This document shows, one piece after another, positions 1 to 64,000 of a stretch of 64,000 nt of DNA. The position numbers were made by a program, and so were the translations under genes. Source of the DNA: Puniceicoccaceae bacterium (GTDB taxonomy: Bacteria > Verrucomicrobiota > Verrucomicrobiia > Opitutales > JAFGAQ01); assembly GCA_028285755.1 (NCBI GenBank), contig JANQOQ010000006.1, positions 124,001 to 188,000 of the forward strand, written 5' to 3'. The notes under the pieces are model-generated. The model had not been told where the DNA came from, searched no databases, and worked only from the letters and a program-made list of their open reading frames with translations. Within the stretch, counting starts at the first letter, position 1. Every line of letters starts with the position of its first letter.

Positions 1-391
1 TGGGGACGTGCCAATGGTCGGGTGTTGCCATGACAACAGCGTCAATTTTATCATTATTGAGCAGGTCGCGGTAGTCCTCATAGCCTTCGATACCCTCATA
101 TTTGCTCACTCCGGTTTGCTCTGCATACTGCTGGCTGGCTTTATCGATGAATTCCTGGCGGATTTTGCTGTCGACATCGCATATGGCAACGACCTGGCAA
201 AGATCCGAGCCTACCATGCTTGGCAGGTGGGTGCGCCCCCCCATGTTACGGGCACCGATAAGAGCCACCTGGATACGGCTATTTGCCGAGGCAGGTCGCA
301 CGTTGGCCAGCGAGTTGAGTTTAAGGCCGTGGAGTGCGCTCAATGCACCTCCGGCGATTCCGGCCTTTTTAACAAAATCTCTTCTATTCAT
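1..391 (-). CDS. Gfo/Idh/MocA-family oxidoreductase, Tat-exported, N-terminal part only
   Basis: This is an open frame of 130 codons that starts with ATG at 391 and runs off the window at base 1, so the C-terminal two thirds are missing. The N-terminus begins MNRRDFVKKAGIAGGALSAL, a twin-arginine export signal. It is followed by a Rossmann start (QVALIGARNMGGRTHLPSM, a variant of GxGxxG) and the strand VVAICDVD. The motif ATPDHWHVP near residue 125 is typical of the secreted NAD(P)-dependent sugar dehydrogenases common in Planctomycetes and Verrucomicrobia. It lies 6 bases downstream of the Nramp-like permease, so it is probably the last visible gene of the sugar-acid operon. The substrate is unknown. 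The family call is solid. Confidence 0.88.
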   Translation of the reverse strand, partial: MNRRDFVKKAGIAGGALSALHGLKLNSLANVRPASANSRIQVALIGARNMGGRTHLPSMVGSDLCQVVAICDVDSKIRQEFIDKASQQYAEQTGVSKYEGIEGYEDYRDLLNNDKIDAVVMATPDHWHVP

Positions 392-397
392 AGTCGT

Positions 398-2038
398 TTA
401 TTCTGAGGTTTTTTTCTTAAAGGAGCCCCTTGCAAAAGAGACTATCAGGAAAATAACAAAGAGGCTGAAGATTACCTTACCGATCGGGAAACCCAGGATG
501 TATTTGTTCCACGCAATGGTGATGGATGCCGCAGTCGTGACGGTCAGTGAAAACAGTATCAGCACATTCCAAACAGAACGCAGCTTGGTAGAGACGATAT
601 CCGCCCCGAGAATCTTTTTGGAATTGAACATCAGGTAGAATGCCAGGAAGGCAATGGGAATCATGGTGTAGCCCACGGTGGATGCGATCACAGCGAGATA
701 CGCTTTCGAGCCACCTGCCCAGACAATCGGCCAGAATATACCGAGTATGGGAACCATCATACCGAGCCGATGCCACTTCGAGGCATACTTGACTCCAAAC
801 GCCTCCATAATGCAAAAGCCCGAGATGACCATCATCAGTGAAGCAGATGAGAGCGCAACCGCCATCACACCCAGTCCAAAGACTTTTTGGGAAAGGAACT
901 CGTTTTGAAATAACTGTTCAAGCGAATTTGCGAGGTCGAAGTTGTCCCGGTTAACCAGAGTAGCAGCGAGCACGGACTCCGAGCGGTCGAGGGGTAGCTC
1001 ACCAACTGCAGCTGTTCTGCGATCAAGGAAGCCGTCAATCTCGGCGACCCGTTTAGCAACGAGTGGATTATCCACCTGAATCTGACCCTGTGGATCGATG
1101 GATATTCCGTCCAAAGTTTTGCCATGGAACTGGGCTGCGGATGCAATAATGATGCAGCTTGAAGCAAAAACGAAGGGTATAAATAAACCCCCTGCGAGGT
1201 CGATAATTGCATACTCACGCTTGGATTTTCCCCAGCCCTTGGCAAGGAGAGAAAATGCCATGAGAAAAGTCATATTAATACCCACAGCTGCTGCTGCTGC
1301 GCCCAGTAAGACCTCGCGCTGCCGGGTGACTACCAGATCATTCCAGAATGCCCTGGCTTCTTCGGCGGGGATCGCGTCTAACAAGCCCTTGAACGTATCA
1401 TTTGCGACAAAGAAGTGCTGAGGCTGTGGAATAAAGCCAGCAAACATTCCGCCCCAATCCACACGATTATTGAGAGTGAGATATACCACCACCCCGAAAA
1501 AAGCCAGCATGATGCCAGCAACCACGGTTTTCATGATACTCTCATAGAGACGTGCGGTGAGTGTCTTTTGACCATAAGTCAGTGAAACGGCTGCAACCAG
1601 GCCAAATAGGAGCACTGAGATGCCGATACGGTATCCCATGTCATAGCGGATAGGCGTACCATCGACAGTCGTTTGGGAGAAGAAATCAGAAAACAGATTT
1701 TCCGTGAGTGCACCGTACGCGAGTGCGAACTGGGGAAGTGCCCAGACAATATTGGCGATGAGAGCAGCGATCAACCAAGACCAGGCCAGAAAAGGACTGA
1801 TCTGGTGACGGATGACCTGAAAGGGGGATTTTTCAAGGGTGAGGGTCACATAGGCGATGGTGGAGAGCATGATAATGCCCATGGCCATAGCTACCGGCTG
1901 CACCCAGAGCATACTGTAGCCGCCTAAGACGCCGAGAAACATGGAACTCGCAAGGGTGCCACCTCCGATCGACAGCGCTCCCTGTAGCCATCCGGGTCCT
2001 GAGTTTTGAAGGATTTCCTTAAAAGAGAATTTTGACAT
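398..2038 (-). CDS. Nramp-like permease lacking the canonical metal-binding motif
   Basis: A 546-residue polytopic membrane protein with about eleven or twelve hydrophobic segments. The N-terminus (SGPGWLQGALSIGGGTLASS, then a segment ending GYSMLW) aligns with Nramp helix 1, where GPGF(L) is followed eleven residues later by DPGN. Here DPGN reads GGGT, so the metal-liganding Asp and Asn are absent. The helix-6 region (GINMTFLMAFSLLAKGW) likewise lacks the MPH motif. An extra soluble stretch of roughly 90 residues separates two helices near residues 305-390. It is embedded between two Gfo/Idh/MocA genes in a sugar-acid operon with 6-12 base spacing, which suggests uptake of the pathway substrate rather than Mn2+/Fe2+. 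The fold assignment comes from motif alignment by eye; the substrate is inference. Confidence 0.72.
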   Translation of the reverse strand: MSKFSFKEILQNSGPGWLQGALSIGGGTLASSMFLGVLGGYSMLWVQPVAMAMGIIMLSTIAYVTLTLEKSPFQVIRHQISPFLAWSWLIAALIANIVWALPQFALAYGALTENLFSDFFSQTTVDGTPIRYDMGYRIGISVLLFGLVAAVSLTYGQKTLTARLYESIMKTVVAGIMLAFFGVVVYLTLNNRVDWGGMFAGFIPQPQHFFVANDTFKGLLDAIPAEEARAFWNDLVVTRQREVLLGAAAAAVGINMTFLMAFSLLAKGWGKSKREYAIIDLAGGLFIPFVFASSCIIIASAAQFHGKTLDGISIDPQGQIQVDNPLVAKRVAEIDGFLDRRTAAVGELPLDRSESVLAATLVNRDNFDLANSLEQLFQNEFLSQKVFGLGVMAVALSSASLMMVISGFCIMEAFGVKYASKWHRLGMMVPILGIFWPIVWAGGSKAYLAVIASTVGYTMIPIAFLAFYLMFNSKKILGADIVSTKLRSVWNVLILFSLTVTTAASITIAWNKYILGFPIGKVIFSLFVIFLIVSFARGSFKKKTSE

Positions 2039-2050
2039 TGCTGGTATGGG

Positions 2051-3091
2051 TTAGAATTTCAGTACAGTGCCGCTTCGGGCAGATTCATAAATATCAAGGA
2101 TGAGCTTTACAGCCTTTTTAGCTTCGAGTCCATCAATCACGAAAGGTTCATTATTAGTAATGGCATTTAAGAATGCCTCAAAATTCCTGCGATGGTTCTC
2201 ATGGGTGATTGCCGCAGGATCACTGGCCCCACCGCTGGTGCTGGAAGCCTGATACTGCTCACGGATCTGAGCATCCTCTGGTTGCTCATCCCGAAATTGC
2301 CACTCGGTAATGCTGTCTTCCACACAGGCTATCGTACCGTTTGAGCCTGTGATTTCAAACTGCCGTAAACGCCCCGGGTAGGAAGCAGTAGTGCCATAGA
2401 TGTGACCGAGCGCGCCATTCTCAAAAACCAAATTGGCCGAAGCGGTGTCCTCCACCTCGATATCATGAACGGCAGTCGCTACATTTGCACTGACTGAGAC
2501 AATTGGTGGCATGAGATGGCAAAGCAGATCTATCATATGGATCGATTGGTTCATGAGAGCCCCGCCTCCATCCAAGGCCTGGGTGCCTTTCCAAGTATCC
2601 TGATAGTAGGCCTGATCCCTCCACCAGGGAACCCCCACTGAAACGTAAGATATCTTACCCAATCTGCCACTATCAATCGCGTGCTTCAGTACTTGAGTAA
2701 GGTCATTGAAACGATAGGGGAAAATGCCACCCAGCTGTGTGCCTGCCGATTTATGGGCTGCAACCATAGCATCGATGCGATCTGTGGCGATTTCGATCGG
2801 TTTCTCGCAAATGACGTGAATGCCCTTATCTGCTGCGAGCAAAGCTGGCTCGCAGTGCAGGCCACTCGGCGTCGCAACGCTAACAATGTCGAGCTCTGCA
2901 TCATCCAACATCGATTCATAGCCAACGTATGGCGTAATGCCGTGTTTATCCGCAAAACGGCTTGCACTTGCTTCGGTATTCGCACAGACCGAAACCAATT
3001 GGACATTTTCGAGCTCAGCGATAGCTTTCGCATGGAATTCGGCAATCATACCGGCTCCGATAATCCCCCAATTCCATGTCCTCATACTCAT
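2051..3091 (-). CDS. Gfo/Idh/MocA-family oxidoreductase, cytoplasmic
   Basis: A 346-residue NAD(P)-dependent oxidoreductase. The N-terminal Rossmann motif is GIIGAGMIAEFHAKAI, followed by VSVCANTEASASRFA. The signature EKP (ICEKPIEI) near residue 95 marks the dinucleotide/substrate lysine of the family. The C-terminal half carries the alpha/beta domain, with GGALMNQSIHMIDLL providing the usual histidine. There is no export signal, unlike the partial homologue at the window start. Its ATG overlaps the stop of the upstream isomerase by one base (TAATG), implying translational coupling. Family enzymes oxidise or epimerise sugars, inositols or sugar acids; which one is not visible here. Confidence 0.9.
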   Translation of the reverse strand: MSMRTWNWGIIGAGMIAEFHAKAIAELENVQLVSVCANTEASASRFADKHGITPYVGYESMLDDAELDIVSVATPSGLHCEPALLAADKGIHVICEKPIEIATDRIDAMVAAHKSAGTQLGGIFPYRFNDLTQVLKHAIDSGRLGKISYVSVGVPWWRDQAYYQDTWKGTQALDGGGALMNQSIHMIDLLCHLMPPIVSVSANVATAVHDIEVEDTASANLVFENGALGHIYGTTASYPGRLRQFEITGSNGTIACVEDSITEWQFRDEQPEDAQIREQYQASSTSGGASDPAAITHENHRRNFEAFLNAITNNEPFVIDGLEAKKAVKLILDIYESARSGTVLKF

Positions 3092-3924
3092 TAGAAAAGT
3101 TCGAGTTGTGTCTCAGCTGCAAGATCCCGAACAGCCTGGATAGCCTTCGAATAAAGGACCGGATCAGTAGCTCCCCCGAACTGGCCCGCCTCACTCAGGT
3201 GCGGCTCCATCGTGAGAAATCCGGTGTAGTTTAACTCACCCAACCGAACAAACAGTTCCTTGAACTGGCCGTGTCCTTCGCCCGGCATACTGCCCGATTC
3301 AGCTCCCAGAGACCAATCCTTAATGTGGACGTGCTTTACATAAGGCTCAACCAGTGGCCAACTTTGTTGCATGGGTTTTTCGATGAGGTCACCCCATATG
3401 AAATTTGCCGGATCATAAGCCATGTGAAAGCTGTCAGCAGGAAGTGCCTGTGCGAGCTTTGCACAATTCTCGGCCGAATGTCCGAAGATATGCGTCTCAT
3501 TTTCGTGTGCCATAGACAGAGCGGTATTCTCAACCAGCTCTGCCAGTTTGCCCAAACGTTCGATAACCGCGTCCCCATAGTCGTCGATATTTTTGCCTTC
3601 CGGCGCGTAATAACTAAAGACGCGGATGCGCTCAGTTGCGAAGGATTCAGCGAGATGGATGGCATGCTTCATCTTCTCAATTTCTGCCTCCAGAGGCTCA
3701 TCAATAATGGATTTACCAATGGGTGAGCCTATGGCACTGACACCGATGCCATGATCCGCAAGTATTTGCTTTGTTTCGGCAATCTCAGATGGACTCAGAT
3801 CCATAATGTTTTTGCCGTTCACGAATCGGATCTCGATGAACTTGATGTTTTCTTTCACCAGGAATGCAACCTGGTCTTTGAAATCGGTAGCGACTTCGTC
3901 TCCAAATGCACTTAGATAGGGCAT
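3091..3924 (-). CDS. sugar phosphate isomerase/epimerase-like TIM-barrel protein
   Basis: A 277-residue cytoplasmic protein of the xylose-isomerase-like TIM-barrel family (AP_endonuc_2 type). Strand-end motifs include KFIEIRFVNGKN, THIFGHSAENC, HMAYDPANFIW, KHVHIKDW and a late TMEPHL, which supply the expected Glu/Asp/His metal ligands. Members isomerise or epimerise keto-sugars or inositol derivatives, often with an oxidised intermediate made by a Gfo/Idh/MocA partner such as the next gene. Its start lies 13 bases inside the end of the upstream enolase-superfamily gene, so the two are co-translated. The exact substrate cannot be read from sequence. Confidence 0.87.
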   Translation of the reverse strand: MPYLSAFGDEVATDFKDQVAFLVKENIKFIEIRFVNGKNIMDLSPSEIAETKQILADHGIGVSAIGSPIGKSIIDEPLEAEIEKMKHAIHLAESFATERIRVFSYYAPEGKNIDDYGDAVIERLGKLAELVENTALSMAHENETHIFGHSAENCAKLAQALPADSFHMAYDPANFIWGDLIEKPMQQSWPLVEPYVKHVHIKDWSLGAESGSMPGEGHGQFKELFVRLGELNYTGFLTMEPHLSEAGQFGGATDPVLYSKAIQAVRDLAAETQLELF

Positions 3925-5330
3925 GATTGATGTATAATTTCGGGTTCTGGTAATGGACGGTTTATTTCTGAAATTCGGTAGCCGAAGCCACTTCCATGGA
4001 TGGTCTCCAGGTTGAGCTTACCTTCGTTGCGTTTATACAATCCGGGATGAATAACAGCTTCGATAGAGGATGCGGCCGGGTAAAATTGCATACCATTAGA
4101 CTCGACTCCCATGATCGTTTCGGCATGGGCTGCAAGCAGGCAATGGGGTATTTGCGCCAGCATGGGATTGGTTAAATCCTGCACCATGAGGGTCATGCCA
4201 TGCGCTTTTGCCCAACACAGGCTTAACAGGGCACCGGTTTGTGTCTTACAGGTTTTGAGGGCGACGCCGGTCCATCCCAATTGACGACCGAGCCTGACTA
4301 GCTTCCAATCATGGGCACTCTCATCCATAAACAACGGTTTGCGTGCGGACACACTATGGACGTCAATCTGGTGCGTTTCCAGCTCATAGGGAAACGGTTG
4401 TTCCACATAGAGGATCTTCTGAAAGATAACCGGGTGCTCACGCATGAGTTCATCCAAGATGCTGTTGACGTATTGGGGATCCTGTACGGTGCAATTAAAA
4501 TCTGCTGTCAACCAGTCAACCGCGTATGCCTGAGTAATCTTGCCTACTTCGACGAGGCGCTGCATATCCCATTCACGGTCATTTCCCCGCAGTTTGATTT
4601 TGAGGAAATTCAGGCCATCTTCCCGAATCCAATGAAGCAAGTCTACAGGGTAGCCATCTCTCGGATCCTCAGCAGTAATTTCCTCGGCATAGAGCTTGTC
4701 CATACCGCCCACCAGGTGACAAACGGGTATGGATTTTGGAGTATTTCCAGCGAGAAAATCCTTAGGATAAAGGCCTTCAAACGAGACGCCTGACCGGGAT
4801 TCAGGCTCCAGATAGTGAGACAAATCGTAATTCAGATAAGGAGCCTGGTAAGTTTTATAAACAGGCAGATCATTTGCATAGCCATAAGCATCATGAACGG
4901 CAATATCGAAAGCGGAAGCACAAACTAAAGCAGCAAGCCAGGGCATCTCGTGATTGTTATCTGGAAATGACTCGCGGTTAAAATCGTTGAGTAATCCCGG
5001 TAATACATTTTCAATAAAGTAATGTCCTATCTCCAGCGCGTGCCCTGTAGCATCAACTTCAGCCCAAGCCTTGGTGAGTCTGCGGCAAAACTCGATCATG
5101 CGTTCATTGCGTATCGAATAGGGGAGATTGCTCGGCCATGCCCATTGAACATTGAGCGGAGTTTCACCCCAGCCATTAAATTTACTGCCGTCGGCTTTAC
5201 TGACTTCAACGCAAACTCGTGCACAATGGACTGCGGTTAATGTCTCGGTACCAAATTTCAATGGCACCCGAGTCTCAACGGGCAATAGATAGAGACTTGC
5301 GGAATGGATTGTGATATCGGTCGGGGACAT
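3912..5330 (-). CDS. enolase-superfamily (mandelate racemase / muconate lactonizing-like) enzyme
   Basis: A 472-residue member of the enolase superfamily, larger than the usual 370-440. An N-terminal capping domain (RVPLKFGTETLT) is followed by the barrel with the K-x-K pair in FLKIKLRG. Candidate metal ligands are in ADFN, YVEQPF and MDES, and a distal lysine is in VALKTCKT. Such enzymes abstract the alpha-proton of a carboxylate, for example in sugar-acid dehydration or epimerisation. The frame is open up to a GTG at 5369, but ATG at 5330 gives the natural N-terminus and is preferred. It is the first gene of the minus-strand operon and is divergent from a XylR-type regulator. With two Gfo/Idh/MocA enzymes and an isomerase downstream, a sugar-acid dehydratase role is plausible but not proven. 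Confidence 0.85.
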   Translation of the reverse strand: MSPTDITIHSASLYLLPVETRVPLKFGTETLTAVHCARVCVEVSKADGSKFNGWGETPLNVQWAWPSNLPYSIRNERMIEFCRRLTKAWAEVDATGHALEIGHYFIENVLPGLLNDFNRESFPDNNHEMPWLAALVCASAFDIAVHDAYGYANDLPVYKTYQAPYLNYDLSHYLEPESRSGVSFEGLYPKDFLAGNTPKSIPVCHLVGGMDKLYAEEITAEDPRDGYPVDLLHWIREDGLNFLKIKLRGNDREWDMQRLVEVGKITQAYAVDWLTADFNCTVQDPQYVNSILDELMREHPVIFQKILYVEQPFPYELETHQIDVHSVSARKPLFMDESAHDWKLVRLGRQLGWTGVALKTCKTQTGALLSLCWAKAHGMTLMVQDLTNPMLAQIPHCLLAAHAETIMGVESNGMQFYPAASSIEAVIHPGLYKRNEGKLNLETIHGSGFGYRISEINRPLPEPEIIHQSCPI

Positions 5331-5434
5331 AATATTTGTTAAGCCTAGCTTGCAAAAGGAGAATATCACAGATACTTAAATAATCCTATTACTAATTTTC
5401 TTTTAAAAACTAAGATATTACGTATGCTGCCGCT

Positions 5435-6595
5435 ATGCCAAAACGCATTTACAGAGTGGCCCTATTAATTGAGACTTCACGGGAATATGGGAGGAAGCTG
5501 CTCGAGGGCATTTCAAAGTATAACCACGAAGTTTCACACTGGTCGCTCTTTTTTGAACCTGCAGGTTTGACCCGAAAACCGCCCGACTGGATTCGAAATT
5601 GGGATGGAGACGGTATATTAGCAAGGATCAACGACCCGGAAACCGCAGAGAGTATTACGGAATCCGGTTTACCAGTTATTGATCTTCGAGGTCTCTATGC
5701 CCAGGATAAGATACCTTTCGTAGGGATTGATAACCTTTCGGTCGCACAAACCGCGTTTGATCACTTCCACAGAAGAGGGTTTCGTAGTTTTGCATTGGTA
5801 GGCGCACCGGAAGGATATCACCCCCATCTGGATTTGCGGACGAACCATTTTACAAAGCTAGTCAGGGAAGCAGGGTTCAGTTATCAGGTTTTTCGCGAGA
5901 CGCGTTTTGGTAACCCCAACATGAATTGGGAACAGCAACAAAAGCTTCTCTCAAGATGGCTTTTGGGATTGAAGCGCAACACTGCGGTGCTTTGCGTGGA
6001 TGATCTGACTGCACGTGAAACGATCGATGCGAGTTTACGTTGCGGTTTACAGGTGCCCGAACACTTGTCGGTGCTAGGCATAGATAATGATACGTATCTG
6101 TGCACACTGAGTAAGCCCGAACTATCAAGCGTGGTAGTGAATGCCACTCGGGTAGGCTATGAGGCGGCCCGATTACTCGATGGGATGATGCGCAAGTCCC
6201 ATTCTGAACATTTCACCGAAAGATTGATCCCTTGTGATGAGATCAAAACACGACAATCCACGGATATCATAGCCGTAAATGATCGTGATTTACAGTTGGC
6301 GATCGCCTATATACATAAGAATGCATGCTCAGGCATCCATGTGGAAAACGTGGTAAGCCAGGTGCCGTGTTGCCGGAGCCTGATTGAGCGTAAGTTTAAA
6401 TCAGCGTTTGGCCGATCCATCCACGATGAGATATTTCGGGTCAAACTGAACAAGGCACAGGAGCTACTCAGAGAGAGTGACCATACCCTGGATTACATCG
6501 CAGAAACCAGCGGATTTAACTCATCGATTTACCTGACGCAGGTTTTTCGGAAGACGCTGAAAACTTCGCCCGGTAAATGGCGTAAGGCCCAGTAA
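5435..6595 (+). CDS. XylR-type AraC-family transcriptional regulator
   Basis: A 386-residue one-component regulator. Residues about 5-270 form a LacI/periplasmic-binding-protein-like sugar-sensing domain (RVALLIETSREYGRKLLEGI, VPFVGIDN, FALVGAPEGYHP, LSVLGIDNDTYLCTLSKPELSSV). Residues about 280-386 are a double helix-turn-helix AraC domain (CCRSLIERKFKSAFGRSIHDEI, then LDYIAETSGFNSSIYLTQVFRK). This architecture matches XylR-type regulators, which are frequent in Verrucomicrobia. It is transcribed divergently from the enolase-superfamily operon with about 105 bases between the two start codons, so it most likely controls that operon. The inducer is unknown. Confidence 0.9.
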   Translation: MPKRIYRVALLIETSREYGRKLLEGISKYNHEVSHWSLFFEPAGLTRKPPDWIRNWDGDGILARINDPETAESITESGLPVIDLRGLYAQDKIPFVGIDNLSVAQTAFDHFHRRGFRSFALVGAPEGYHPHLDLRTNHFTKLVREAGFSYQVFRETRFGNPNMNWEQQQKLLSRWLLGLKRNTAVLCVDDLTARETIDASLRCGLQVPEHLSVLGIDNDTYLCTLSKPELSSVVVNATRVGYEAARLLDGMMRKSHSEHFTERLIPCDEIKTRQSTDIIAVNDRDLQLAIAYIHKNACSGIHVENVVSQVPCCRSLIERKFKSAFGRSIHDEIFRVKLNKAQELLRESDHTLDYIAETSGFNSSIYLTQVFRKTLKTSPGKWRKAQ

Positions 6596-6602
6596 AAACT
6601 CT

Positions 6603-8384
6603 TTAGAGAGCCTTAACTTCTGCATAGTAGGCACTGATAGCGGGTTTTTTAGTATTTTTGAAGTGAAACTCAGTGTAGAACTCTACTTTACCTGCTGCTA
6701 GATTGATATCAAATTCGACGAAATGAGCATCGGGGCTCACAGCTTTTTCAAGGGTTACGTCACCGACTTTTATAATCGCTTGTGTGATGGGTAATGCAAT
6801 GCCCTCATAATTCGAATATGCCTTTAATCCGGATACCGGCTCACCTGCGGGAAGACTGGAGCCTAAAGATGCATTTGCCTCAGGGGGCCAACGAAAGAGG
6901 CGAATCCTGTATTTACCGGTTTGGTGAACTCTTAAGTGCCATGCGCCGGTGCCTTCTTTAGCCTGGCGGATGTGGGTCTGATTCCAGGGGGTTAACCGAT
7001 CCGTCGTAATCCAGTCATGCGAGGTTAATACAATGGGGTTTTCTGCGGGGTGACCTATGATAACGCGGCTCTCATCGGCAAATGAGGGCGATATATCTGC
7101 CCACCAATCTTCATAATCCTGGCGAAGTTTTTCTAACGCCTTTGGGTATTCAGAAGCGATATCGTTTTCCTGGTCTGGATCTGCACTTATGTCGTAAAGT
7201 TCCTTGCCGTTTATGAGCCGCCACCGCTCAGTCATTACCGCGCTGTTCTTCCATTTGATGGGATCTACAACTCTTTGGGAATCTACGATGATGCTGCGAT
7301 CCGGCCAGGAGAACGGCAAGTCGTATAAGAGCGGAGTGAGTGAGCGGCCATCAATGGCATAGCTCATCGGCATGCTGATTCCACATAAGTCGAGCAAAGT
7401 CGGCATGATGTCAATGTGAGCAGTTAATGAGTCGATATCCCTGCCGCCGTAGATCTCACCCTTGGGCCAGTAGATAAAGAATGGAACTCGATGGCCGCCC
7501 TCATACTCGCTGCCTTTGCCACCACGCATACCCGCATTATAGATCGGCCGACCGGTTGCAGTGCCGTTGTCCGTCATGAAAATAAAGATAGTGTTTTGTT
7601 CCAGGCCTTCATCAGCGAGCCATTTGCGAAGCTGGCCGACATTCTCGTCGATATTCGCGATCATACCGAAGAAGATGGCCTGAGCATCAGTAAGGCCGTA
7701 CTTTTTATAAGGTTTCCAATAGTCATCCGGGCACACGAAGGGAGAGTGGGGCGCATTGGTTGAAATGTATGCAAAGAACGGCTTGTCGCTTTCTGCCTGC
7801 TGTTCGATGAAGCGCTTCGCCTCCCGAAAGAAGACGTCCGTGCAGTATCCTTCGAACCGTGTGGGTTCTCCATTGTGCATGTAGACATCATCGAAGTAAT
7901 CATTATTCCAATAGTCAGGGGTTTGGCCCACACCGCCTGCAGCATGGCTGACTACCTCCTGAAAGCCACGGTCCTGAGGGCGATAAGGGTAATTATCACC
8001 CAAATGCCACTTACCGAACAATCCAGTCGCGTAGCCTTGGCTAGATAATATCTCAGCAATGGTTTTAGAGGATGTCTTGAGAAAAGAACGCCCAAGTATC
8101 GTGTGCCAGGGGCCTGCACGATTGGTGTAATGACTGCTTAGCAGGGCTCCACGAGTAGGCGCACAGGTGGGACTAACGTGAAAATCCGTTAATCGCACAC
8201 TCTCTGCATGAAGCGTATCCAAATGAGGCGTTTTGAGGATGGGGTTTCCCGTGCAGGAAAGATCGCCATAGCCCTGATCGTCTGTGATAACAAGAACGAT
8301 ATTGGGCTTTTTAGCACTTAGGCTAATAGACGCAGCAATTAGACAAAGCAGGACAACGGATTTTTTGAGTAACATATTGGGCAA
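6603..8384 (-). CDS. secreted sulfatase (S1 family) with C-terminal extension
   Basis: A 593-residue exported arylsulfatase-type enzyme. A signal peptide (to about residue 24) precedes the family start KPNIVLVITDDQGYGD, with metal-binding Asp-Asp. The formylglycine motif is C-A-P-T-R with the modifiable Cys at residue 74. The usual Gly six residues after the Arg (as in LTG) is Ser here (ALLSS), a deviation from the textbook motif. A second metal site is FMTDNG. After the sulfatase C-terminal subdomain (about residue 440) comes an extra beta-rich region of roughly 140 residues (GAWHLRVHQTGKYRIRLFRWP), reminiscent of a ligand-binding module. It converges on the XylR-type gene 7 bases away. Likely role: hydrolysis of sulfate esters on algal polysaccharide in the periplasm or outside. 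Confidence 0.93.
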   Translation of the reverse strand: MPNMLLKKSVVLLCLIAASISLSAKKPNIVLVITDDQGYGDLSCTGNPILKTPHLDTLHAESVRLTDFHVSPTCAPTRGALLSSHYTNRAGPWHTILGRSFLKTSSKTIAEILSSQGYATGLFGKWHLGDNYPYRPQDRGFQEVVSHAAGGVGQTPDYWNNDYFDDVYMHNGEPTRFEGYCTDVFFREAKRFIEQQAESDKPFFAYISTNAPHSPFVCPDDYWKPYKKYGLTDAQAIFFGMIANIDENVGQLRKWLADEGLEQNTIFIFMTDNGTATGRPIYNAGMRGGKGSEYEGGHRVPFFIYWPKGEIYGGRDIDSLTAHIDIMPTLLDLCGISMPMSYAIDGRSLTPLLYDLPFSWPDRSIIVDSQRVVDPIKWKNSAVMTERWRLINGKELYDISADPDQENDIASEYPKALEKLRQDYEDWWADISPSFADESRVIIGHPAENPIVLTSHDWITTDRLTPWNQTHIRQAKEGTGAWHLRVHQTGKYRIRLFRWPPEANASLGSSLPAGEPVSGLKAYSNYEGIALPITQAIIKVGDVTLEKAVSPDAHFVEFDINLAAGKVEFYTEFHFKNTKKPAISAYYAEVKAL

Positions 8385-8393
8385 AGTTGAATG

Positions 8394-9443
8394 TTATTTG
8401 TCCTTATAGATAACTGGAGCAAGGTAGATGTTTCTATACTTGATGGCGGTGTGATCCCCTTGCAGATAGATGGGGCCAGGGGTCATCGGGTCGGTATGCA
8501 TGGCACCTCCCGTTGGGCCATCGACTGGTGCATTATCCACTACTGTAACCCCATTGAGCATGATTGTGATATGCCGATCTACCAGGAGCAGATCATAGGT
8601 CTGCCAGGTGCCCGGCTCAGTCGCTGCTTGGACACTCGGTGCAACCTTGCTAAATACCGCGCCAATACCCTGGATGCCCTGCATACGGCTATCACGGTCA
8701 ACCACCTGGGCTTCATACATGCCCCGGAGGTAGACTCCGCTGTTTTGTCCTGAATCCGCTAGGAACTCAATGTGCAGCCAGAAATCTTCAAAAACGGCAT
8801 CCGTTCGTAAGTTCGCATAAGCACCTGTGGAGCTGAAGTCAGTTTTAGGCGTAGAATTTACCAACATCCCGTCTTCGACGCTCCAGCCGTTAATCTTATC
8901 CGCTCTACGGGGACTCCAGCCCGTGAGATCCTTACCATTAAAGATGGGTCTGGGCATGCCGAAGCAGACTTTGCTGAGGTCCGGGGGTGAAGCTGGCATG
9001 GGAGGTATGCGTTTACCGGAGAAGGGTATGCTTTCCGTCCTGTTTTCCTTCGCATAAATACGCTTAAGTAAGCCGTCAAACTCGCCGTTTTTCATACCGA
9101 TTTCGATCTTCTCAGTGAGAATAAGCTCCGCGTCCGAATTTCTACGGGTAATCATCCGGCCGTCATTCGTGCGGCGAAATTCCTTAAGAATAAATTGGAT
9201 GCGCCCATCCTCGATCTCGATATTCCGATGGGGGCCAGCAGAACCGACTTCGATGCGCATGTATACAACAGGGACGTCCTCACCTCGCTCAATGCGCAGC
9301 CACCCGGCATCTTCGTTCCCGAAGTCGAGCGTCCAGTCCCCATATAGTTTTTTATCGATTTCGGATGAGTAGAGATTGCAAGTTCCCAGACAAGCAAGTG
9401 CCAAGGATGCAGTTGAAAATAGTCGGGGTATTTGAAAACGCAT
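8394..9443 (-). CDS. secreted DUF1080 (3-keto-disaccharide hydrolase-like) protein
   Basis: A 349-residue exported protein with an N-terminal signal peptide ending around SSE. Residues about 35-130 form a small beta domain (YGDWTLDFGNEDAGWLRIER). Residues about 165-349 are a DUF1080 jelly-roll: FNGKDLTGW, WLHIEFLADSGQNSGVYLRG, YEAQVVD, WQTYDLLLVD, IYLQGDHTAIKYRNIYL. DUF1080 proteins have laminin-G-like folds, and some hydrolyse 3-keto-glycosides produced by Gfo/Idh/MocA-type dehydrogenases, many of which are in this window. Nine bases separate it from the downstream sulfatase, so the pair is probably co-transcribed. The substrate is inferred. Confidence 0.85.
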   Translation of the reverse strand: MRFQIPRLFSTASLALACLGTCNLYSSEIDKKLYGDWTLDFGNEDAGWLRIERGEDVPVVYMRIEVGSAGPHRNIEIEDGRIQFILKEFRRTNDGRMITRRNSDAELILTEKIEIGMKNGEFDGLLKRIYAKENRTESIPFSGKRIPPMPASPPDLSKVCFGMPRPIFNGKDLTGWSPRRADKINGWSVEDGMLVNSTPKTDFSSTGAYANLRTDAVFEDFWLHIEFLADSGQNSGVYLRGMYEAQVVDRDSRMQGIQGIGAVFSKVAPSVQAATEPGTWQTYDLLLVDRHITIMLNGVTVVDNAPVDGPTGGAMHTDPMTPGPIYLQGDHTAIKYRNIYLAPVIYKDK

Positions 9444-9573
9444 AATACCATTAGACAGACTTAAGCTCAGAGTGCAAGATTCCTAGGAGTGCAGTTCAAT
9501 ATCTCTATGGGATATCAAAATAATGCGGGTTATTTTAGTTTTATCTGAAGCCATGAGTGCTACATTTTTAGTC

Positions 9574-11094
9574 ATGCAATACTTAATCAGATACTTTACC
9601 CTTAGCCTATTTGTTTTCACTCTAACGCTTAACGTCAATCTTCAAGCTGAGGATTTCGAGCAGGATTGGAGCAAATACAAAAATTATCCAGTTCCCGAGT
9701 GGTTTCAGGATGCAAAACTGGGCATTTACTTTCACTGGGGTGTATATTCTGTTCCCGCCTACGGCAGTGAGTGGTATCCGCGTTGGATGTATTTTGAAGG
9801 GCGTAATGTCCATGAGCATCATACTCAAAAATATGGCGATCCAGCGGAATTCGGATACCATGATTTTGTGCCTAAATTTAAGGCTGAGTATTTTGATGCA
9901 AAGGAGTGGGTCGATTTATTTGAGAAGGCAGGTGCCCGCTTTGCCGGACCAGTTGCGGAACACCACGATGGATTTGCCATGTGGGACAGTGCAGCTACCC
10001 CCTGGAATGTCGCAGACAAGGGACCGATGCGTGATATCACCGGAGAACTGGCGAAAGAGATTCGTAAAAGAGACATGAAATTTATCGCAACCTTTCACCA
10101 TGCGAGGCACCTATTCCGCCCGAATCACCCGGAGAGTTTTACAGAGGAATATCCAAACGGTCGCTATTTTTGGCATAGTCATTTCCCCGATGTGCCTGCA
10201 CTGGATGGAGTAGAGAACGATGATGAACTGAAATACCTATACGGGCGACTGGATGAAGGGCAATGGCTTGAAGAAGTCTGGTTTGAGAAGCTTAAAGAAG
10301 TAATCGCACAGTATTCACCGGATATCATCTGGTTTGACTCCTGGCTGGACAAGATACCGGAAAACTACCGCAAGGCCTTTATTGAGCACTACTACAATCA
10401 TGCGGCAAAAAAGGACAAAGAAGTCGTCGTAACCTACAAGCAAACCGATTTCCCTGAGAGCGTAGCGGTGTTCAATATAGAAAAAGGGGGGAAAGTCGAA
10501 ATTTCAGAGAGTGTCTGGCAAAGCGATGATACCATCAGCCTCGGGAGCTGGTGCTATACGGACACGCTAGAGGTCAAACCGACTTCCATGGTAGTGCATG
10601 GCATGATCGATATCGTCAGCAAAAATGGTATTCTGCTGCTCAATGTATCGCCCAAGGCCAATGGAATTATCCCGGATGATCAGCGCAAGGTGCTGCTTGA
10701 GATGGGCGAATGGCTGGACGTCAATGGAGAGGCTATCTACGCGACCCGGCCCTGGTTGATTCATGGAGAAGGCCCAACCGGTTGGGAAGAAGGTCGATTT
10801 GGTGGGATGAAAACTACCAACGTTTACACATCCCAGGATAAGCGCTACACCCGCAGCAAGGATGACAATTATATATATGCATTCGTCCTTGCTCAGCCGA
10901 CAATGGATGAAACTGTCCAATTGAGTTCCTTTGCAGAAGGAGCCGCTGCAGAAAATGTGAAAATATCAGGTATTGAGCTGATTGGCAGCTCCAAGAAGGT
11001 GCAGTGGAAGCAAAATAGCAAGGGTATCCAAATCAAGCCAACGAAAGGCTTCACTACCGATATCGCGCTCGTTTATAAACTGACCGTAAAGTAA
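9574..11094 (+). CDS. alpha-L-fucosidase, GH29, secreted
   Basis: A 506-residue exported fucosidase when started at the ATG at 9574, which yields a clean signal peptide ending near NLQA. The frame also contains ATGs at 9523 and 9553 that would add a non-signal leader. Family motifs: WFQDAKLGIYFHWGVYSVPAYGSEWYPRWMY, FAGPVAEHHDGFAMWDS (paired His), and IIWFDSW with the likely nucleophile Asp at residue 255. Here the common Asp-Gly reads Asp-Ser. The C-terminal half includes GILLLNVSPKANGIIPDDQ, diagnostic of GH29. It would release L-fucose from fucosylated or fucoidan oligosaccharides. It is divergent from the DUF1080-sulfatase pair and convergent with the next sulfatase. Confidence 0.95.
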   Translation: MQYLIRYFTLSLFVFTLTLNVNLQAEDFEQDWSKYKNYPVPEWFQDAKLGIYFHWGVYSVPAYGSEWYPRWMYFEGRNVHEHHTQKYGDPAEFGYHDFVPKFKAEYFDAKEWVDLFEKAGARFAGPVAEHHDGFAMWDSAATPWNVADKGPMRDITGELAKEIRKRDMKFIATFHHARHLFRPNHPESFTEEYPNGRYFWHSHFPDVPALDGVENDDELKYLYGRLDEGQWLEEVWFEKLKEVIAQYSPDIIWFDSWLDKIPENYRKAFIEHYYNHAAKKDKEVVVTYKQTDFPESVAVFNIEKGGKVEISESVWQSDDTISLGSWCYTDTLEVKPTSMVVHGMIDIVSKNGILLLNVSPKANGIIPDDQRKVLLEMGEWLDVNGEAIYATRPWLIHGEGPTGWEEGRFGGMKTTNVYTSQDKRYTRSKDDNYIYAFVLAQPTMDETVQLSSFAEGAAAENVKISGIELIGSSKKVQWKQNSKGIQIKPTKGFTTDIALVYKLTVK

Positions 11095-11106
11095 TCTTTG
11101 AATCGC

Positions 11107-12720
11107 TCAGCCGCCGGTCTTCGCTAATTCCAGGCGATCGGTGGCGGGTGGTTGATTCGGGTCACCCCGGTATTCACGGGCGAGTTCGGCACATTTGCTT
11201 CGCAGTCGATTGAGCGTATTCTTGTATTTAGAATCGTTGATGAGGTTTGTCATCTCACCGGGATCATTTTGGAGATCAAATAACTCTTCATAATCGGGCT
11301 CTTGATTGGAATATCCCTGGTTTAGCCAATCGTGGTAAGCTTCGACCGCTTCTGGAAATACACGATAAGCCTGATTACCACCGTTATCCTCAAAGAGAGA
11401 TCGCGGTGTAGAGAAGTAGCGAATATACTTCCACCTTTCGTCCCGAACACTTTCGATACGTGGGTTCCCGAAAGTCGTAGACCAGAGGTTCTCGGCAAAG
11501 GTATACTCACGCCAATCAATGGTTTGGTTACAAATAAGCGGCTTCAGACTGCGGCCTTGAATACTTGAAGGAATAGAGATATCAGCGTAATCGAAAAGGG
11601 TGGGCGCAACATCTACAGACATAACCAGCTCATCGGACTGACTCGGCTTTGCTGACGGATCATAGATAATAAATGGGATTTTCAGGCAGATTTCGTAATT
11701 GAGCGCTTTACCACCGAGGCCATATTCTCCGAGCATGATTCCGTGATCCGAGGCGAAGATGATGATCGTGTTATCGGCGATACCCATCTCATCCAATTTC
11801 TCCCGCATGGAGCCCAGGAAACGATCGATACCGGTAACCGTCTGCATCTGGCGAATGATCGCTTCCCGGTTTGCCTCAGGGGTGTTGACGTTATCATAGG
11901 TCGTTTGCCTGAATTCGGGCCGCAGCACGCCTCCTGGAATCTTAGGCGTTTGTATGTCATCTCTTGCGATGTAATTTACAGGTAGCGGGATTGTTTGGTC
12001 CCGGTATTTAGAACGATAGAGTTCGGGGTCTGACTCGCGTTGCTTCATATCCCGGGTGCCCGCACCATGGGGTAGATTGAAGGCAATCGTGAGGCAAAAG
12101 GGCTGGCCAGTGGGTCGATTCCCCAGGAAAGCCACGGATCCGTCAATATAGTCTTGTTCGGAATCCAGGAAGCTCATGGCTCCTTCCTGCAGAATTTCTA
12201 TTTGGGTATCCGCCTTTGCCTGTTTGAAGATTTCGCCGCCCTTGTTTTCCTTCATGTAAAAGCGCAGATGGTTGTGACGCCCATACCAAAAATCGAAAGC
12301 CGATTCCATGATACCCGTTTCGTAACCCTTTTCACCGACTGGCACGTGATTTTTGCCAATGTATCCGGTGTAATATCCGTTTTTTCCCAGGATAACGGGA
12401 TAAGATTGCTGCCAGGCCTCAGCGGATACAGCAGTCCCTGAATTGAAATTCACCCCGTGCCTGCGCTCAAATTGACCCAGAAAATAGGAGGCACGGCTGG
12501 GTGTGCAGATCGCACTGGTCACGTAGGCATTGTTAAAGCGTGTCCCTTCAGTGGCAAGACGATCCAGGTGAGCCGTCTCTATAATTGAGTTGCCGTTGTA
12601 ACCGGTCAGGTCCCAGCGATGATCATCCGTCAGAATAAATATGATATTCGGCCTGTCATTGTTTGCAGTCGTATGAATAAACGATGCAAAAAGAAACAAA
12701 AGGAGCGTGAAGGATTTCAT
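11107..12720 (-). CDS. secreted sulfatase (S1 family)
   Basis: A 537-residue exported sulfatase with a signal peptide to about residue 20, then RPNIIFILTDDHRWDLTG with the metal-binding Asp pair. The modification site is C-T-P-S-R with Cys at residue 72, and the second metal site is FASDHGIMLGEYG. The body resembles the heparan/choline-type sulfatases used on algal glycans (HVPVGEKGYETG, YEELFDLQNDPGEMTNL at the C-terminus). It ends 13 bases from the convergent fucosidase stop, with no obvious terminator between them. Its start lies about 50 bases from the end of the AraC gene, so it may be read from the fucose operon upstream. Confidence 0.94.
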   Translation of the reverse strand: MKSFTLLLFLFASFIHTTANNDRPNIIFILTDDHRWDLTGYNGNSIIETAHLDRLATEGTRFNNAYVTSAICTPSRASYFLGQFERRHGVNFNSGTAVSAEAWQQSYPVILGKNGYYTGYIGKNHVPVGEKGYETGIMESAFDFWYGRHNHLRFYMKENKGGEIFKQAKADTQIEILQEGAMSFLDSEQDYIDGSVAFLGNRPTGQPFCLTIAFNLPHGAGTRDMKQRESDPELYRSKYRDQTIPLPVNYIARDDIQTPKIPGGVLRPEFRQTTYDNVNTPEANREAIIRQMQTVTGIDRFLGSMREKLDEMGIADNTIIIFASDHGIMLGEYGLGGKALNYEICLKIPFIIYDPSAKPSQSDELVMSVDVAPTLFDYADISIPSSIQGRSLKPLICNQTIDWREYTFAENLWSTTFGNPRIESVRDERWKYIRYFSTPRSLFEDNGGNQAYRVFPEAVEAYHDWLNQGYSNQEPDYEELFDLQNDPGEMTNLINDSKYKNTLNRLRSKCAELAREYRGDPNQPPATDRLELAKTGG

Positions 12721-12769
12721 TGTGAGAACAGAATCCGCACGTCTGAGATATTGCGAATCTTATTTTTTG

Positions 12770-13702
12770 CTAACCGGCTTTTAGAGTTAGCTCCGGTTCT
12801 GATTGATTGACCGGTTTGATAGCGGCCGCGTAATTGCTGGGGGCCACTCCAAAATGCTGTTTAAAACGATGTGAAAAATAGAAGGGATCTTCAAAGCCCA
12901 CATAGTCCGCAATTTCCTTGATGAGATAGTCTTCACTCGAAATGATCTCAACGGCCTTTTCTAGCTTAAGGCGGATGAGCATATGAGTTGGCGATTCATT
13001 GGAGAACCGCTTAAACAAGCGACAAATGTGAGGTAATGAGATGTTACAAGCTTGCGCCACTTCGCTCATGCGCTTGATGGTAAGGAAGTTTTTCTCAATA
13101 TATGTGCGAACTTTTTCGAAGCTTAGCTCAGCCGGTGATTTTGCTTCGGGTGTGTTTATCTTCTCCAACTGGATACGCTCGATAAGATACTTGATGAGCA
13201 TGCTATTGAGCTCACGCCCGGGATCTCCTCCGAGTTTACCGCATTCCTGAAACTGGCTAAAGATGTCACCAATCCATTTGATGTTGGACAGTCTTACCGG
13301 GCTATCTTCCTTAAGGAAGGTCTCCCAAAGCATATCGGGTGCTTTGCTGCCCGTTACATCAATGAAGTACTTGATGAGCTCCTGATCCCCCGTGTTCTCT
13401 ATGGTGTGATCGAGGTGCGGGCCATAACAAAACATGCTGCCCCCTTTTAAGTGGTATTCCTTTCCCTGAAGCGTTACTTTGCAACTACCGGATACAATGT
13501 ATTCGATACCGTAGTATTTAAAATTCACACGATCTACTTTGTAATCCGGGGTGCACTTTTCGATACCGCCACAGACTACTGCAATTTCTGTAGAAAGGGA
13601 ATCGATATCGCCCAGGTGATAATATTCACCAAAGGTTACCTGAGTGGAAAAGAGATTGTGCGGTTCATGACTGGGGTTATTGGCAGGGGTAGTCGCGTTC
13701 AT
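12770..13702 (-). CDS. AraC-family regulator with cupin sensor domain
   Basis: A 310-residue regulator. The N-terminal half is a cupin-like effector domain (YYGIEYIVSGSCKVTLQGKEYHLKGGSMFCYGP, with HLDHTIENTG). The C-terminal 100 residues are an AraC double HTH (MSEVAQACNISLPHICRLFKRFSNESPTHMLIRLKLEKA, then IKEIADYVGFEDPFYFSHRFKQHFGVAPSNY). Three bases separate its ATG from the stop of the aldo/keto reductase, placing it at the end of the fucose-type operon, which it may autoregulate. The ligand is probably a sugar, by inference from position. Confidence 0.92.
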   Translation of the reverse strand: MNATTPANNPSHEPHNLFSTQVTFGEYYHLGDIDSLSTEIAVVCGGIEKCTPDYKVDRVNFKYYGIEYIVSGSCKVTLQGKEYHLKGGSMFCYGPHLDHTIENTGDQELIKYFIDVTGSKAPDMLWETFLKEDSPVRLSNIKWIGDIFSQFQECGKLGGDPGRELNSMLIKYLIERIQLEKINTPEAKSPAELSFEKVRTYIEKNFLTIKRMSEVAQACNISLPHICRLFKRFSNESPTHMLIRLKLEKAVEIISSEDYLIKEIADYVGFEDPFYFSHRFKQHFGVAPSNYAAAIKPVNQSEPELTLKAG

Positions 13703-13705
13703 AAG

Positions 13706-14752
13706 TCATGTGTTGTTGATATTTCCGTTTAAGTCCCAAAGGTCACGCCAATCATTAGCGCTTTCCCACAAAAATACATGCCCCTTGATCAGTCTGCAAT
13801 CACGATCAATCGTGGCAATCGCTGCCATTTCCTGATCGGATAAAGGATTTTCTATGATCGATTTTAGATTTGCAAGGTAATTACGGCGCTTCGTGGACAT
13901 CGGGATCGGGATTTGCCCCCGTTGCTCTGCCCACTTAACGCATAAGGTGGCAGGGTGGATATTATGCTTTGCAGCGATTTCAACAATCACAGGATCTTCA
14001 ATATCTACGGTATCATCACTAGTGCGGTCACGTTCCGGGCGGGCAGGGGAACCAATGGGAGAATAGCCCACGGGTACGATGCCTTTACTTACCACGAATT
14101 CAAATAACTCCGGTTGTTGAAAGTGAGGGTGTAGTTCCATCTCGTTAACCGCTGGCTTGATGGTAGCGTCTCGGAGGATGAGCTCGAGCTTCGGAATAGT
14201 TACATTCGACACGCCAATATTTCGAACGAGTCCCATCTGCTTGAGCCTTTCTATCTCGCGCCAGGTTTGCATGAAATTTTCATGGATGTAGGGCTTTGCA
14301 CTGGGTGAGCGGGAGTCTACATCACACTTGGGCGGGTGATAATTTGGGAATGGCCAATGAACGAGGTAAAGGTCGAGGTAGTTGAGCTGGAGGTCAGCAA
14401 GGGATTGTTTGCAGGCGGGAATAACGTCCTCGGGTGTGTGCTTATTGTTCCAGAGCTTAGAAGTGATCCACAGCTCCTCACGCTCCACGCCATTTGCCAT
14501 AATATCCTGCAAGACCCTGCCAATGAGGTCTTCATTCTGATAGACTGCGGCACAATCGAAATGGCGATAACCTACGGATGCAGCTCCAAAAACAGCATCC
14601 GCAACGGCTTCATGACTCACATGGTCAGAACCAAACGTACCGAGGCCGATTGCAGGCATTTTGTCACCACTATCGAGCGTGCGATAAGGAACCGTTGAAG
14701 GATCGACTTCATCGCCGATGCGTTCAAACTTTCGATTGTTTTCAAGAATCAT
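13706..14752 (-). CDS. aldo/keto reductase, cytoplasmic
   Basis: A 348-residue NADP(H)-dependent aldo/keto reductase. The N-terminal marker is LGTFGSDHVSHEAVADAV. The catalytic tetrad is visible as Asp in HFDCAAVYQNE, Tyr in the same motif, Lys in LWITSKLWN and His in LYLVHWPFPN. Later family motifs are GVSNVTIPKLELIL and CVKWAEQRGQIPIPMSTK. Lying between FucU and the AraC gene, it may act as an L-fucose dehydrogenase or as an aldehyde reductase (for example lactaldehyde to propanediol). Sequence alone does not distinguish these. No signal peptide. Confidence 0.92.
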   Translation of the reverse strand: MILENNRKFERIGDEVDPSTVPYRTLDSGDKMPAIGLGTFGSDHVSHEAVADAVFGAASVGYRHFDCAAVYQNEDLIGRVLQDIMANGVEREELWITSKLWNNKHTPEDVIPACKQSLADLQLNYLDLYLVHWPFPNYHPPKCDVDSRSPSAKPYIHENFMQTWREIERLKQMGLVRNIGVSNVTIPKLELILRDATIKPAVNEMELHPHFQQPELFEFVVSKGIVPVGYSPIGSPARPERDRTSDDTVDIEDPVIVEIAAKHNIHPATLCVKWAEQRGQIPIPMSTKRRNYLANLKSIIENPLSDQEMAAIATIDRDCRLIKGHVFLWESANDWRDLWDLNGNINNT

Positions 14753-14773
14753 AGCAAAGGGGAACGTTGCTGA

Positions 14774-15208
14774 TCATACGATTGGGGTTACACCTTTCTT
14801 TAGAAGGATGTTTCCGTATTTGGCAGTCTCGCCGGTCATGACTACTGCAAATGCCCCTTTAGCACGATCATAGAATGCAAAGCGGTCGATACGTTCAATG
14901 GCAGGTGCATCCGGATTAGTGATATGGATGCTCGCGAGGTATGCCTGTTCAACATTGTGATCCAGGGTATCACCGGGAACCGCCGCCATCATCGCGATGG
15001 GGTGATCGACATAAGAATCGAGCTCATATAACGGCAGAATTGCTTTCAATAAGTCTGCTATCCGCAGGCCATCCGCCCTTAGCACGTTTGAGTTGAAAGT
15101 CTCACCAGGAAAGTGAGCATCTGCAAGGATGAGCTCGTCACCATGGCCCATACGTGCCAGGGTTTCAAGGAGTTGGGGACTGATTAATGGGGATATTCCT
15201 TTAAGCAT
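14774..15208 (-). CDS. fucU: L-fucose mutarotase (RbsD/FucU family)
   Basis: A 144-residue cytoplasmic protein of the normal length for FucU (about 140). The family pattern is clear: [35 protein letters not shown], with the conserved His-Gly-Asp, then [18 protein letters not shown] and an aromatic [30 protein letters not shown] at the C-terminus. FucU interconverts alpha and beta anomers of L-fucose, feeding isomerase or dehydrogenase. It sits between a Zn-dependent dehydrogenase and an aldo/keto reductase with about 20 base gaps, which anchors this operon to fucose-like sugars released by the nearby GH29 enzymes. Confidence 0.93.
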
Positions 15209-15225
15209 AGTAAATAATATTCAGA

Positions 15226-16350
15226 TTAACAGTGGGCACAGCATTCATTATTAGCTGCGAGGTTTTCACCAGTGCCGGGTTTGTCCAGCTCTTCGTCAAA
15301 ACACACGGCGACTTTACCGCATCTGCCTTCATTCATCAACTCGTAAGCATCGCTGACTTGATCGAGGGAGAATCGGTGGGTGACGAGGTCCTCCGGGTGG
15401 ATTTTCCATCGAACCAATTTCTCCAGTAGCTCTTCCATGCGCCAAATATTGGTAACCCAGGAGCCATAGATGGTTTTTTGGTCGTGGATAATGTCACGAG
15501 AAGGAGCAAATTCGCAGGTGCCTCCCTCGCCGATAAATACGATTTTGCCCCATTTGCGGGCCGCCTGGATAGCAGTGAGGCGTGCCATATGGTGACCTGA
15601 GCAATCGACCGTTCGTTCGCAGCCGTGACCACCCGTAAGTGCTCTAACTTGTTCAACATTGTCAGGGTCTGACATGAGAACATGGTCACAGAGGCCCTTG
15701 TCTCGGGCGATATCGAGCCGCTCCTGCACGACATCGATACCGATAATCTGGGGTGCACCTAAGGCTCTGCATAGCATTGCCGCCGCAAGACCCACCGGGC
15801 CCAAGCCCGTGATGAGGACTGCATCGTTGCCGCTGATTCCGATTTTTTCGAGGCCCTCATATACGGTGCCAAAGCCACAAGCTACCTGTGCACCATCCAC
15901 ATAAGAAAGTTCATCCGGCAAGTGGCATAGATCCTTTTCATCAGCCAACAGGTAGTCTGCCATGCCTCCGTCCCGTTGCCAGCCATAGGCAGCCCTCGTT
16001 TCCGAGGTACAGCTGATCATGTATCCCCGGCGGCAATCATTGCATACACCGCAGCCGGATATGTGATACACCACCACGCGATCACCCACTTTAAAGCGTT
16101 TTGTCCCTTCACCCGCCTGAATGATCTGCCCACAGGGTTCGTGGCCTGCTATTTTGTTTTGATAGGCCTCCGGGCCCTTGCCAAGGTGCTCCCGATAGAT
16201 CGCGCGAATATCGCTACCGCAAATCGTAGAAGCTTTCATCTTCAGCAATACCTGACCGTAACCGGGAGTTGGAACAGGGTCCTCTTTCAGAATAGTGGTG
16301 GAATTCCCGGGGAGGTATGCAGCTCTCATGGTGTCAACATTCAGTTTCAT
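15226..16350 (-). CDS. zinc-dependent medium-chain alcohol/sugar dehydrogenase
   Basis: About 374 residues from the ATG at 16350; a TTG at 16368 would add six residues and is less likely. Catalytic zinc ligands are in STICGSDIR (Cys) and KIAGHEPCG (His-Glu). The four-cysteine structural zinc loop is [16 protein letters not shown], and the NAD(P) site is [15 protein letters not shown]. It belongs to the threonine/sorbitol dehydrogenase group of MDRs. As the first gene of the operon with fucU it is a candidate L-fucose or fucose-derived alcohol dehydrogenase. The C-terminus is unusual, ending in a Cys/His-rich tail (NNECCAHC) not typical of the family. A 12-base AT palindrome lies upstream. Confidence 0.92.
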
Positions 16351-16439
16351 AGCATTGATTATTCGCAATTAATAAAACGGGGTATATTGAAGCTTAATCT
16401 TACGGGAGGAACTATAACAGATTAAACACGCTATGAGCA

Positions 16440-16451
16440 TTAATTAATTAA
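16440..16451. promoter_or_regulatory. AT palindrome upstream of the fucose-type operon
   Basis: The perfect palindrome TTAATTAATTAA lies 90-101 bases upstream of the dehydrogenase ATG at 16350, between that gene and the minus-strand DUF4336-like gene. It is flanked on both sides by GCA. Position and symmetry suit an operator, possibly for the AraC-type regulator encoded in the operon, but AraC proteins often bind direct repeats and the element is pure A/T. This is a weak prediction. Confidence 0.28.
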
Positions 16452-16534
16452 GCATTGAATAGAAAATCTTAGCCTAAGACTCTCAGTTCAATTCAGAGGG
16501 TAGGATACGGGAAATCCCCATTGAACCGTTCTGG

Positions 16535-17239
16535 CTAATCTAATGAGAAACCTGCACGGACTGCCGCATTAAAAAACTCTTCCTTTGCGTTGTTATGTAT
16601 AATATGGCCGTGAGCCATAATGATTCTCTCAAAATCCCATTGATAGATAGTTTGCAGGGACTTCTGGAAATCTTGCTTGTTCTTAATTGACATTTTGAAA
16701 GGGCGATCGATCGCCGGCCAGGTTTTAACACCTGCAGTATACTTAAATGCAAATTTTGAATAGCCTGTAGCATCCTCAAGATTTAATAGAACATCACCCA
16801 AAAGGAGGCTTTTAGTCTGAGGGTGATACATTGCATATTCGTTGATAAACTGCATACCCATAAGCTTTTGTACTTGCAGATGATCTGCTAGTAATGTGGA
16901 TGATACGCTTATAAAACGGGCCTGTTCACCCATACGCTTTGCAGGAAAATGCTCTGGCACCAAATACGGGGTTTCCGGAAAAGCTGCCTGTCCCTCTTTG
17001 GAAAAAGTGTCATGAAGAGTTGTGGCCTCAATGATAAAGTTGACATTCCCAAGGTCATAAATTGCTGCAGATTCATCTATGGTAAACGGCCCTGTGGAGT
17101 GGATGAAGAGTTGCCCGGGCTTCGTTTCGAGGATCGTGACCCGTCGACCCAGTTTCAGGCCAAATAATTGAAGCGGATATTCGAGTGTCCAAATATGTTC
17201 TGCTATTTTCTGTAATTTGCCCATATAACGAGGCAACAT
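16535..17239 (-). CDS. DUF4336-like metallo-beta-lactamase-fold protein
   Basis: A 234-residue soluble protein; an internal ATG at 17224 (MGKLQKI) is an equally good start. The pattern GKLQKIAEHIWTLEYP, GRRVTILETKPGQLFIHST, VNFIIEATTLHDTF and KRMGEQARF, then a late LLLGDVLLNLEDATG and IMAHGHIIHNNAKEEF, matches DUF4336. These are metallo-hydrolase-fold proteins of unknown substrate that lack the full HxHxDH motif, and no such motif is present here. It is a stand-alone minus-strand gene between the fucose operon and the winged-helix regulator. Function unknown. Confidence 0.6.
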   Translation of the reverse strand: MLPRYMGKLQKIAEHIWTLEYPLQLFGLKLGRRVTILETKPGQLFIHSTGPFTIDESAAIYDLGNVNFIIEATTLHDTFSKEGQAAFPETPYLVPEHFPAKRMGEQARFISVSSTLLADHLQVQKLMGMQFINEYAMYHPQTKSLLLGDVLLNLEDATGYSKFAFKYTAGVKTWPAIDRPFKMSIKNKQDFQKSLQTIYQWDFERIIMAHGHIIHNNAKEEFFNAAVRAGFSLD

Positions 17240-17305
17240 TAGAAGTAAAATGGGTCAAATAATCTGAAAAATATATGGATAGGCTAATTAGCGCGAGTAG
17301 CAGGC

Positions 17306-17614
17306 CTAATGTGGTTTATCGCCGATGATGAATTTCAAAAAGTCGCCGATTTTCACATGCGATTCAATCGGGTGGCGGAGGGTCTCGTCCAAATTGATGT
17401 TATAGTGATTACGTCGCCCCTCTTTGATCCGAGTGACAATGTTGCACTCTTCAAGCTCAGCAACGATACGCTGTACGTTTCGTTCTGTAATGCCTACTTG
17501 GAGAGCCACTTCACGCAACACGATATCCGGGTTGGCCGTTATACAAATTAAGACGTGTGCATGATTCGTTAGAAAAGTCCAGGTAGGGGGTTTCTTGGTG
17601 GTGTAAAGTTCCAT
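17306..17614 (-). CDS. small winged-helix transcriptional regulator
   Basis: A 102-residue protein when started at the ATG at 17614 ([20 protein letters not shown]). The longer open frame upstream has no family-like sequence. A winged-helix DNA-binding domain is visible: [57 protein letters not shown], with the recognition helix around [10 protein letters not shown]. This resembles small MarR/ArsR-type regulators without metal-binding cysteines. It is divergent from the universal stress protein/mrp operon, with a strong dyad in the 110-base gap, suggesting it controls both itself and that operon. Confidence 0.8.
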
Positions 17615-17635
17615 GGCAAAAAATATACGTAAAAA

Positions 17636-17681
17636 TAATCGTGAATCAATTGACACGATTAGAATTGTGTAATCATTGATT
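17636..17681. promoter_or_regulatory. inverted repeats between winged-helix regulator and usp-mrp operon
   Basis: Perfect 8-base arms TAATCGTG (17636-17643) and CACGATTA (17654-17661) are separated by 10 bases that contain the palindrome TCAATTGA. Just downstream is AATCATTGATT (17671-17681), with 5-base arms. Both lie in the divergent gap between the regulator ATG (17614) and the usp ATG (17725), the expected location of an operator for the winged-helix protein. The binding assignment is inference. Confidence 0.45.
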
Positions 17682-17724
17682 TGTAACCTTAACAAATGTC
17701 AAGTTAACAACTGGAAGTCTTCAC

Positions 17725-18636
17725 ATGTATAGATACAAAAAAGTCTTAGTGCATCTTGAGCTGCAGGAGGATGAGCCGCATGTCATCAAGATGGCGGCAA
17801 AAATCACCCAGCTTGCCAAATCGGAGCATATTATCTTCACCCATTTTTCGGAGAAGATCGATATACCTGCACCGGTTAAGGAGAAATATCCCTGGCTACT
17901 CGAGCCCATTGATAAGACGATGCAAAATCGTATCAACGAGCAATTAGGCGCCGATTATGAAGGACATGATGAAACCAAAGTAGAAGTACGGGTAGCTGAG
18001 GGGCAACCGGTTTACAAACTATTGGAAATTGCCCAAAAAGAGGATGTCGACCTCGTCATCATTGGTAAGGATACTGAAGATGCGCAGCTTGCTGTAAGAC
18101 TTGCACGGAAAGCACCCTGTTCGGTATGTGTGGTGCCTACTGGAGCAAATGCAAACTTTAAGAAGATACTCGTGCCCATCGACTTTTCTGGCTATTCAAA
18201 GAACGGTATCGACGTGGCTGCAGCTTTCGGTGAGGCACAGCAACTGGATGAGCTCACCTTCATGCATGTAGCCCTGCTTCCGCGAACACGAAGCCAAGCC
18301 GTACTTTCTGAGAAGCAGCTCAAGGAAATGAATGAGAAACACTACAATCAGTTGCTGGAGGAGTATGCTGAAAAGAATGATACACGCGGATTAAAGGTAA
18401 TTCCCGCTACTGAGCATGGGCACTCCATTGCACCCTCGATTTCGCGCCATGCTATCACCAGTCATTCGGATTTGATTATCATCAGTGCCCGAGGCAAAGA
18501 CGCTCTTTCCGCAATATTACTAGGTAGTAATGCTGAAGAACTAATCGAAATAGCATCTTTGCCCGTCGTTGCCGTTAAGCAGAAGGGGACCGGTAAGTCT
18601 TTCCTTGATAACCTTTTGGGATCAGTAGGCAACTAG
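17725..18636 (+). CDS. tandem-domain universal stress protein
   Basis: A 303-residue cytoplasmic protein made of two UspA domains (about 1-140 and 145-290). Domain one runs YKKVLVHLEL to CSVCVVPTGA. Domain two runs KKILVPIDFSGYSKNGIDVAAAF to LIIISARGKDALSAILLGSNAEELIEIASLPVVAVK, with a glycine/serine phosphate-binding segment like that of ATP-binding Usp proteins. It stands 21 bases upstream of mrpA in the same direction and is probably the first gene of the antiporter operon. This pairs a stress sensor with Na+/pH homeostasis. Confidence 0.92.
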   Translation: MYRYKKVLVHLELQEDEPHVIKMAAKITQLAKSEHIIFTHFSEKIDIPAPVKEKYPWLLEPIDKTMQNRINEQLGADYEGHDETKVEVRVAEGQPVYKLLEIAQKEDVDLVIIGKDTEDAQLAVRLARKAPCSVCVVPTGANANFKKILVPIDFSGYSKNGIDVAAAFGEAQQLDELTFMHVALLPRTRSQAVLSEKQLKEMNEKHYNQLLEEYAEKNDTRGLKVIPATEHGHSIAPSISRHAITSHSDLIIISARGKDALSAILLGSNAEELIEIASLPVVAVKQKGTGKSFLDNLLGSVGN

Positions 18637-18657
18637 CTCTCAATACGGGATAACTGT

Positions 18658-20964
18658 ATGGGTGTATTTATTACTATTCTGGGGCTGCTTGTATTTGCGT
18701 TTTTCGCACCCTGGATCCATCGCATTGCCAAATCCTATACGGGTTGGTTGTTTGCGTTGATCCCTGCAAGTGGCTTTGCGTATTTCATAAGCCTTTTGCC
18801 TGCCATTAACGCGGGTGGGGTGGTGCAGTATTCCATCGAGTGGTTTCCCGCTCTGGATACTTCACTGAGCTTCTATATTGATGGCCTAAGCCTGTTAATG
18901 GGCCTGTTAATCACAGGCATTGGCTCATTTATTCTGATTTTTGCCCAGGGTTACCTGCATAAGCATATGCTTCAGGGTCGATTTTTCAGCTATCTGCTAG
19001 TCTTTATGGCTGCAATGCTCGGAGTAGTGACCTCGGATAATTTAATACTGCTTTTTGTATTCTGGGAGCTCACCAGTATTTCCTCTTACATGTTGATCGG
19101 TTATTACCACGGTAATGAGGACGCTCGCCGAAAGGCACTACAGGCCTTGCTGGTAACTGGGTTAGGCGGGGTCGCTCTGCTCGCTGGCGTAATCATGCTC
19201 GGGCTGGCCAGTGAAAGCTGGACCGTGTCTGCATTGCTCAACGGTAGTTTTTCTGCAGCTGAACACGCCTGGTATCCTTACATCCTGGTGCTCGTGCTTT
19301 TAGGAGCGTTTACCAAGTCGGCTCAATTTCCTTTTCATTTCTGGCTGCCCAATGCGATGGCAGGTCCGGCACCCGTGAGTGCCTACCTGCACTCAGCGAC
19401 GATGGTGAAAGCGGGGGTCTTCCTGCTCGCGCGCTTAAACCCTGCTTTGGGTGACACCATGTCGTGGACGATGGCGCTTTGCGGTTTTGGCATGGTTACG
19501 ATGCTTTGGGGGGCAATCAATGGGCTGTTGCAGACGGATTTAAAGAGCATACTGGCATACACCACATTGAGTGTTCTAGGGATGTTGACCATGCTGCTCG
19601 GTATTGGAACCGATTATGCAATGAAGTCCGCTCTTATATTCCTGCTGGGCCATGCTCTTTACAAAGCAACGCTTTTCATGACGGCGGGATCCGTAGATCA
19701 CGAGAGCGGGACGCGGGATGTGAAGATACTCGGCGGACTAAGGGCAGTGATGCCGATCACCGCCTTTGCAGCCGGGCTTGCGGCATTATCCAAGTCGGGG
19801 TTTCCGCCATTTTTCGGATTTCTAGGTAAAGAATACGTCTACAAAGCCGGCAGCTATCTGGATCAATTCGCTCCCATAATTTTAATAGCGGCAGTGCTTA
19901 CGAATATCATACTCATGTCGCTCGCGCTGAAGGCGGGAGTGCATCCCTACTGGGGCAAACTAAATAAAGAAAATTACCCAAAATCGCCACATGAAGCACC
20001 GCTCTCCATGTATTTGGGGCCGGTTGTGCTTGCGGTTACCGGTCTATTGATCGGGATGTTTCCCGGGCAATTGGTTACACCCTTGCTTTCGCCTGCCGCC
20101 AGTGCGGTTGCGGGGCATCCCGTGGATATTGGTATTTCGCTGTGGCACGGTTTTAACCTCCCGCTGCTACTAAGTATACTTACGCTTGCTGGCGGATTAA
20201 CGCTTTTTGCACTTCGTAGACGTATATGGTATGAATGGAGCCAGAGAATTAAACCACCATTTACTTTCGACGACCTCTACATGGCCTGTTTCAACGGATT
20301 TGTAGCCGTCGCCAAATGGCAGACCCGCTTGCTCCAATCCGGCTATTTAAGGCGCTATCTATTGATCACCTTTACCGCATCGCTGGTGTTGATCTCCTAT
20401 AAGCTTTCACTGTTTGGGGGTATACCCGACAATTTTGACCTCTGGAGCGCAAATTTCATTGAATGGGCTACAGCGATTATAATCATCAGCAGCCTGATTG
20501 TGATCGTAAAGACACAATCCCGTATGACCGCGCTACTGGCGATGGGGGTCACCGGATTTGGAGTGGCGATCGTATTTATTCTTTATGGAGCGCCGGATGT
20601 TGCGATCACGCAAATACTCGTGGAAACCCTGACCCTGGTTTTATTTATGCTCGTAATTTATCGTTTGCCGGCATTCCGCAAGTTATCAGGAGTTAAGACA
20701 CGCATATTCGATGGTATATTCTCCGTCTCAGTCGGCCTAATCATAACCTTGCTGGTGCTGAAGGCACAAAACCTCGATATCGCACCGACCATCTCAGGCC
20801 AGTTTGGAGAGTGGAGCTATCTCGAAGCGAAGGGACGTAATGTGGTGAATGTGATCCTGGTTGATTTCCGGGCACTGGATACGCTTGGAGAGATCGTAGT
20901 GGTCGGTATCGCTGCGCTCGGAATATTTGCACTTGTTCTTAAGGGGAAGGGTGAAAACTCATGA
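18658..20964 (+). CDS. mrpA: Na+/H+ antiporter subunit A (MrpA/MnhA)
   Basis: A 768-residue polytopic membrane protein related to complex I NuoL. Characteristic segments are LFVFWELTSISSYMLIGYY (helix with key Glu), FTKSAQFPFHFWLPNAMAGPAPVSAYLHSATMVKAG, the core Lys/His helix ALYKATLFMTAGSVDHE, and SGFPPFFGFLGKEY. The C-terminal about 200 residues (ALLAMGVTGFGVAIVFILYGAPDVAITQILVETL) form the DUF4040 extension specific to MrpA. MrpB is a separate gene here. It conducts the antiport together with MrpB-G in the inner membrane. Confidence 0.96.
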   Translation: MGVFITILGLLVFAFFAPWIHRIAKSYTGWLFALIPASGFAYFISLLPAINAGGVVQYSIEWFPALDTSLSFYIDGLSLLMGLLITGIGSFILIFAQGYLHKHMLQGRFFSYLLVFMAAMLGVVTSDNLILLFVFWELTSISSYMLIGYYHGNEDARRKALQALLVTGLGGVALLAGVIMLGLASESWTVSALLNGSFSAAEHAWYPYILVLVLLGAFTKSAQFPFHFWLPNAMAGPAPVSAYLHSATMVKAGVFLLARLNPALGDTMSWTMALCGFGMVTMLWGAINGLLQTDLKSILAYTTLSVLGMLTMLLGIGTDYAMKSALIFLLGHALYKATLFMTAGSVDHESGTRDVKILGGLRAVMPITAFAAGLAALSKSGFPPFFGFLGKEYVYKAGSYLDQFAPIILIAAVLTNIILMSLALKAGVHPYWGKLNKENYPKSPHEAPLSMYLGPVVLAVTGLLIGMFPGQLVTPLLSPAASAVAGHPVDIGISLWHGFNLPLLLSILTLAGGLTLFALRRRIWYEWSQRIKPPFTFDDLYMACFNGFVAVAKWQTRLLQSGYLRRYLLITFTASLVLISYKLSLFGGIPDNFDLWSANFIEWATAIIIISSLIVIVKTQSRMTALLAMGVTGFGVAIVFILYGAPDVAITQILVETLTLVLFMLVIYRLPAFRKLSGVKTRIFDGIFSVSVGLIITLLVLKAQNLDIAPTISGQFGEWSYLEAKGRNVVNVILVDFRALDTLGEIVVVGIAALGIFALVLKGKGENS

Positions 20965-21383
20965 AGTCTACCATTTTGGATGTAACGGCGCGGTTGTTAT
21001 TGCCGTGGCTATTTTTTACCTCGTTATTTATACTGTATCGGGGTCACAACCTTCCGGGAGGCGGCTTTATTGGTGGTCTCGTAGGAGCCAGTGGATTTAT
21101 ACTGCTTGTCATGGGTCCGGGTCTTGAGGCGGCAAAACGCGCGCTGCGAGTTGATCCTTTCAGCCTAATCGGAGTAGGGCTCTTACTTGCGGTACTCAGT
21201 GGAATCGGTGGAGTATTTATGGGAAACGCATTTATGGCCGGGTTATGGCTGCCTACCTTTAGCTTGCCCCTGCTTGGGACGGTGCATCTGGGGACACCCC
21301 TGATCTTCGATATTGGGGTATATCTGGTGGTGATGGGATTCACCCTGGCAATGATTTTCAGCTTATCGGAGGCGGATTCATGA
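20961..21383 (+). CDS. mrpB: Na+/H+ antiporter subunit B (MrpB/MnhB)
   Basis: A 140-residue four-helix membrane protein. Its ATG overlaps the mrpA stop (ATGA). Hallmarks are ILYRGHNLPGGGFIGGLVGASGFILL (the conserved GHxxPGGGF motif) and FDIGVYLVVMGFTLAMIFSLSE. Length and order are as expected for a group 1 Mrp operon. Confidence 0.95.
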   Translation: MKSTILDVTARLLLPWLFFTSLFILYRGHNLPGGGFIGGLVGASGFILLVMGPGLEAAKRALRVDPFSLIGVGLLLAVLSGIGGVFMGNAFMAGLWLPTFSLPLLGTVHLGTPLIFDIGVYLVVMGFTLAMIFSLSEADS

Positions 21384-21727
21384 GTACTTTAATTGCTATA
21401 ATAATCGGAGCCCTCGTAGCTGCAGGCGTGTATTGCCTGCTGCGACGGAGTTTGATGAAGCTTGTGATCGGGATCGCGCTTCTGGGCCAGGCAGTGAACC
21501 TGCTGGTTTTCAGTGCGAATGGATTGAAATCTGCGAATCCTCCCTTGATTGAAGCAAGTGCCAAGACACTTGCAGAAGGCACGGCAGATCCACTTCCGCA
21601 GGCTTTGGTTTTGACTGCGATCGTGATCGGTTTCGGGCTTATCTCGTTTAGCCTGGCGCTGATGGGGGTAACTTACCAGAAGACCGGGCACGATGATATC
21701 GATGCGCTTACCAACACGGATACCTAG
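21380..21727 (+). CDS. mrpC: Na+/H+ antiporter subunit C (MrpC/MnhC)
   Basis: A 115-residue three-helix membrane protein homologous to NuoK. Its start overlaps the mrpB stop by four bases. Conserved parts are VYCLLRRSLMKLVIGIALLGQAVNLLVF and DPLPQALVLTAIVIGFGLISFSLAL, the PLPQALVLTAIVI block being diagnostic for MnhC. It forms part of the membrane core with MrpA and MrpD. Confidence 0.95.
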   Translation: MSTLIAIIIGALVAAGVYCLLRRSLMKLVIGIALLGQAVNLLVFSANGLKSANPPLIEASAKTLAEGTADPLPQALVLTAIVIGFGLISFSLALMGVTYQKTGHDDIDALTNTDT

Positions 21728-21738
21728 GGAATATACGC

Positions 21739-23247
21739 ATGAATAATCTAATTTTACTCCCTGTTTTTATACCGTTTGTTGCGGCGATCATCGGATTGAT
21801 ATTCCGGACTCTGCCCGTTCAGCGTACGCTTGGGTTGATCGGTATGGCCGCGGCCACGATTAGTGCTATTTTGCTCCTGAACGTCGTGATGGAGCAGGAC
21901 TATCTGGTATTGAGTCTCGGCGCCTGGCAAGCGCCCTTTGGCATTGTGCTGGTCGCAGACCTGTTGAGTGCGATCATGGTGCTGATTTCATGCATCATGG
22001 GGATTCTCGTGATGCTGTTCTCGGTGCAATCCGTAGATAATGCACGTCAAAAGACCTTTTATTACCCGCTCTACAGCATGCTGATAATGGGAGTGAACGG
22101 GGCATTCCTAACCGGTGATATTTTCAATCTCTATGTATGGTTTGAGGTGATGCTGATCGCTTCGTTCGTATTGATATCTTTGGGGGCAGATCGGGCGCAG
22201 CTTGAGGGTGCCTTTAAATATATGGTGCTGAATCTGGTGTCTTCGCTTTTGTTTCTGGCGGGTGCCGGATTGCTGTATGCTAAGGTAGGCACACTCAATA
22301 TGGCGGATATCGCGCTCAAACTGGCCATCCAGCCAGATTCTTTTCTGATTAACAGCACAGCGATTCTATTTCTCATATCATTTGGGGTAAAAGCCGCGAT
22401 CTTCCCGTTCTTCTTTTGGTTGCCGGCATCCTACCATACGCCGCCAACGGCGATTTCGGCAATCTTTGCGGGGCTGCTCACGAAGGTGGGTGTTTATACG
22501 CTGATGCGCTCATTTACGCTTTTCTTCAATCAGAGTTTTGAATTTTTGCAGGACATATTGCTGATCCTTGCGGCACTCACCATGCTGACCGGGGTATTGG
22601 GAGCAGCGGCACAATATAATATCCGGAGAATCCTGTCGTTCCACATTATCAGCCAGATTGGCTATATGATTATGGGGCTTGCGCTGTTAACACCCCTGGC
22701 ACTTGCCGGAACTGTGTTTTACCTGGTGCACCATATTATTGTGAAAACGAATCTCTTCCTGGTAGGGGGTGTGATCGAGAAGGTCAAAGGCACCGGGGAG
22801 CTTTCGAAGATTGGCGGACTTTACCGAGCACTGCCATTTCTAGCACTGCTGTTTTTTATCCCCGCGTTTTCGCTTGGGGGAATACCTCCACTTTCGGGGT
22901 TCTGGGCAAAATTTGCGCTTGTTAAAGCGAGTATCGACGCGGAAGTTTTCTGGATAACGGCGGTGTCGCTGATAGTCGGAGTGATGACACTCTTTTCAAT
23001 GACCAAAATCTGGGCGGAGGCTTTTTGGAAAGATGCGCCTGAGGAAACCGAAAACAAGGTAGAGCCCAAAACACTTAAGCTGATGTATGCGCCTATCGCT
23101 ATCATGGTGCTGATGACGCTCTATTTAGGGTTATTTGGGCAGGGTATGTTTGAAGTCGCGGAGCGCGCAGCGGATCAGCTGCTGAACCCTGAGGGGTATA
23201 TTCAGGCGGTCATCCCTCAATCCACGGAGGCAATTTCGAAGTTGTAG
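21739..23247 (+). CDS. mrpD: Na+/H+ antiporter subunit D (MrpD/MnhD)
   Basis: A 502-residue NuoM/N-like subunit with about 14 transmembrane segments. Recognisable motifs are NLYVWFEVMLIASFVLISLGAD (essential Glu helix), FGVKAAIFPFFFWLPASYHTPPTAISAIFAGLLTKVGVYTLMR, HIISQIGYMIMGLAL and the HHIIVKTNLFLVGGVIEK helix. It follows mrpC after 11 bases. It is expected to carry one of the proton/sodium channels of the antiporter. Confidence 0.95.
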   Translation: MNNLILLPVFIPFVAAIIGLIFRTLPVQRTLGLIGMAAATISAILLLNVVMEQDYLVLSLGAWQAPFGIVLVADLLSAIMVLISCIMGILVMLFSVQSVDNARQKTFYYPLYSMLIMGVNGAFLTGDIFNLYVWFEVMLIASFVLISLGADRAQLEGAFKYMVLNLVSSLLFLAGAGLLYAKVGTLNMADIALKLAIQPDSFLINSTAILFLISFGVKAAIFPFFFWLPASYHTPPTAISAIFAGLLTKVGVYTLMRSFTLFFNQSFEFLQDILLILAALTMLTGVLGAAAQYNIRRILSFHIISQIGYMIMGLALLTPLALAGTVFYLVHHIIVKTNLFLVGGVIEKVKGTGELSKIGGLYRALPFLALLFFIPAFSLGGIPPLSGFWAKFALVKASIDAEVFWITAVSLIVGVMTLFSMTKIWAEAFWKDAPEETENKVEPKTLKLMYAPIAIMVLMTLYLGLFGQGMFEVAERAADQLLNPEGYIQAVIPQSTEAISKL

Positions 23248-23249
23248 TT

Positions 23250-23576
23250 ATGAAACGATTTTTTGCAGCGATAGAGTTACTGATTTTCTATATGAAGGAG
23301 GTATTCGTCTCCAATATGAAAATCGCCTTTGATGTGGTAACACCGCATCTGCATTCATGCCCACAGATTTTCACGATTGAACTGGATGAGCGCCTCACGG
23401 ATGTGCAGGTGACGGTGCTTTCGAACCTGATTACGATGACACCCGGGACGCTGAGTATCGATGTATCGGAGAATTGCAAGGAACTGATCATCCATTCGAT
23501 GTATATTGAGAACTCCGAGGAGCTGTATGAGGTGGTAAAGCGCCAATATGAAAGGAGAGTGTTGAATGTTTTCTGA
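23250..23576 (+). CDS. mrpE: short Na+/H+ antiporter subunit E (MrpE/MnhE)
   Basis: A 108-residue protein that aligns with the C-terminal two thirds of MrpE (IAFDVVTPHLHSCPQIFTIELDERLTDVQVTVLSNLITMTPGTLSIDVSENCKELIIHSMYI). MrpE is usually about 160 residues with two or three N-terminal helices. Here only one short hydrophobic stretch remains. The frame upstream closes at a TGA at 23190-23192 with no alternative start before ATG 23250, so the short form is real rather than a start miscall. Position between mrpD and mrpF supports function as MrpE. Confidence 0.88.
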   Translation: MKRFFAAIELLIFYMKEVFVSNMKIAFDVVTPHLHSCPQIFTIELDERLTDVQVTVLSNLITMTPGTLSIDVSENCKELIIHSMYIENSEELYEVVKRQYERRVLNVF

Positions 23577-23919
23577 GACTTTAAATGAGGTGTTACACCC
23601 CTGGGTAGTCATCGGGTGTCAAATTCTGATTATGGGAGCCATGCTGCTCTCATTATTGCGCGTGATCCGAGGGCCTAATGTAGTAGACCGTGTGGCCGCA
23701 CTTGATTTGCTGGCGGGCATCATACTTGCGCTTACCATCCTACAGGCGATTGTGAATCATGAGGCCAGCTATATGAATATCGGGATCGCGATTGCGTTGA
23801 TCGTCTTTATGGGGACAGTCGCTATTTCCCGCTACCTTGAGAAGCGTGAATACCCGGTATTTGAAGATAAGCCCAAACGTAAAAAGGGCAAAGTGCTGAA
23901 ACCAGGGGAGGCTTCGTGA
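23566..23919 (+). CDS. mrpF: Na+/H+ antiporter subunit F (MrpF/MnhF)
   Basis: A 117-residue small membrane protein with three helices. The conserved core is RVIRGPNVVDRVAALDLLAGIILALTILQAI, then MNIGIAIALIVFMGTVAISRYLEKREYP. It overlaps the end of mrpE by 11 bases and has a strong Shine-Dalgarno AAAGGAG at 23551-23557, placing the start confidently. The basic tail (KPKRKKGKVLKPGEAS) is cytoplasmic. Confidence 0.94.
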   Translation: MFSETLNEVLHPWVVIGCQILIMGAMLLSLLRVIRGPNVVDRVAALDLLAGIILALTILQAIVNHEASYMNIGIAIALIVFMGTVAISRYLEKREYPVFEDKPKRKKGKVLKPGEAS

Positions 23920-24242
23920 TGGAGAATGTAATCGTAGTATTGATCAACTTTTTTGTGATCCTGGGCTGTGTCTTTGTATTCGTTGCGGCACTGGGTGTAT
24001 ACCGGTTTCCCGATTTTTACACACGAATGCACGCGGCTACCAAGGCCGGTGCATTCGGGGGTGCAAACCTGGCGATTGCGGCTGCACTGGAGTTTGCGAA
24101 TGTGAGCACGGTGATCCAGGCGATCCTAATCGTGGCATTCTTCTATATCACCACACCGGTAGCCAGCCACCTGTTAGGGCGGGCTGCCTATCTGCGGGGC
24201 GTTTATCGATTTGAGCGAAAGAACAAGAACGACGAAGCTTAG
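23916..24242 (+). CDS. mrpG: Na+/H+ antiporter subunit G (MrpG/MnhG)
   Basis: A 108-residue three-helix membrane protein. Diagnostic segments are GVYRFPDFYTRMHAATKAGAFGG and ITTPVASHLLGRAAYLRGV. Its ATG overlaps the mrpF stop (ATGA-type junction), and its own stop overlaps by four bases the end of the convergent sulfatase. This completes a full seven-gene mrp operon, presumably used for Na+ extrusion and pH control in a saline habitat. Confidence 0.95.
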   Translation: MMENVIVVLINFFVILGCVFVFVAALGVYRFPDFYTRMHAATKAGAFGGANLAIAAALEFANVSTVIQAILIVAFFYITTPVASHLLGRAAYLRGVYRFERKNKNDEA

Positions 24243-25675
24243 TTGCGCTGTTCGCCGTCGTATTGCTGTTGCCGGAAGGTAAATACCTCTGACTCGGTGC
24301 GCGCTTCTTTGAAGATACGAGCCATCGTGGCAACGACCTCCGGGTAGTGAACAGCAATGTCGTTGGACTCACCGGGGTCTGAGTTTAAGTCGTAAAGCTC
24401 AATGGGTGCATTCGGATCGTTAAGGATGTTGTAGCGGACTGCTTTCCAATCTCCCTTACGGATCGCAAGACGGCCGCCGCGTTCGTGGAATTCCCAGTAA
24501 AGGTAATCGTGCTGGAGCTGCTTTTCGGGCTTGCCCAGCAATGTAGGCGCGAACGAGACACCATCGATATTCTTGGGTGCTTTGATCCCAGCAAGATCGG
24601 TGACTGTCGGTAACACATCCCAGAATGCACTGATGTGATCAGTTCGAGAGCCTGCCGCAACGGTACCGGGCCACCATGCAATAGTGGGGACGCGGATACC
24701 CCCTTCGTAGAGGTCACGCTTTTTGCCACGGAATGCGCCGTTGCTGTCAAAGTAATCGGGATCGGCTCCACCTTCGAAGTGAGGCCCGTTATCGGAGGTG
24801 AAAATGATGAGTGTATTGTCTGCGATGCCGAGGTCGTTCACGAGCTGGACGATTTCACCGATCTGGTCATCCAGGTAGTGAATCATCGCGGCAAAAGCGG
24901 CACGTGGTTTTTCCTGCGATTCGTAGGGCCCGAGACGGTATTGAGGGCCCTCATCGTAACCCTCGTAAGGGGTTTCCGGCTCAAATTTGCCCCGGTATTT
25001 CTCCATGTATTTCTCCGGGGCGATCAGCTCCGCATGCGGGATAATCGTAGGCACATAGCAGAAGAAGGGTTGGTCGTGGTTGTCCCGGATAAAGTCCAAA
25101 GTTTTCTCGTGGATGATATCGGGTGCAAAAAGCCCCTTCGCTTTGCCCGCATTTTCCTCGAGAATGACTTTTTCGTCGTTATCCCATAGGTGAAAGGGGT
25201 AATAGTGGTGACCCAGACGCTGACAGTTGAACCCGTAGAAAACATCGAAATGGTTCATGGGATCCCCCTCGGAACCGGGATAACCCAGACCCCACTTGCC
25301 GAATGCTCCCGTAACGTAGCCTGCATCGCGGAGGATCTTGGGCAGAGTAGGCACATCGCTGGGGAAGGGTGCCTGACCTTCCGGCTGGATCTCCTTGTTT
25401 CCGCGAATGGGGGTATTACCCGTATGCTGACCACTCATGAGAGCTGATCGCGAAGGTGCACAAACCGTACTACCGGAGTAATGCTGTGTGAAAAAGAGAC
25501 CCTCTGCAGCAAGGCTATCAATATTGGGAGTTTTAAAAAGCGTCTGCCCCGTAAGGCTCAGATCCGCATAGCCTAAATCATCCGCAAGAATATAGATGAT
25601 ATTGGGCTTTTTGGCACTGAGCGATAAGCTCATAGCGGTTATCAGAAGGGTAAAGAGGGCTATTTGAAACTTCAT
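24239..25675 (-). CDS. secreted sulfatase (S1 family, arylsulfatase A-like)
   Basis: A 478-residue exported sulfatase with a signal peptide ending at LSLSA, nearly identical in style to that of the 6.6 kb sulfatase (both continue KKPNI). Metal Asp pair in YILADDLGYADL; formylglycine site C-A-P-S-R with Cys at residue 72 followed by SALMSG; second metal site FTSDNGPHFEGG. The organisation, including GGIRVPTIAWWPG and YDLNSDPGESNDIA, matches the arylsulfatase A / S1 group acting on sulfated sugars. It is divergent from the aldolase-isomerase-kinase operon across a 207-base gap with candidate operators. Confidence 0.95.
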   Translation of the reverse strand: MKFQIALFTLLITAMSLSLSAKKPNIIYILADDLGYADLSLTGQTLFKTPNIDSLAAEGLFFTQHYSGSTVCAPSRSALMSGQHTGNTPIRGNKEIQPEGQAPFPSDVPTLPKILRDAGYVTGAFGKWGLGYPGSEGDPMNHFDVFYGFNCQRLGHHYYPFHLWDNDEKVILEENAGKAKGLFAPDIIHEKTLDFIRDNHDQPFFCYVPTIIPHAELIAPEKYMEKYRGKFEPETPYEGYDEGPQYRLGPYESQEKPRAAFAAMIHYLDDQIGEIVQLVNDLGIADNTLIIFTSDNGPHFEGGADPDYFDSNGAFRGKKRDLYEGGIRVPTIAWWPGTVAAGSRTDHISAFWDVLPTVTDLAGIKAPKNIDGVSFAPTLLGKPEKQLQHDYLYWEFHERGGRLAIRKGDWKAVRYNILNDPNAPIELYDLNSDPGESNDIAVHYPEVVATMARIFKEARTESEVFTFRQQQYDGEQRN

Positions 25676-25735
25676 GAATTTTGAATAGTTAAAACGGTTT
25701 ATGTAGAACTCAATTGAAAACTAAGATTCCGGTAT

Positions 25736-25777
25736 TTCGAAGATGAATTAAAAATATATTCGAAACGTTAGACGTTT
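25736..25777. promoter_or_regulatory. candidate operator cluster in divergent promoter region
   Basis: Within the 207-base gap between the sulfatase ATG (25675) and the aldolase start (25883) lie two copies of the palindrome TTCGAA (25736-25741 and 25759-25764), 23 bases apart start to start. Overlapping the second is a perfect dyad, AAACGT (25763-25768) and ACGTTT (25772-25777) with a 3-base spacer. Spacing of about two helical turns suits a dimeric sugar-responsive repressor or activator. No LacI-type gene is adjacent, so the cognate protein is unknown. Confidence 0.4.
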
Positions 25778-25882
25778 TAAATCGGGATTGTTGGTATTTT
25801 TTTATTGGTAGAGCGATTTAATCAGTTTAATGGTGAGTTTACGGTTCAAACTATAAACGAGTAACCTTAGAATTACCCTGAA

Positions 25883-26923
25883 TTGAAAAGTCTCGATAGA
25901 AAACTTGAGTTAATCCGACAAGATCCTCACGCCTGCAAAGAGTTTATCATCGCCGATGCGAAGGATGCGGATATGGCGTTTGGAATCACTGCCCCGGGGC
26001 TGGACTACAGTCAATGCCAGCATGGATATAATGAGTCCGAAGGATGCTATAAAACCCTGGAGGATTACCGTGAGCAGATACGCGCAGTGATCGACCAGGG
26101 CATTGTGGATATCGTGCTGCTATCGGCATCCAATCTTGAGAAGCTGGCCATTGAGGAAAAGCTATTTGCGAAGTCAGCTGTTACTCCGGCGGCAAGAGCC
26201 AATGATACCAGTGATGTATGGGCCGTAAGGGGGGGTAAGTATCCCAAGCTGCCGTCGCGCGCATTCCGCAGTGCGACGATCGAACACATTAAGTACGGGC
26301 GTTATCAGGTGGATCATAGCCAAGCTCATCAAGGGGCGGATCTGGGGCTGTATTCGATTACCTTTACCAATGACCTGGACTGGGACTACAAAGCACTCTC
26401 GGATTATGCGCAATTCCGCGTGGAGGCTGAGCAAAAGGGCTTCCGGCATTTTCTTGAGCTGTTTAATCCCAATGTGGATCCGGGCATCCCTTCGAAGAAG
26501 GTTTCGGCGTTCCTGAATGACCATATCATTCGCACACTGGCAGGAGTGACGGAAAGCGGCCGGCCTATCTTTCTTAAAATCCCTTATAATGGCCCCGGAC
26601 CGCTCGAGGAGCTGGTGTCCTATGATCCTCAGCTGATTGTCGGTATCCTGGGTGGAAGTGCAGGAACGACGCTGGATGCGTTTCAGCTTATCCATGATGC
26701 GCATAAATACGGTGCCCGGGTCGCACTTTTTGGACGAAAAATCAACTTATCCGAACATCCATTGGCTTTTATTGAGTTCCTGCGCAGGATTGTAGACGGG
26801 CAGATTGAACCGGTTGAAGCGGTAAAAGCTTACCATGGGGTGCTCGAAAAACTGAAAATCAAGCCTCTGCGACATCTTCAGCAGGACCTGCAATCGACAA
26901 AAACCCGGCAGAGTTACCGATAA
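25883..26923 (+). CDS. class I aldolase-like TIM-barrel protein
   Basis: A 346-residue cytoplasmic protein starting at TTG 25883 (no ATG until residue 31). Features resemble the DeoC/LacD/FbaB group: IFLKIPYNGPG with a lysine in the position of the Schiff-base Lys, then VGILGGSAGTTLDAFQLIHDAHKYGARVALFGRKI, whose glycine-rich turn would bind phosphate. The N-terminal part (FGITAPGLDYSQCQHGYN, IVDIVLLSASNLEKLAIEEKLF) is not familiar. It is followed without a gap by an isomerase and a kinase, so cleavage of a ketose phosphate into two trioses or a triose plus aldehyde is the natural inference. I cannot name the substrate. Confidence 0.65.
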   Translation: MKSLDRKLELIRQDPHACKEFIIADAKDADMAFGITAPGLDYSQCQHGYNESEGCYKTLEDYREQIRAVIDQGIVDIVLLSASNLEKLAIEEKLFAKSAVTPAARANDTSDVWAVRGGKYPKLPSRAFRSATIEHIKYGRYQVDHSQAHQGADLGLYSITFTNDLDWDYKALSDYAQFRVEAEQKGFRHFLELFNPNVDPGIPSKKVSAFLNDHIIRTLAGVTESGRPIFLKIPYNGPGPLEELVSYDPQLIVGILGGSAGTTLDAFQLIHDAHKYGARVALFGRKINLSEHPLAFIEFLRRIVDGQIEPVEAVKAYHGVLEKLKIKPLRHLQQDLQSTKTRQSYR

Positions 26924-27499
26924 ATGAAACGATCTGAGATCAATGCCGTTTATCGGGAAGCGCTGGGCGCATTTGCCACAGCCGGCTGGGCATTACCTCC
27001 GAGCCCCCATTGGGATATTACCGATTTTGGATTGGGTGACTTCAACGCATATGGCCTGACGTTAATCAATCTTGCCGAGGAGCCCGAATACTGTGAAAAG
27101 CTCATGTATTGCCGACAGAACCAGGTGACTCCCGCGCATACTCACCGGATCAAGAAAGAAGATATTATCTGCCGAAATGGTAAACTGGCTGTGCAAATGT
27201 GGAAGAATGAGCCTAGTGAGCCCGTTAACCCCGAGCGCTTTAATGTACAGGTGAACGGGGAGATTCGCTCACTTATTAATGGTGAAGTGTTGATTCTCAA
27301 TGCAGGTGAGCGTGTGACCCTGACTCCCGGAATCTACCATGCATTCTGGGGTGCGGAGGGAGCCTGCGTGGTCGGTGAAGTATCCACTGCGAACGATGAC
27401 GCTACGGATAATATCTTTGTGGACCCGAATATTGGCCGGTTCCCCGGAATTGAGGAAGATGCGGCAGCGGAGGTAACGCTGATCTCTGAAAAGCAATAA
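26924..27499 (+). CDS. D-lyxose isomerase-like cupin sugar isomerase
   Basis: A 191-residue cupin protein. The metal-binding motif is PAHTHRIKKEDIICRNGKLAVQMW (His, His, Glu), with a second His in LTPGIYHAFWGAEG, the pattern of bacterial D-lyxose/D-mannose isomerases (sugar isomerase family of about 170-230 residues). It would interconvert an aldose and a ketose in the cytoplasm. Its ATG directly abuts the stop of the aldolase-like gene (26923/26924) and the kinase gene follows 6 bases later, so the three are co-translated parts of one pathway. Confidence 0.82.
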   Translation: MKRSEINAVYREALGAFATAGWALPPSPHWDITDFGLGDFNAYGLTLINLAEEPEYCEKLMYCRQNQVTPAHTHRIKKEDIICRNGKLAVQMWKNEPSEPVNPERFNVQVNGEIRSLINGEVLILNAGERVTLTPGIYHAFWGAEGACVVGEVSTANDDATDNIFVDPNIGRFPGIEEDAAAEVTLISEKQ

Positions 27500-27505
27500 A
27501 CTCCT

Positions 27506-28522
27506 ATGATTCAACGCAGTGGAATATTAGCAGGTGGAAATTTTATCATTGATCAGGTGAAGATCATTGATCGCTGGCCTGAACAGGATTCGCTGGCTCA
27601 CATTATTGAGCATACCCGAAACAACGGGGGAGGGCCCTATAATGTTTTGAAGGATCTTTCGCGTATGGATGTGGGGTATCCCCTGGGAGCTGTTGCGTTA
27701 CTTGGCAAAGATGACGCCGGAGAATACATAAGAGATGATCTGGAGAAACATTGTATAGACACAAGGCATGTGCAGTTTACGGAAGATGCGGCTACATCCA
27801 TCACTGATGTCATGACCGTGCAAGAGGGCGGGCGGAGGACCTTTTTCCACCATAAGGGCAGTAATTCTTTACTCAATAAGCATCATTTTAATTTCTCAAA
27901 TACATCGTATAGCATCTTTTATCTCGGATATCTGATGCTTTTGGATCAACTAGACGCCATTAAAGCTTCGAGAATTTCAGGATTTGCTGAAGTATTGAAA
28001 ACTGCTAAGGAATCCGGCCTGATCACGATAGCAGACGCGGTATCCGTTGATAATGAACTGTTTAAAGCGCTCTGCAAAAGCTGCATGCCATTCCTGGATT
28101 ATCTGGTATTGAATGAATTTGAAGCCGAACAGATAACCGGTATTCCATTAACCGCCGAAGAGACGCCTCCTGTAGTATCTTTACGAGAAGCTGCAAATAC
28201 GTTGTTATCGTGGGGAGAAACCAAGGCCGTCTACATTCATTTCCCCAAAGGGGCTTATGCCTTAAACCGAGAAAACAGTGAGTATCTACAACCTGCCGTC
28301 AATATGCCTGCTGAGAGGATAGTGGGGGCAGTTGGTGCAGGGGACGCGTTTTGCGCCGGACTATTACACGGAATCCATGAAGGTATGGAGTTAGATAAGC
28401 AGCTCCGTATGGCCTGCCTCACCGCAGCTTCGAGCTTGTTGGCGGCAACCGCCAGTGACGGAGTTTTACCCCTCAGCGAAAGTCAGGGACTTGCCGAAGC
28501 GCATGGATTTGTGGTAATCTAG
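27506..28522 (+). CDS. PfkB-family carbohydrate kinase
   Basis: A 338-residue ribokinase-type kinase. N-terminal substrate-binding features are NNGGGPYNVLKDLSRM and GAVALLGKDDAGEYIRDDLEK. The C-terminal PfkB signature IVGAVGAGDAFCAGLLHGIHEG contains the anion hole and the catalytic Asp (GAGD). FLDYLVLNEFEAEQITG is the usual ATP-site lead-in. As the third gene after an aldolase-like and a lyxose-isomerase-like gene, it probably phosphorylates the ketose made by the isomerase, giving the aldolase substrate. Sugar identity is unresolved. Confidence 0.92.
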   Translation: MIQRSGILAGGNFIIDQVKIIDRWPEQDSLAHIIEHTRNNGGGPYNVLKDLSRMDVGYPLGAVALLGKDDAGEYIRDDLEKHCIDTRHVQFTEDAATSITDVMTVQEGGRRTFFHHKGSNSLLNKHHFNFSNTSYSIFYLGYLMLLDQLDAIKASRISGFAEVLKTAKESGLITIADAVSVDNELFKALCKSCMPFLDYLVLNEFEAEQITGIPLTAEETPPVVSLREAANTLLSWGETKAVYIHFPKGAYALNRENSEYLQPAVNMPAERIVGAVGAGDAFCAGLLHGIHEGMELDKQLRMACLTAASSLLAATASDGVLPLSESQGLAEAHGFVVI

Positions 28523-28558
28523 CGCTCAATAGCCTGATGACACTTTATCCGCCAAATC

Positions 28559-29914
28559 ATGAAAATACTTACACCTTGTTACCTTCTTCTTATCACACTA
28601 TCACTTTGCGCAAAAGGGCCAAAGATTGCCCCTTCTGAAACGCATTTAAATTACTGGACACTCAACGGTGAATTGAGCGTGTTGCTCGGTGGCTCCAAAG
28701 ACGATAATCTCTTTCAAATCGATAACCTTGAGGCCCATCTGGATGAAATGGTGGCCGTCGGCGCGAATTATGTGCGTTGCACGATGTCGAGTCGTGATCC
28801 CGGCAATGTATGGGCCTTTGCACAAAGGGAAGACGGCCTCTATAACTTGAGAGAGCTTAACCCCGAGTATTGGCGTCGATTTGCCATCTTTCTGGAAGAA
28901 ACGGCTAAGCGCGATATTATCGTGCAGATCGAAGTGTGGGCGACCTTTGACTTTTACCGACAGGAGTGGGACAAGAACCCCTATAATCCAAAGAATAACA
29001 TCCAGTATGACTCCCGGCGCTCGAAACTGCCGGAAGTAGTGGATAGCCACCCCACCTATACGGAAAACCCATTTTTCAGGAGTGTGCCTTCACAACTGGC
29101 CATTCCCAGTGTGCTGGAGCACCAGCAACGTTTTGTAGATGCTATGCTCCACTACAGTCTGCAGTATGACCATGTGCTTTACTGTATGGACAATGAAACT
29201 TCGGTGACCTCCGATTGGGCGAAATTCTGGTCGAACTACATCCGTAAGAAGGCCTCGGAGATCGATAAGGAAGTTTATATAACGGAGATGTGGGATCCGT
29301 GGGAGTTATCGCACCCCTTTCATGCGGAAACCTTCGATAACCCTCAATACTTCGACTTTGTAGATATTTCTCAGAATAACCATATTGTCGGAGAGCGTCA
29401 CTGGACAAATGGTTTGGAACAATTTGAGCGACTGCGAAAGATGGGCAAACTGCGACCGATTACCAATATTAAGGTGTATGGGAAGGATGGAGGACGCCAT
29501 AAAAAGACGCACAACGCGATCGAATCCTACGTTAAAAATGTATTGATGGGGTGTGGGAGTACGCGCTTTCACCGTCCCCCAAGCGGGCAGGGGCTCAATG
29601 ATACCGCCAAAAATGTGATCCTGTCCTTAAGGCAGGCTCTGGAGCGCGTGAACCTCTTTGATATGGCACCTGCCAATCATCTACTCATGGATCGGGCTGA
29701 AAATGAAGCGTTTTGCAGTGCGAAGGCGGGGGAGCATTATCTTATCTTTTTCCCGGCCGGAGGTGAGGTAAAAATAGAACTGCCGAATGAGAGGGAAATC
29801 GCCTGGGTACGTGTGGAATCTAACCGTTGGATAGACAGCAAGGTTGTAAAGGCGGGTAGTGCGACAATAAATACTCCCGATAATGAGAGCCACTGGCTGG
29901 CAGTGATCTACTAA
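28559..29914 (+). CDS. secreted TIM-barrel glycoside-hydrolase-like protein
   Basis: A 451-residue exported protein (signal peptide to about residue 19). Residues about 30-370 look like a clan GH-A (beta/alpha)8 barrel: LLGGSKDDNLFQ at the N-terminus as in DUF4038/DUF6298-type proteins, VAVGANYVRCTMSSRDPG, and IIVQIEVWATFDFYRQEWDKNPYNPKNN. CMDNETSVTSDWAKFW carries the Asn-Glu pair where clan A enzymes keep the acid/base. A second catalytic Glu is not evident, since the corresponding strand reads TNIKVYG. The final 80 residues (FPAGGEVKIELPN) resemble a putative collagen-binding-type beta domain. It sits between the kinase and a GH29 gene. Catalytic activity is uncertain. Confidence 0.62.
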   Translation: MKILTPCYLLLITLSLCAKGPKIAPSETHLNYWTLNGELSVLLGGSKDDNLFQIDNLEAHLDEMVAVGANYVRCTMSSRDPGNVWAFAQREDGLYNLRELNPEYWRRFAIFLEETAKRDIIVQIEVWATFDFYRQEWDKNPYNPKNNIQYDSRRSKLPEVVDSHPTYTENPFFRSVPSQLAIPSVLEHQQRFVDAMLHYSLQYDHVLYCMDNETSVTSDWAKFWSNYIRKKASEIDKEVYITEMWDPWELSHPFHAETFDNPQYFDFVDISQNNHIVGERHWTNGLEQFERLRKMGKLRPITNIKVYGKDGGRHKKTHNAIESYVKNVLMGCGSTRFHRPPSGQGLNDTAKNVILSLRQALERVNLFDMAPANHLLMDRAENEAFCSAKAGEHYLIFFPAGGEVKIELPNEREIAWVRVESNRWIDSKVVKAGSATINTPDNESHWLAVIY

Positions 29915-29938
29915 AAGAATCAAAATACCCTTAGAACT

Positions 29939-31255
29939 ATGAAGAAGCTTATTTCTGCGATTTGGATCGTGGCGTTCACATTGTGTGTCAGCGCCGAAAA
30001 CAAACCTGAGCGCCTCGAATGGTTGAAAGATGCCGGACTGGGCCTCTTCATCCACTGGAGTGTGGATAGTCAGATCGGAACCGTGATCAGCCATTCGTTG
30101 GTTGGTGCGGATGAAGCGTTCTGCGAATATTTCTTCAATGAACTGCCGAAAACGTTTAACCCTACGCGTTTTGATGCGGACGAGTGGGCACGACTCGCCA
30201 AGGTGGCAGGCTTCCAGTATGTCGTATTTACGACGAAGCACCATTCGGGTTTCTGTATGTTTGATACGGAGACCACGGAATTTAACATCATGAATACGCC
30301 CTATGGTAAGGACATTACGAAGGAAGTAGTGGATGCGTTTCGCGCACAGGGCCTGGAGATCGGCTTTTACTTTTCACCAGATGATTTCTCGGAGCTTTAC
30401 CGGCAAGGGACTTTGATCAGCCGCAGACGCCCCGAGGCACTACCGATCAACAACCCTGAGTTAATGGAGCTGAATAAGGCCCAGATTCGGGAGTTGTTCA
30501 GTAATTACGGGCAAATCGATGTGCTCTTTATCGATGGCCCCAAGGAGGCTCAGGGCGGTGGGCTTACCGAACTTGTGTGGGAGCTGCAGCCGGATTGCCT
30601 GATTACACGCGGAGCGATCTCTACGCCCGAAATTTCTCCATCTACAGGCCAGGAGCTTCCGGAAAGCCTGAAAACGGAGCCCTGGGAGGCCTGCTTTACC
30701 ATGGGGACTTCGTGGCAATACAAACCCACGAATGAAAGCTATCGCGATGGCACAGAGTGGATCCATACGTTGATCGAAACTCGTGCGAAAGGTGGCACCA
30801 TGCTCCTGAATATCGGGCCGAAACCGAATGGGGAGATTCCGATCGAGCAGGAGTCCATATTAATCGAGATGGGAACCTGGATGGCGATCAACCGGGAAGC
30901 GATCTATGATGTGCGGCCATGGTCAGTCATTCAAGAGAAGGATGTATGGTTTACCCAGAGTAAATCGGGCGATGCCGTGTATGCATTTGTGATGGATACA
31001 GATTGGGAGTATGGCACCGAGCGAACCATCAAGCTGAAATCGCTCAAGGCAACGGATGATACGGTGATCAGTGTGCTTGGACAGAATGATCTTGTGCTGG
31101 AATATCAGCCGGACGTCATTCCGCAAACCCGATGGGAAGCCGGGCGGAATACCCTCAATATCACCGCGATGCGTGCCCAGCGTATCTATAACGACCGCAC
31201 GTGGCCCAACCCGGTGGTGTTGAAGATCACGGGGGCGGAGACTGCGGACGAGTAG
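29939..31255 (+). CDS. alpha-L-fucosidase, GH29, secreted
   Basis: A 438-residue exported GH29 enzyme with a short signal peptide (MKKLISAIWIVAFTLCVSA). Motifs: WLKDAGLGLFIHWSVDSQIG, FQYVVFTTKHHSGFCMFDT, and IDVLFIDGP with the nucleophile Asp at residue 199 in the normal Asp-Gly context. Further motifs are GTSWQYKP and GGTMLLNIGPKPNGEIP. It is about 70 residues shorter than the GH29 at 9.6 kb, chiefly in the C-terminal beta-sandwich, and has a different active-site surround, suggesting a different linkage preference. It is the last gene of the plus-strand run and converges tightly on the NHL-protein gene. Confidence 0.95.
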   Translation: MKKLISAIWIVAFTLCVSAENKPERLEWLKDAGLGLFIHWSVDSQIGTVISHSLVGADEAFCEYFFNELPKTFNPTRFDADEWARLAKVAGFQYVVFTTKHHSGFCMFDTETTEFNIMNTPYGKDITKEVVDAFRAQGLEIGFYFSPDDFSELYRQGTLISRRRPEALPINNPELMELNKAQIRELFSNYGQIDVLFIDGPKEAQGGGLTELVWELQPDCLITRGAISTPEISPSTGQELPESLKTEPWEACFTMGTSWQYKPTNESYRDGTEWIHTLIETRAKGGTMLLNIGPKPNGEIPIEQESILIEMGTWMAINREAIYDVRPWSVIQEKDVWFTQSKSGDAVYAFVMDTDWEYGTERTIKLKSLKATDDTVISVLGQNDLVLEYQPDVIPQTRWEAGRNTLNITAMRAQRIYNDRTWPNPVVLKITGAETADE

Positions 31256-31256
31256 A

Positions 31257-32243
31257 TTATTTGCTCAAGCGATTATTGTAGCGGATGATTCGCCCGTAGC
31301 GGCTGTATTCGGTCATGAGGACATTGCCCTCAGCGTCGAACGCGATGCCGTGCGGGGAGTTTACGATGCCGGGATGCCAGGAATCCGGGGTGGCCCGGTT
31401 GTGGCCGATCATGTCAGCATCCTCGTTAGTGCCGATTTCTTCGAGCAGATTGCCCGCTTTATCAAAAACGGTGATGCGCCCCCGGATTTCGCCGACGACC
31501 ATCTTGTCGCCATAAAACGCAATGGCGCTGGGCCTGCGCAGCCCGGTGATGTGTTCGCCAATCCATTCCCCTTCGAGCGAAAGATGGATGATACGGTCAT
31601 TCTGACGGTCAGTGCCGATAATGCGCGGCTCATCATAGCGGGGGTCGATGTAAATCTTGTGAAGGTTGCGAACGTTGAAGGGGGCTTCCCGCATGACAAA
31701 GGTGGTCTGGTATTCCCCTGAAGGTGAGAATACATGGATATTGTCGTTCCCGTATCCGTCGACAATGTAGATGCGCCCATCCGGGGCTACATCGATACCG
31801 GTGAACCGGGGGTTGATGCGCTCAATTTCAGGGTTTTCCTTGTCCTTAGTCTTATTGAGAAATTCTTCGGGCACCGCAGTGTGCGGGATGTTCATATGGA
31901 CTTTGCCATTGAGGTCCATCTTCATAATTTCGCCGGTTCCCAGGCGAGCTCCGTAGATGAATTCGGTATCGGCTTCTTTTATAATTACGAAGCCGTGGAA
32001 ATCGCTGGGGGCGTCTACCACATTGCCGAGGTATTCTCCTTCAGGTGAGAAAATCTGTATACCTTCATTCGGGCCACCCTGAACGGAAATATAGATATTT
32101 CCATATTCATTGACGGCGATTTCACCGTGACCATCGCCAATGGTCAGGTGATCTTTATGAGGCCAGGAATGGTCGTGCGTGAAGTCGTGGGTATGCGCAA
32201 AAGCGTATGCAAACAGCGTGATTGTGGTAAGTAATAGTTTCAT
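31257..32243 (-). CDS. secreted NHL-repeat beta-propeller protein
   Basis: A 328-residue exported six-bladed propeller. Repeats of the NHL type are visible: GEIAVNEYGNIYISVQGGPNEGIQIFSPEGEYLG, GIDVAPDGRIYIVDGYGNDNIHVFSPSGEYQTTF, RPSAIAFYGDKMVVGEIRGRITVFDKAGNLLEEIG and SPHGIAFDAEGNVLMTEYSRYGRIIRYN. The mature N-terminus is strikingly His-rich (six His within HTHDFTHDHSWPHKDH), a potential metal-binding tail. Related proteins include peptidyl-hydroxyglycine lyase-like propellers, but no catalytic residues can be assigned. It converges on the GH29 gene one base away. Confidence 0.82.
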   Translation of the reverse strand: MKLLLTTITLFAYAFAHTHDFTHDHSWPHKDHLTIGDGHGEIAVNEYGNIYISVQGGPNEGIQIFSPEGEYLGNVVDAPSDFHGFVIIKEADTEFIYGARLGTGEIMKMDLNGKVHMNIPHTAVPEEFLNKTKDKENPEIERINPRFTGIDVAPDGRIYIVDGYGNDNIHVFSPSGEYQTTFVMREAPFNVRNLHKIYIDPRYDEPRIIGTDRQNDRIIHLSLEGEWIGEHITGLRRPSAIAFYGDKMVVGEIRGRITVFDKAGNLLEEIGTNEDADMIGHNRATPDSWHPGIVNSPHGIAFDAEGNVLMTEYSRYGRIIRYNNRLSK

Positions 32244-32316
32244 GGAATAAATGATTAGGTAACAATCTTATATTCCATAAGTCATACTGATATTACACTT
32301 AATTTTTAGTTATCCT

Positions 32317-32322
32317 GAACTT
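32317..32322 (+). promoter_or_regulatory. possible ECF-type -35 element upstream of the sigma gene
   Basis: GAACTT resembles the AAC-containing -35 of many ECF promoters and lies 62 bases before the TTG start of the ECF sigma gene at 32384, in an otherwise A/T-rich 140-base gap. No convincing -10 partner can be fixed by eye. Autoregulation is common for such sigma factors, which is the only other reason to list it. Confidence 0.22.
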
Positions 32323-32383
32323 TTTTGTAATATTTTAATTGTTAATCGAATATACTGCTAGTTGTTAACCCATTTACCCCTTT

Positions 32384-32896
32384 TTGAATATCGACCCCAT
32401 AAAAATATCTGATGAGTTGCTGGTAGAGATGCAGCCGCGACTTTATGCCTACATTCTGGGAATCGTGCTGGACCCTGAAAATGCCAAGGATATCCTTCAG
32501 GACACCAATCGTACGGTTCTGGAAAAGTCAGATGCGTATTCCCCGGGAACCAACTTTAATGCCTGGGCGTATAAGATTGCCCAGAATAAGTGCCGCTCCT
32601 TCATCGAGAAGAATCGGCGTCGCAAGCTCGAGCTGAATAATGATTATCTGGATAAGATCGCGGATGAGTGGTCTCAGATTGATCTGAAACTGGAGCAGTA
32701 TGTGGAGCATTTACAAATCTGCCTGAAACGCCTGCAGCCCAAGACTAGCAGCATCGTAGCAGATTATTATTATGAGAAAAAGACGGCCAAGGAGATTGCA
32801 AGTGAACGCAAGCTCAAGGCAAATCATGTAGCCCAGATCCTGTATCGGGCCCGATCCATTTTATTAAAGTGTATTCAACAGCAATATGCCGGATAA
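32384..32896 (+). CDS. ECF RNA polymerase sigma factor
   Basis: A 170-residue sigma-70 family protein of the ECF type seen in Planctomycetes and Verrucomicrobia. Region 2: RLYAYILGIVLDPENAKDILQDTNRTVLEKSDAY, then FNAWAYKIAQNKCRSFIEKNRRRKLEL. Region 4: LKRLQPKTSSIVADYYYEKKTAKEIASERKLKANHVAQILYRARSILLKCI. The start is TTG at 32384; no ATG lies near the expected N-terminus. The next gene begins 6 bases later and encodes a protein with an anti-sigma-like N-terminus, so the two probably form a sigma/anti-sigma pair. Confidence 0.92.
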   Translation: MNIDPIKISDELLVEMQPRLYAYILGIVLDPENAKDILQDTNRTVLEKSDAYSPGTNFNAWAYKIAQNKCRSFIEKNRRRKLELNNDYLDKIADEWSQIDLKLEQYVEHLQICLKRLQPKTSSIVADYYYEKKTAKEIASERKLKANHVAQILYRARSILLKCIQQQYAG

Positions 32897-32902
32897 ACGA
32901 TT

Positions 32903-35900
32903 ATGAAAGAGAGTGACAGAAAAGATTTTGAGGCGCTGATGCAGCGTATGCTGGAAGGTGAACTGATCGACACCGAGAGAGACCAGCTCCAGAAGTTATT
33001 GATGGATCACCCTGAGTTGCGGGAGACACTGATGAACCAATGTCAACTGCACGCCCAGCTCACTATGGATGGTGCGCTGCAACAACTGTTGGCGGATGGC
33101 AGCCTGATCGACGAAGAGATTGAGGATGCACTGGTAGCGGAAAGCCAGACAAAGAAAAGAGGAAGTTGGAAATACGTATTTGTGCCCATTGCCGCAGCGG
33201 TAATCCTGGCCAGCATACTGCAATATGTAAACACGACGGACTCCAAGACACAAAGCCAGACAACTGTACAAGGAGGCCTCGCGATGAATGAGAGCCGGGA
33301 GCTCAGCCCTCAGGAGTCTTACTCTCAGGCCAAATTTACGGACAGTGGATCTCAGCAGCGGCCTCCGACATCGTTCGCCAATGCATCTGCGAATATGGAT
33401 GCCGGGCTCATTAGCTTTAATAAAGATATACGCCCGCTGCTTTCTGAAAACTGCTACAACTGCCATGGACCGGATGAACATACCCGCGAAGCAGAATTAC
33501 GGCTGGACCTCGAGGAGTTTGCCTTTGCCAATCGGGAGGTGGGCGGACCGGCGATTATTCCGGGTGATGCAGCAAACAGCCCTGTGTATCAGCGCATTAT
33601 CAGTGACCTGAAGAGTGAGGTAATGCCGCCACCGAATTCCCACAAGAGCCTTAACGCCGTTGAGATCGATATCATTCGCCAGTGGATCGATGAAGGTGCC
33701 CAATGGGAGCAGCACTGGGCATTCATGAAGCCTGAGCGCCATGCGGAACCGGATGTAGAGTGGGGGAACAACGGCATCGATAAGTTTACCTATGCAGAAA
33801 TGCAGAAACAAGGCCTGGAGCCTAACCCGGAAGCAGACCGTGCAACGCTCGCACGCAGGCTATCGCTCGATCTTTTGGGGCTGCCACCCACCTATTCGGA
33901 AGTGCAGGCTTTTATCAATGACGAATCTCCCAATGCCTACGAGAGGTATGTGGACCTGCTCATGAGCAAAGTAAAATATGGGGAACACCAGGCGCGCTTC
34001 TGGCTGGATTATGTGCGCTACGCGGATACCCATGGACTGCACTTTGACAATTACCGCGAGATCTGGCCTTACCGGGACTGGGTGGTAGATGCGTTTAATA
34101 ACAATAAACCCTATGATACCTTTATACTGGAGCAGCTCGCCGGGGACTTATTGCCGAATCCAACGAAGGATCAGCTGATCGCAACCGGTTACAACCGCAG
34201 TAACCTCACATCCAACGAGGGCGGTTCAATCGCAGATGAGCTGCAGGTGCGTTATGTGGAAGACCGTGTGGGCACAACCTCGACAGTAATGCTGGGGCTC
34301 ACGATGCAATGTGCGTCCTGCCATGACCATAAATTTGACCCCATCAGCCAGAAGGACTTCTACCAGTTTGCGGCATTCTTCAACAATCTTGAGAGCTCAG
34401 TCTGGGATCGGAATGTGCGTGACCATAAGCCGGTCGTAGTGATTCCTCCAGAAGACCTTGCGGATCAACTCAATGAGGTTGAGCCCAAACTCGAAGAGTA
34501 TGCCAAGCGTTTCAAAGCGATCCGCGATGCAAACCCAAATGCCTTTGTAGATTGGTATCAAAATCCGGAGAGCACCATCAAAACCACTCACTATGAAGAT
34601 AATATTGTATTAAGCTTAGTTGAACCGGAAAAGGCTGAAGAGAGTGAAAGCACAACTGAAGAAGTAGTGAATCCGCTCTATGAACCCATCATTCTGGACG
34701 GAGCAGCCGATATCCTGGATTTCGATAAAGATTTCACGCTCTACGTGGCGACCCGTTTCCAAGACTTCAAAACACCGGTAATTCCTCTCCTGGATAACTT
34801 TGATGGTGACCGTGGAATACGTATGCAGCTCGTGCTCGGTTATTACAACGACGCCCCATACTATACTCTCCAGTTTGAGATGATCCACTCGTTGAAGGAT
34901 GGCAATCTGATATCGGTTACTTCGAGCCCGAGAGAGATCATGGAGGCAAACCGGGCGATGCAGTTTGTAGTCACATACGACGGCAGTTCACAAGCGAGTG
35001 GCATTCGTTTTCTCAAGCGACGGGATGGTTGGAGCCAGGCCAATGCATCATTACCCATCGATCGCGATGAAACGATTGACAATCTGAGTGGGAGTTTCCA
35101 CGTCGATCAGCCCTTTATGAGTGGCGTTGATGAGGAGGGTGTAAAACTGGCGAAGAATAACATTCGTAAGATCATGATTCTGGACAGGCACTTATATCCT
35201 TTTGAGCTGACGCTTACCCGTGAAGATTGGTACCGAGGTCGACTCAATGGCATACGTGAGGGGAAACTATCGACGCTCCAGCAAGAGTTCTTTGAGAACT
35301 ACTATTTTGAGCAGATTCATCCGGAGTATAATACACTCATGTATGAGCAGGCAGCGATGCAGGCTGTGTTTGCAGACATCTACGCAGTTTCTCACGTATC
35401 CCTCATTTCCAAAGAACAGGACGGGGAGCCACACGCGTTCATATTGGATCGAGGCGAGTATGATAAGCGGTTGGACCGAGTGACCGCAAATGTTCCCTCT
35501 GCACTGGGCTCACTCGGTGAGGATGTGCCGAAGAATCGCCTGGGACTCGCGAAATGGATCATTGACCCCAATAATCCTCTGACTGCGCGGGTGACGGTGA
35601 ACCGATTCTGGCAGAATTTCTTTGGTACCGGACTCGTAAAGACAGCTGAAGACTTTGGGATCATGGGAGAAAATCCCACGCATCCAGAGCTGCTGGATCA
35701 TCTGGCAATCCATTTTGTAGAGAGCGGGTGGGATGTAAAAGCCACGATCAAGTATATACTGATGTCGGCAACCTATCGCCAAAGCTCAAAGGCAGGGCCT
35801 GAGAAATGGGACCGTGACCGGGAGAATACATTCCTGGCGCGTGGTCCGCGTTTCCGCCTCGATGCCGAGGTGATTCGCGATCAGGCGCTCTATGCATCCG

Positions 35901-36484
35901 GTTTGCTTGTAGAAGAAGTCGGTGGCCCGCCAGTGAAGCCCTACCAGCCTAAGGGTATCTGGCACGCAGTGGGGTATACGAGCAGCAATACGGCCAATTA
36001 TAGCCAGGATGAAGGGGAAGCGCTTTATCGAAGAAGTCTTTATACTTTCTGGAAGCGTACAGCACCCCCGCCGAATATGGTGGTCTTTGATGCACCCTCG
36101 CGGGAAAACTGCACCGTACGTCGTGAGCGCACGAATACGCCCATGCAGGCACTTACGCTGATGAACGATCCGCAATACATTGAGGCGGCCCGTAAGCTCG
36201 CTTATCAGTCGCTGAATCTTGAAGCAGAACAAGAGGCTGAGCGCATCGAGTATATGTATAAGCGGGTATTCGGCGTTGATCCAAGTGAGCAGTTTACCGA
36301 AGTCATGCTCGATTCTTTCCAGGCGTTTTATGCAGAGTTCCGCGAGAATCCGGAATCTGCAAGCTCGTTGCTGGAAGTGGGTGACCTGGAGCTGGCCGGA
36401 ATCGACAACAATGCGCAAAAAGCCGCAATGACCCTTGTGGCCAACCAGATCATGAATCTCGATACTTTTGTAACCAAATTTTAA
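32903..36484 (+). CDS. anti-sigma-like / cytochrome c / DUF1549-DUF1553 fusion protein
   Basis: A 1193-residue membrane-anchored protein. Residues 1-85 resemble the cytoplasmic part of FecR/RseA-type anti-sigma proteins ([43 protein letters not shown]). One transmembrane helix follows (about 90-108). The periplasmic part holds a planctomycete-type cytochrome with CYNCH (Cys184, Cys187, His188). DUF1549 follows ([41 protein letters not shown]), with a second heme-type motif CASCH at Cys470. An inserted LamG-like region lies at about 590-760, and DUF1553 at the C-terminus ([45 protein letters not shown]). DUF1549/1553 proteins are usually exported stand-alone proteins; the anti-sigma-like head is the oddity. 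It is 6 bases downstream of the sigma gene and 17 bases upstream of DUF1501. Confidence 0.85.
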
Positions 36485-36501
36485 GGAAGGAATTTAGAAA
36501 G

Positions 36502-37977
36502 ATGAACCCGATAGATGAATACGTAGAATTGGAAACACGCCGCCAGTTTTTTGGGCGGATCGTAGGGGGGCTGGGGCTTGCAGCACTGGGTTCCCTGAAT
36601 ATGGGCTCGATGGTAAAGCGCGATCTTGAGACAGACCCGATGAAGGCGCTAGCGCGTGGAGTGCTGGGCACGACTCATTTTCCTGCGAAAGCCAAACGGG
36701 GCATCTATTTGTTTATGTCCGGCGCGCCTTCGCAGATGGACATGTTTGATTACAAGCCGAAGATGCGTGAGATGTTTGACCAGGACTTGCCGGAGTCGAT
36801 CATCAATGGGCAACGGTTGACCACGATGACGTCTTACCAGAACCGATTCCCGGTGGCGCCCAGTATCTACGACTTTCAGCAGTATGGGCAATCCGGCGCA
36901 TGGGTGAGTGAGCTCCTGCCGTTTACCAGCCAGATGGTGGACGACATCGCGATCATTAAGTCCATGTGGACCGAGGCGATCAACCACGACCCGGCGATCA
37001 CTTATATCCAGACCGGAAACCAGATACCGGGACGTCCGAGCCTGGGGGCCTGGCTGAGCTATGGCCTGGGCAGCATGAACGATAATCTGCCGACCTTCGT
37101 AGTACTGAACTCTACCTGGACGGGCCGCAAGGATGCACAGGCATTGTATTCACGACTTTGGGGATCGGGGCCATTACCTTCGGAGCACCAGGGGGTAGCA
37201 TTCCGCACGCATGGGGACCCCGTGCTGTATCTCTCGAATCCCAATGGCGTGAGCCAACAACTGCGCCGCAAGATGCTGGACGGCGTCAATGCGATGAATG
37301 AGAAGATTTACCAGGATTTTGGAGACCCCGAAACGCATGCGCGCATCTCGCAGTATGAGATGGCATTCCGAATGCAGAAGTCCGTGCCCGAGTTGACCGA
37401 CCTTTCAGATGAGCCGGAAAGCACTTTTGAGCTTTATGGCCCGGATTCTAAAGTCCCCGGAACCTTTGCCTATAACTGCCTGATGGCGCGCCGTATGGCA
37501 GAGAAAGGCGTGCGATTCAGCCAAATCTTCCACCGCGGCTGGGACCAACATGCAAACCTGCCGAAGGATCTGCCGAACCAGTGTAAGGATATCGACCAGG
37601 CGAGCTACGCACTGGTGACTGACCTGAAACGCCGGGGTATGCTCGATGATACACTGGTGATCTGGGGCGGGGAATTTGGCCGTACGATCTACTGTCAGGG
37701 AGAGCTCACGCAAACGAATTACGGACGGGATCACCACCCACGATGCTACACGATGTGGATGGCCGGTGCCGGTGTGAAAGGCGGAGTCGTACACGGTGAA
37801 ACGGATGATTTCAGCTACAACATCACGAAAGATCCGGTGCATATCCGCGACCTGAATGCGACGATATTGAACCGCTTCGGCATCGATCATGAGCGGCTGA
37901 ATTATCAACACCAGGGACTGGACCTCAAGCTCACCGGTGTAGAAAAGGCACGTGTCATCAACCCAGTGCTTGCGTAA
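36502..37977 (+). CDS. DUF1501 protein (sulfatase-fold, Tat-exported)
   Basis: A 491-residue protein with a twin-arginine-like leader ([24 protein letters not shown]). The DUF1501 hallmarks are [73 protein letters not shown] and [26 protein letters not shown]1501 proteins share the alkaline phosphatase/sulfatase fold and almost always travel with a DUF1549/DUF1553 or DUF1800 partner, as here. The biochemical role is not established. It is co-directional between the fusion protein and the cytochrome-LRR protein. Confidence 0.93.
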
Positions 37978-37986
37978 GATTTTTCC

Positions 37987-39471
37987 ATGCAAAAACTACC
38001 CCGAATTACCCTCGTTGTATCCCTATTGCTGATTGCCGGACTCGCGTATCTGGGATTCAATGCCGAGATCATTGACGGACGCGAACGTGGAGACCTGCTG
38101 AAGTTTCTCGGGCGTTTCCATCCCCTGATCCTTCACCTGCCCGTCGGCTTTCTGGTGCTGCTTGGAGTATTTGAGTACGCAGGTAACTGGAAGCGCTTTG
38201 ATTACCTGAAAAAGGCATCAGGGCTGGTGCTCGGGCTGTCGGTAATCACGGTTATGATCGCGGTGGCAACCGGTTATTTGCTAGCGTATTCCCATGGGAG
38301 TGCGGAGGCTGCGGTGATCGCGCACATGCGGTTTGGCGTGGTTCTGGGCATCCTGAGTCTTATACTGCTTGTTGTGAAGGCGATTGCCGCCAAGAGTGTG
38401 CAACGCTACTGGGGGAATCTATATCAGGGAGTGCTCGGGGTGACACTGCTGGTGTTGTTTGTCGTGGGACACCAGGGAGGCTCAATAACCCATGGGGAGG
38501 ACTATCTCACCAAGCATATGCCGAATCCACTGCGGGTGGTTTTTGGGCTACCGGTGAAGGAGCGCGAAGTGATTTACACGGTGCAGGAAATCAAGGTGTA
38601 TGAGCATCTGGTCGAGCCAGTATTTGAGCAGAATTGTATGTCCTGCCACAATCCTTCGAAGAAGGAGGGCGGGCTGGATATGACGACGCTTGCCGGGATG
38701 CGCCTGGGGGGGGATTCCGGGATCGCTTCTTATGTGGCCGGCGATGTTAAGGCGAGTGAGCTGTATCGACGGATCACGCTGGACCCGGAGCATGAAGAGT
38801 ATATGCCGACAGAGGGGAAACCGCCGCTCAGTGAAGATGAGGTAAACCTGTTAGCCTGGTGGATCACCGAAGCCGTGCAGCCGGGAGTAACGATTGCAGC
38901 GATCACGGATATTCCGGTGCCGATCTTCAGTTATGCAGAGTCTGCGTTCCTGCGGATGCTCTCACCGGAAGAACTGCAAAAAATCGTGGATGAACGCAAT
39001 GCCCTATATGTGCAAGCTGCCGATTTAAATGAGGAGCTGGGCATCCTGCTGGGGCCCATGGAGCCGGACTCTTTCAACCTGAGGCTGGAAACCTTCAGCG
39101 TGCAGAATGTATTTGATGATACGGCGCTGACAAACCTGGAGCCCATCGCACATCGGATCGTGAGTGCGGACCTGAGTGGCACGCAGATCACGGATGCGGC
39201 GCTGGAGGTGATAGGCGCTTTTGAGAATCTGAGCAGCCTGAACATCAGCAATACCGGAATCAACGGAGAGAATCTTGAGTATCTCGTAGGGTTGAGTAAG
39301 CTGAAGAATCTGAATCTATTCAACTCGCAGATTGATATGGCAAGTATCGCTTATCTAAGCCAACTGCAGCAACTCGAAACCCTGTATATTTACAATACAC
39401 CGTTGAGTAACGCCCCGCAGATTGAGGAACTGGTGACGGCCCTGCCGAATACGCAGATTGTGTATAACTAG
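37987..39471 (+). CDS. membrane protein with DUF2231-like helices, cytochrome c and leucine-rich repeats
   Basis: A 494-residue protein. Residues about 5-175 contain five or so transmembrane helices, including FLGRFHPLILHLPVGFLVLLGVFEYAG, typical of DUF2231-like membrane domains with candidate heme-ligand histidines. Residues about 200-300 are a planctomycete-type cytochrome with the heme motif CMSCH in NCMSCHNPSKKEGGLDM. The C-terminal 110 residues are short leucine-rich repeats (VSADLSGTQITDAALEVIGAFENLSSLNISNTGIN). It follows DUF1501 after 9 bases and is the last gene of the sigma-led operon. It could be the electron acceptor or anchor for the upstream cytochrome fusion (inference). Confidence 0.85.
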   Translation: MQKLPRITLVVSLLLIAGLAYLGFNAEIIDGRERGDLLKFLGRFHPLILHLPVGFLVLLGVFEYAGNWKRFDYLKKASGLVLGLSVITVMIAVATGYLLAYSHGSAEAAVIAHMRFGVVLGILSLILLVVKAIAAKSVQRYWGNLYQGVLGVTLLVLFVVGHQGGSITHGEDYLTKHMPNPLRVVFGLPVKEREVIYTVQEIKVYEHLVEPVFEQNCMSCHNPSKKEGGLDMTTLAGMRLGGDSGIASYVAGDVKASELYRRITLDPEHEEYMPTEGKPPLSEDEVNLLAWWITEAVQPGVTIAAITDIPVPIFSYAESAFLRMLSPEELQKIVDERNALYVQAADLNEELGILLGPMEPDSFNLRLETFSVQNVFDDTALTNLEPIAHRIVSADLSGTQITDAALEVIGAFENLSSLNISNTGINGENLEYLVGLSKLKNLNLFNSQIDMASIAYLSQLQQLETLYIYNTPLSNAPQIEELVTALPNTQIVYN

Positions 39472-39478
39472 GCGGGTG

Positions 39479-40084
39479 CTACCACTCGAGATATTCGGTG
39501 TCGCCGGTGAGTTCCTCGTAGCGGCGGTCGATGATGGTGTCTTTCGCGGAGGTGCGTTTTTCGATAAGGCTGCGAAGCTCGCTGAGTTCGCGTTCGAGGT
39601 CGACGAGCTCTTCGTTCTGGAATTGCAGCTTGAGGTCGAATGACTTTTCCAGCACATCGCGGAGCTGTTGCTCGATGCGTGCGATATTGGACGTGTTTGC
39701 CTGATTGGCACGGAGTATGCGGATTTCCTGGGCGAGCAGCAGGCTTTGGGCCTCGAGCTTGTGGAATTCGAGGAAGGTCCCGGCGAGGGAAGGGCGGTAA
39801 CGGCGCAGATCGTAGTATTCCTCTTTAATTTCGACCCAGTATTCAAGCTGTTCGATGGCTTCGTAGGGATCCTCATCGAGAATGGATTTGAGGAGATTTT
39901 CCGTGCCGAGGGGAAATTCATCGCGGACGAATTCGAGCAATTCCTCGCCCTGGTCACTCTGTAGGATCTCGGTGATTTCCTCCTGTATGATTTCCAATTC
40001 CTGCTCTTCTTCCTCCTCTTCAGCGTGAAGGCTGAAAAGCAGCAATGGGAATAAGAGCACCAGAGTAATGCGTAAAAGGTTCAT
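39479..40084 (-). CDS. periplasmic acidic coiled-coil protein, unknown function
   Basis: A 201-residue exported protein with a signal peptide (MNLLRITLVLLFPLLLFSLHA) followed at once by a run of glutamates (AEEEEEEQELEIIQEEI). The remainder is highly helical and charged (FHKLEAQSLLLAQEIRILRANQANTSNIARIEQQLRDVLEKSFDLKLQFQNEELVDLERELSELRSLIEK), with a likely coiled coil at about 105-185. In layout it resembles small periplasmic helical sensors or chaperones of the CnrX/Spy kind, but no family motif is recognised. It is the third gene after an ECF sigma gene and a single-helix protein, 2 bases downstream of the latter, so a signal-sensing role is inferred. Confidence 0.7.
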   Translation of the reverse strand: MNLLRITLVLLFPLLLFSLHAEEEEEEQELEIIQEEITEILQSDQGEELLEFVRDEFPLGTENLLKSILDEDPYEAIEQLEYWVEIKEEYYDLRRYRPSLAGTFLEFHKLEAQSLLLAQEIRILRANQANTSNIARIEQQLRDVLEKSFDLKLQFQNEELVDLERELSELRSLIEKRTSAKDTIIDRRYEELTGDTEYLEW

Positions 40085-40086
40085 GT

Positions 40087-40527
40087 TTATGAGTTCAGTT
40101 GTTGTTTAAGTTTGTTGATGCGGTTTCGCAAGTCGGAGTTTGATTTAAAAGGACTGTCGGCATTTTGCGAGGTTGATAGGCTTTCCCAGCGTGCCATGCG
40201 GCTTCTGACCGAACTGAGCCGATCGTCGATCAGATCACTGGCAATGACGGGTTGCTGGACCGTTGAAGGGGCAGGGGGCGGTATGGGAAGCGGATCGACT
40301 GCAGAAGGTCTGAAACTGAGAATGGTAATCAGCATGATCGCTGCGAGCCCTGAGGCCGGAAGGAGCAGATGGGGCCATGAGAGCCAACGGAAAGTAGACT
40401 CCTGACGTTCAGCCAGAGCGGCGAAGAGCTCCTGCTTCTGTGCATTGGTGAGCGTATGCGTTTTGCTGCGCGCCTGCTCGGCGAGCTTTTCGATAAATTG
40501 CTGGTCCTGTGGTTCTAGCTTATTCAT
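40087..40527 (-). CDS. single-pass membrane protein, putative anti-sigma partner
   Basis: A 146-residue protein with a cytoplasmic N-terminus of about 48 residues (FIEKLAEQARSKTHTLTNAQKQELFAALAERQ), one transmembrane helix (about 50-72, WPHLLLPASGLAAIMLITILSF), a Pro-rich linker (PLPIPPPAPSTVQQP) and a short charged C-terminus with a heptad-like end (LRNRINKLKQQLN). The gene overlaps the upstream ECF sigma gene by 8 bases, the classical arrangement for an anti-sigma factor. No zinc-binding anti-sigma motif (HxxxCxxC) is present, so the assignment rests on topology and context. Confidence 0.68.
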   Translation of the reverse strand: MNKLEPQDQQFIEKLAEQARSKTHTLTNAQKQELFAALAERQESTFRWLSWPHLLLPASGLAAIMLITILSFRPSAVDPLPIPPPAPSTVQQPVIASDLIDDRLSSVRSRMARWESLSTSQNADSPFKSNSDLRNRINKLKQQLNS

Positions 40528-41041
40528 GGTCTTTTGACGGGGACAGGGTATCCCGCATGATTTTGATGGATTTCTGCATACGCCAGAGGGCCGTGCCTAT
40601 GGGAATTTTGAGCTGGCTTGCAATTTCCCGGAAGCTCAGATCGCCGTAAATGCGCAGTACGACTACCTGCTTTAAATCTCCCGGCAGGGATGAAATGAGG
40701 TATTCCGCATCGGCATCGGCCATCGGGTAGGGTGATTCCCTGCCTGTCTTTTCGACATTCTCTGAAGATTGAGTAAAGCGCTTTCGTTTGCGCTGTTCGT
40801 CAATGGCCTTGCGGTGGGCAACCTTGAACAGCCACGGCTTTAGGCTGCCGTGCTTCAGGCTCCCGGGCGGTTTATGAATGAGCTTTAAAAAGGTTTCCTG
40901 TGCAATATCCTGAGCCATGGCTTCATCCTTGGTTTGGCAGATCAGATAACCGATGAGTGCGGATTCATAACGATTGAGAACTTCGCGCAGTGCCTGATGA
41001 TCTCCATGCAGAAGGTTTTTGAGCAATGATTCATCATTCAT
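40520..41041 (-). CDS. ECF RNA polymerase sigma factor
   Basis: A 173-residue ECF sigma factor. Region 2: ALREVLNRYESALIGYLICQTKDEAMAQDIAQETFLKLIHKPP, then KPWLFKVAHRKAIDEQRKRKR. Region 4: YLISSLPGDLKQVVVLRIYGDLSFREIASQLKIPIGTALWRMQKSIKIMRDTL. It belongs to the general RpoE-like type and is distinct from the sigma factor at 32.4 kb. It precedes a membrane protein and a periplasmic protein and lies about 60 bases downstream of DUF1501, so it might be co-transcribed with the DUF1800-DUF1501 pair it could regulate. Confidence 0.93.
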   Translation of the reverse strand: MNDESLLKNLLHGDHQALREVLNRYESALIGYLICQTKDEAMAQDIAQETFLKLIHKPPGSLKHGSLKPWLFKVAHRKAIDEQRKRKRFTQSSENVEKTGRESPYPMADADAEYLISSLPGDLKQVVVLRIYGDLSFREIASQLKIPIGTALWRMQKSIKIMRDTLSPSKDHE

Positions 41042-41102
41042 GGATGGACAGGCAACGATAGGATGCAGCGTAGCAAAGTATCGGCAGGTTCCAAGCTATA
41101 AT

Positions 41103-42521
41103 TCAGGCCATAAACCCGAGTGGGCGCGCGCCGGTGGCAATGTTAAAGAAGCGGTTCAGATTTGGGAAAACGTCCGCCAATGCGCTTTCGGACACGCCGA
41201 ACCACAGTGCGAGCTCTGCAAAATACTCGTCGGTCGACAGAGTGGGGATGAGCCGTCCGCGCCCGGTGTCGAGAGAGTTGCCGTTGCCGAGATCCGGGTA
41301 GGTGCCGTAGATCAGACCTCCCTTGACCGCGCCACCCATGACCAGCTGATTGCCGCCCCAGCCGTGGTCGGAGCCCTGGCCGTTGGAGCTCAAGGTGCGC
41401 GCGAAGTCGGATGCGGTGAAGAGGGTGACATCGTTGTGCACTCCGAGCTCCTTCATGGCGGCGTTGAATTCGGTTAACGCCTTGCTGACAACGGGCAACA
41501 TCGCGCCATGTGCCCTGATGAGCTCGCTGTGGTGATCGTAGCCGCCCATGACGACGAAGAAGGTCTGCCTGCGCATGCCGAGCGTGTTTCGCGCGGCGAT
41601 AGTGCGGGCAACCATCTGCAGTTGGTCGCCGAGCTCTGACTTCGTGAATGCCGTCTGCAGGGTAATCCCGCTGAGCGCATTCGAGAACTCTACGCTTGCA
41701 TCCATGGCATTCTTCGTAGAGGTGGCAAAAGTCTGCTGGAAAACGTTTTGGTATTGGGCATCCATCAGGCTGCGAACCGTAGAATTAGCGATGGAGTTGA
41801 GCGTTTCGTTATCCTCGTCAAATTCACCGAGCAGGATACTGCCGTTACCACCGGATTCGATCTCGTAGCTGATTGCATTTGCACCCGTCTGGAATGTGTT
41901 TGTACCGGCGACGGAGATATTCATGGAGATATTGGAGTTGCTGTTGACGGAGTTCAGGATGTCCGCAACACGGCCGCCCCAACCGGATGCCGACCGGGAA
42001 TCCGGCACGCTGGTCTGCCAGTGCATGATCTGGTCTGAATGAGAGAACAACCCGGCAGGGAGACGCACGGAGCCGTTATTATAAGCGTTGAGGGTAGTGG
42101 GCTCCACCAATGTGCCCACATTGGCAACGAAGGCCGCCTCACCCGAATTGAAAAGACCCGCAAGCTCCGGCATACCCTGATGCAGGCCAAAGTTCTTGCC
42201 ATTCTGCGAAGCATTCAGGGCGTGCAGGGTGTTCTGAGCGAGGGCGAGATTGGAGCGCACCTGCTGATACTCCGCATACTCGGTATTTCCTGAGGGTACG
42301 AGCATATTGAAGGAGTCGTTCCCGCCTGCCAGCAGCACACAGACCAGGGCCTTGTAGCCATTGGTGTTGTTTGCAGATACGGTCGGCAAAGCGGCTGCGG
42401 CAGCCTTATTGGTCATCTGAAGATTGAGCAACGTTGAGATTAACGGGGTTGCGCTGATGCCGGCGCAGGCGGCTTCGCCCAGGAATTGTCTGCGTGAGAT
42501 GGATTTTCTAAAAGGTTTCAT
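41103..42521 (-). CDS. DUF1501 protein, Tat-exported
   Basis: A 472-residue protein with a twin-arginine signal (SISRRQFLGEAACAGISATPLI). The DUF1501 features are ALVCVLLAGGNDSFNMLVP, FGLHQGMPELAGLFNSGEAAFVANVGTL, FVVMGGYDHHSEL, VTLFTASDFARTLSSNGQGSDHGWGGNQLVMGGAVKGG and a C-terminal TDEYFAELALWFGVS. This is the proteobacterial/verrucomicrobial subtype that pairs with DUF1800, which lies 19 bases upstream. It differs markedly from the DUF1501 at 36.5 kb. Role unknown; often discussed in export or surface processes. Confidence 0.94.
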   Translation of the reverse strand: MKPFRKSISRRQFLGEAACAGISATPLISTLLNLQMTNKAAAAALPTVSANNTNGYKALVCVLLAGGNDSFNMLVPSGNTEYAEYQQVRSNLALAQNTLHALNASQNGKNFGLHQGMPELAGLFNSGEAAFVANVGTLVEPTTLNAYNNGSVRLPAGLFSHSDQIMHWQTSVPDSRSASGWGGRVADILNSVNSNSNISMNISVAGTNTFQTGANAISYEIESGGNGSILLGEFDEDNETLNSIANSTVRSLMDAQYQNVFQQTFATSTKNAMDASVEFSNALSGITLQTAFTKSELGDQLQMVARTIAARNTLGMRRQTFFVVMGGYDHHSELIRAHGAMLPVVSKALTEFNAAMKELGVHNDVTLFTASDFARTLSSNGQGSDHGWGGNQLVMGGAVKGGLIYGTYPDLGNGNSLDTGRGRLIPTLSTDEYFAELALWFGVSESALADVFPNLNRFFNIATGARPLGFMA

Positions 42522-42540
42522 AATGGATGGCTTTTGGGGG

Positions 42541-44244
42541 TTAACGCTGGATGGCGTAGTCGGGAGTATTCATTACCAGGAATATGGCGAGACGAACCAC
42601 CTGCTCATCACTGGTGACTGCACGTGCCTGATTGAGCGCGTCGGTGATCGTATTACGGGATTGCTGGGATAGATTGCCCGCGCACATGATGAGATTCAGC
42701 CGGTCGAGCAGTGCCGGAATATCTCCTGCGAGTGCAAACTCGTCGCTGAAGTCGATGGTTACCCGGTGCTGGGCGGTGACGGGGTGAACATCATCGAGCT
42801 GGAGTATGTAGTCGCCATACACGGCGATTATCCAAAAATTGATGCTCGATAGCGCCGATGTGGATGTGTGGATCTGAAACTCCGGGGCTACGAGGTTTGC
42901 ATCCGTGATAGGGCCGACGGGCGCATAGGTTGGCAGAAAAAAGTTAAAGACACTGGGCGCCTGCATGGGCTGTTGCTTGAGCCATTCAGATGCCCAGGAT
43001 TCGTTGCGAAAGGCGTTGCTGGATACGGATGTGTTGAATGCCCTGGCAAACTGGATGTAGCGCACGTAGGGCTCCCGCAGCATACCGTGAGTGTTATTTG
43101 CCAACTGATCGGTGCCGCGTGCCTCAGGATCGAGTAGTATTGCGCGAATGACCGCCCGCATGTCTCCCCGAACGCCTGAGCCATTGTCGTGAAAGGCGTT
43201 TGCCACCCGGTTGATGTAGCCGGAGCTGGGGTTGGATTTCACGAGACGCTGAATGAGGCGGTAGCCGATAAAGGGGCCGACATTCGGGTGGTTAAAGAGA
43301 TTATTGATCGCTGCGCGGACGTCCTGCTCCACTGTGTCACCGGAGATTGCACCGCTGACGAAGTTGCCATTGAGATCGTTGTAACTGAGGAGCTGCTTGG
43401 GATCCGAGTCGTGCATGGGCTCGTAGTGAAACATGGGGCGATGCACGAAGACGGGCTCGACCCGGATAAAATCGTCCTCACTGGCGATTTGGTTGACCTC
43501 ATCCGGCTCGCTGAAATCGGGCAAACCCGGAACCGGCCGTGGATCGAAAGTCATGCCCGTGAAGACGCGGGCGAATTCGCGGATGTCAGCATTGGTGTAG
43601 GTGGGTACGTCGTTGCCAAAGGCGTCCTTCTGGCGTTGCCCGTCCTGGCTGAGCTGATAGAGCCCGATGGTGAAGAGCTGCATGACCTCGCGGGCGTAGT
43701 TTTCATCGGGGTAACGATTGACGGAGGGATCTGCCTTGCGATTACGCGCATGACTGAGGTAGTGCCCCATGGCAGGATTTGTGGATACACGGTAGAGCGT
43801 GTTTTCGTAATTATCAAAAGCTCCGTCCACCAGTATATCGTAATATAAAGCGATACCATGGGGAACGTCCTCAAAAATATCCACGCCGACCATAGAGATG
43901 ACAAGGATCTCGCTAAGCGCAAAAGCTACCCGCTGGCGAAGAAGATCCTGTGCCTTCATGTTTACATCCCACCAGGACCAGATGTAGTGTGAGAATTCGA
44001 TACCTTCTTCATCGTCTGTCAGTTGTAACTGAAGGACACGGGGAGTATGGTAGGTAGGGGCAGCGTTGAATTGTTCCTCAAGCCAGACCTCGTAGCCGAT
44101 CTGGGAAACGCGGTCAATGAGCTCGTAATCAGCCCCGAGTGTGGCTTGCATGAGAAAACGGGCCGCCTCGGGTTTTGAGATTTGCTGCCCGAATGCTGTG
44201 TTTGCAACCAGACAAAACAGCAGGCAAAATTTAAACAGGTTCAT
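42541..44244 (-). CDS. DUF1800 protein, secreted
   Basis: A 567-residue exported protein with a signal peptide (MNLFKFCLLFCLVANTAFG). The DUF1800 pattern is complete: KPEAARFLMQATLGADYELIDRVSQIGYEVWLEEQF, the WWDVNMKAQDLLRQRVAFALSEILVIS block, NENYAREVMQLF-like (PDENYAREVMQLFTIGLYQL), FARVFTGMTFDP, LFNHPNVGPFIGYRLIQRLVKSNPS and QAPSVFNFFLPTYAP. DUF1800 and DUF1501 form a conserved gene pair of unknown biochemistry. It is divergent from the 44.4 kb sulfatase across a gap containing two perfect inverted repeats. Confidence 0.95.
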   Translation of the reverse strand: MNLFKFCLLFCLVANTAFGQQISKPEAARFLMQATLGADYELIDRVSQIGYEVWLEEQFNAAPTYHTPRVLQLQLTDDEEGIEFSHYIWSWWDVNMKAQDLLRQRVAFALSEILVISMVGVDIFEDVPHGIALYYDILVDGAFDNYENTLYRVSTNPAMGHYLSHARNRKADPSVNRYPDENYAREVMQLFTIGLYQLSQDGQRQKDAFGNDVPTYTNADIREFARVFTGMTFDPRPVPGLPDFSEPDEVNQIASEDDFIRVEPVFVHRPMFHYEPMHDSDPKQLLSYNDLNGNFVSGAISGDTVEQDVRAAINNLFNHPNVGPFIGYRLIQRLVKSNPSSGYINRVANAFHDNGSGVRGDMRAVIRAILLDPEARGTDQLANNTHGMLREPYVRYIQFARAFNTSVSSNAFRNESWASEWLKQQPMQAPSVFNFFLPTYAPVGPITDANLVAPEFQIHTSTSALSSINFWIIAVYGDYILQLDDVHPVTAQHRVTIDFSDEFALAGDIPALLDRLNLIMCAGNLSQQSRNTITDALNQARAVTSDEQVVRLAIFLVMNTPDYAIQR

Positions 44245-44285
44245 GTGTGATAATCCTTTGTTTATATCAAAAACTGAACCTTAAC

Positions 44286-44318
44286 GCACGCAATTAACGA
44301 TTTATTGGTATTGCGTGC
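44286..44318. promoter_or_regulatory. 9-base perfect inverted repeat (operator candidate)
   Basis: Arms GCACGCAAT (44286-44294) and ATTGCGTGC (44310-44318) are separated by 15 bases in the divergent gap between DUF1800 (start 44244) and the sulfatase (start 44389). A GC-containing 9-base perfect dyad in this A/T-rich gap is unlikely to be accidental and suits a dimeric regulator. It immediately adjoins a second, A/T-only dyad. Confidence 0.5.
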
Positions 44319-44319
44319 A

Positions 44320-44344
44320 TTATTTTTAATAATATTAAAAATAA
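44320..44344. promoter_or_regulatory. 11-base AT-rich inverted repeat
   Basis: Arms TTATTTTTAAT (44320-44330) and ATTAAAAATAA (44334-44344) are perfectly complementary with a 3-base spacer. It begins 1 base after the neighbouring GC-containing dyad and ends 44 bases before the sulfatase start codon. It may contain promoter -10/-35 elements for one or both divergent genes, or be a second operator half. Confidence 0.42.
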
Positions 44345-44388
44345 AGTAGTATGAAAAGCCTGCTTACCATGTCTTAATATACGTGCAA

Positions 44389-45810
44389 ATGATTTTTAAA
44401 AATAAGCTAAAAAGGTATTGTCTAATACTAACAGGTTTATGGATATTCAGTTTTCAGCTTTATGCAGAGCGGCCGAATATACTGATCATTGCCGTGGATG
44501 ATCTGAGGCCTGAGCTGAATTGCTATGGGGCGGAGCATATACACTCACCGTATATTGATCGACTGGCGGAGCAGGGAATGCTGTTCCAGAATGCATACTG
44601 CCAATATGCACTGTGCGGTCCCTCGCGCACGAGTCTGTTTACCGGGTTGCGACCTGACACACTGGGTGCCTACGGTAATTCGGCTCACTTTCGCAATCAA
44701 CTACCTGAGCACATTTCGTTGCCCCAATATTTTAAGGAGCATGGTTATGCGACTTACGGATTTGGAAAAATCCTGCACAATACACAAAGAGATGAGGTCT
44801 CCTGGACGGAGCCGCAGTGGTATATGAAGGAATACCAGTATGCAAATGCGCCCTATAAGGATAAGCAGGCATTAATCGATGGCATTCACCCGGAGAACCG
44901 CGAGGTGCCGCTTTGGGAGCGCGCAGAGGTGGGGGATGAAGCCTATCGGGATGGTCTGGCCAATATGGCTGCGATCGAGAAACTCCGCGAAATCGCTCAG
45001 GATGAGCAGCCCTTTTTACTATTTGTTGGCTATCATAAGCCACATACACCCTTTAATGCACCCGCGAAGTATTGGGATCTCTATGACGCGGAGACCCTGC
45101 CTATGGCACCCAGCCCGGAGCGACCTGAAGGCTCGCCCGACTATGCCTGGTATGACTCATCCTATGTGCGCAGCTTTAAGGATATGCCGGAGTCGGTAGT
45201 GCTCAGCGAGGAGCAGGCGCGCACGATCCGCCATGCGTATTTTGCCTGCGTGAGCTACATTGACCAGTTGGTGGGCGATCTGCTGGAGGCGCTTGAGGTG
45301 ACCGGCGAGGCGGATAACACCGTGATCGCGCTCTTCAGTGACCACGGCTATCAGCTCGGCGATCACGGAATGTGGAGCAAACACACGAATTTTGAAACCT
45401 CCACGCGCATCCCGTTTATCCTATATGATCCGCGCATAGATAACTCGGGCGAAACGACCGCCCGTGTGGAGCTGATCGACCTGTATCCGACGCTGCTTGA
45501 GCTTGCCGGCTTGTCCGCTTACGCACCACTTGAGGGGCGAAGCCTGAAGCCGCTGCTCAAGGATGAAACTGCCTGGGACGACCGTAACTCGCTGGCTTAC
45601 AGTCAGTTCCGCAGAGGGGGCTATCATGGTTACTCCGTGCGGAGCGAGCGATTTCGCTATACGGAGTGGCGTAACCGCGACACAGGGGAGGTGAGCACGA
45701 TCGAACTATACGACCACTCAATCGACCCCCACGAGAGCAAAAACCGAGCATCTGAGGAGAAATACGAAGCACATATCACACGTATGCGGGGCTATCTGGC
45801 AGAACTCTAG
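44389..45810 (+). CDS. secreted sulfatase (iduronate-2-sulfatase-like S1 group)
   Basis: A 473-residue exported sulfatase from the ATG at 44389 (GTG at 44383 would add two residues). The signal peptide runs to about LYA. The metal-binding start RPNILIIAVDDLRPELNCYG is typical of iduronate-2-sulfatase-like enzymes. The formylglycine site is C-G-P-S-R with Cys at residue 76, followed by TSLFTGLRPDTLGAY, and the second metal site is FSDHGYQLGDHGMWSKHTNFE. The C-terminal part, GYHGYSVRSERFRYTEWRN, agrees. Likely acts on sulfated hexose or hexuronate residues. Confidence 0.95.
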   Translation: MIFKNKLKRYCLILTGLWIFSFQLYAERPNILIIAVDDLRPELNCYGAEHIHSPYIDRLAEQGMLFQNAYCQYALCGPSRTSLFTGLRPDTLGAYGNSAHFRNQLPEHISLPQYFKEHGYATYGFGKILHNTQRDEVSWTEPQWYMKEYQYANAPYKDKQALIDGIHPENREVPLWERAEVGDEAYRDGLANMAAIEKLREIAQDEQPFLLFVGYHKPHTPFNAPAKYWDLYDAETLPMAPSPERPEGSPDYAWYDSSYVRSFKDMPESVVLSEEQARTIRHAYFACVSYIDQLVGDLLEALEVTGEADNTVIALFSDHGYQLGDHGMWSKHTNFETSTRIPFILYDPRIDNSGETTARVELIDLYPTLLELAGLSAYAPLEGRSLKPLLKDETAWDDRNSLAYSQFRRGGYHGYSVRSERFRYTEWRNRDTGEVSTIELYDHSIDPHESKNRASEEKYEAHITRMRGYLAEL

Positions 45811-45908
45811 CCTATGCACAGATAAAAAATTGTACTAATTCCATTGAATTGCTCTTAAGGTTGGTCAAGTTATCGAGCTAGAACTTATTTAAAAACGTAT
45901 CGATAATT

Positions 45909-47552
45909 ATGACAAAAAAGTTACCCCTATACCTCGCCGCATTCACAGCATTATTGGTTAGCTTCGCAATTAGTAGTGAAAAGGATCGACCCAATATCCT
46001 GTTTTGCATCTCAGACGATCAGTCTTTCCCCCATGCATCCGCTTACGGCTACGAGGCCATATCGACACCTGCATTTGATCGTGTGGCAGACTCCGGGGTT
46101 CTGTTTATGAACGGTTTTGCTCCCTCTGCAGGTTGTAGCCCCACGCGAGCCGCATTCCTCACCGGCAGATACATCTGGCAGATCGAGCATGCTGGCACGC
46201 ATGCCAGCAAATTCCTGCCTAAATATAAAACTTATCAGCAAATGCTGGAAACCGCCGGTTACTGGATTGGCTACACCGGCAAAGGGTGGGGCCCTGGTGA
46301 CTGGCGTGACAGCGGACGCGAACAAAACCCAGCCGGCCCGGTATTCAGCACTCATTACATGGAAACGGAGCCCGAAATTGCTCCGAATGACTATGCAACT
46401 AACTTTGCAGACTTTCTGGATCAACGTCCCGAGGGGAAACCCTTTAGCTTCTGGTTTGGCGCAAAGGAGCCGCATCGTTCCTTTGATCCGGGAATTGGTG
46501 AACGCAACGGTATCGATTTTTCGAAAATAGTTGTTCCGCCATTTCTGCCGGATACTCCGGAAATCCGAGAAGACCTAGCAGATTATTTGTATGAAATCCA
46601 ATGGTTTGATATGCACTTAGGCAGGATGCTCGACGAGCTTGAGAAACGGGGAGAGCTCGAAAACACACTGATTATCATAACTTCGGATAACGGCATGGCT
46701 TTCCCCTATGCTAAAGCAAACATGGTTGAGTATGGTATTCACATGCCCCTCGCAGTTGCCTGGCCCAAAAAGATTCCCGGTGGCCGCACAGCTTTGGATG
46801 TTGTAAACCTGATTGACCTCACCGCCACCATTTACGAAGCCACGGGAGTCGCACCCCCCACCCAGTATCCACTCAGTGGGAAAAGCCTACTCACTGCATT
46901 GATGTCACAGGCGGACGGTCAGCTCGATCCTTCAAACGATGCCACATTCAGTGGGCGCGAGCGTCATAGCTCAGTGCGATACAATAGCCTGGGCTATCCC
47001 CAGCGATGTATACGCACACATGAATACCTTTATGTGCTTAATTTAAGGCCTGAACGTTGGCCGGCCGGGGCGCCCCAAACCTATGGAGCTGGCAACTATG
47101 CAACCGACGAAGAAATCCAAAACAAAATTTTGGGGAAAATGCACCACGCCTATGAAGATATCGATGATAGCCCTGCCAAGACATTGTTGACTATTACAGG
47201 GCGGGAAGATCCTACAATTCGACCCTTCTTTGAACTCGCTGTAGGTATGCGCCCGGAACGACAATTGTTCAATATCGTAGACGATCCGGGCTGCCTCAAT
47301 AATCTGGCCGATGACCCTGCCTATGCAGAAATAGTAGCAAATCTCCACAAACGGCTTATCAAGAAACTCGCTGAGACTGATGATCCCCGTATCGTGGATA
47401 TAGATCAGGGAGATATCTTTGAGACTTACCTGCGATACAGCAGTCTTCGGTGGTTTCCTAAACCGGACTGGCTGATCAAAAACCCCGATGCATTGCCAGA
47501 ACAACCATGGCTTGAAAGAAGGCGTGGTAGTGCCCGTAGAGAATTTGAATAA
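45909..47552 (+). CDS. secreted sulfatase (S1, heparan N-sulfatase-like)
   Basis: A 547-residue exported sulfatase; signal peptide to about residue 22. Metal site DRPNILFCISDDQSFPHASAYG; formylglycine site C-S-P-T-R with Cys at residue 76 in APSAGCSPTRAAFLTGRY; second metal site ITSDNGMAFPYAKANMVEYGIHMPLAVAWP. The DDQSFPHASAYG opening and the size resemble sulfamidase/N-sulfoglucosamine-sulfohydrolase-type S1 subfamilies. The last 40 residues (WFPKPDWLIKNPDALPEQPWLERRRGSARREFE) are basic and Pro-rich. It is co-directional with the GH43-like gene. Confidence 0.93.
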   Translation: MTKKLPLYLAAFTALLVSFAISSEKDRPNILFCISDDQSFPHASAYGYEAISTPAFDRVADSGVLFMNGFAPSAGCSPTRAAFLTGRYIWQIEHAGTHASKFLPKYKTYQQMLETAGYWIGYTGKGWGPGDWRDSGREQNPAGPVFSTHYMETEPEIAPNDYATNFADFLDQRPEGKPFSFWFGAKEPHRSFDPGIGERNGIDFSKIVVPPFLPDTPEIREDLADYLYEIQWFDMHLGRMLDELEKRGELENTLIIITSDNGMAFPYAKANMVEYGIHMPLAVAWPKKIPGGRTALDVVNLIDLTATIYEATGVAPPTQYPLSGKSLLTALMSQADGQLDPSNDATFSGRERHSSVRYNSLGYPQRCIRTHEYLYVLNLRPERWPAGAPQTYGAGNYATDEEIQNKILGKMHHAYEDIDDSPAKTLLTITGREDPTIRPFFELAVGMRPERQLFNIVDDPGCLNNLADDPAYAEIVANLHKRLIKKLAETDDPRIVDIDQGDIFETYLRYSSLRWFPKPDWLIKNPDALPEQPWLERRRGSARREFE

Positions 47553-47579
47553 TCAAAGGCTCATGCGGCTAGCTGTATA

Positions 47580-47601
47580 GTAAAGTAGAGAGCTACTTTA
47601 C
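47580..47601. repeat. 9-base perfect inverted repeat upstream of the GH43-like gene
   Basis: Arms GTAAAGTAG (47580-47588) and CTACTTTAC (47593-47601) flank an AGAG loop and are followed by a run of eight A. It lies between the sulfatase stop (47552) and the GH43-like ATG (47659). On the plus strand it lacks a U tract after the stem, so it is not an ordinary intrinsic terminator. It could be an operator or a leader hairpin. Confidence 0.5.
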
Positions 47602-47658
47602 AAAAAAAATACCGTGGCAAGATTCCAGATCATACTTATTGGAATTCTACCTAGCACC

Positions 47659-48825
47659 ATGAAGCTCATCTATTCACTCGCTTTAATCCTGCTTACCTAT
47701 CACTTTGGCTTCTCGCAAGCAGCACACGTGCCATTGCCGACTGAGCCTATTCAGGCCCCGGTCAGGGAAGTCATGTCACGGGCAGAGATTGAGGCTGGCC
47801 TCAAATCGTACGATCGCGCGCTCTTTATTAAGAACCTCTGGATTCGTGACCCCTACATCACACTCGGACCCGATGATTATTATTACCTAACGGGCACCAC
47901 CATGCGCAGGGATGATCCGCGTGAAAAGACGGACCCTTACAACTCGGGTCTCGGCCAGCTCTCCGCGGTCGGCGATCAGGTGAACATTTGGAAAAGCAAG
48001 GACCTTATCGATTGGGAATACCTCGGAGCTCCCTACACGCTGGAAGACAGTTTTCACGAAAACCCGGGTAACGTCATCTGGGCACCGGAGGTCCATTGGA
48101 TAGAAGAAATGAATCGCTGGGCACTCGTGCATTGCCCCGGACCTAAGTCAGTGCTCGCCTTTTCAAAAGGATCGGAATTAAAAGGCCCGTGGAGCTACCC
48201 GATGCCGGAAGATATGGTGGGCAGGCATGACCCCTCATTGTATCGCGATCCAAGCGACGGCACCTACTGGATGCTCTGGGCCAATACCCGCGTCGCCCCT
48301 ATAAAAAAGGACTTTTCAGCCTTTTCCGGAGAATCCACGCGCATTGATCCCTCCAGCACCCGACCGGACCCGCGAAACCCGGGGCAACAGCTTACCCGTA
48401 TCGGTCACGAAGGCGCCACAATGATCAAAGTAGGGGACCAGTACGTCCACTTCGGCACCGCATGGTCGACAGACGGCATGCGCAGAGGCTCTTACAACCT
48501 CTACTATTCCACCTCCGATTCCATAAACGGCACATACGGCCCCCGAAAATTTGCAGGCCGCTTCCTGGGCCACGGCACCCCGTTTCAAACCCGGGACGGC
48601 AAGTGGTGGATCACCGCCTTTTTTAATGCCAATGTCGCACCGGTTCCCGTCGAGGGTATTCAGGATCGCGATCTGGGGGAGAATGCCCAAACGATCAATC
48701 TCCGTGGGGTCACCATCGTCCCGCTCGATGTCAGGCTGCTCAACAACGGTGAAGTCTACATCCGTGCAAAAGACCCTGCATACGCAGTGCCCGGACCGGA
48801 TGAAGCCCAACAGTTTGATCTGTAG
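47659..48825 (+). CDS. GH43-like five-bladed propeller glycosidase, secreted
   Basis: A 388-residue exported protein from the ATG at 47659 (a GTG at 47614 gives a longer, non-signal leader). Signal peptide to about FGFS. The clan GH-F catalytic triad is discernible: general base Asp in NLWIRDPYITLG, modulator Asp in GRHDPSLYRD and acid Glu in IGHEGATMIK. Blade motifs include DQVNIWKSKDLIDWEYLG, IWAPEVHWIEEMNRW and GKWWITAFFN. Likely an exo-acting glycosidase on arabinose-, xylose- or galactose-type side chains; the actual sugar is not determined. Confidence 0.78.
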   Translation: MKLIYSLALILLTYHFGFSQAAHVPLPTEPIQAPVREVMSRAEIEAGLKSYDRALFIKNLWIRDPYITLGPDDYYYLTGTTMRRDDPREKTDPYNSGLGQLSAVGDQVNIWKSKDLIDWEYLGAPYTLEDSFHENPGNVIWAPEVHWIEEMNRWALVHCPGPKSVLAFSKGSELKGPWSYPMPEDMVGRHDPSLYRDPSDGTYWMLWANTRVAPIKKDFSAFSGESTRIDPSSTRPDPRNPGQQLTRIGHEGATMIKVGDQYVHFGTAWSTDGMRRGSYNLYYSTSDSINGTYGPRKFAGRFLGHGTPFQTRDGKWWITAFFNANVAPVPVEGIQDRDLGENAQTINLRGVTIVPLDVRLLNNGEVYIRAKDPAYAVPGPDEAQQFDL

Positions 48826-48943
48826 CGCGATTCAGCATTAGCGAATAGAATACATTCCCACATTCCGTTTAGCAACGATGCTAAAACATGATTTTCGCTC
48901 TGGGTTACTGGACATTTCAGTGTTTTCTATTCCGTTATGTCGC

Positions 48944-49954
48944 ATGAATACTCAGCAATCCATCGATCGTCGCGATTTCATCAAGCGCACCTCTCTCATT
49001 ACCGGCTCACTCTGTTTATCTCCACTCATCGCAACTGCAGGTAAATCCGATCAATTCGGAAAAATCCTCCCCACCCGAAAACTCGGCAAAACCGGCCTCG
49101 ACGTTACGCTGTATTGTGTAGGGGGTCACCATGTGGGCCGCAATGATCATGCCTTTGCTGAAGCCTCGATCGACCGTGCCATTGAGCTGGGCTGCCGTTT
49201 CTTCGACACTGCAGAAGGCTACCAGCGCGGAGAAAGCGAAACACGCTTTGGAAAATTTCTATCACCCAAGTATCGCGAGCAAGTCCAAATCCTCACGAAG
49301 ACGCGGGCTCGCACTGGTGAAGAGGCAGAAACCCACATGAAGGAATCCCTGGAGCGTTTGCGTACGGATTACATAGACGTCTACCTCATGCACTCTATTG
49401 ATACGGTGGAAGATGTGGATAATCGCCTGAATAATGGCGTCCTCGAAGCGATCAGCAATGCCAAGAAAAAGGGCATCATTAAGCACATAGGATTCAGCGG
49501 TCACAAAACACCGGCCGCAAATAACCACCTGATCAACAAGAAGCTGCCCGAAATCGAAGTCATGCTTTGCCCGATCAACGTAGTCGATCCATCCTACCTG
49601 AGCTTTATCAACGATTCAGTCCCCGTGGCGCTTGAAAACAACGTAGGCGTTCTCGCCATGAAATCCATCGCAGGTGGCGGGCTGATCGGCGTAACCCCCG
49701 TTTGGGGCAGAGACCGTATGCAGGAAAGAGAATCCATCATTCCGGATCGCCTGTCCATCAAAGAGGCCCACCAGTTCGCGCTTTCATATCCGGTATCCTC
49801 ATTGGTCGCAGGCCATGATACCCTTGAGCAACTCGAAGCCAATATCGCAACCGCCAAAAATGCTACAAAGCTTTCCGAAGAGCAGCGCATGGAGCTGATT
49901 GCACGCGTGGCAGATATCGGGGCAGAGGGCTTTCACGAGCACTATAAGGCCTGA
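48944..49954 (+). CDS. Tat-exported aldo/keto reductase
   Basis: A 336-residue protein from the ATG at 48944, giving a twin-arginine signal (SIDRRDFIKRTSLITGSLCLSPLIATA). An in-frame ATG at 48878 precedes it without signal features. The reductase domain has RKLGKTGLDVTLYCVGGHHVGR, the Asp/Tyr pair in RFFDTAEGYQRGESETRFGKFL, Lys in ILTKTRART and His in VYLMHSID, then IKHIGFSGH. Tat export of a folded NADP-enzyme is common in this phylum, where periplasmic sugar oxidation/reduction may assist polysaccharide breakdown. It is set between the GH43-like gene and a sulfatase. Confidence 0.92.
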   Translation: MNTQQSIDRRDFIKRTSLITGSLCLSPLIATAGKSDQFGKILPTRKLGKTGLDVTLYCVGGHHVGRNDHAFAEASIDRAIELGCRFFDTAEGYQRGESETRFGKFLSPKYREQVQILTKTRARTGEEAETHMKESLERLRTDYIDVYLMHSIDTVEDVDNRLNNGVLEAISNAKKKGIIKHIGFSGHKTPAANNHLINKKLPEIEVMLCPINVVDPSYLSFINDSVPVALENNVGVLAMKSIAGGGLIGVTPVWGRDRMQERESIIPDRLSIKEAHQFALSYPVSSLVAGHDTLEQLEANIATAKNATKLSEEQRMELIARVADIGAEGFHEHYKA

Positions 49955-49967
49955 TTTTCAGGTTTTT
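49950..49967 (+). terminator. weak intrinsic terminator after the aldo/keto reductase
   Basis: CCTGA (49950-49954), a TTT loop, TCAGG (49958-49962) and then five T form a short stem with a U tract that includes the reductase stop codon. The stem of 5 base pairs is short, so read-through into the sulfatase 46 bases further on is likely. Confidence 0.35.
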
Positions 49968-50012
49968 CCTTGCAGGCGTTCGGTACTCCCTGCATCACAT
50001 TCTTTTTTGACC

Positions 50013-51602
50013 ATGAAGATTCTCAACAACCTGATAATACTCCTTTTTGCATCCCTGACGCTCTCAGCATCAGATCGCCCGAATATCGTATTCATCTTTA
50101 GTGATGATCACGCCACACAGGCGATCAGTGCCTATGGCTTCGAAATTGGCAAATATGCACCCACGCCGCATCTGGACCGTCTCGCAGACCAGGGCATCCG
50201 CTTCGACCGCTGTGTCGTTACCAATTCCATCTGCGGCCCCAGCCGTGCCACCATCCTCACCGGCAAATACAGCCACCTGAACGGCTTCTACATGAACGAA
50301 GCCACCCAATTTGACGGTAGCCAGGTCACCTTTCCGAAGCTCTTGCGTGAGTCCGGTTACCAGACTTCACTGATAGGTAAATGGCACCTCGCATCCGAGC
50401 CGACCGGCTTCGATCATTGGGAAGTGTTACCCGGTCAGGGCCTCTACTACCGCCCGGAATTCATCACCCCCGAAGGGATGATCACCGAGGACGGATACGT
50501 AACCGATGTGGTGACCGACAAGGCCATTGAGTGGATTGACACTGAGCGCAACCCCGATAAGCCCTTCATGCTCATGGTGCAACATAAGGCGCCGCACCGC
50601 GAATGGTCTCCACCTACACACCTTCTCGATCTCTTTGACGATATTGAATTTCCGGAGCCGGAAACCCTCTTCGATACCTACGAAGGCCGCACAAGCGCTG
50701 CCCATCATCAGGATATGACCATTTCGGTCACCATGGATTTTGACCGGGATCTTAAAGTAAATGCCGATCAACCCGGCACCACCCTGTACCAACGGGTTAT
50801 CTCGCGCCTTACTCCCGAAGAACGCAAAATCTGGGAAGCCGAAATACGTTCCCGCACCGAAGAGTATAACGATCCGGATCTTAAAGGCGTTGCCCTGGTC
50901 AAATGGAAATACCAACAATATATTAAGGACTACCTGCGCTGCATTCGATCGCTCGATGACAATATCGGTCGCCTGGTAGAACACCTCGATAAAACAGGTC
51001 TCAGTGAGAACACGGTAGTCATTTACGCATCCGACCAGGGTTTCTACCTGGGAGAGCATGGCTGGTTTGACAAACGCTTCATGTATGATGAGTCCTATCG
51101 CACCCCTTTCATTGTCAAGTGGCCCGGGACCATAAAGCCGGGCTCAGTAAACAAGCATATCGTTTCCAACCTGGACTTCGCGCAGACTTTCCTCGACATC
51201 GCGGGTGTTGAGCAGCCTGCGGAAATGCAGGGGATCAGCCTGCTGCCTCTATTGAAGGGCAAAGAGCCGGAAAACTGGCGTAAATATCACTACTACCATT
51301 ATTACGAGTATCCCGGCTGGCACATGGTTTATCGTCACGAAGGAGTCTATGATGGCCGCTTTAAGTTGATCCATTTTTACGATGTGGACGAATGGGAACT
51401 ACTCGATACCAAACACGACCCGCTTGAGCTCAATAACGAGTATCATAATGAGGAATACAGTGCGGTAGTCGCGCGTATGAAGCTCGCACTCAAGGATATG
51501 AAGGCGAAGTATCAGGTCCCGGAAGGCATTCCCGCGCCCCGGGATATTGATGATCCCTGGAGATACGCTTCAGGCGCGCGCAGGACGATCGAAGGCCTCT
51601 GA
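50013..51602 (+). CDS. secreted sulfatase (S1 family)
   Basis: A 529-residue exported sulfatase from the ATG at 50013, which begins the signal peptide MKILNNLIILLFASLTLSAS; the longer open frame overlapping the previous gene is spurious. Metal site RPNIVFIFSDDHATQAISAYG; formylglycine site C-G-P-S-R with Cys at residue 74, followed by ATILTGKYSHLNGF; second metal site YASDQGFYLGEHGWFDKRFMYDES. The HATQAISAYG opening and HYYHYYEYPGWHMVYRHEGVYDGRFKLIHFY tail are typical of S1 enzymes found in algal polysaccharide loci. Confidence 0.94.
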   Translation: MKILNNLIILLFASLTLSASDRPNIVFIFSDDHATQAISAYGFEIGKYAPTPHLDRLADQGIRFDRCVVTNSICGPSRATILTGKYSHLNGFYMNEATQFDGSQVTFPKLLRESGYQTSLIGKWHLASEPTGFDHWEVLPGQGLYYRPEFITPEGMITEDGYVTDVVTDKAIEWIDTERNPDKPFMLMVQHKAPHREWSPPTHLLDLFDDIEFPEPETLFDTYEGRTSAAHHQDMTISVTMDFDRDLKVNADQPGTTLYQRVISRLTPEERKIWEAEIRSRTEEYNDPDLKGVALVKWKYQQYIKDYLRCIRSLDDNIGRLVEHLDKTGLSENTVVIYASDQGFYLGEHGWFDKRFMYDESYRTPFIVKWPGTIKPGSVNKHIVSNLDFAQTFLDIAGVEQPAEMQGISLLPLLKGKEPENWRKYHYYHYYEYPGWHMVYRHEGVYDGRFKLIHFYDVDEWELLDTKHDPLELNNEYHNEEYSAVVARMKLALKDMKAKYQVPEGIPAPRDIDDPWRYASGARRTIEGL

Positions 51603-51623
51603 TCCGTCTCCCAACTCGCAAAA

Positions 51624-51661
51624 GGGTGGACAATCGGGAATACTTGCCCAATCATCCACCC
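51624..51661 (+). repeat. leader hairpin abutting a GTG start
   Basis: GGGTGGA (51624-51630) pairs perfectly with TCCACCC (51655-51661). An inner GGG/CCC pair (51636-51638, 51647-51649) could extend the fold. It ends one base before the GTG start (51663) of the membrane-protein gene and 22 bases after the sulfatase stop. It may mask the ribosome site or attenuate; no U tract follows, so it is not a standard terminator. Confidence 0.35.
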
Positions 51662-51662
51662 A

Positions 51663-52577
51663 GTGAAGATCGACAATTTACCCCTGTTATGCCTGCGCAT
51701 AGGCACAAGCTTATGTTTTGCAGGCTGGGCATGGGTGCACCTCTATTGGCAGGCTCCCTATGGCATACTCGTTTGGAATGCTGAGAATTTTGCATTTCTC
51801 CAGAAGCTGGGCATGAGCTGGGATACCATCGTCGGCACCGGGGCAGGGGACGGCCTGGTTCAGGTATGGATGTCGCGCATCGGTTGGCTTTATGTCTTAT
51901 TTGCCGTAATCGCATTAACTGTGAGAAAGGGCGCCTATCTGCAGATCGCAATACTCATTCTGGGCAGCCTGATGCTCTACATTCTCTTTTATGCCAAGTA
52001 CCTTGCGGTTGAACGGCAGCTCCCCATGCTGGTCGAACACGGCGGGCAGATACTCATCCCCCTCATCCTGATTTGCGCACTGCAATTTGGAATAAGTCAC
52101 CGCAGCACTATCATCTTGGCGATCATTGCGGTCATTACCACCTTTGCCGGTCACGGCAGTTATGCACTCGGCTTATGGCCTACACCCGGCAACTACTACG
52201 CAATGACCACACTCATACTCAGAGCCGATTTTGAAACCGTTCGCACCTTCCTACATATTGCAGGCATACTGGACTTCATACTGTGCATTGCCATCCTACA
52301 CCCCTACACACGTATCCCCGCAATCGCGTATGCCGCCTTTTGGGGCTTCGTCACCGCGCTTGCCAGGCCAGTCTCAGGCATGTCACTTAGCCTTAACTAT
52401 TGGGGGGCAGATCAATACCTGCACGAGGCCATACTCCGTGCACCTCATTTCCTAATTCCCGCGTTCCTGCTAATAATCTGGTATAAAGCAGTTAAAACAC
52501 ATAACGAAGGTGTCATACCGGGTAGGGGAAACAACGAGCCATTATCCACCCGGGCCTATCCAGTTGCTAACTCTTGA
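51663..52577 (+). CDS. polytopic inner-membrane protein, unknown function
   Basis: A 304-residue hydrophobic protein starting at GTG 51663 (MKIDNLPLLCLRIGTSLCFAGWAWVHLYW). About seven to nine transmembrane helices are evident, for example IGWLYVLFAVIALTV, LQIAILILGSLMLYILFYAKYLAV, ILIPLILICALQFGI and IIAVITTFAGHGSYALGLWP. Conserved-looking loops include EHGGQILIPL and GHGSYALG. The general look (GTSLCFAGWAWVHLYW at the N-terminus) recalls DoxX-like or heme-copper-associated membrane proteins, but I cannot place it in a family. It lies between a sulfatase and a PhoD-like phosphatase in the same direction. Confidence 0.75.
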   Translation: MKIDNLPLLCLRIGTSLCFAGWAWVHLYWQAPYGILVWNAENFAFLQKLGMSWDTIVGTGAGDGLVQVWMSRIGWLYVLFAVIALTVRKGAYLQIAILILGSLMLYILFYAKYLAVERQLPMLVEHGGQILIPLILICALQFGISHRSTIILAIIAVITTFAGHGSYALGLWPTPGNYYAMTTLILRADFETVRTFLHIAGILDFILCIAILHPYTRIPAIAYAAFWGFVTALARPVSGMSLSLNYWGADQYLHEAILRAPHFLIPAFLLIIWYKAVKTHNEGVIPGRGNNEPLSTRAYPVANS

Positions 52578-52619
52578 TTTACTCTTTCAAATTCACGAAA
52601 CTAAAACTAATATCGATTA

Positions 52620-54443
52620 ATGCATCTCAAGACATTCCTGATTCTCATTTGCTGTTCGTGCTTGCTGTCGGTAAGTACCTCGGCTCAACAAAATGCGGAC
52701 CCCATCGCAATCCCGGAGGTCGCCAAAGAAGACATCATCTGCTTTGCGCTCTACACGGTAAGTGATGGCACCCTTAAACTCACGGCTCAACTTTACCCCC
52801 TCGATAGCGAGGACTCTCGCACGGTCCGCCTGGAAATCAAAAAGAATGGTAAGTGGACCGAAGTCGCCACAACCGAAGTCATCGAAGCCGGTTTCACAGC
52901 TCCGTTCCGCGTAGAAAACTGGGATGACTCCAAAGCCTGCGAATACCGTGTTTTACATGGACCCAAAGCAACCTATGAAGGCATCATTCGCAAAAACCCG
53001 GTTGATAAGGAAGAAGTGATCGTAGCCGGTTTTACGGGTAACTCCATACGCCCGATCCACGGCGGGGATATCTCAAAACAGGATATTATCGAAAACATCA
53101 AACGAGTGGATGCGGACATGCTTTTCTTCTCAGGTGACCAGGTCTACCATCACACACGCCACTATGAAGCATGGTTGAAATTCGGTCGCGATTTCGGAGA
53201 AATTATTAAAGATCGTCCCACTATCTGCCTTCCGGATGACCACGATGCAGGCCAGCCCAACCTCTGGGGAGAAAGCGGCAAAGTATCGCTCCTGCAGGGG
53301 GCTTCAGACGGTGGCTACAAGCAGCCGGGCCCCTACGTGCAGGAAGTCGAGCGCGCCCAGACCAGCCATTTCCCGGATCCCGTCAACCCCGGTAACATTG
53401 GCCAGGGCATTGGTGTATGGTTTACCAATTTAAACTGGGGCGGTATTGATTTTGCCATTCTCGAAGATCGCAAATTTAAGACCGGCCCTGCGGGCAAAGT
53501 TCCTAAACAAGGGCCTCGTCCCGATCATATACTTAACCCCGATTACGATCCCGCAAGTGTCGATATTGAAGGCGCGGTATTACTCGGTGAGCGCCAGCTC
53601 AATTTCCTGGACAGCTGGGCACAGGATTGGAGCAACAGTGAGATGAAAATCGCACTCTCCGCCACAATCTTCTGTGGCGGCGCCCACATTCACGGCAGCG
53701 CGAGTGGCAGGCTACATGCGGATATGGACTCCAATGGCTGGCCGCAGTCCGGACGCAACCGTGCAATCAGCGCACTCCGCAAAGGCTTCGCCTTTCACTT
53801 CGCGGGGGACCAGCACCTGGCAACCATCTTTCAACACGGTATCGATGAACACCGGGACGGCATCTGGTCATTCTGTGTGCCTTCGATTGCCAATCTTTAC
53901 CTGCGCTGGTGGGAACCGCTCGAGCCAGGCCTGAATCGCGAGCCCGGAGCTCCCGATTACACGGGCGACCACCTCGACGGCTTCGACAACAAGGTCACCA
54001 ACTTCGCAGCCGCAAACCCCGAGAAAGAGCCCGCAGGCAATCTCCTGAATACCCGCTCCGCGGGCTTCGGTATCCTGCGCCTGAATACATCCACAAGGGA
54101 GATCACCATGGAGTGCTGGCCGCGAAATCAGGATATCACCGATCCCGCAACCCAGCAATATCCCGGCTGGCCGCGCACGATCACCCAATTCGATAACTAC
54201 AGCCCACCATCCTGGGAAACGCTCGGCAAGCTCACGTTCGATGTGGAAAACCCCGTAGTTCAACTGATCGATAACGACAGCGGAGAAATCCTCTATACAG
54301 TGCGCACCCTGGGTAAGTCATACACCCCCCCTGCACCTGAAGGAAAATCCTTCACTATTAAGGCAGGCAAAGACAGCCCCGACAGGATAGTAGCCAAGAA
54401 GGCTAAAGTAGGCGGCAAAGCTATAAAAGTAAGCCTGAACTAA
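52620..54443 (+). CDS. PhoD-like metallophosphatase, secreted
   Basis: A 607-residue exported protein with a Sec-type signal (LILICCSCLLSVSTSA). The N-terminal 110 residues form a beta domain; the phosphatase domain follows. Metal-binding motifs of the PhoD type are FFSGDQVYHH, ICLPDDHDAGQPN, NLNWGGIDFAILEDRKFK, LGERQLNFLDSWAQDW and HFAGDQHLATIF. PhoD enzymes are phosphodiester/phosphomonoesterases, usually Tat-exported; here no RR motif is present. A related enzyme on sulfated or phosphorylated polymers is possible. Its operon ends in a strong intrinsic terminator about 30 bases downstream. Confidence 0.87.
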   Translation: MHLKTFLILICCSCLLSVSTSAQQNADPIAIPEVAKEDIICFALYTVSDGTLKLTAQLYPLDSEDSRTVRLEIKKNGKWTEVATTEVIEAGFTAPFRVENWDDSKACEYRVLHGPKATYEGIIRKNPVDKEEVIVAGFTGNSIRPIHGGDISKQDIIENIKRVDADMLFFSGDQVYHHTRHYEAWLKFGRDFGEIIKDRPTICLPDDHDAGQPNLWGESGKVSLLQGASDGGYKQPGPYVQEVERAQTSHFPDPVNPGNIGQGIGVWFTNLNWGGIDFAILEDRKFKTGPAGKVPKQGPRPDHILNPDYDPASVDIEGAVLLGERQLNFLDSWAQDWSNSEMKIALSATIFCGGAHIHGSASGRLHADMDSNGWPQSGRNRAISALRKGFAFHFAGDQHLATIFQHGIDEHRDGIWSFCVPSIANLYLRWWEPLEPGLNREPGAPDYTGDHLDGFDNKVTNFAAANPEKEPAGNLLNTRSAGFGILRLNTSTREITMECWPRNQDITDPATQQYPGWPRTITQFDNYSPPSWETLGKLTFDVENPVVQLIDNDSGEILYTVRTLGKSYTPPAPEGKSFTIKAGKDSPDRIVAKKAKVGGKAIKVSLN

Positions 54444-54473
54444 AAATTACACAGTCATTTTGTAAGCATAGTA

Positions 54474-54501
54474 GAGCAGGGCAATATCCCTGCTCTTTTT
54501 T
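54474..54501 (+). terminator. strong rho-independent terminator
   Basis: A perfect 8-base stem GAGCAGGG (54474-54481) and CCCTGCTC (54488-54495) with a CAATAT loop is followed by six T (54496-54501) and ATT. It lies 31 bases after the PhoD-like stop codon and closes the 44.4-54.4 kb plus-strand run. It is the clearest intrinsic terminator in the window. Confidence 0.92.
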
Positions 54502-54692
54502 ATTATAGCTCCAAGATTAAAATGGAATATCGACGGTAAATTGTGGTAGCCGAAAAGAATCCGCCTTAGATAATCATGCTCAAATTTAGGGGATGGAAGC
54601 AGAGCATACGACTTTACACTAAACTAACCTTTATTGAGCGCATAGTACTTCTAAAATTAAGAAACCTACTTTTTAAAAAAATCTGTCTTCCC

Positions 54693-57600
54693 ATGAAAAA
54701 AATCGCTTTTATTGCCATCTCTCTTTTTTCAATAAATCTGCTCTTCGGTTCTCTGGAGGAGGTATTAGAAAATTTTGAAGCTCCGCATAGTGATTATAGC
54801 ACGATACCCTTTTGGGTTTGGAACGATGCGGTAACCCGTGATAAAATCGATAGAGATCTTAAGTCATTTCATGAACGGGGCATGTATGGGGCATTTGTCC
54901 ACCCAAGGCCCGGCATAATCAGTGCATACTTGATGGACGAATGGTTCGAAATGTGGGAGTATGCCTATGAAAAAGCGGAAGCACTCGGCATGAAGCTCTG
55001 GATCTATGATGAAAACTCATTCCCCAGCGGATTTGCGGGGGGGCACATGGCCAGTGAAATGCCTGAATCCGTAAGCACACCCACCGCACTGACGATCACT
55101 GATCTCGGCACGGGCGAGGGAATCGATACGTCCGAATTTGAAATTCTGGTCCGATCCTCAACGAGCAATACGGTAATTTCCGAAGATTCCCTTCCCAACG
55201 AAAATGAAGGAACACTCTATGGATTTACAGCCCACATACAAACTACCAATGGCTGGTATGGGGGAAGCCGCTACACAGACCTGCTTATACCGGGAGTTAC
55301 CGAAAAATTCATAGAGGTGACGATGCGCGGCTATGAGGAAATATTGGGCGATGAGCTCGGTAATGGCATACCCGGTGTATTCACAGACGAGCCGAACATC
55401 CGCCCCTATGGCGCAAACGATGGCATCCGCATAACCCCTTCGCTCTGGGAGGATTTCAAGAATCGCTGGGACTATGACCTCAAGCCCCATTTACCAAGTC
55501 TTTTTTACGAAACGGGTGATTGGAAGCGCGTGCGCCATAATTACTACGGGCTTTTGCTCGAGCTCTTTATCGAGCGATGGTCTAAACCCTGGTATGAATA
55601 CACTGAGAAAAAAGGGCTGAAGTGGACAGGGCACTACTGGGAGCATGGTTGGCCAAACCCCACACACGGAGGCGATAATATGGCCATGTATGCCTGGCAT
55701 CAGGTGCCCGGTATCGATATGCTCTTTAATAATCGTGAGCATCGCCCAGACCAGTTTGGTAATGTTCGGGCGGTTAAAGAGTTAAGCAGTGTTGCCAATC
55801 AATTGAATTTGAAACGCACCTTAAGTGAAACCCACGGCGGCTCAGGATGGGATCTGGATTTTGCAGATATGAAACGTCTTAACGACTGGCAAATGACCCT
55901 GGGCGTAAATCTGGTAAATCAACATTTAACCTTTATGACGCTGAAGGGCAGGCGAAAAGGCGATTTTCCTCCCAGCTTTTCCTACCACGCACCTTATTGG
56001 GATGACTACAAGGTATTAGCTGAATATCTACACCGTGTATCCTACGTGCTATCGCAGGGTAAACAAATCAATCACACCCTGCTACTCGAGCCGACATCAA
56101 CGACCTGGATGTATTACACTCCGAAACGTGACAGTGCTCACCTTGCCGGTGTGGAAAAGAGCTTCAGGCAATTGCTGGATCATATGGAGTCGCTGCAGAT
56201 TGAATACGACCTGGCTTCCGAAAATATCATGAAAGATCATGGCTCGGTAGATGGAGATAGATGGATCATCGGCCATCGGGAGTACGACACCGTAATTTTG
56301 CCACAATTCACAGAAAACCTCGAGCAATCCACTGCAGGTCAACTGATACAATACCTGAAGGGGGGAGGGCGCTTGATCCTCGTCGGCGAAGCACCTCATC
56401 TTGTAGATGGCAAACCTTCGACAACGTTAAGCACCGCACTTGATCAATACGCGAATCAAATCACTCAGCTCACGGGTGTTCGAAATCCATTGCGAGCGCA
56501 TGTCATTGCAAACGCAGGGCTGGGATCTCCGGGATTTACTCCGGTCAATCCCCTAGATTACGGCGGGCAAGTACACCACATGCGCCGGCAATTGGATGCC
56601 GATTCGCAGATCTATTTCTGGAGTAACTTCAGTGAAACCGAAACGGCTCAGGTAGAGTTTTTATCCACCGGAAAGTATGTGCTTAAGCTCAATCCCAAAA
56701 CGGGTAATATCTATCAAGTGGATGCACCTATCGAAGGCGATGAAGTAAGAATTTCCTTTCAGTTACCACCTGCTGGCAGCTATCTATGCCTGATCACAAA
56801 TACGAAACCCGGTTCAGATAGTTATAAACCCATAAAGACCCCAAAAACCACAGTAAATGCGTCGTGGGTTGAGCTCCCCGGAAAATCCAAGATTATGCCT
56901 TCGGATAAAAATACTTTGGTGATCGATTACTTAGATATCGAGATCGACTCTACTGAGTCCGAAGGAGTATATTTTGCGGATGCCGGGAGCCAGGCTTATC
57001 GCGAAAACGGACTCGAATCCTATGGGCGTTTTGGCTACAACCCTTGGTCCGTAGCGGTCCAATACAAAACGAATATTCTGGACATGGCCGAAATTTTTGG
57101 ACCGGACTCAGGCTATACAGCAGATTATCCTATTTATGTAGACGAAGGTTTTAGTCCCCAGAATATCGAGGCAGTCGTCGAATATGCCCATCTCTATGAA
57201 ATCAGACTCAATGGAGAGTTGCTTGAGCCTCAAGCAGACAAATGGTGGTTGGATGAGGATTTTGAGATTATTGATTTGGGAGATAGGCTCAAGCCCGGTA
57301 AAAATCTACTTTCTCTCTCCCTACAGCCTATGCACATTCATGCGGAAGTGGAGCCCGTTTTCATCCGTGGAGATTTTGCGGTAAAATCCATGAATCAAGG
57401 CTTTAAGATTAGTGCACCTAAGCCTCTCAGTTTCGGAGCCTGGAGTAATCAGGGCATGCCGCTGTATTCGGGTAGTGTTCGCTATGAGCGAGAATTGCAG
57501 GCGAAGGCTGACTCCCGCTATAAAGTCAAACTGGGTGAATGGTATGGCACAGTCGCGCGTGTTCTAGTGAATAATGAGCAGGTAGGGCATATTTTTGGCC

Positions 57601-57833
57601 CCTACGAAAGCATTGAAATCACCCAATCGCTCAACGACGGATCCAACCGTGTAACTGTTGAGGTGGTGGGTTCATTGCAGAATGTGCTGGGACCCCATCA
57701 CCGAGATTTCGAACTTGGTCTGGTAACCCCCTGGAGTTGGATGATCGGCCCGGGTGAACAGCCCGGCGGCGACGAGTACCATGTCTACGAATATGGACTC
57801 TTCGAAGAATTTAAAATTCTGGAATCCCAATAA
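54693..57833 (+). CDS. large secreted glycosidase, GH106-like (alpha-L-rhamnosidase-type)
   Basis: About 1046 residues from the ATG at 54693, which starts a signal peptide (MKKIAFIAISLFSINLLFGS); the earlier ATG at 54576 precedes basic non-signal sequence. The N-terminal barrel shows PFWVWNDAVTRDKIDRDLKSFHERGMYGAFVHPRPG, KLWIYDENSFPSGFAGG, IPGVFTDEPNIRPYG (candidate acid Glu), KWTGHYWEHGWPNPTHGGDN and LSETHGGSGWDLDFADMK. The C-terminal beta domains include RYERELQAKADSRYKVKLGEWYGTVARVLVNNEQVGHIFGPYESIEI, a galactose-binding-like fold. This architecture matches GH106-like enzymes cleaving terminal deoxysugars. The family call is by motif memory, so substrate assignment is tentative. Confidence 0.75.
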   Translation: MKKIAFIAISLFSINLLFGSLEEVLENFEAPHSDYSTIPFWVWNDAVTRDKIDRDLKSFHERGMYGAFVHPRPGIISAYLMDEWFEMWEYAYEKAEALGMKLWIYDENSFPSGFAGGHMASEMPESVSTPTALTITDLGTGEGIDTSEFEILVRSSTSNTVISEDSLPNENEGTLYGFTAHIQTTNGWYGGSRYTDLLIPGVTEKFIEVTMRGYEEILGDELGNGIPGVFTDEPNIRPYGANDGIRITPSLWEDFKNRWDYDLKPHLPSLFYETGDWKRVRHNYYGLLLELFIERWSKPWYEYTEKKGLKWTGHYWEHGWPNPTHGGDNMAMYAWHQVPGIDMLFNNREHRPDQFGNVRAVKELSSVANQLNLKRTLSETHGGSGWDLDFADMKRLNDWQMTLGVNLVNQHLTFMTLKGRRKGDFPPSFSYHAPYWDDYKVLAEYLHRVSYVLSQGKQINHTLLLEPTSTTWMYYTPKRDSAHLAGVEKSFRQLLDHMESLQIEYDLASENIMKDHGSVDGDRWIIGHREYDTVILPQFTENLEQSTAGQLIQYLKGGGRLILVGEAPHLVDGKPSTTLSTALDQYANQITQLTGVRNPLRAHVIANAGLGSPGFTPVNPLDYGGQVHHMRRQLDADSQIYFWSNFSETETAQVEFLSTGKYVLKLNPKTGNIYQVDAPIEGDEVRISFQLPPAGSYLCLITNTKPGSDSYKPIKTPKTTVNASWVELPGKSKIMPSDKNTLVIDYLDIEIDSTESEGVYFADAGSQAYRENGLESYGRFGYNPWSVAVQYKTNILDMAEIFGPDSGYTADYPIYVDEGFSPQNIEAVVEYAHLYEIRLNGELLEPQADKWWLDEDFEIIDLGDRLKPGKNLLSLSLQPMHIHAEVEPVFIRGDFAVKSMNQGFKISAPKPLSFGAWSNQGMPLYSGSVRYERELQAKADSRYKVKLGEWYGTVARVLVNNEQVGHIFGPYESIEITQSLNDGSNRVTVEVVGSLQNVLGPHHRDFELGLVTPWSWMIGPGEQPGGDEYHVYEYGLFEEFKILESQ

Positions 57834-57868
57834 CCCAACTGTAAATCAGGTAAAAATGGTTTAATCAA

Positions 57869-58075
57869 TCAGTTACCTTTTTGGTTGCGGCCCAATATTG
57901 CCGCTACCAGCAGGCCGAGCCCTACACCGCCTATAATACATCCAACAAAGGCAAAAACAGACGTGTAGCCAAAAACCGAGACCGGGAAAAAAAAGAATCC
58001 ACTACCTAGCCCCAATAAGACCCCTCCACCAATAGCATAATTACTTTTATCGTCATTACTTTTTTTATCGCTCAT
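57869..58075 (-). CDS. small two-helix membrane protein
   Basis: A 68-residue protein from the ATG at 58075 (MSDKKSNDDKSNYAIGGG), chosen over the upstream ATG at 58102 because an AGGAG Shine-Dalgarno sits about 8 bases upstream of 58075. After a charged, hydrophilic N-terminus come two glycine-rich hydrophobic helices (IGGGVLLGLGSGFFFFPVSVF and VFAFVGCIIGGVGLGLLVAAIL) and a short basic tail. No family recognised. It is isolated, and its stop is 35 bases from the convergent stop of the GH106-like gene. Confidence 0.7.
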   Translation of the reverse strand: MSDKKSNDDKSNYAIGGGVLLGLGSGFFFFPVSVFGYTSVFAFVGCIIGGVGLGLLVAAILGRNQKGN

Positions 58076-58305
58076 AATCGTTACTCCTAAGGTTAAAGTC
58101 ATAACATTCTATTGTATACCTGATATGAATCAAGATTAACTTTAGGTCTAAAAAATACATACCTATCTTAACAATGTAGCGCTTTGAGTTCCAGGGGCAT
58201 TGGATGCAGCTTTCAACCTTTGATTAGAATTGCAAAACTAACTGCAGCCTTAGCGAATGAAGACGTGCTAATAATTCTCATTAACTTTTAAAATAATCTG
58301 ACGAA

Positions 58306-58333
58306 TAGACATAGATTGGCCTATTTATGTCTA
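58306..58333 (+). promoter_or_regulatory. inverted repeat enclosing the histidine-kinase start codon
   Basis: Perfect 8-base arms TAGACATA (58306-58313) and TATGTCTA (58326-58333) with a 12-base loop. The ATG of the kinase gene is 58327-58329, inside the downstream arm, so in the mRNA the start codon would be paired in the stem. As DNA it could equally be an operator. The 224-base gap upstream (58103-58326) shows no other clear signal. Confidence 0.5.
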
Positions 58334-60312
58334 TACTCAAAACAGAGTGGTTTTCGCCACGTCTGAGCTTTCTCATACTATGTAAACTAATGGGCTCAAT
58401 ATTTTGTAGCATTGAAGGCCGCGAAATCAGTGATTCCATAGCCATATTTGAAAAGCAGCTTGAGCAGAATAATTCTCCCCAGGAACGGGTTGATCTGTTG
58501 AATCACTTGGCCTGGCACAATATTTTTGAGGATCCATCGAAGTGCAAAGGCTATCTGGATGAAGCTCTGGAACTGGCCAAAGAGCATCACTACCGTAAGG
58601 GAGAGGCGTCCACCCATGATATTTGGGGTACGATCCTCCGCATGACGGGGGTATACGAAGAGTCGCTCCGCTATCACCTCAAAAGTCTGAAAATCAGTGA
58701 GGAGATCAACTGGGAAATGGGGATCGGTATCACGTACACCAATATTGGAATCGTTTATGCGGAAAGCGGGCAAGATGAGCAAGCTTTGGAGTTCCTGTTG
58801 AAAGCACTTCCCTACAAAAAACGATCAGGCGACTCGACAGGTGTCTTTCTGGCTTACGGAGATATTATCAATATCTATCTTAAATTGGATGAACTGGACA
58901 GCGCACTGGAGTATAACCAACTCTTGCTGGATTATAAGAAATCCCAGAATACTCCGGGGGAATACGCGACCGCTTACTACAATTTTGCCTCTATTCATGC
59001 AAAGCTCGGTGAAGATCAGCGTGCCACGGAGTACCTGGATCTCGCGGAAGAACAGCTGGCTATCTTGAGTAATAAGTGGGTGGAGATTCAGATAAACAAA
59101 TTGCGCGGTGAAATTTTGGCAAAGCAAGGCAGGCACGATGATGCATTAAAAAAAATAAATCGTGCTTACATCATCGCGGATAAGTATCACATGGTAGATG
59201 TTCGTGGCAAGACCGCAGGCATTCTCAGTGATCTCTACGCACACACAGGCGATCTTCAAAAGGCTTATGAATTTCAGAACATTCAAAATGAGCTGCTGGT
59301 TAAAAGCTTCAGCTCAAACGCGCATACCAAGACTGCATTGCTCACCGCACGATACGACATGCAGAAGGAGCAAATGCTACTGGAAAGCCGTTATCAGTAT
59401 AGAATGGCGATTGTATTCATTGCCATAGCTGTCCTACTGATGATGCTATGTGTAGCCATCGCCTTTGCCTTCATCTTCAATCGAAAAAAGGAGAAGCTCC
59501 GCGTGGCCTATGCAGAGATCGAACAGCAAAATCAGTTGATCGAAACCCAAAAACTTGAGCTCGTTGAGTCCAATGCGGCCAAGGACAAGGTATTCTCAAT
59601 CATAGCACATGATCTGCGCAGCCCTCTGGCAAGCCTGAGCTCGTTACTGGAGCTCTATAATCGGGATTACATCGGTATCGAAGAGCTGCGGGAGATGATG
59701 GATGACTTGTCCCACAATGTAAATTCAGTCAATGAAACCCTTTCCCAGCTGCTGCATTGGGCCAAGAATCAATTACAGGGTATTAAAAGCTCACCCCGCG
59801 AAGTCCGGCTCTATGACATTGTTCAAGAGAAAATGGAGCTATTTGAAACCGCAGCCAAAAATAAGGATATAATTATTCGGAGCACAGTTAGTCCCGACCA
59901 CCAGGTTTTTGTGGATGAAGATCAAATCAAACTGGTCGTACATAACTTCATCAACAATGCCCTCAAATTTACACCGGAAGGCGGCAAAATCATCCTGAGC
60001 TCCGCAATCAGCACAGGTGAAAAGACTATTGAGTTATCCGTCGAGGATACCGGGGTAGGGCTCAGCGAAACTCAAATCAATCAGTTATTTAAATTATCTT
60101 CTTTGGGTTCAACATTCGGAACCAACGGAGAAAAGGGAACGGGCCTCGGCTTGATGCTCTGCAAGGAAATGATCGAGAGCAACCACGGTGAGCTGCTCAT
60201 TGAAAGCACTCCCGGAAAAGGCAGTCGCTTCAGCGTGCGCTTACCCGTCGCCATTGCTGAAATCGATAGCTCTGAACTCAGCGAGTCGCCTGTATTAGCC
60301 GAAAGCGCGTAG
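58327..60312 (+). CDS. TPR-domain sensor histidine kinase
   Basis: A 661-residue protein. A hydrophobic N-terminus (LSFLILCKLMGSIFCSIEG) probably exports the sensor region. Residues about 40-320 are tetratricopeptide repeats (YHLKSLKISEEINWEMGIGITYTNIGIVYAESGQDEQALEFLLKALPY). A transmembrane helix lies at about 357-384 (MAIVFIAIAVLLMMLCVAIAFAFIF), followed by a coiled coil. HisKA is FSIIAHDLRSPLASLSSLLELY with the phospho-acceptor His428. The ATPase has an N box NFINNALKFTPEGG, G1 VEDTGVGLSE and G2 GTGLGLMLCKEM. No response regulator is adjacent, so it is an orphan kinase here. This layout is common in Bacteroidetes and also found in Verrucomicrobia. Confidence 0.93.
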   Translation: MSILKTEWFSPRLSFLILCKLMGSIFCSIEGREISDSIAIFEKQLEQNNSPQERVDLLNHLAWHNIFEDPSKCKGYLDEALELAKEHHYRKGEASTHDIWGTILRMTGVYEESLRYHLKSLKISEEINWEMGIGITYTNIGIVYAESGQDEQALEFLLKALPYKKRSGDSTGVFLAYGDIINIYLKLDELDSALEYNQLLLDYKKSQNTPGEYATAYYNFASIHAKLGEDQRATEYLDLAEEQLAILSNKWVEIQINKLRGEILAKQGRHDDALKKINRAYIIADKYHMVDVRGKTAGILSDLYAHTGDLQKAYEFQNIQNELLVKSFSSNAHTKTALLTARYDMQKEQMLLESRYQYRMAIVFIAIAVLLMMLCVAIAFAFIFNRKKEKLRVAYAEIEQQNQLIETQKLELVESNAAKDKVFSIIAHDLRSPLASLSSLLELYNRDYIGIEELREMMDDLSHNVNSVNETLSQLLHWAKNQLQGIKSSPREVRLYDIVQEKMELFETAAKNKDIIIRSTVSPDHQVFVDEDQIKLVVHNFINNALKFTPEGGKIILSSAISTGEKTIELSVEDTGVGLSETQINQLFKLSSLGSTFGTNGEKGTGLGLMLCKEMIESNHGELLIESTPGKGSRFSVRLPVAIAEIDSSELSESPVLAESA

Positions 60313-60359
60313 GAGCGAAATAGCGGGGTGTATCCATACACCTGAGCTCTCAGTTGAGA

Positions 60360-60821
60360 CTAAATATTCTCCCAGGCGCGGTCAGCCACCGGATCCCGGC
60401 CTTCATCATATTCAATATGATCCACGATCGTCTCGATTCGTTTCCCTGCAAATATGGGATCGCTGATCCGCTCCGCAAGCACTTCAGCACGTTCATCCCG
60501 CCAGCCGAGTTTTAAAATAAAACGGTTCCAGACATGACACTCCTCATCCGTCCGGGGAGTTCCCTGCGCGTGGACCCACTTGAGCACTTCTTCATCATTG
60601 TCCACCGTGAGGGCCTGCTCCCGAACATCCGCATAATCGATACCCAGGAAGCGGCAACAACGGCCATCCAGCGTGTAAAACTCCTTATCTCCAAGCTTCT
60701 CAACATAATCGGCTGGAAGCTTTCCAGCGGCATGAAGCCTTATTTTATCCAGCATACGGCCAAAGTGGACAAGGCGACCTACTTTGGAGTATACACTTCG
60801 TAATCCAGGAACTTGCGGCAT
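60360..60821 (-). CDS. DUF5069-family protein
   Basis: A 153-residue soluble protein. The pattern LRSVYSKVGRLVHFGRMLDKIRLHAAGKLPADYVEKLG, then LDGRCCRFLGIDYADVREQALTVDNDEEVLKWV matches DUF5069, a family of about 150 residues widespread in Verrucomicrobia and Cyanobacteria with no assigned activity. No signal or membrane segment. It converges on the histidine kinase gene; between the stops (60313-60359) are two small hairpins without a U tract. Confidence 0.82.
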   Translation of the reverse strand: MPQVPGLRSVYSKVGRLVHFGRMLDKIRLHAAGKLPADYVEKLGDKEFYTLDGRCCRFLGIDYADVREQALTVDNDEEVLKWVHAQGTPRTDEECHVWNRFILKLGWRDERAEVLAERISDPIFAGKRIETIVDHIEYDEGRDPVADRAWENI

Positions 60822-60924
60822 AGTAAAACAGTTTTGGGCTAATAGAATCTCTTGTGAGTAGCTGCCTATCGTAAAAGTCCGTCTCTCGTCGTCGCAACCT
60901 CTTTATACCTTTCAGAAAAATCTA

Positions 60925-61237
60925 CTAGCTTATCGGGGCTGGGGGATAAAGTGATTGTTGATTGAGGCTGGCGTTATCTGTTTTTTCTTGCACCCAGAAT
61001 TTAAGGCCAGAGTTTTGGTATCCAAAAGTACTATCGCGAGCAAAACCAGTCTCTCCTGCAGGCAGTAATTTTACACCTTCCTGGACGTAATGGATGTCAT
61101 TGAGGGTGAAGCGGCCGCCCTCAAGTAAAGGCAGGAGGAGCGATAATTATAGCGTCAATAGGCTCTTCCATACTTTCTTCCAGGGCATCTACTTCAGCAG
61201 GATAATGACCACGCAAGGTTGAGTCTATTCGACTTTT
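60925..61237 (-). pseudogene. remnant of a four-carbon acid sugar kinase (OtnK/DUF1537-type)
   Basis: Minus-strand reading from 61237 gives KSRIDSTLRGHYPAEVDALEE and continues to IIIAPPAF in one frame, ending in a TGA at 61121-61123. The next frame carries on exactly at the family position with LEGGRFTLNDIHYVQEG, then KLLPAGETGFARDSTFGYQNSGLKFWVQEKT and a TAG at 60925-60927. Removing one base around 61125-61129 restores a continuous segment matching the N-terminal domain of four-carbon acid sugar kinases (STLRGH, APxxxEGGR, PAxETxFARD, FGYxxSxL, EKT). It covers only about 100 of roughly 430 residues, lacks both ends, and its start runs a few codons into the coding end of the FG-GAP gene. A third frame (to 60868, DKLVDFSERYKEVA) may be further debris. 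It accounts for most of the gap 60822-61224. Confidence 0.82.
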
Positions 61238-63090
61238 TCTTTGATGATCACTGAGTCGATGTAGATAAGGTCATTTTCATCGTCTGCATGGCTAACGAAA
61301 CGGACACGACTAATGCCGTTGTACTTCGAGAAGGATAGCATTTCATTGCGGTAGTCGATGCCGGGCTCTTCCTCATCGTTGTAGTAGGTGCGAAGGTTGT
61401 GCCATTTTCCATCAAATACTTCGACCGTGAACATGTCGCCCGGATCCCAATCGAAGCCTTTCCAACGAAATTCCAGCTGACCTTCATAGATTTTTTCAGG
61501 GAGCCTGCGGGAAACACGAACGTTGGTTGGGATTTTGAGGGAATACTCACCTTCAAGCACGTATTCTTCAGTCGGGATAGCTTGCCGCTGAGTAAACCAC
61601 GGAGCGCTCCAACCTGTACCGCCTTCCAGGCCGCCCGATTCAAAATCATCACTGGCGACAACTTGTGTTTGTGCGTTTTCGAACCATGCCACACCGAAGG
61701 ATGTGAAAATAGCGTCGGAAGCTTCGCGGAGTTGCCAGTTATTGGAACGACCCCGCATGTTAATGAAGCTTTCTTCGGAATTGACGATTACATCAAGATC
61801 GCCATCGCCATCCATATCTCTGGCCAGGACGTTATCGATCTTTTCGCCGCGCCACTCTCTGCCTGTATTATAGCCATAAGAGAGCTTTATGGGGTGATAG
61901 ACCCAGTTGTCTGCGCCGGGCTTATCGCCGGTGTATTCCATCCAGAACACCAGGTATTTTTGCGGCTCGATGTAACCGTTGCGCTGAGGGAAGCCGTAAT
62001 CGTTGTTGCCGAAGTAGTGAAGATTCCCACAGAGGATATCCATTTGACCGTCCCCATTGATATCGACCACTTCGACAAATCGCTGGAGCTGCACGGCATC
62101 GCCCCGTTTTTCGATGATGATTTTCTCATAATCGAGAGAGTCAGCACTCTTTTTGCGAAAGAAGGCGATGCGATCATCCCGAATGGGGCAGACAAGGTCG
62201 GTAAGGCCATCACCATCCAGATCCCCGGCAGCTACCTTAACTTTGTAGAAATATTCTTCGCTGGTATCAATAATATGCCGGGGCCAGACACTGCCTGCGA
62301 GAGCTTCAGGTGTGTTTTCATACCACATGATGGCAATTTCATCCGTCGGTGTGTTGAAATCAGCATTATTGATGAGTATATCCTGGTCTCCGTCTTCATC
62401 CAGGTCGAAAAAGCGGAATCCGTGGCCGCTCCAGAGTTTTGCATCTACTTCGTGGACGGTCCAGGAGTCGATATCGCGGGCATTTTTCCCGGGATTTTCG
62501 ATCCAATGAATGCCCATGAGGCTGTCATTCTTTGGGTTTTGACGCCCCCCAACAAAAATATCGAGATCACCGTCCCCGTCGATATCTCGCACGTCGCTGT
62601 AGTGAGGGTTACCGACATTATCGAGCGCTGCAAAGGTTTTAGAAAGCTTCCAATTTTCCGGATTTGCAATCTCTTTAGGCTCCGGGCCCCAGAGAATACG
62701 TACGCGACTGGGGTCCTTGTGCTCAGAGCCTTCGACAGAGACAAGGTCGAGATTTCCGTCGCCATCGAAGTCGCCGACATTGGCATGTTCGTTTTGTTCC
62801 GTCTGCAAGACTTCTACTTTTTGCCAATAGTCGTAGATGGCTTTATCATTGGTGCCGGGGTGCAGGAGTAAAGTGAGGCCAGTGAATACTCCAAACTCTT
62901 GGATCACGAGATAATCAGTGTAGCCATCCTGATTAAAGTCAGCCGGGCCGAGTGAGTTATAACCACAGTAGCGGTGCACATCCGGCTTGGGGTCGATGTG
63001 GTGCATAATCCACTGGTCAGCACAGGCATGGGTGATAGCGACCGCACCTAGGGTAATCGCGGATAATAAGGTAACTTTGTTTTTGATCAT
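61225..63090 (-). CDS. secreted FG-GAP/VCBS repeat protein
   Basis: About 621 residues from the ATG at 63090; an ATG at 63105 adds five residues. Signal peptide to about THACA. At least seven calcium-binding FG-GAP-type loops are seen: ADFNQDGYTD, GDFDGDGNLD, RDIDGDGDLD, FDLDEDGDQD, GDLDGDGLTD, VDINGDGQMD and RDMDGDGDLD, forming a beta-propeller. The C-terminal 150 residues (SDDFESGGLEGGTGWSAPWF) look like a carbohydrate-binding-type beta-sandwich. It starts 8 bases (from 63105) or 23 bases (from 63090) after the hydratase-like gene, probably co-transcribed. Likely a surface or secreted glycan-binding protein. Confidence 0.88.
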   Translation of the reverse strand: MIKNKVTLLSAITLGAVAITHACADQWIMHHIDPKPDVHRYCGYNSLGPADFNQDGYTDYLVIQEFGVFTGLTLLLHPGTNDKAIYDYWQKVEVLQTEQNEHANVGDFDGDGNLDLVSVEGSEHKDPSRVRILWGPEPKEIANPENWKLSKTFAALDNVGNPHYSDVRDIDGDGDLDIFVGGRQNPKNDSLMGIHWIENPGKNARDIDSWTVHEVDAKLWSGHGFRFFDLDEDGDQDILINNADFNTPTDEIAIMWYENTPEALAGSVWPRHIIDTSEEYFYKVKVAAGDLDGDGLTDLVCPIRDDRIAFFRKKSADSLDYEKIIIEKRGDAVQLQRFVEVVDINGDGQMDILCGNLHYFGNNDYGFPQRNGYIEPQKYLVFWMEYTGDKPGADNWVYHPIKLSYGYNTGREWRGEKIDNVLARDMDGDGDLDVIVNSEESFINMRGRSNNWQLREASDAIFTSFGVAWFENAQTQVVASDDFESGGLEGGTGWSAPWFTQRQAIPTEEYVLEGEYSLKIPTNVRVSRRLPEKIYEGQLEFRWKGFDWDPGDMFTVEVFDGKWHNLRTYYNDEEEPGIDYRNEMLSFSKYNGISRVRFVSHADDENDLIYIDSVIIKEKVE

Positions 63091-63113
63091 ATCGTTAGCG
63101 AACATGAGATTTA

Positions 63114-63998
63114 TTAGTTTACGTAAATAGTTATTATGCCTAAGGGGTCGCAGTCCCCCATGTAGATGCCTATGGCATCTGCGCCACTGGCCTTATACGG
63201 AGGTGCCACTTTGCCCGAGATGATTACATCCCCGGCTTTTAAAGGGTTGCCGCGCCGCGCATGCGCATTGGCGATACTCAGTAGCACATTCCAGGGGCTA
63301 CCCATTATATTCGTGGAATTTCCCTCATAAATCTTTTGTCCGTCTTTATGCATAGTGAGCGTGATTGCATCGAGATCGACTTCATGGGGTGAGACACCTT
63401 CGCCAATCACATAGTTACGGGCACCGGAACCATTGGCTACAAAATCGAAAATCATACGGGTTTGACCCTCACGAATGTCGTAGCGCTCGTCTGCTATATC
63501 AAAGGCTGCATGGACGGAGTTCACGTAGGGTTTCAGCTCTTCAACACTTGATATTGGCTCACGAATGTCCGACCGTATTTTAAAGGCAATCTCAGTCTCT
63601 ATATGGAATAGGAAAAAGTCCTTGATGTGGATCGTGCCGCCATCAGGGGCTTGGTATGAATTGTAGAGCGCACCGGTCACGGGGGCATCGAGATTGTATT
63701 CTTCGAGGGCGTCCGCAGTGGCAAAGGCTACCTTATAGCCAACCACCTCGCCTACCAAGGGTTCTAGTTTTTTGCTCAGTTCATGCTCGATCTTGTAGGC
63801 CTCTTCCAATGCAAAATGTCCAAAATTTGTGCTGAGCAGAGGTACGGCAGAGCCTGACTTTCTGCCTTCCAGCAGCGTATCGACCATAGCGTCCATCTGA
63901 TTTTCAGTGAGCGAATTTGTGGACTCAGCGAGCAGTATCGGAGAGATCAGGATCGCTGGCAAAATTCGATAGAAATTCAACAGTTTGTGTACATTCAA
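63114..63998 (-). CDS. 2-keto-4-pentenoate hydratase-like protein with export signal
   Basis: About 290 residues of the MhpD/fumarylacetoacetate-hydrolase-like hydratase family: VVGYKVAFATADALEEYNLDAPVTGALY, FFLFHIETEIAFKIRSDI (metal-ligand Glu pair), HAAFDIADERYDIRE, NGSGARNYVIGEG, NIMGSPWNVLLSIANAHARRGNPLKAGDVIISGKVAPPYKASGADAIG. Family members are normally cytoplasmic, but this one begins with a hydrophobic stretch (LLNFYRILPAILISPILLAEST) that looks like a signal peptide. The first codon in the window is a TTG at 63998 with only two bases left, so the true start may lie outside; treat the 5' end as unproven. It is followed by the FG-GAP gene. Confidence 0.8.
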   Translation of the reverse strand: MNVHKLLNFYRILPAILISPILLAESTNSLTENQMDAMVDTLLEGRKSGSAVPLLSTNFGHFALEEAYKIEHELSKKLEPLVGEVVGYKVAFATADALEEYNLDAPVTGALYNSYQAPDGGTIHIKDFFLFHIETEIAFKIRSDIREPISSVEELKPYVNSVHAAFDIADERYDIREGQTRMIFDFVANGSGARNYVIGEGVSPHEVDLDAITLTMHKDGQKIYEGNSTNIMGSPWNVLLSIANAHARRGNPLKAGDVIISGKVAPPYKASGADAIGIYMGDCDPLGIITIYVN

Positions 63999-64000
63999 TC

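Follow-up and report, generated by a model that had tools for sequence, protein, structure and literature searches.

The minus strand of the analyzed DNA carries a fragment from the interior of a DUF1537 (OtnK-type) acid-sugar kinase gene, spread over two reading frames from 61234 to 60973, and this piece is very probably the leftover, still in place, of the kinase of a GntR-led catabolic operon. The window, i.e., the whole stretch of 64,000 nucleotides that was analyzed, corresponds to C15:124001-188000 of a 4.25-Mb assembly (15 contigs, 97% complete), and the remnant sits deep within a 1.1-Mb contig. It is an ordinary decaying gene, a pseudogene of the DUF1537 family, since it has neither an NBD_C domain nor an open frame, and the neighboring genes still look intact. 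The features concerned are listed in Table 1.

Table 1. Location of the kinase remnant, its neighbors and the intact kinases of the same genome (window positions unless a contig is named)
Feature	Position	Strand	Evidence or remark
Remnant, 5' piece (SRxDSTLRGHYPAEV... region)	61124..61234	-	SBD_N E = 6.8e-8; tblastn with intact kinases starts at 61234
Remnant, 3' piece, other frame (EGGRFT...HYV...FGY...EKT region)	60973..61128	-	SBD_N E = 5.7e-8 (G000:C15:184973-185128); tblastn frame -3
Break zone	61121..61135	-	4 bases longer than intact copies, with in-frame stop; sequence versus alignment of nine intact kinases
FG-GAP repeat protein, complete, 626 residues	61225..63105	-	Pfam FG-GAP_3; G317 homologue
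DUF5069 gene, downstream of remnant	60360..60821	-	PF16798 E = 1.6e-41
FAH/2-oxopent-4-enoate-hydratase-like protein	63114..63998	-	PF01557; NCBIfam TIGR03220 below cut-off; likely start just past window edge
Asp/Glu-racemase-like gene, just right of window	G000:C15:188038-188706 (L037:8036-8707)		
Two intact DUF1537 kinases in this genome (extent of SBD_N)	C15:862764-863465 and C3:201683-202396		PF07005

The first-pass annotation had read a DUF1537 segment in two frames, and profile searches bore out this assignment. A genome-wide search with PF07005 (SBD_N; cut-off of 25 bits) gave four matches, namely two complete domains and the two halves of the remnant, each of which passes on its own (33.7 and 33.4 bits). 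Joined into 85 residues with an X at the break, the halves reached 71.7 bits (E = 9.9e-20), far above chance, and covered only positions 82 to 158 of the 230 in the profile, i.e., a partial domain. As seen by tblastn with intact kinases, the homology sets in with the SRxDSTLRGH motif at 61234, where the alignment begins at residue 129 in the 484-codon frame of the C3 copy of the same genome, and becomes faint at about 60973 to 60940. The extent originally proposed, 60925-61237, therefore stands from 61234 to about 60973 and does not quite reach 60925, the limit in single tblastn alignments being about 60940 to 60950. A loose tblastn search of 60300-61400 with nine intact kinases gave no other kinase piece beyond scattered matches with E values of about 0.1 or worse, and a distant blastn search of a plasmid collection with 60822-61240 gave no match. 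Within the four-carbon acid sugar kinase family (OtnK, DtnK, and DenK; PF07005 plus PF17042), ATP-dependent kinase activity on acid sugars is reported for DtnK and DenK (PMC10971088) and a place in L-threonate breakdown for OtnK (PMC12540250). The remnant shares with this family the middle of SBD_N and the invariant residues; unlike family members, it has no start, no complete SBD_N or NBD_C, and a broken frame.

The gene is truncated at both ends, as had also been proposed: besides the partial SBD_N and the tblastn limits, the first ~127 and the last ~267 codons are missing, and a genome search for NBD_C (PF17042) gave two matches only, both inside the intact kinases, with no orphan domain. 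The remainder of this kinase copy is thus nowhere in the assembly, which speaks against the possibility, raised at the outset, of a sequencing error with the rest of the gene intact elsewhere. Because both ends are gone and the genome holds no orphan NBD_C, a one-base error is insufficient and the piece is most probably a deletion remnant. The frame break itself is not the single extra base near 61127 originally described; the surplus in the break zone (about 61123-61135) amounts to an extra codon plus one base, and the first frame is closed by a stop at 61123-61121. Between stops, what is left measures 49 codons in one frame and 73 in the other, without a single kinase open reading frame of ~420 to 480 codons. 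The only possible start in the 73-codon frame is a GTG at 60993, and no start codon gives a useful frame. As judged from its sequence, the remnant would yield no working kinase.

Next to the remnant, the FG-GAP gene is complete. Its homologue in genome G317 is 64% identical over residues 31 to 622 of 626 and ends 5 residues past the match, the window protein ending 4 residues past residue 622. The last two sense codons and the stop of the FG-GAP gene (61233-61225) overlap the remnant and are thus kinase DNA read in another frame, which places the 5' breakpoint a few codons at most from where that gene naturally ends. The deletion or rearrangement junction that the first-pass annotation had placed at this gene agrees with the coincidence between its natural end and the start of kinase homology. 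A search for the FG-GAP protein in 35 genomes (our own and 34 relatives) gave matches in 13, with only repeat-level similarity outside our own genome, and a contig scan with the same protein gave one distant locus (39%, residues 32 to 493) that was useless for synteny. In the neighborhood of the G317 homologue, a GntR gene is oriented the opposite way, and there is no kinase-profile, FAH, or racemase match. Neither the loci read nor the one contig scan revealed a close relative sharing this locus. We also observed a second FG-GAP gene in the same genome (G000:C3:54715-61600, L040:9716-16601; 37% over residues 45 to 464), beside what appear by eye to be sigma/anti-sigma and large receptor genes, with another FAH-like gene nearby on the other strand; this is a recurring set in the genome.

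To place the remnant among intact kinases, nine references found by fragment and family searches were aligned (two from the same genome and seven from others), including the kinase of genome G130, which was counted as intact though cut short outside the core. Twenty-seven core columns are invariant among the nine, and the remnant retains all 26 that are testable, the 27th coinciding with the X typed at the break. Its identity to the nine kinases (47 to 60%) lies within the range found among them (40 to 74%). By our own arithmetic, 26 of 26 retained columns set a 95% upper bound of ~11% on the amino acid replacement that such sites have undergone since the gene was lost. Since all testable invariant columns are kept and the identity falls inside the range of intact kinases, the decay looks recent in terms of substitutions, though undated, in line with the high conservation and recent decay suggested beforehand. 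By identity, the remnant is closest to its own paralogues (59 to 60%) and not to the racemase-linked kinases of genomes G196 and G130 (51% and 56%); eight other racemase-linked kinases that were compared are 11 to 27% identical to it. A DNA search of the genome with 60822-61240 returned only the query itself and a 51-base patch within the intact C3 copy that is 80% identical, and the genome therefore holds no recent duplicate. The two intact copies, about 60% identical to the remnant over the shared segment, are, unlike it, complete and lie in other clusters, one by a D-2-hydroxyacid dehydrogenase and one by an isopropylmalate-type dehydrogenase and a cyclase-family gene.

The relevant context of the remnant, a GntR gene and an Asp/Glu-racemase-like gene, lies just past the window edge. 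Upstream of the FG-GAP gene and on its strand, a TonB-receptor-like gene comes first, and a GntR/FCD regulator, a gene of the Asp/Glu-racemase family, and a FAH-family gene follow; the FG-GAP gene, the remnant, and the DUF5069 gene come next. From GntR to the remnant, which closes it, this is a same-strand run. The earlier proposal of a pathway like that at 2 to 5 kb was not supported: the genes there encode a GFO/IDH/MocA oxidoreductase and a xylose-isomerase-like TIM barrel, along with a protein that matches the enolase superfamily only weakly, and none is a kinase. The racemase-like protein differs at 6 of the 52 positions that are invariant in 13 homologues; four of the differences are conservative (L to M at 29, V to I at 86, and L to I at 98 and 176) and two are not (D to A at 130 and A to R at 156).

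Searching 387 genomes from the phylum with the racemase gave 22 rows from 19 genomes, of which 20 places were kept after leaving out our own copy and the second row of the broken gene of G130. All 14 racemase places scoring at least 122 bits have a DUF1537 kinase within the fetched flanks of 1.5 kb, and none of the six weaker homologues (110 bits or less) does, with the threshold between them set only after the split was visible. Ten of the 14 linked kinases were confirmed with Pfam, and the remaining four matched, at E values of 1.4e-164 or less, an in-house profile whose ten source kinases include eight taken from these loci. The racemase-kinase clusters are of two kinds: in G196 and G130 the racemase precedes a kinase of the remnant's subfamily (51 to 56%), while the eight other linked kinases that were compared share only 11 to 27% identity with the remnant. 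The G196 cluster (locus L044) carries GntR, racemase, and kinase in the order and strand seen here (racemase, 60%; GntR, 42%); its kinase, unlike the remnant, is intact with both domains, and, unlike the window, no FAH or FG-GAP gene was matched there. Here, FAH and FG-GAP genes separate the racemase from the remnant, an arrangement absent from the other loci that were read. As a comparison, G130 has to be taken with the caveat that its racemase and kinase genes (contig 29, L071:123-1449) are themselves frame-broken or cut short near the contig end, which, from the sequence, may reflect either draft error or decay. A pairing of Asp/Glu-racemase-like genes with DUF1537 kinases was not found in the titles and abstract openings covered by our literature search, and we do not claim the pairing as unreported.

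As described above, the remnant lies on the operon strand, behind a racemase whose close homologues pair with kinases, and this supports loss in place. The kinase of a GntR-led operon would once have been intact at this site. Deletions, whose number and order we infer, would have taken its 5' quarter and everything past the middle of the sugar-binding domain, and a small insertion would have shifted the frame of what remained. The 5' breakpoint would have fallen just where the FG-GAP gene naturally ends, which is how the final codons and stop of that gene could come to be read from kinase DNA. Several points count against this course: truncation at both ends requires at least two events, no close relative sharing the locus turned up among those read, FAH and FG-GAP genes separate the racemase from the remnant, the racemase and kinase genes of G130 are themselves broken, and the remnant shows slightly higher identity to its own paralogues than to the kinases linked to a racemase, so that another DUF1537 gene could be its source. 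An internal piece of another DUF1537 gene copied into this site would explain both missing ends in one step and would fit the higher identity to the paralogues. Nevertheless, we consider such an insertion unlikely, because the remnant differs by 40% from both intact copies, which excludes a recent copy of them, and lies where the operon kinase is expected, given the racemase-kinase pairing at all 14 places.

That the kinase gene is whole in the real genome, its present state being an assembly or sequencing artefact, is highly improbable: the remnant lies far from any contig end, and the codons absent on either side, like an orphan NBD_C, are missing from a 97% complete assembly. Hardly any weight falls on retention of the stretch for a new use, whether as a short protein or as untranslated spacer or regulatory DNA between the FG-GAP and DUF5069 genes. 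The high amino acid conservation might suggest such a use, but it tracks the former kinase reading in two frames, recent loss accounts for it, and the 3' frame has no usable start codon.

With loss in place as the preferred reading, the remnant alone matters little, being one lost gene in one operon, and it provides an example of an operon minus one enzyme whose neighbors are apparently intact. It also draws attention to an uncharacterized Asp/Glu-racemase-like gene that keeps company with DUF1537 kinases, a pairing that offers a clue to the substrate of the racemase-like protein. Tentatively, the racemase-like protein might be a dedicated, uncharacterized partner of DUF1537 kinases across the phylum; with the kinase lost here and the GntR, racemase-like, and hydratase genes kept, the pathway might then use one of the two other kinases or a kinase-free FAH route. 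In a further genome, G323, a RuBisCO-like gene adjoins the racemase-linked kinase, and the RuBisCO-like, DUF1537 kinase (both by Pfam), and racemase-like genes are consecutive at L072:6845-10164.
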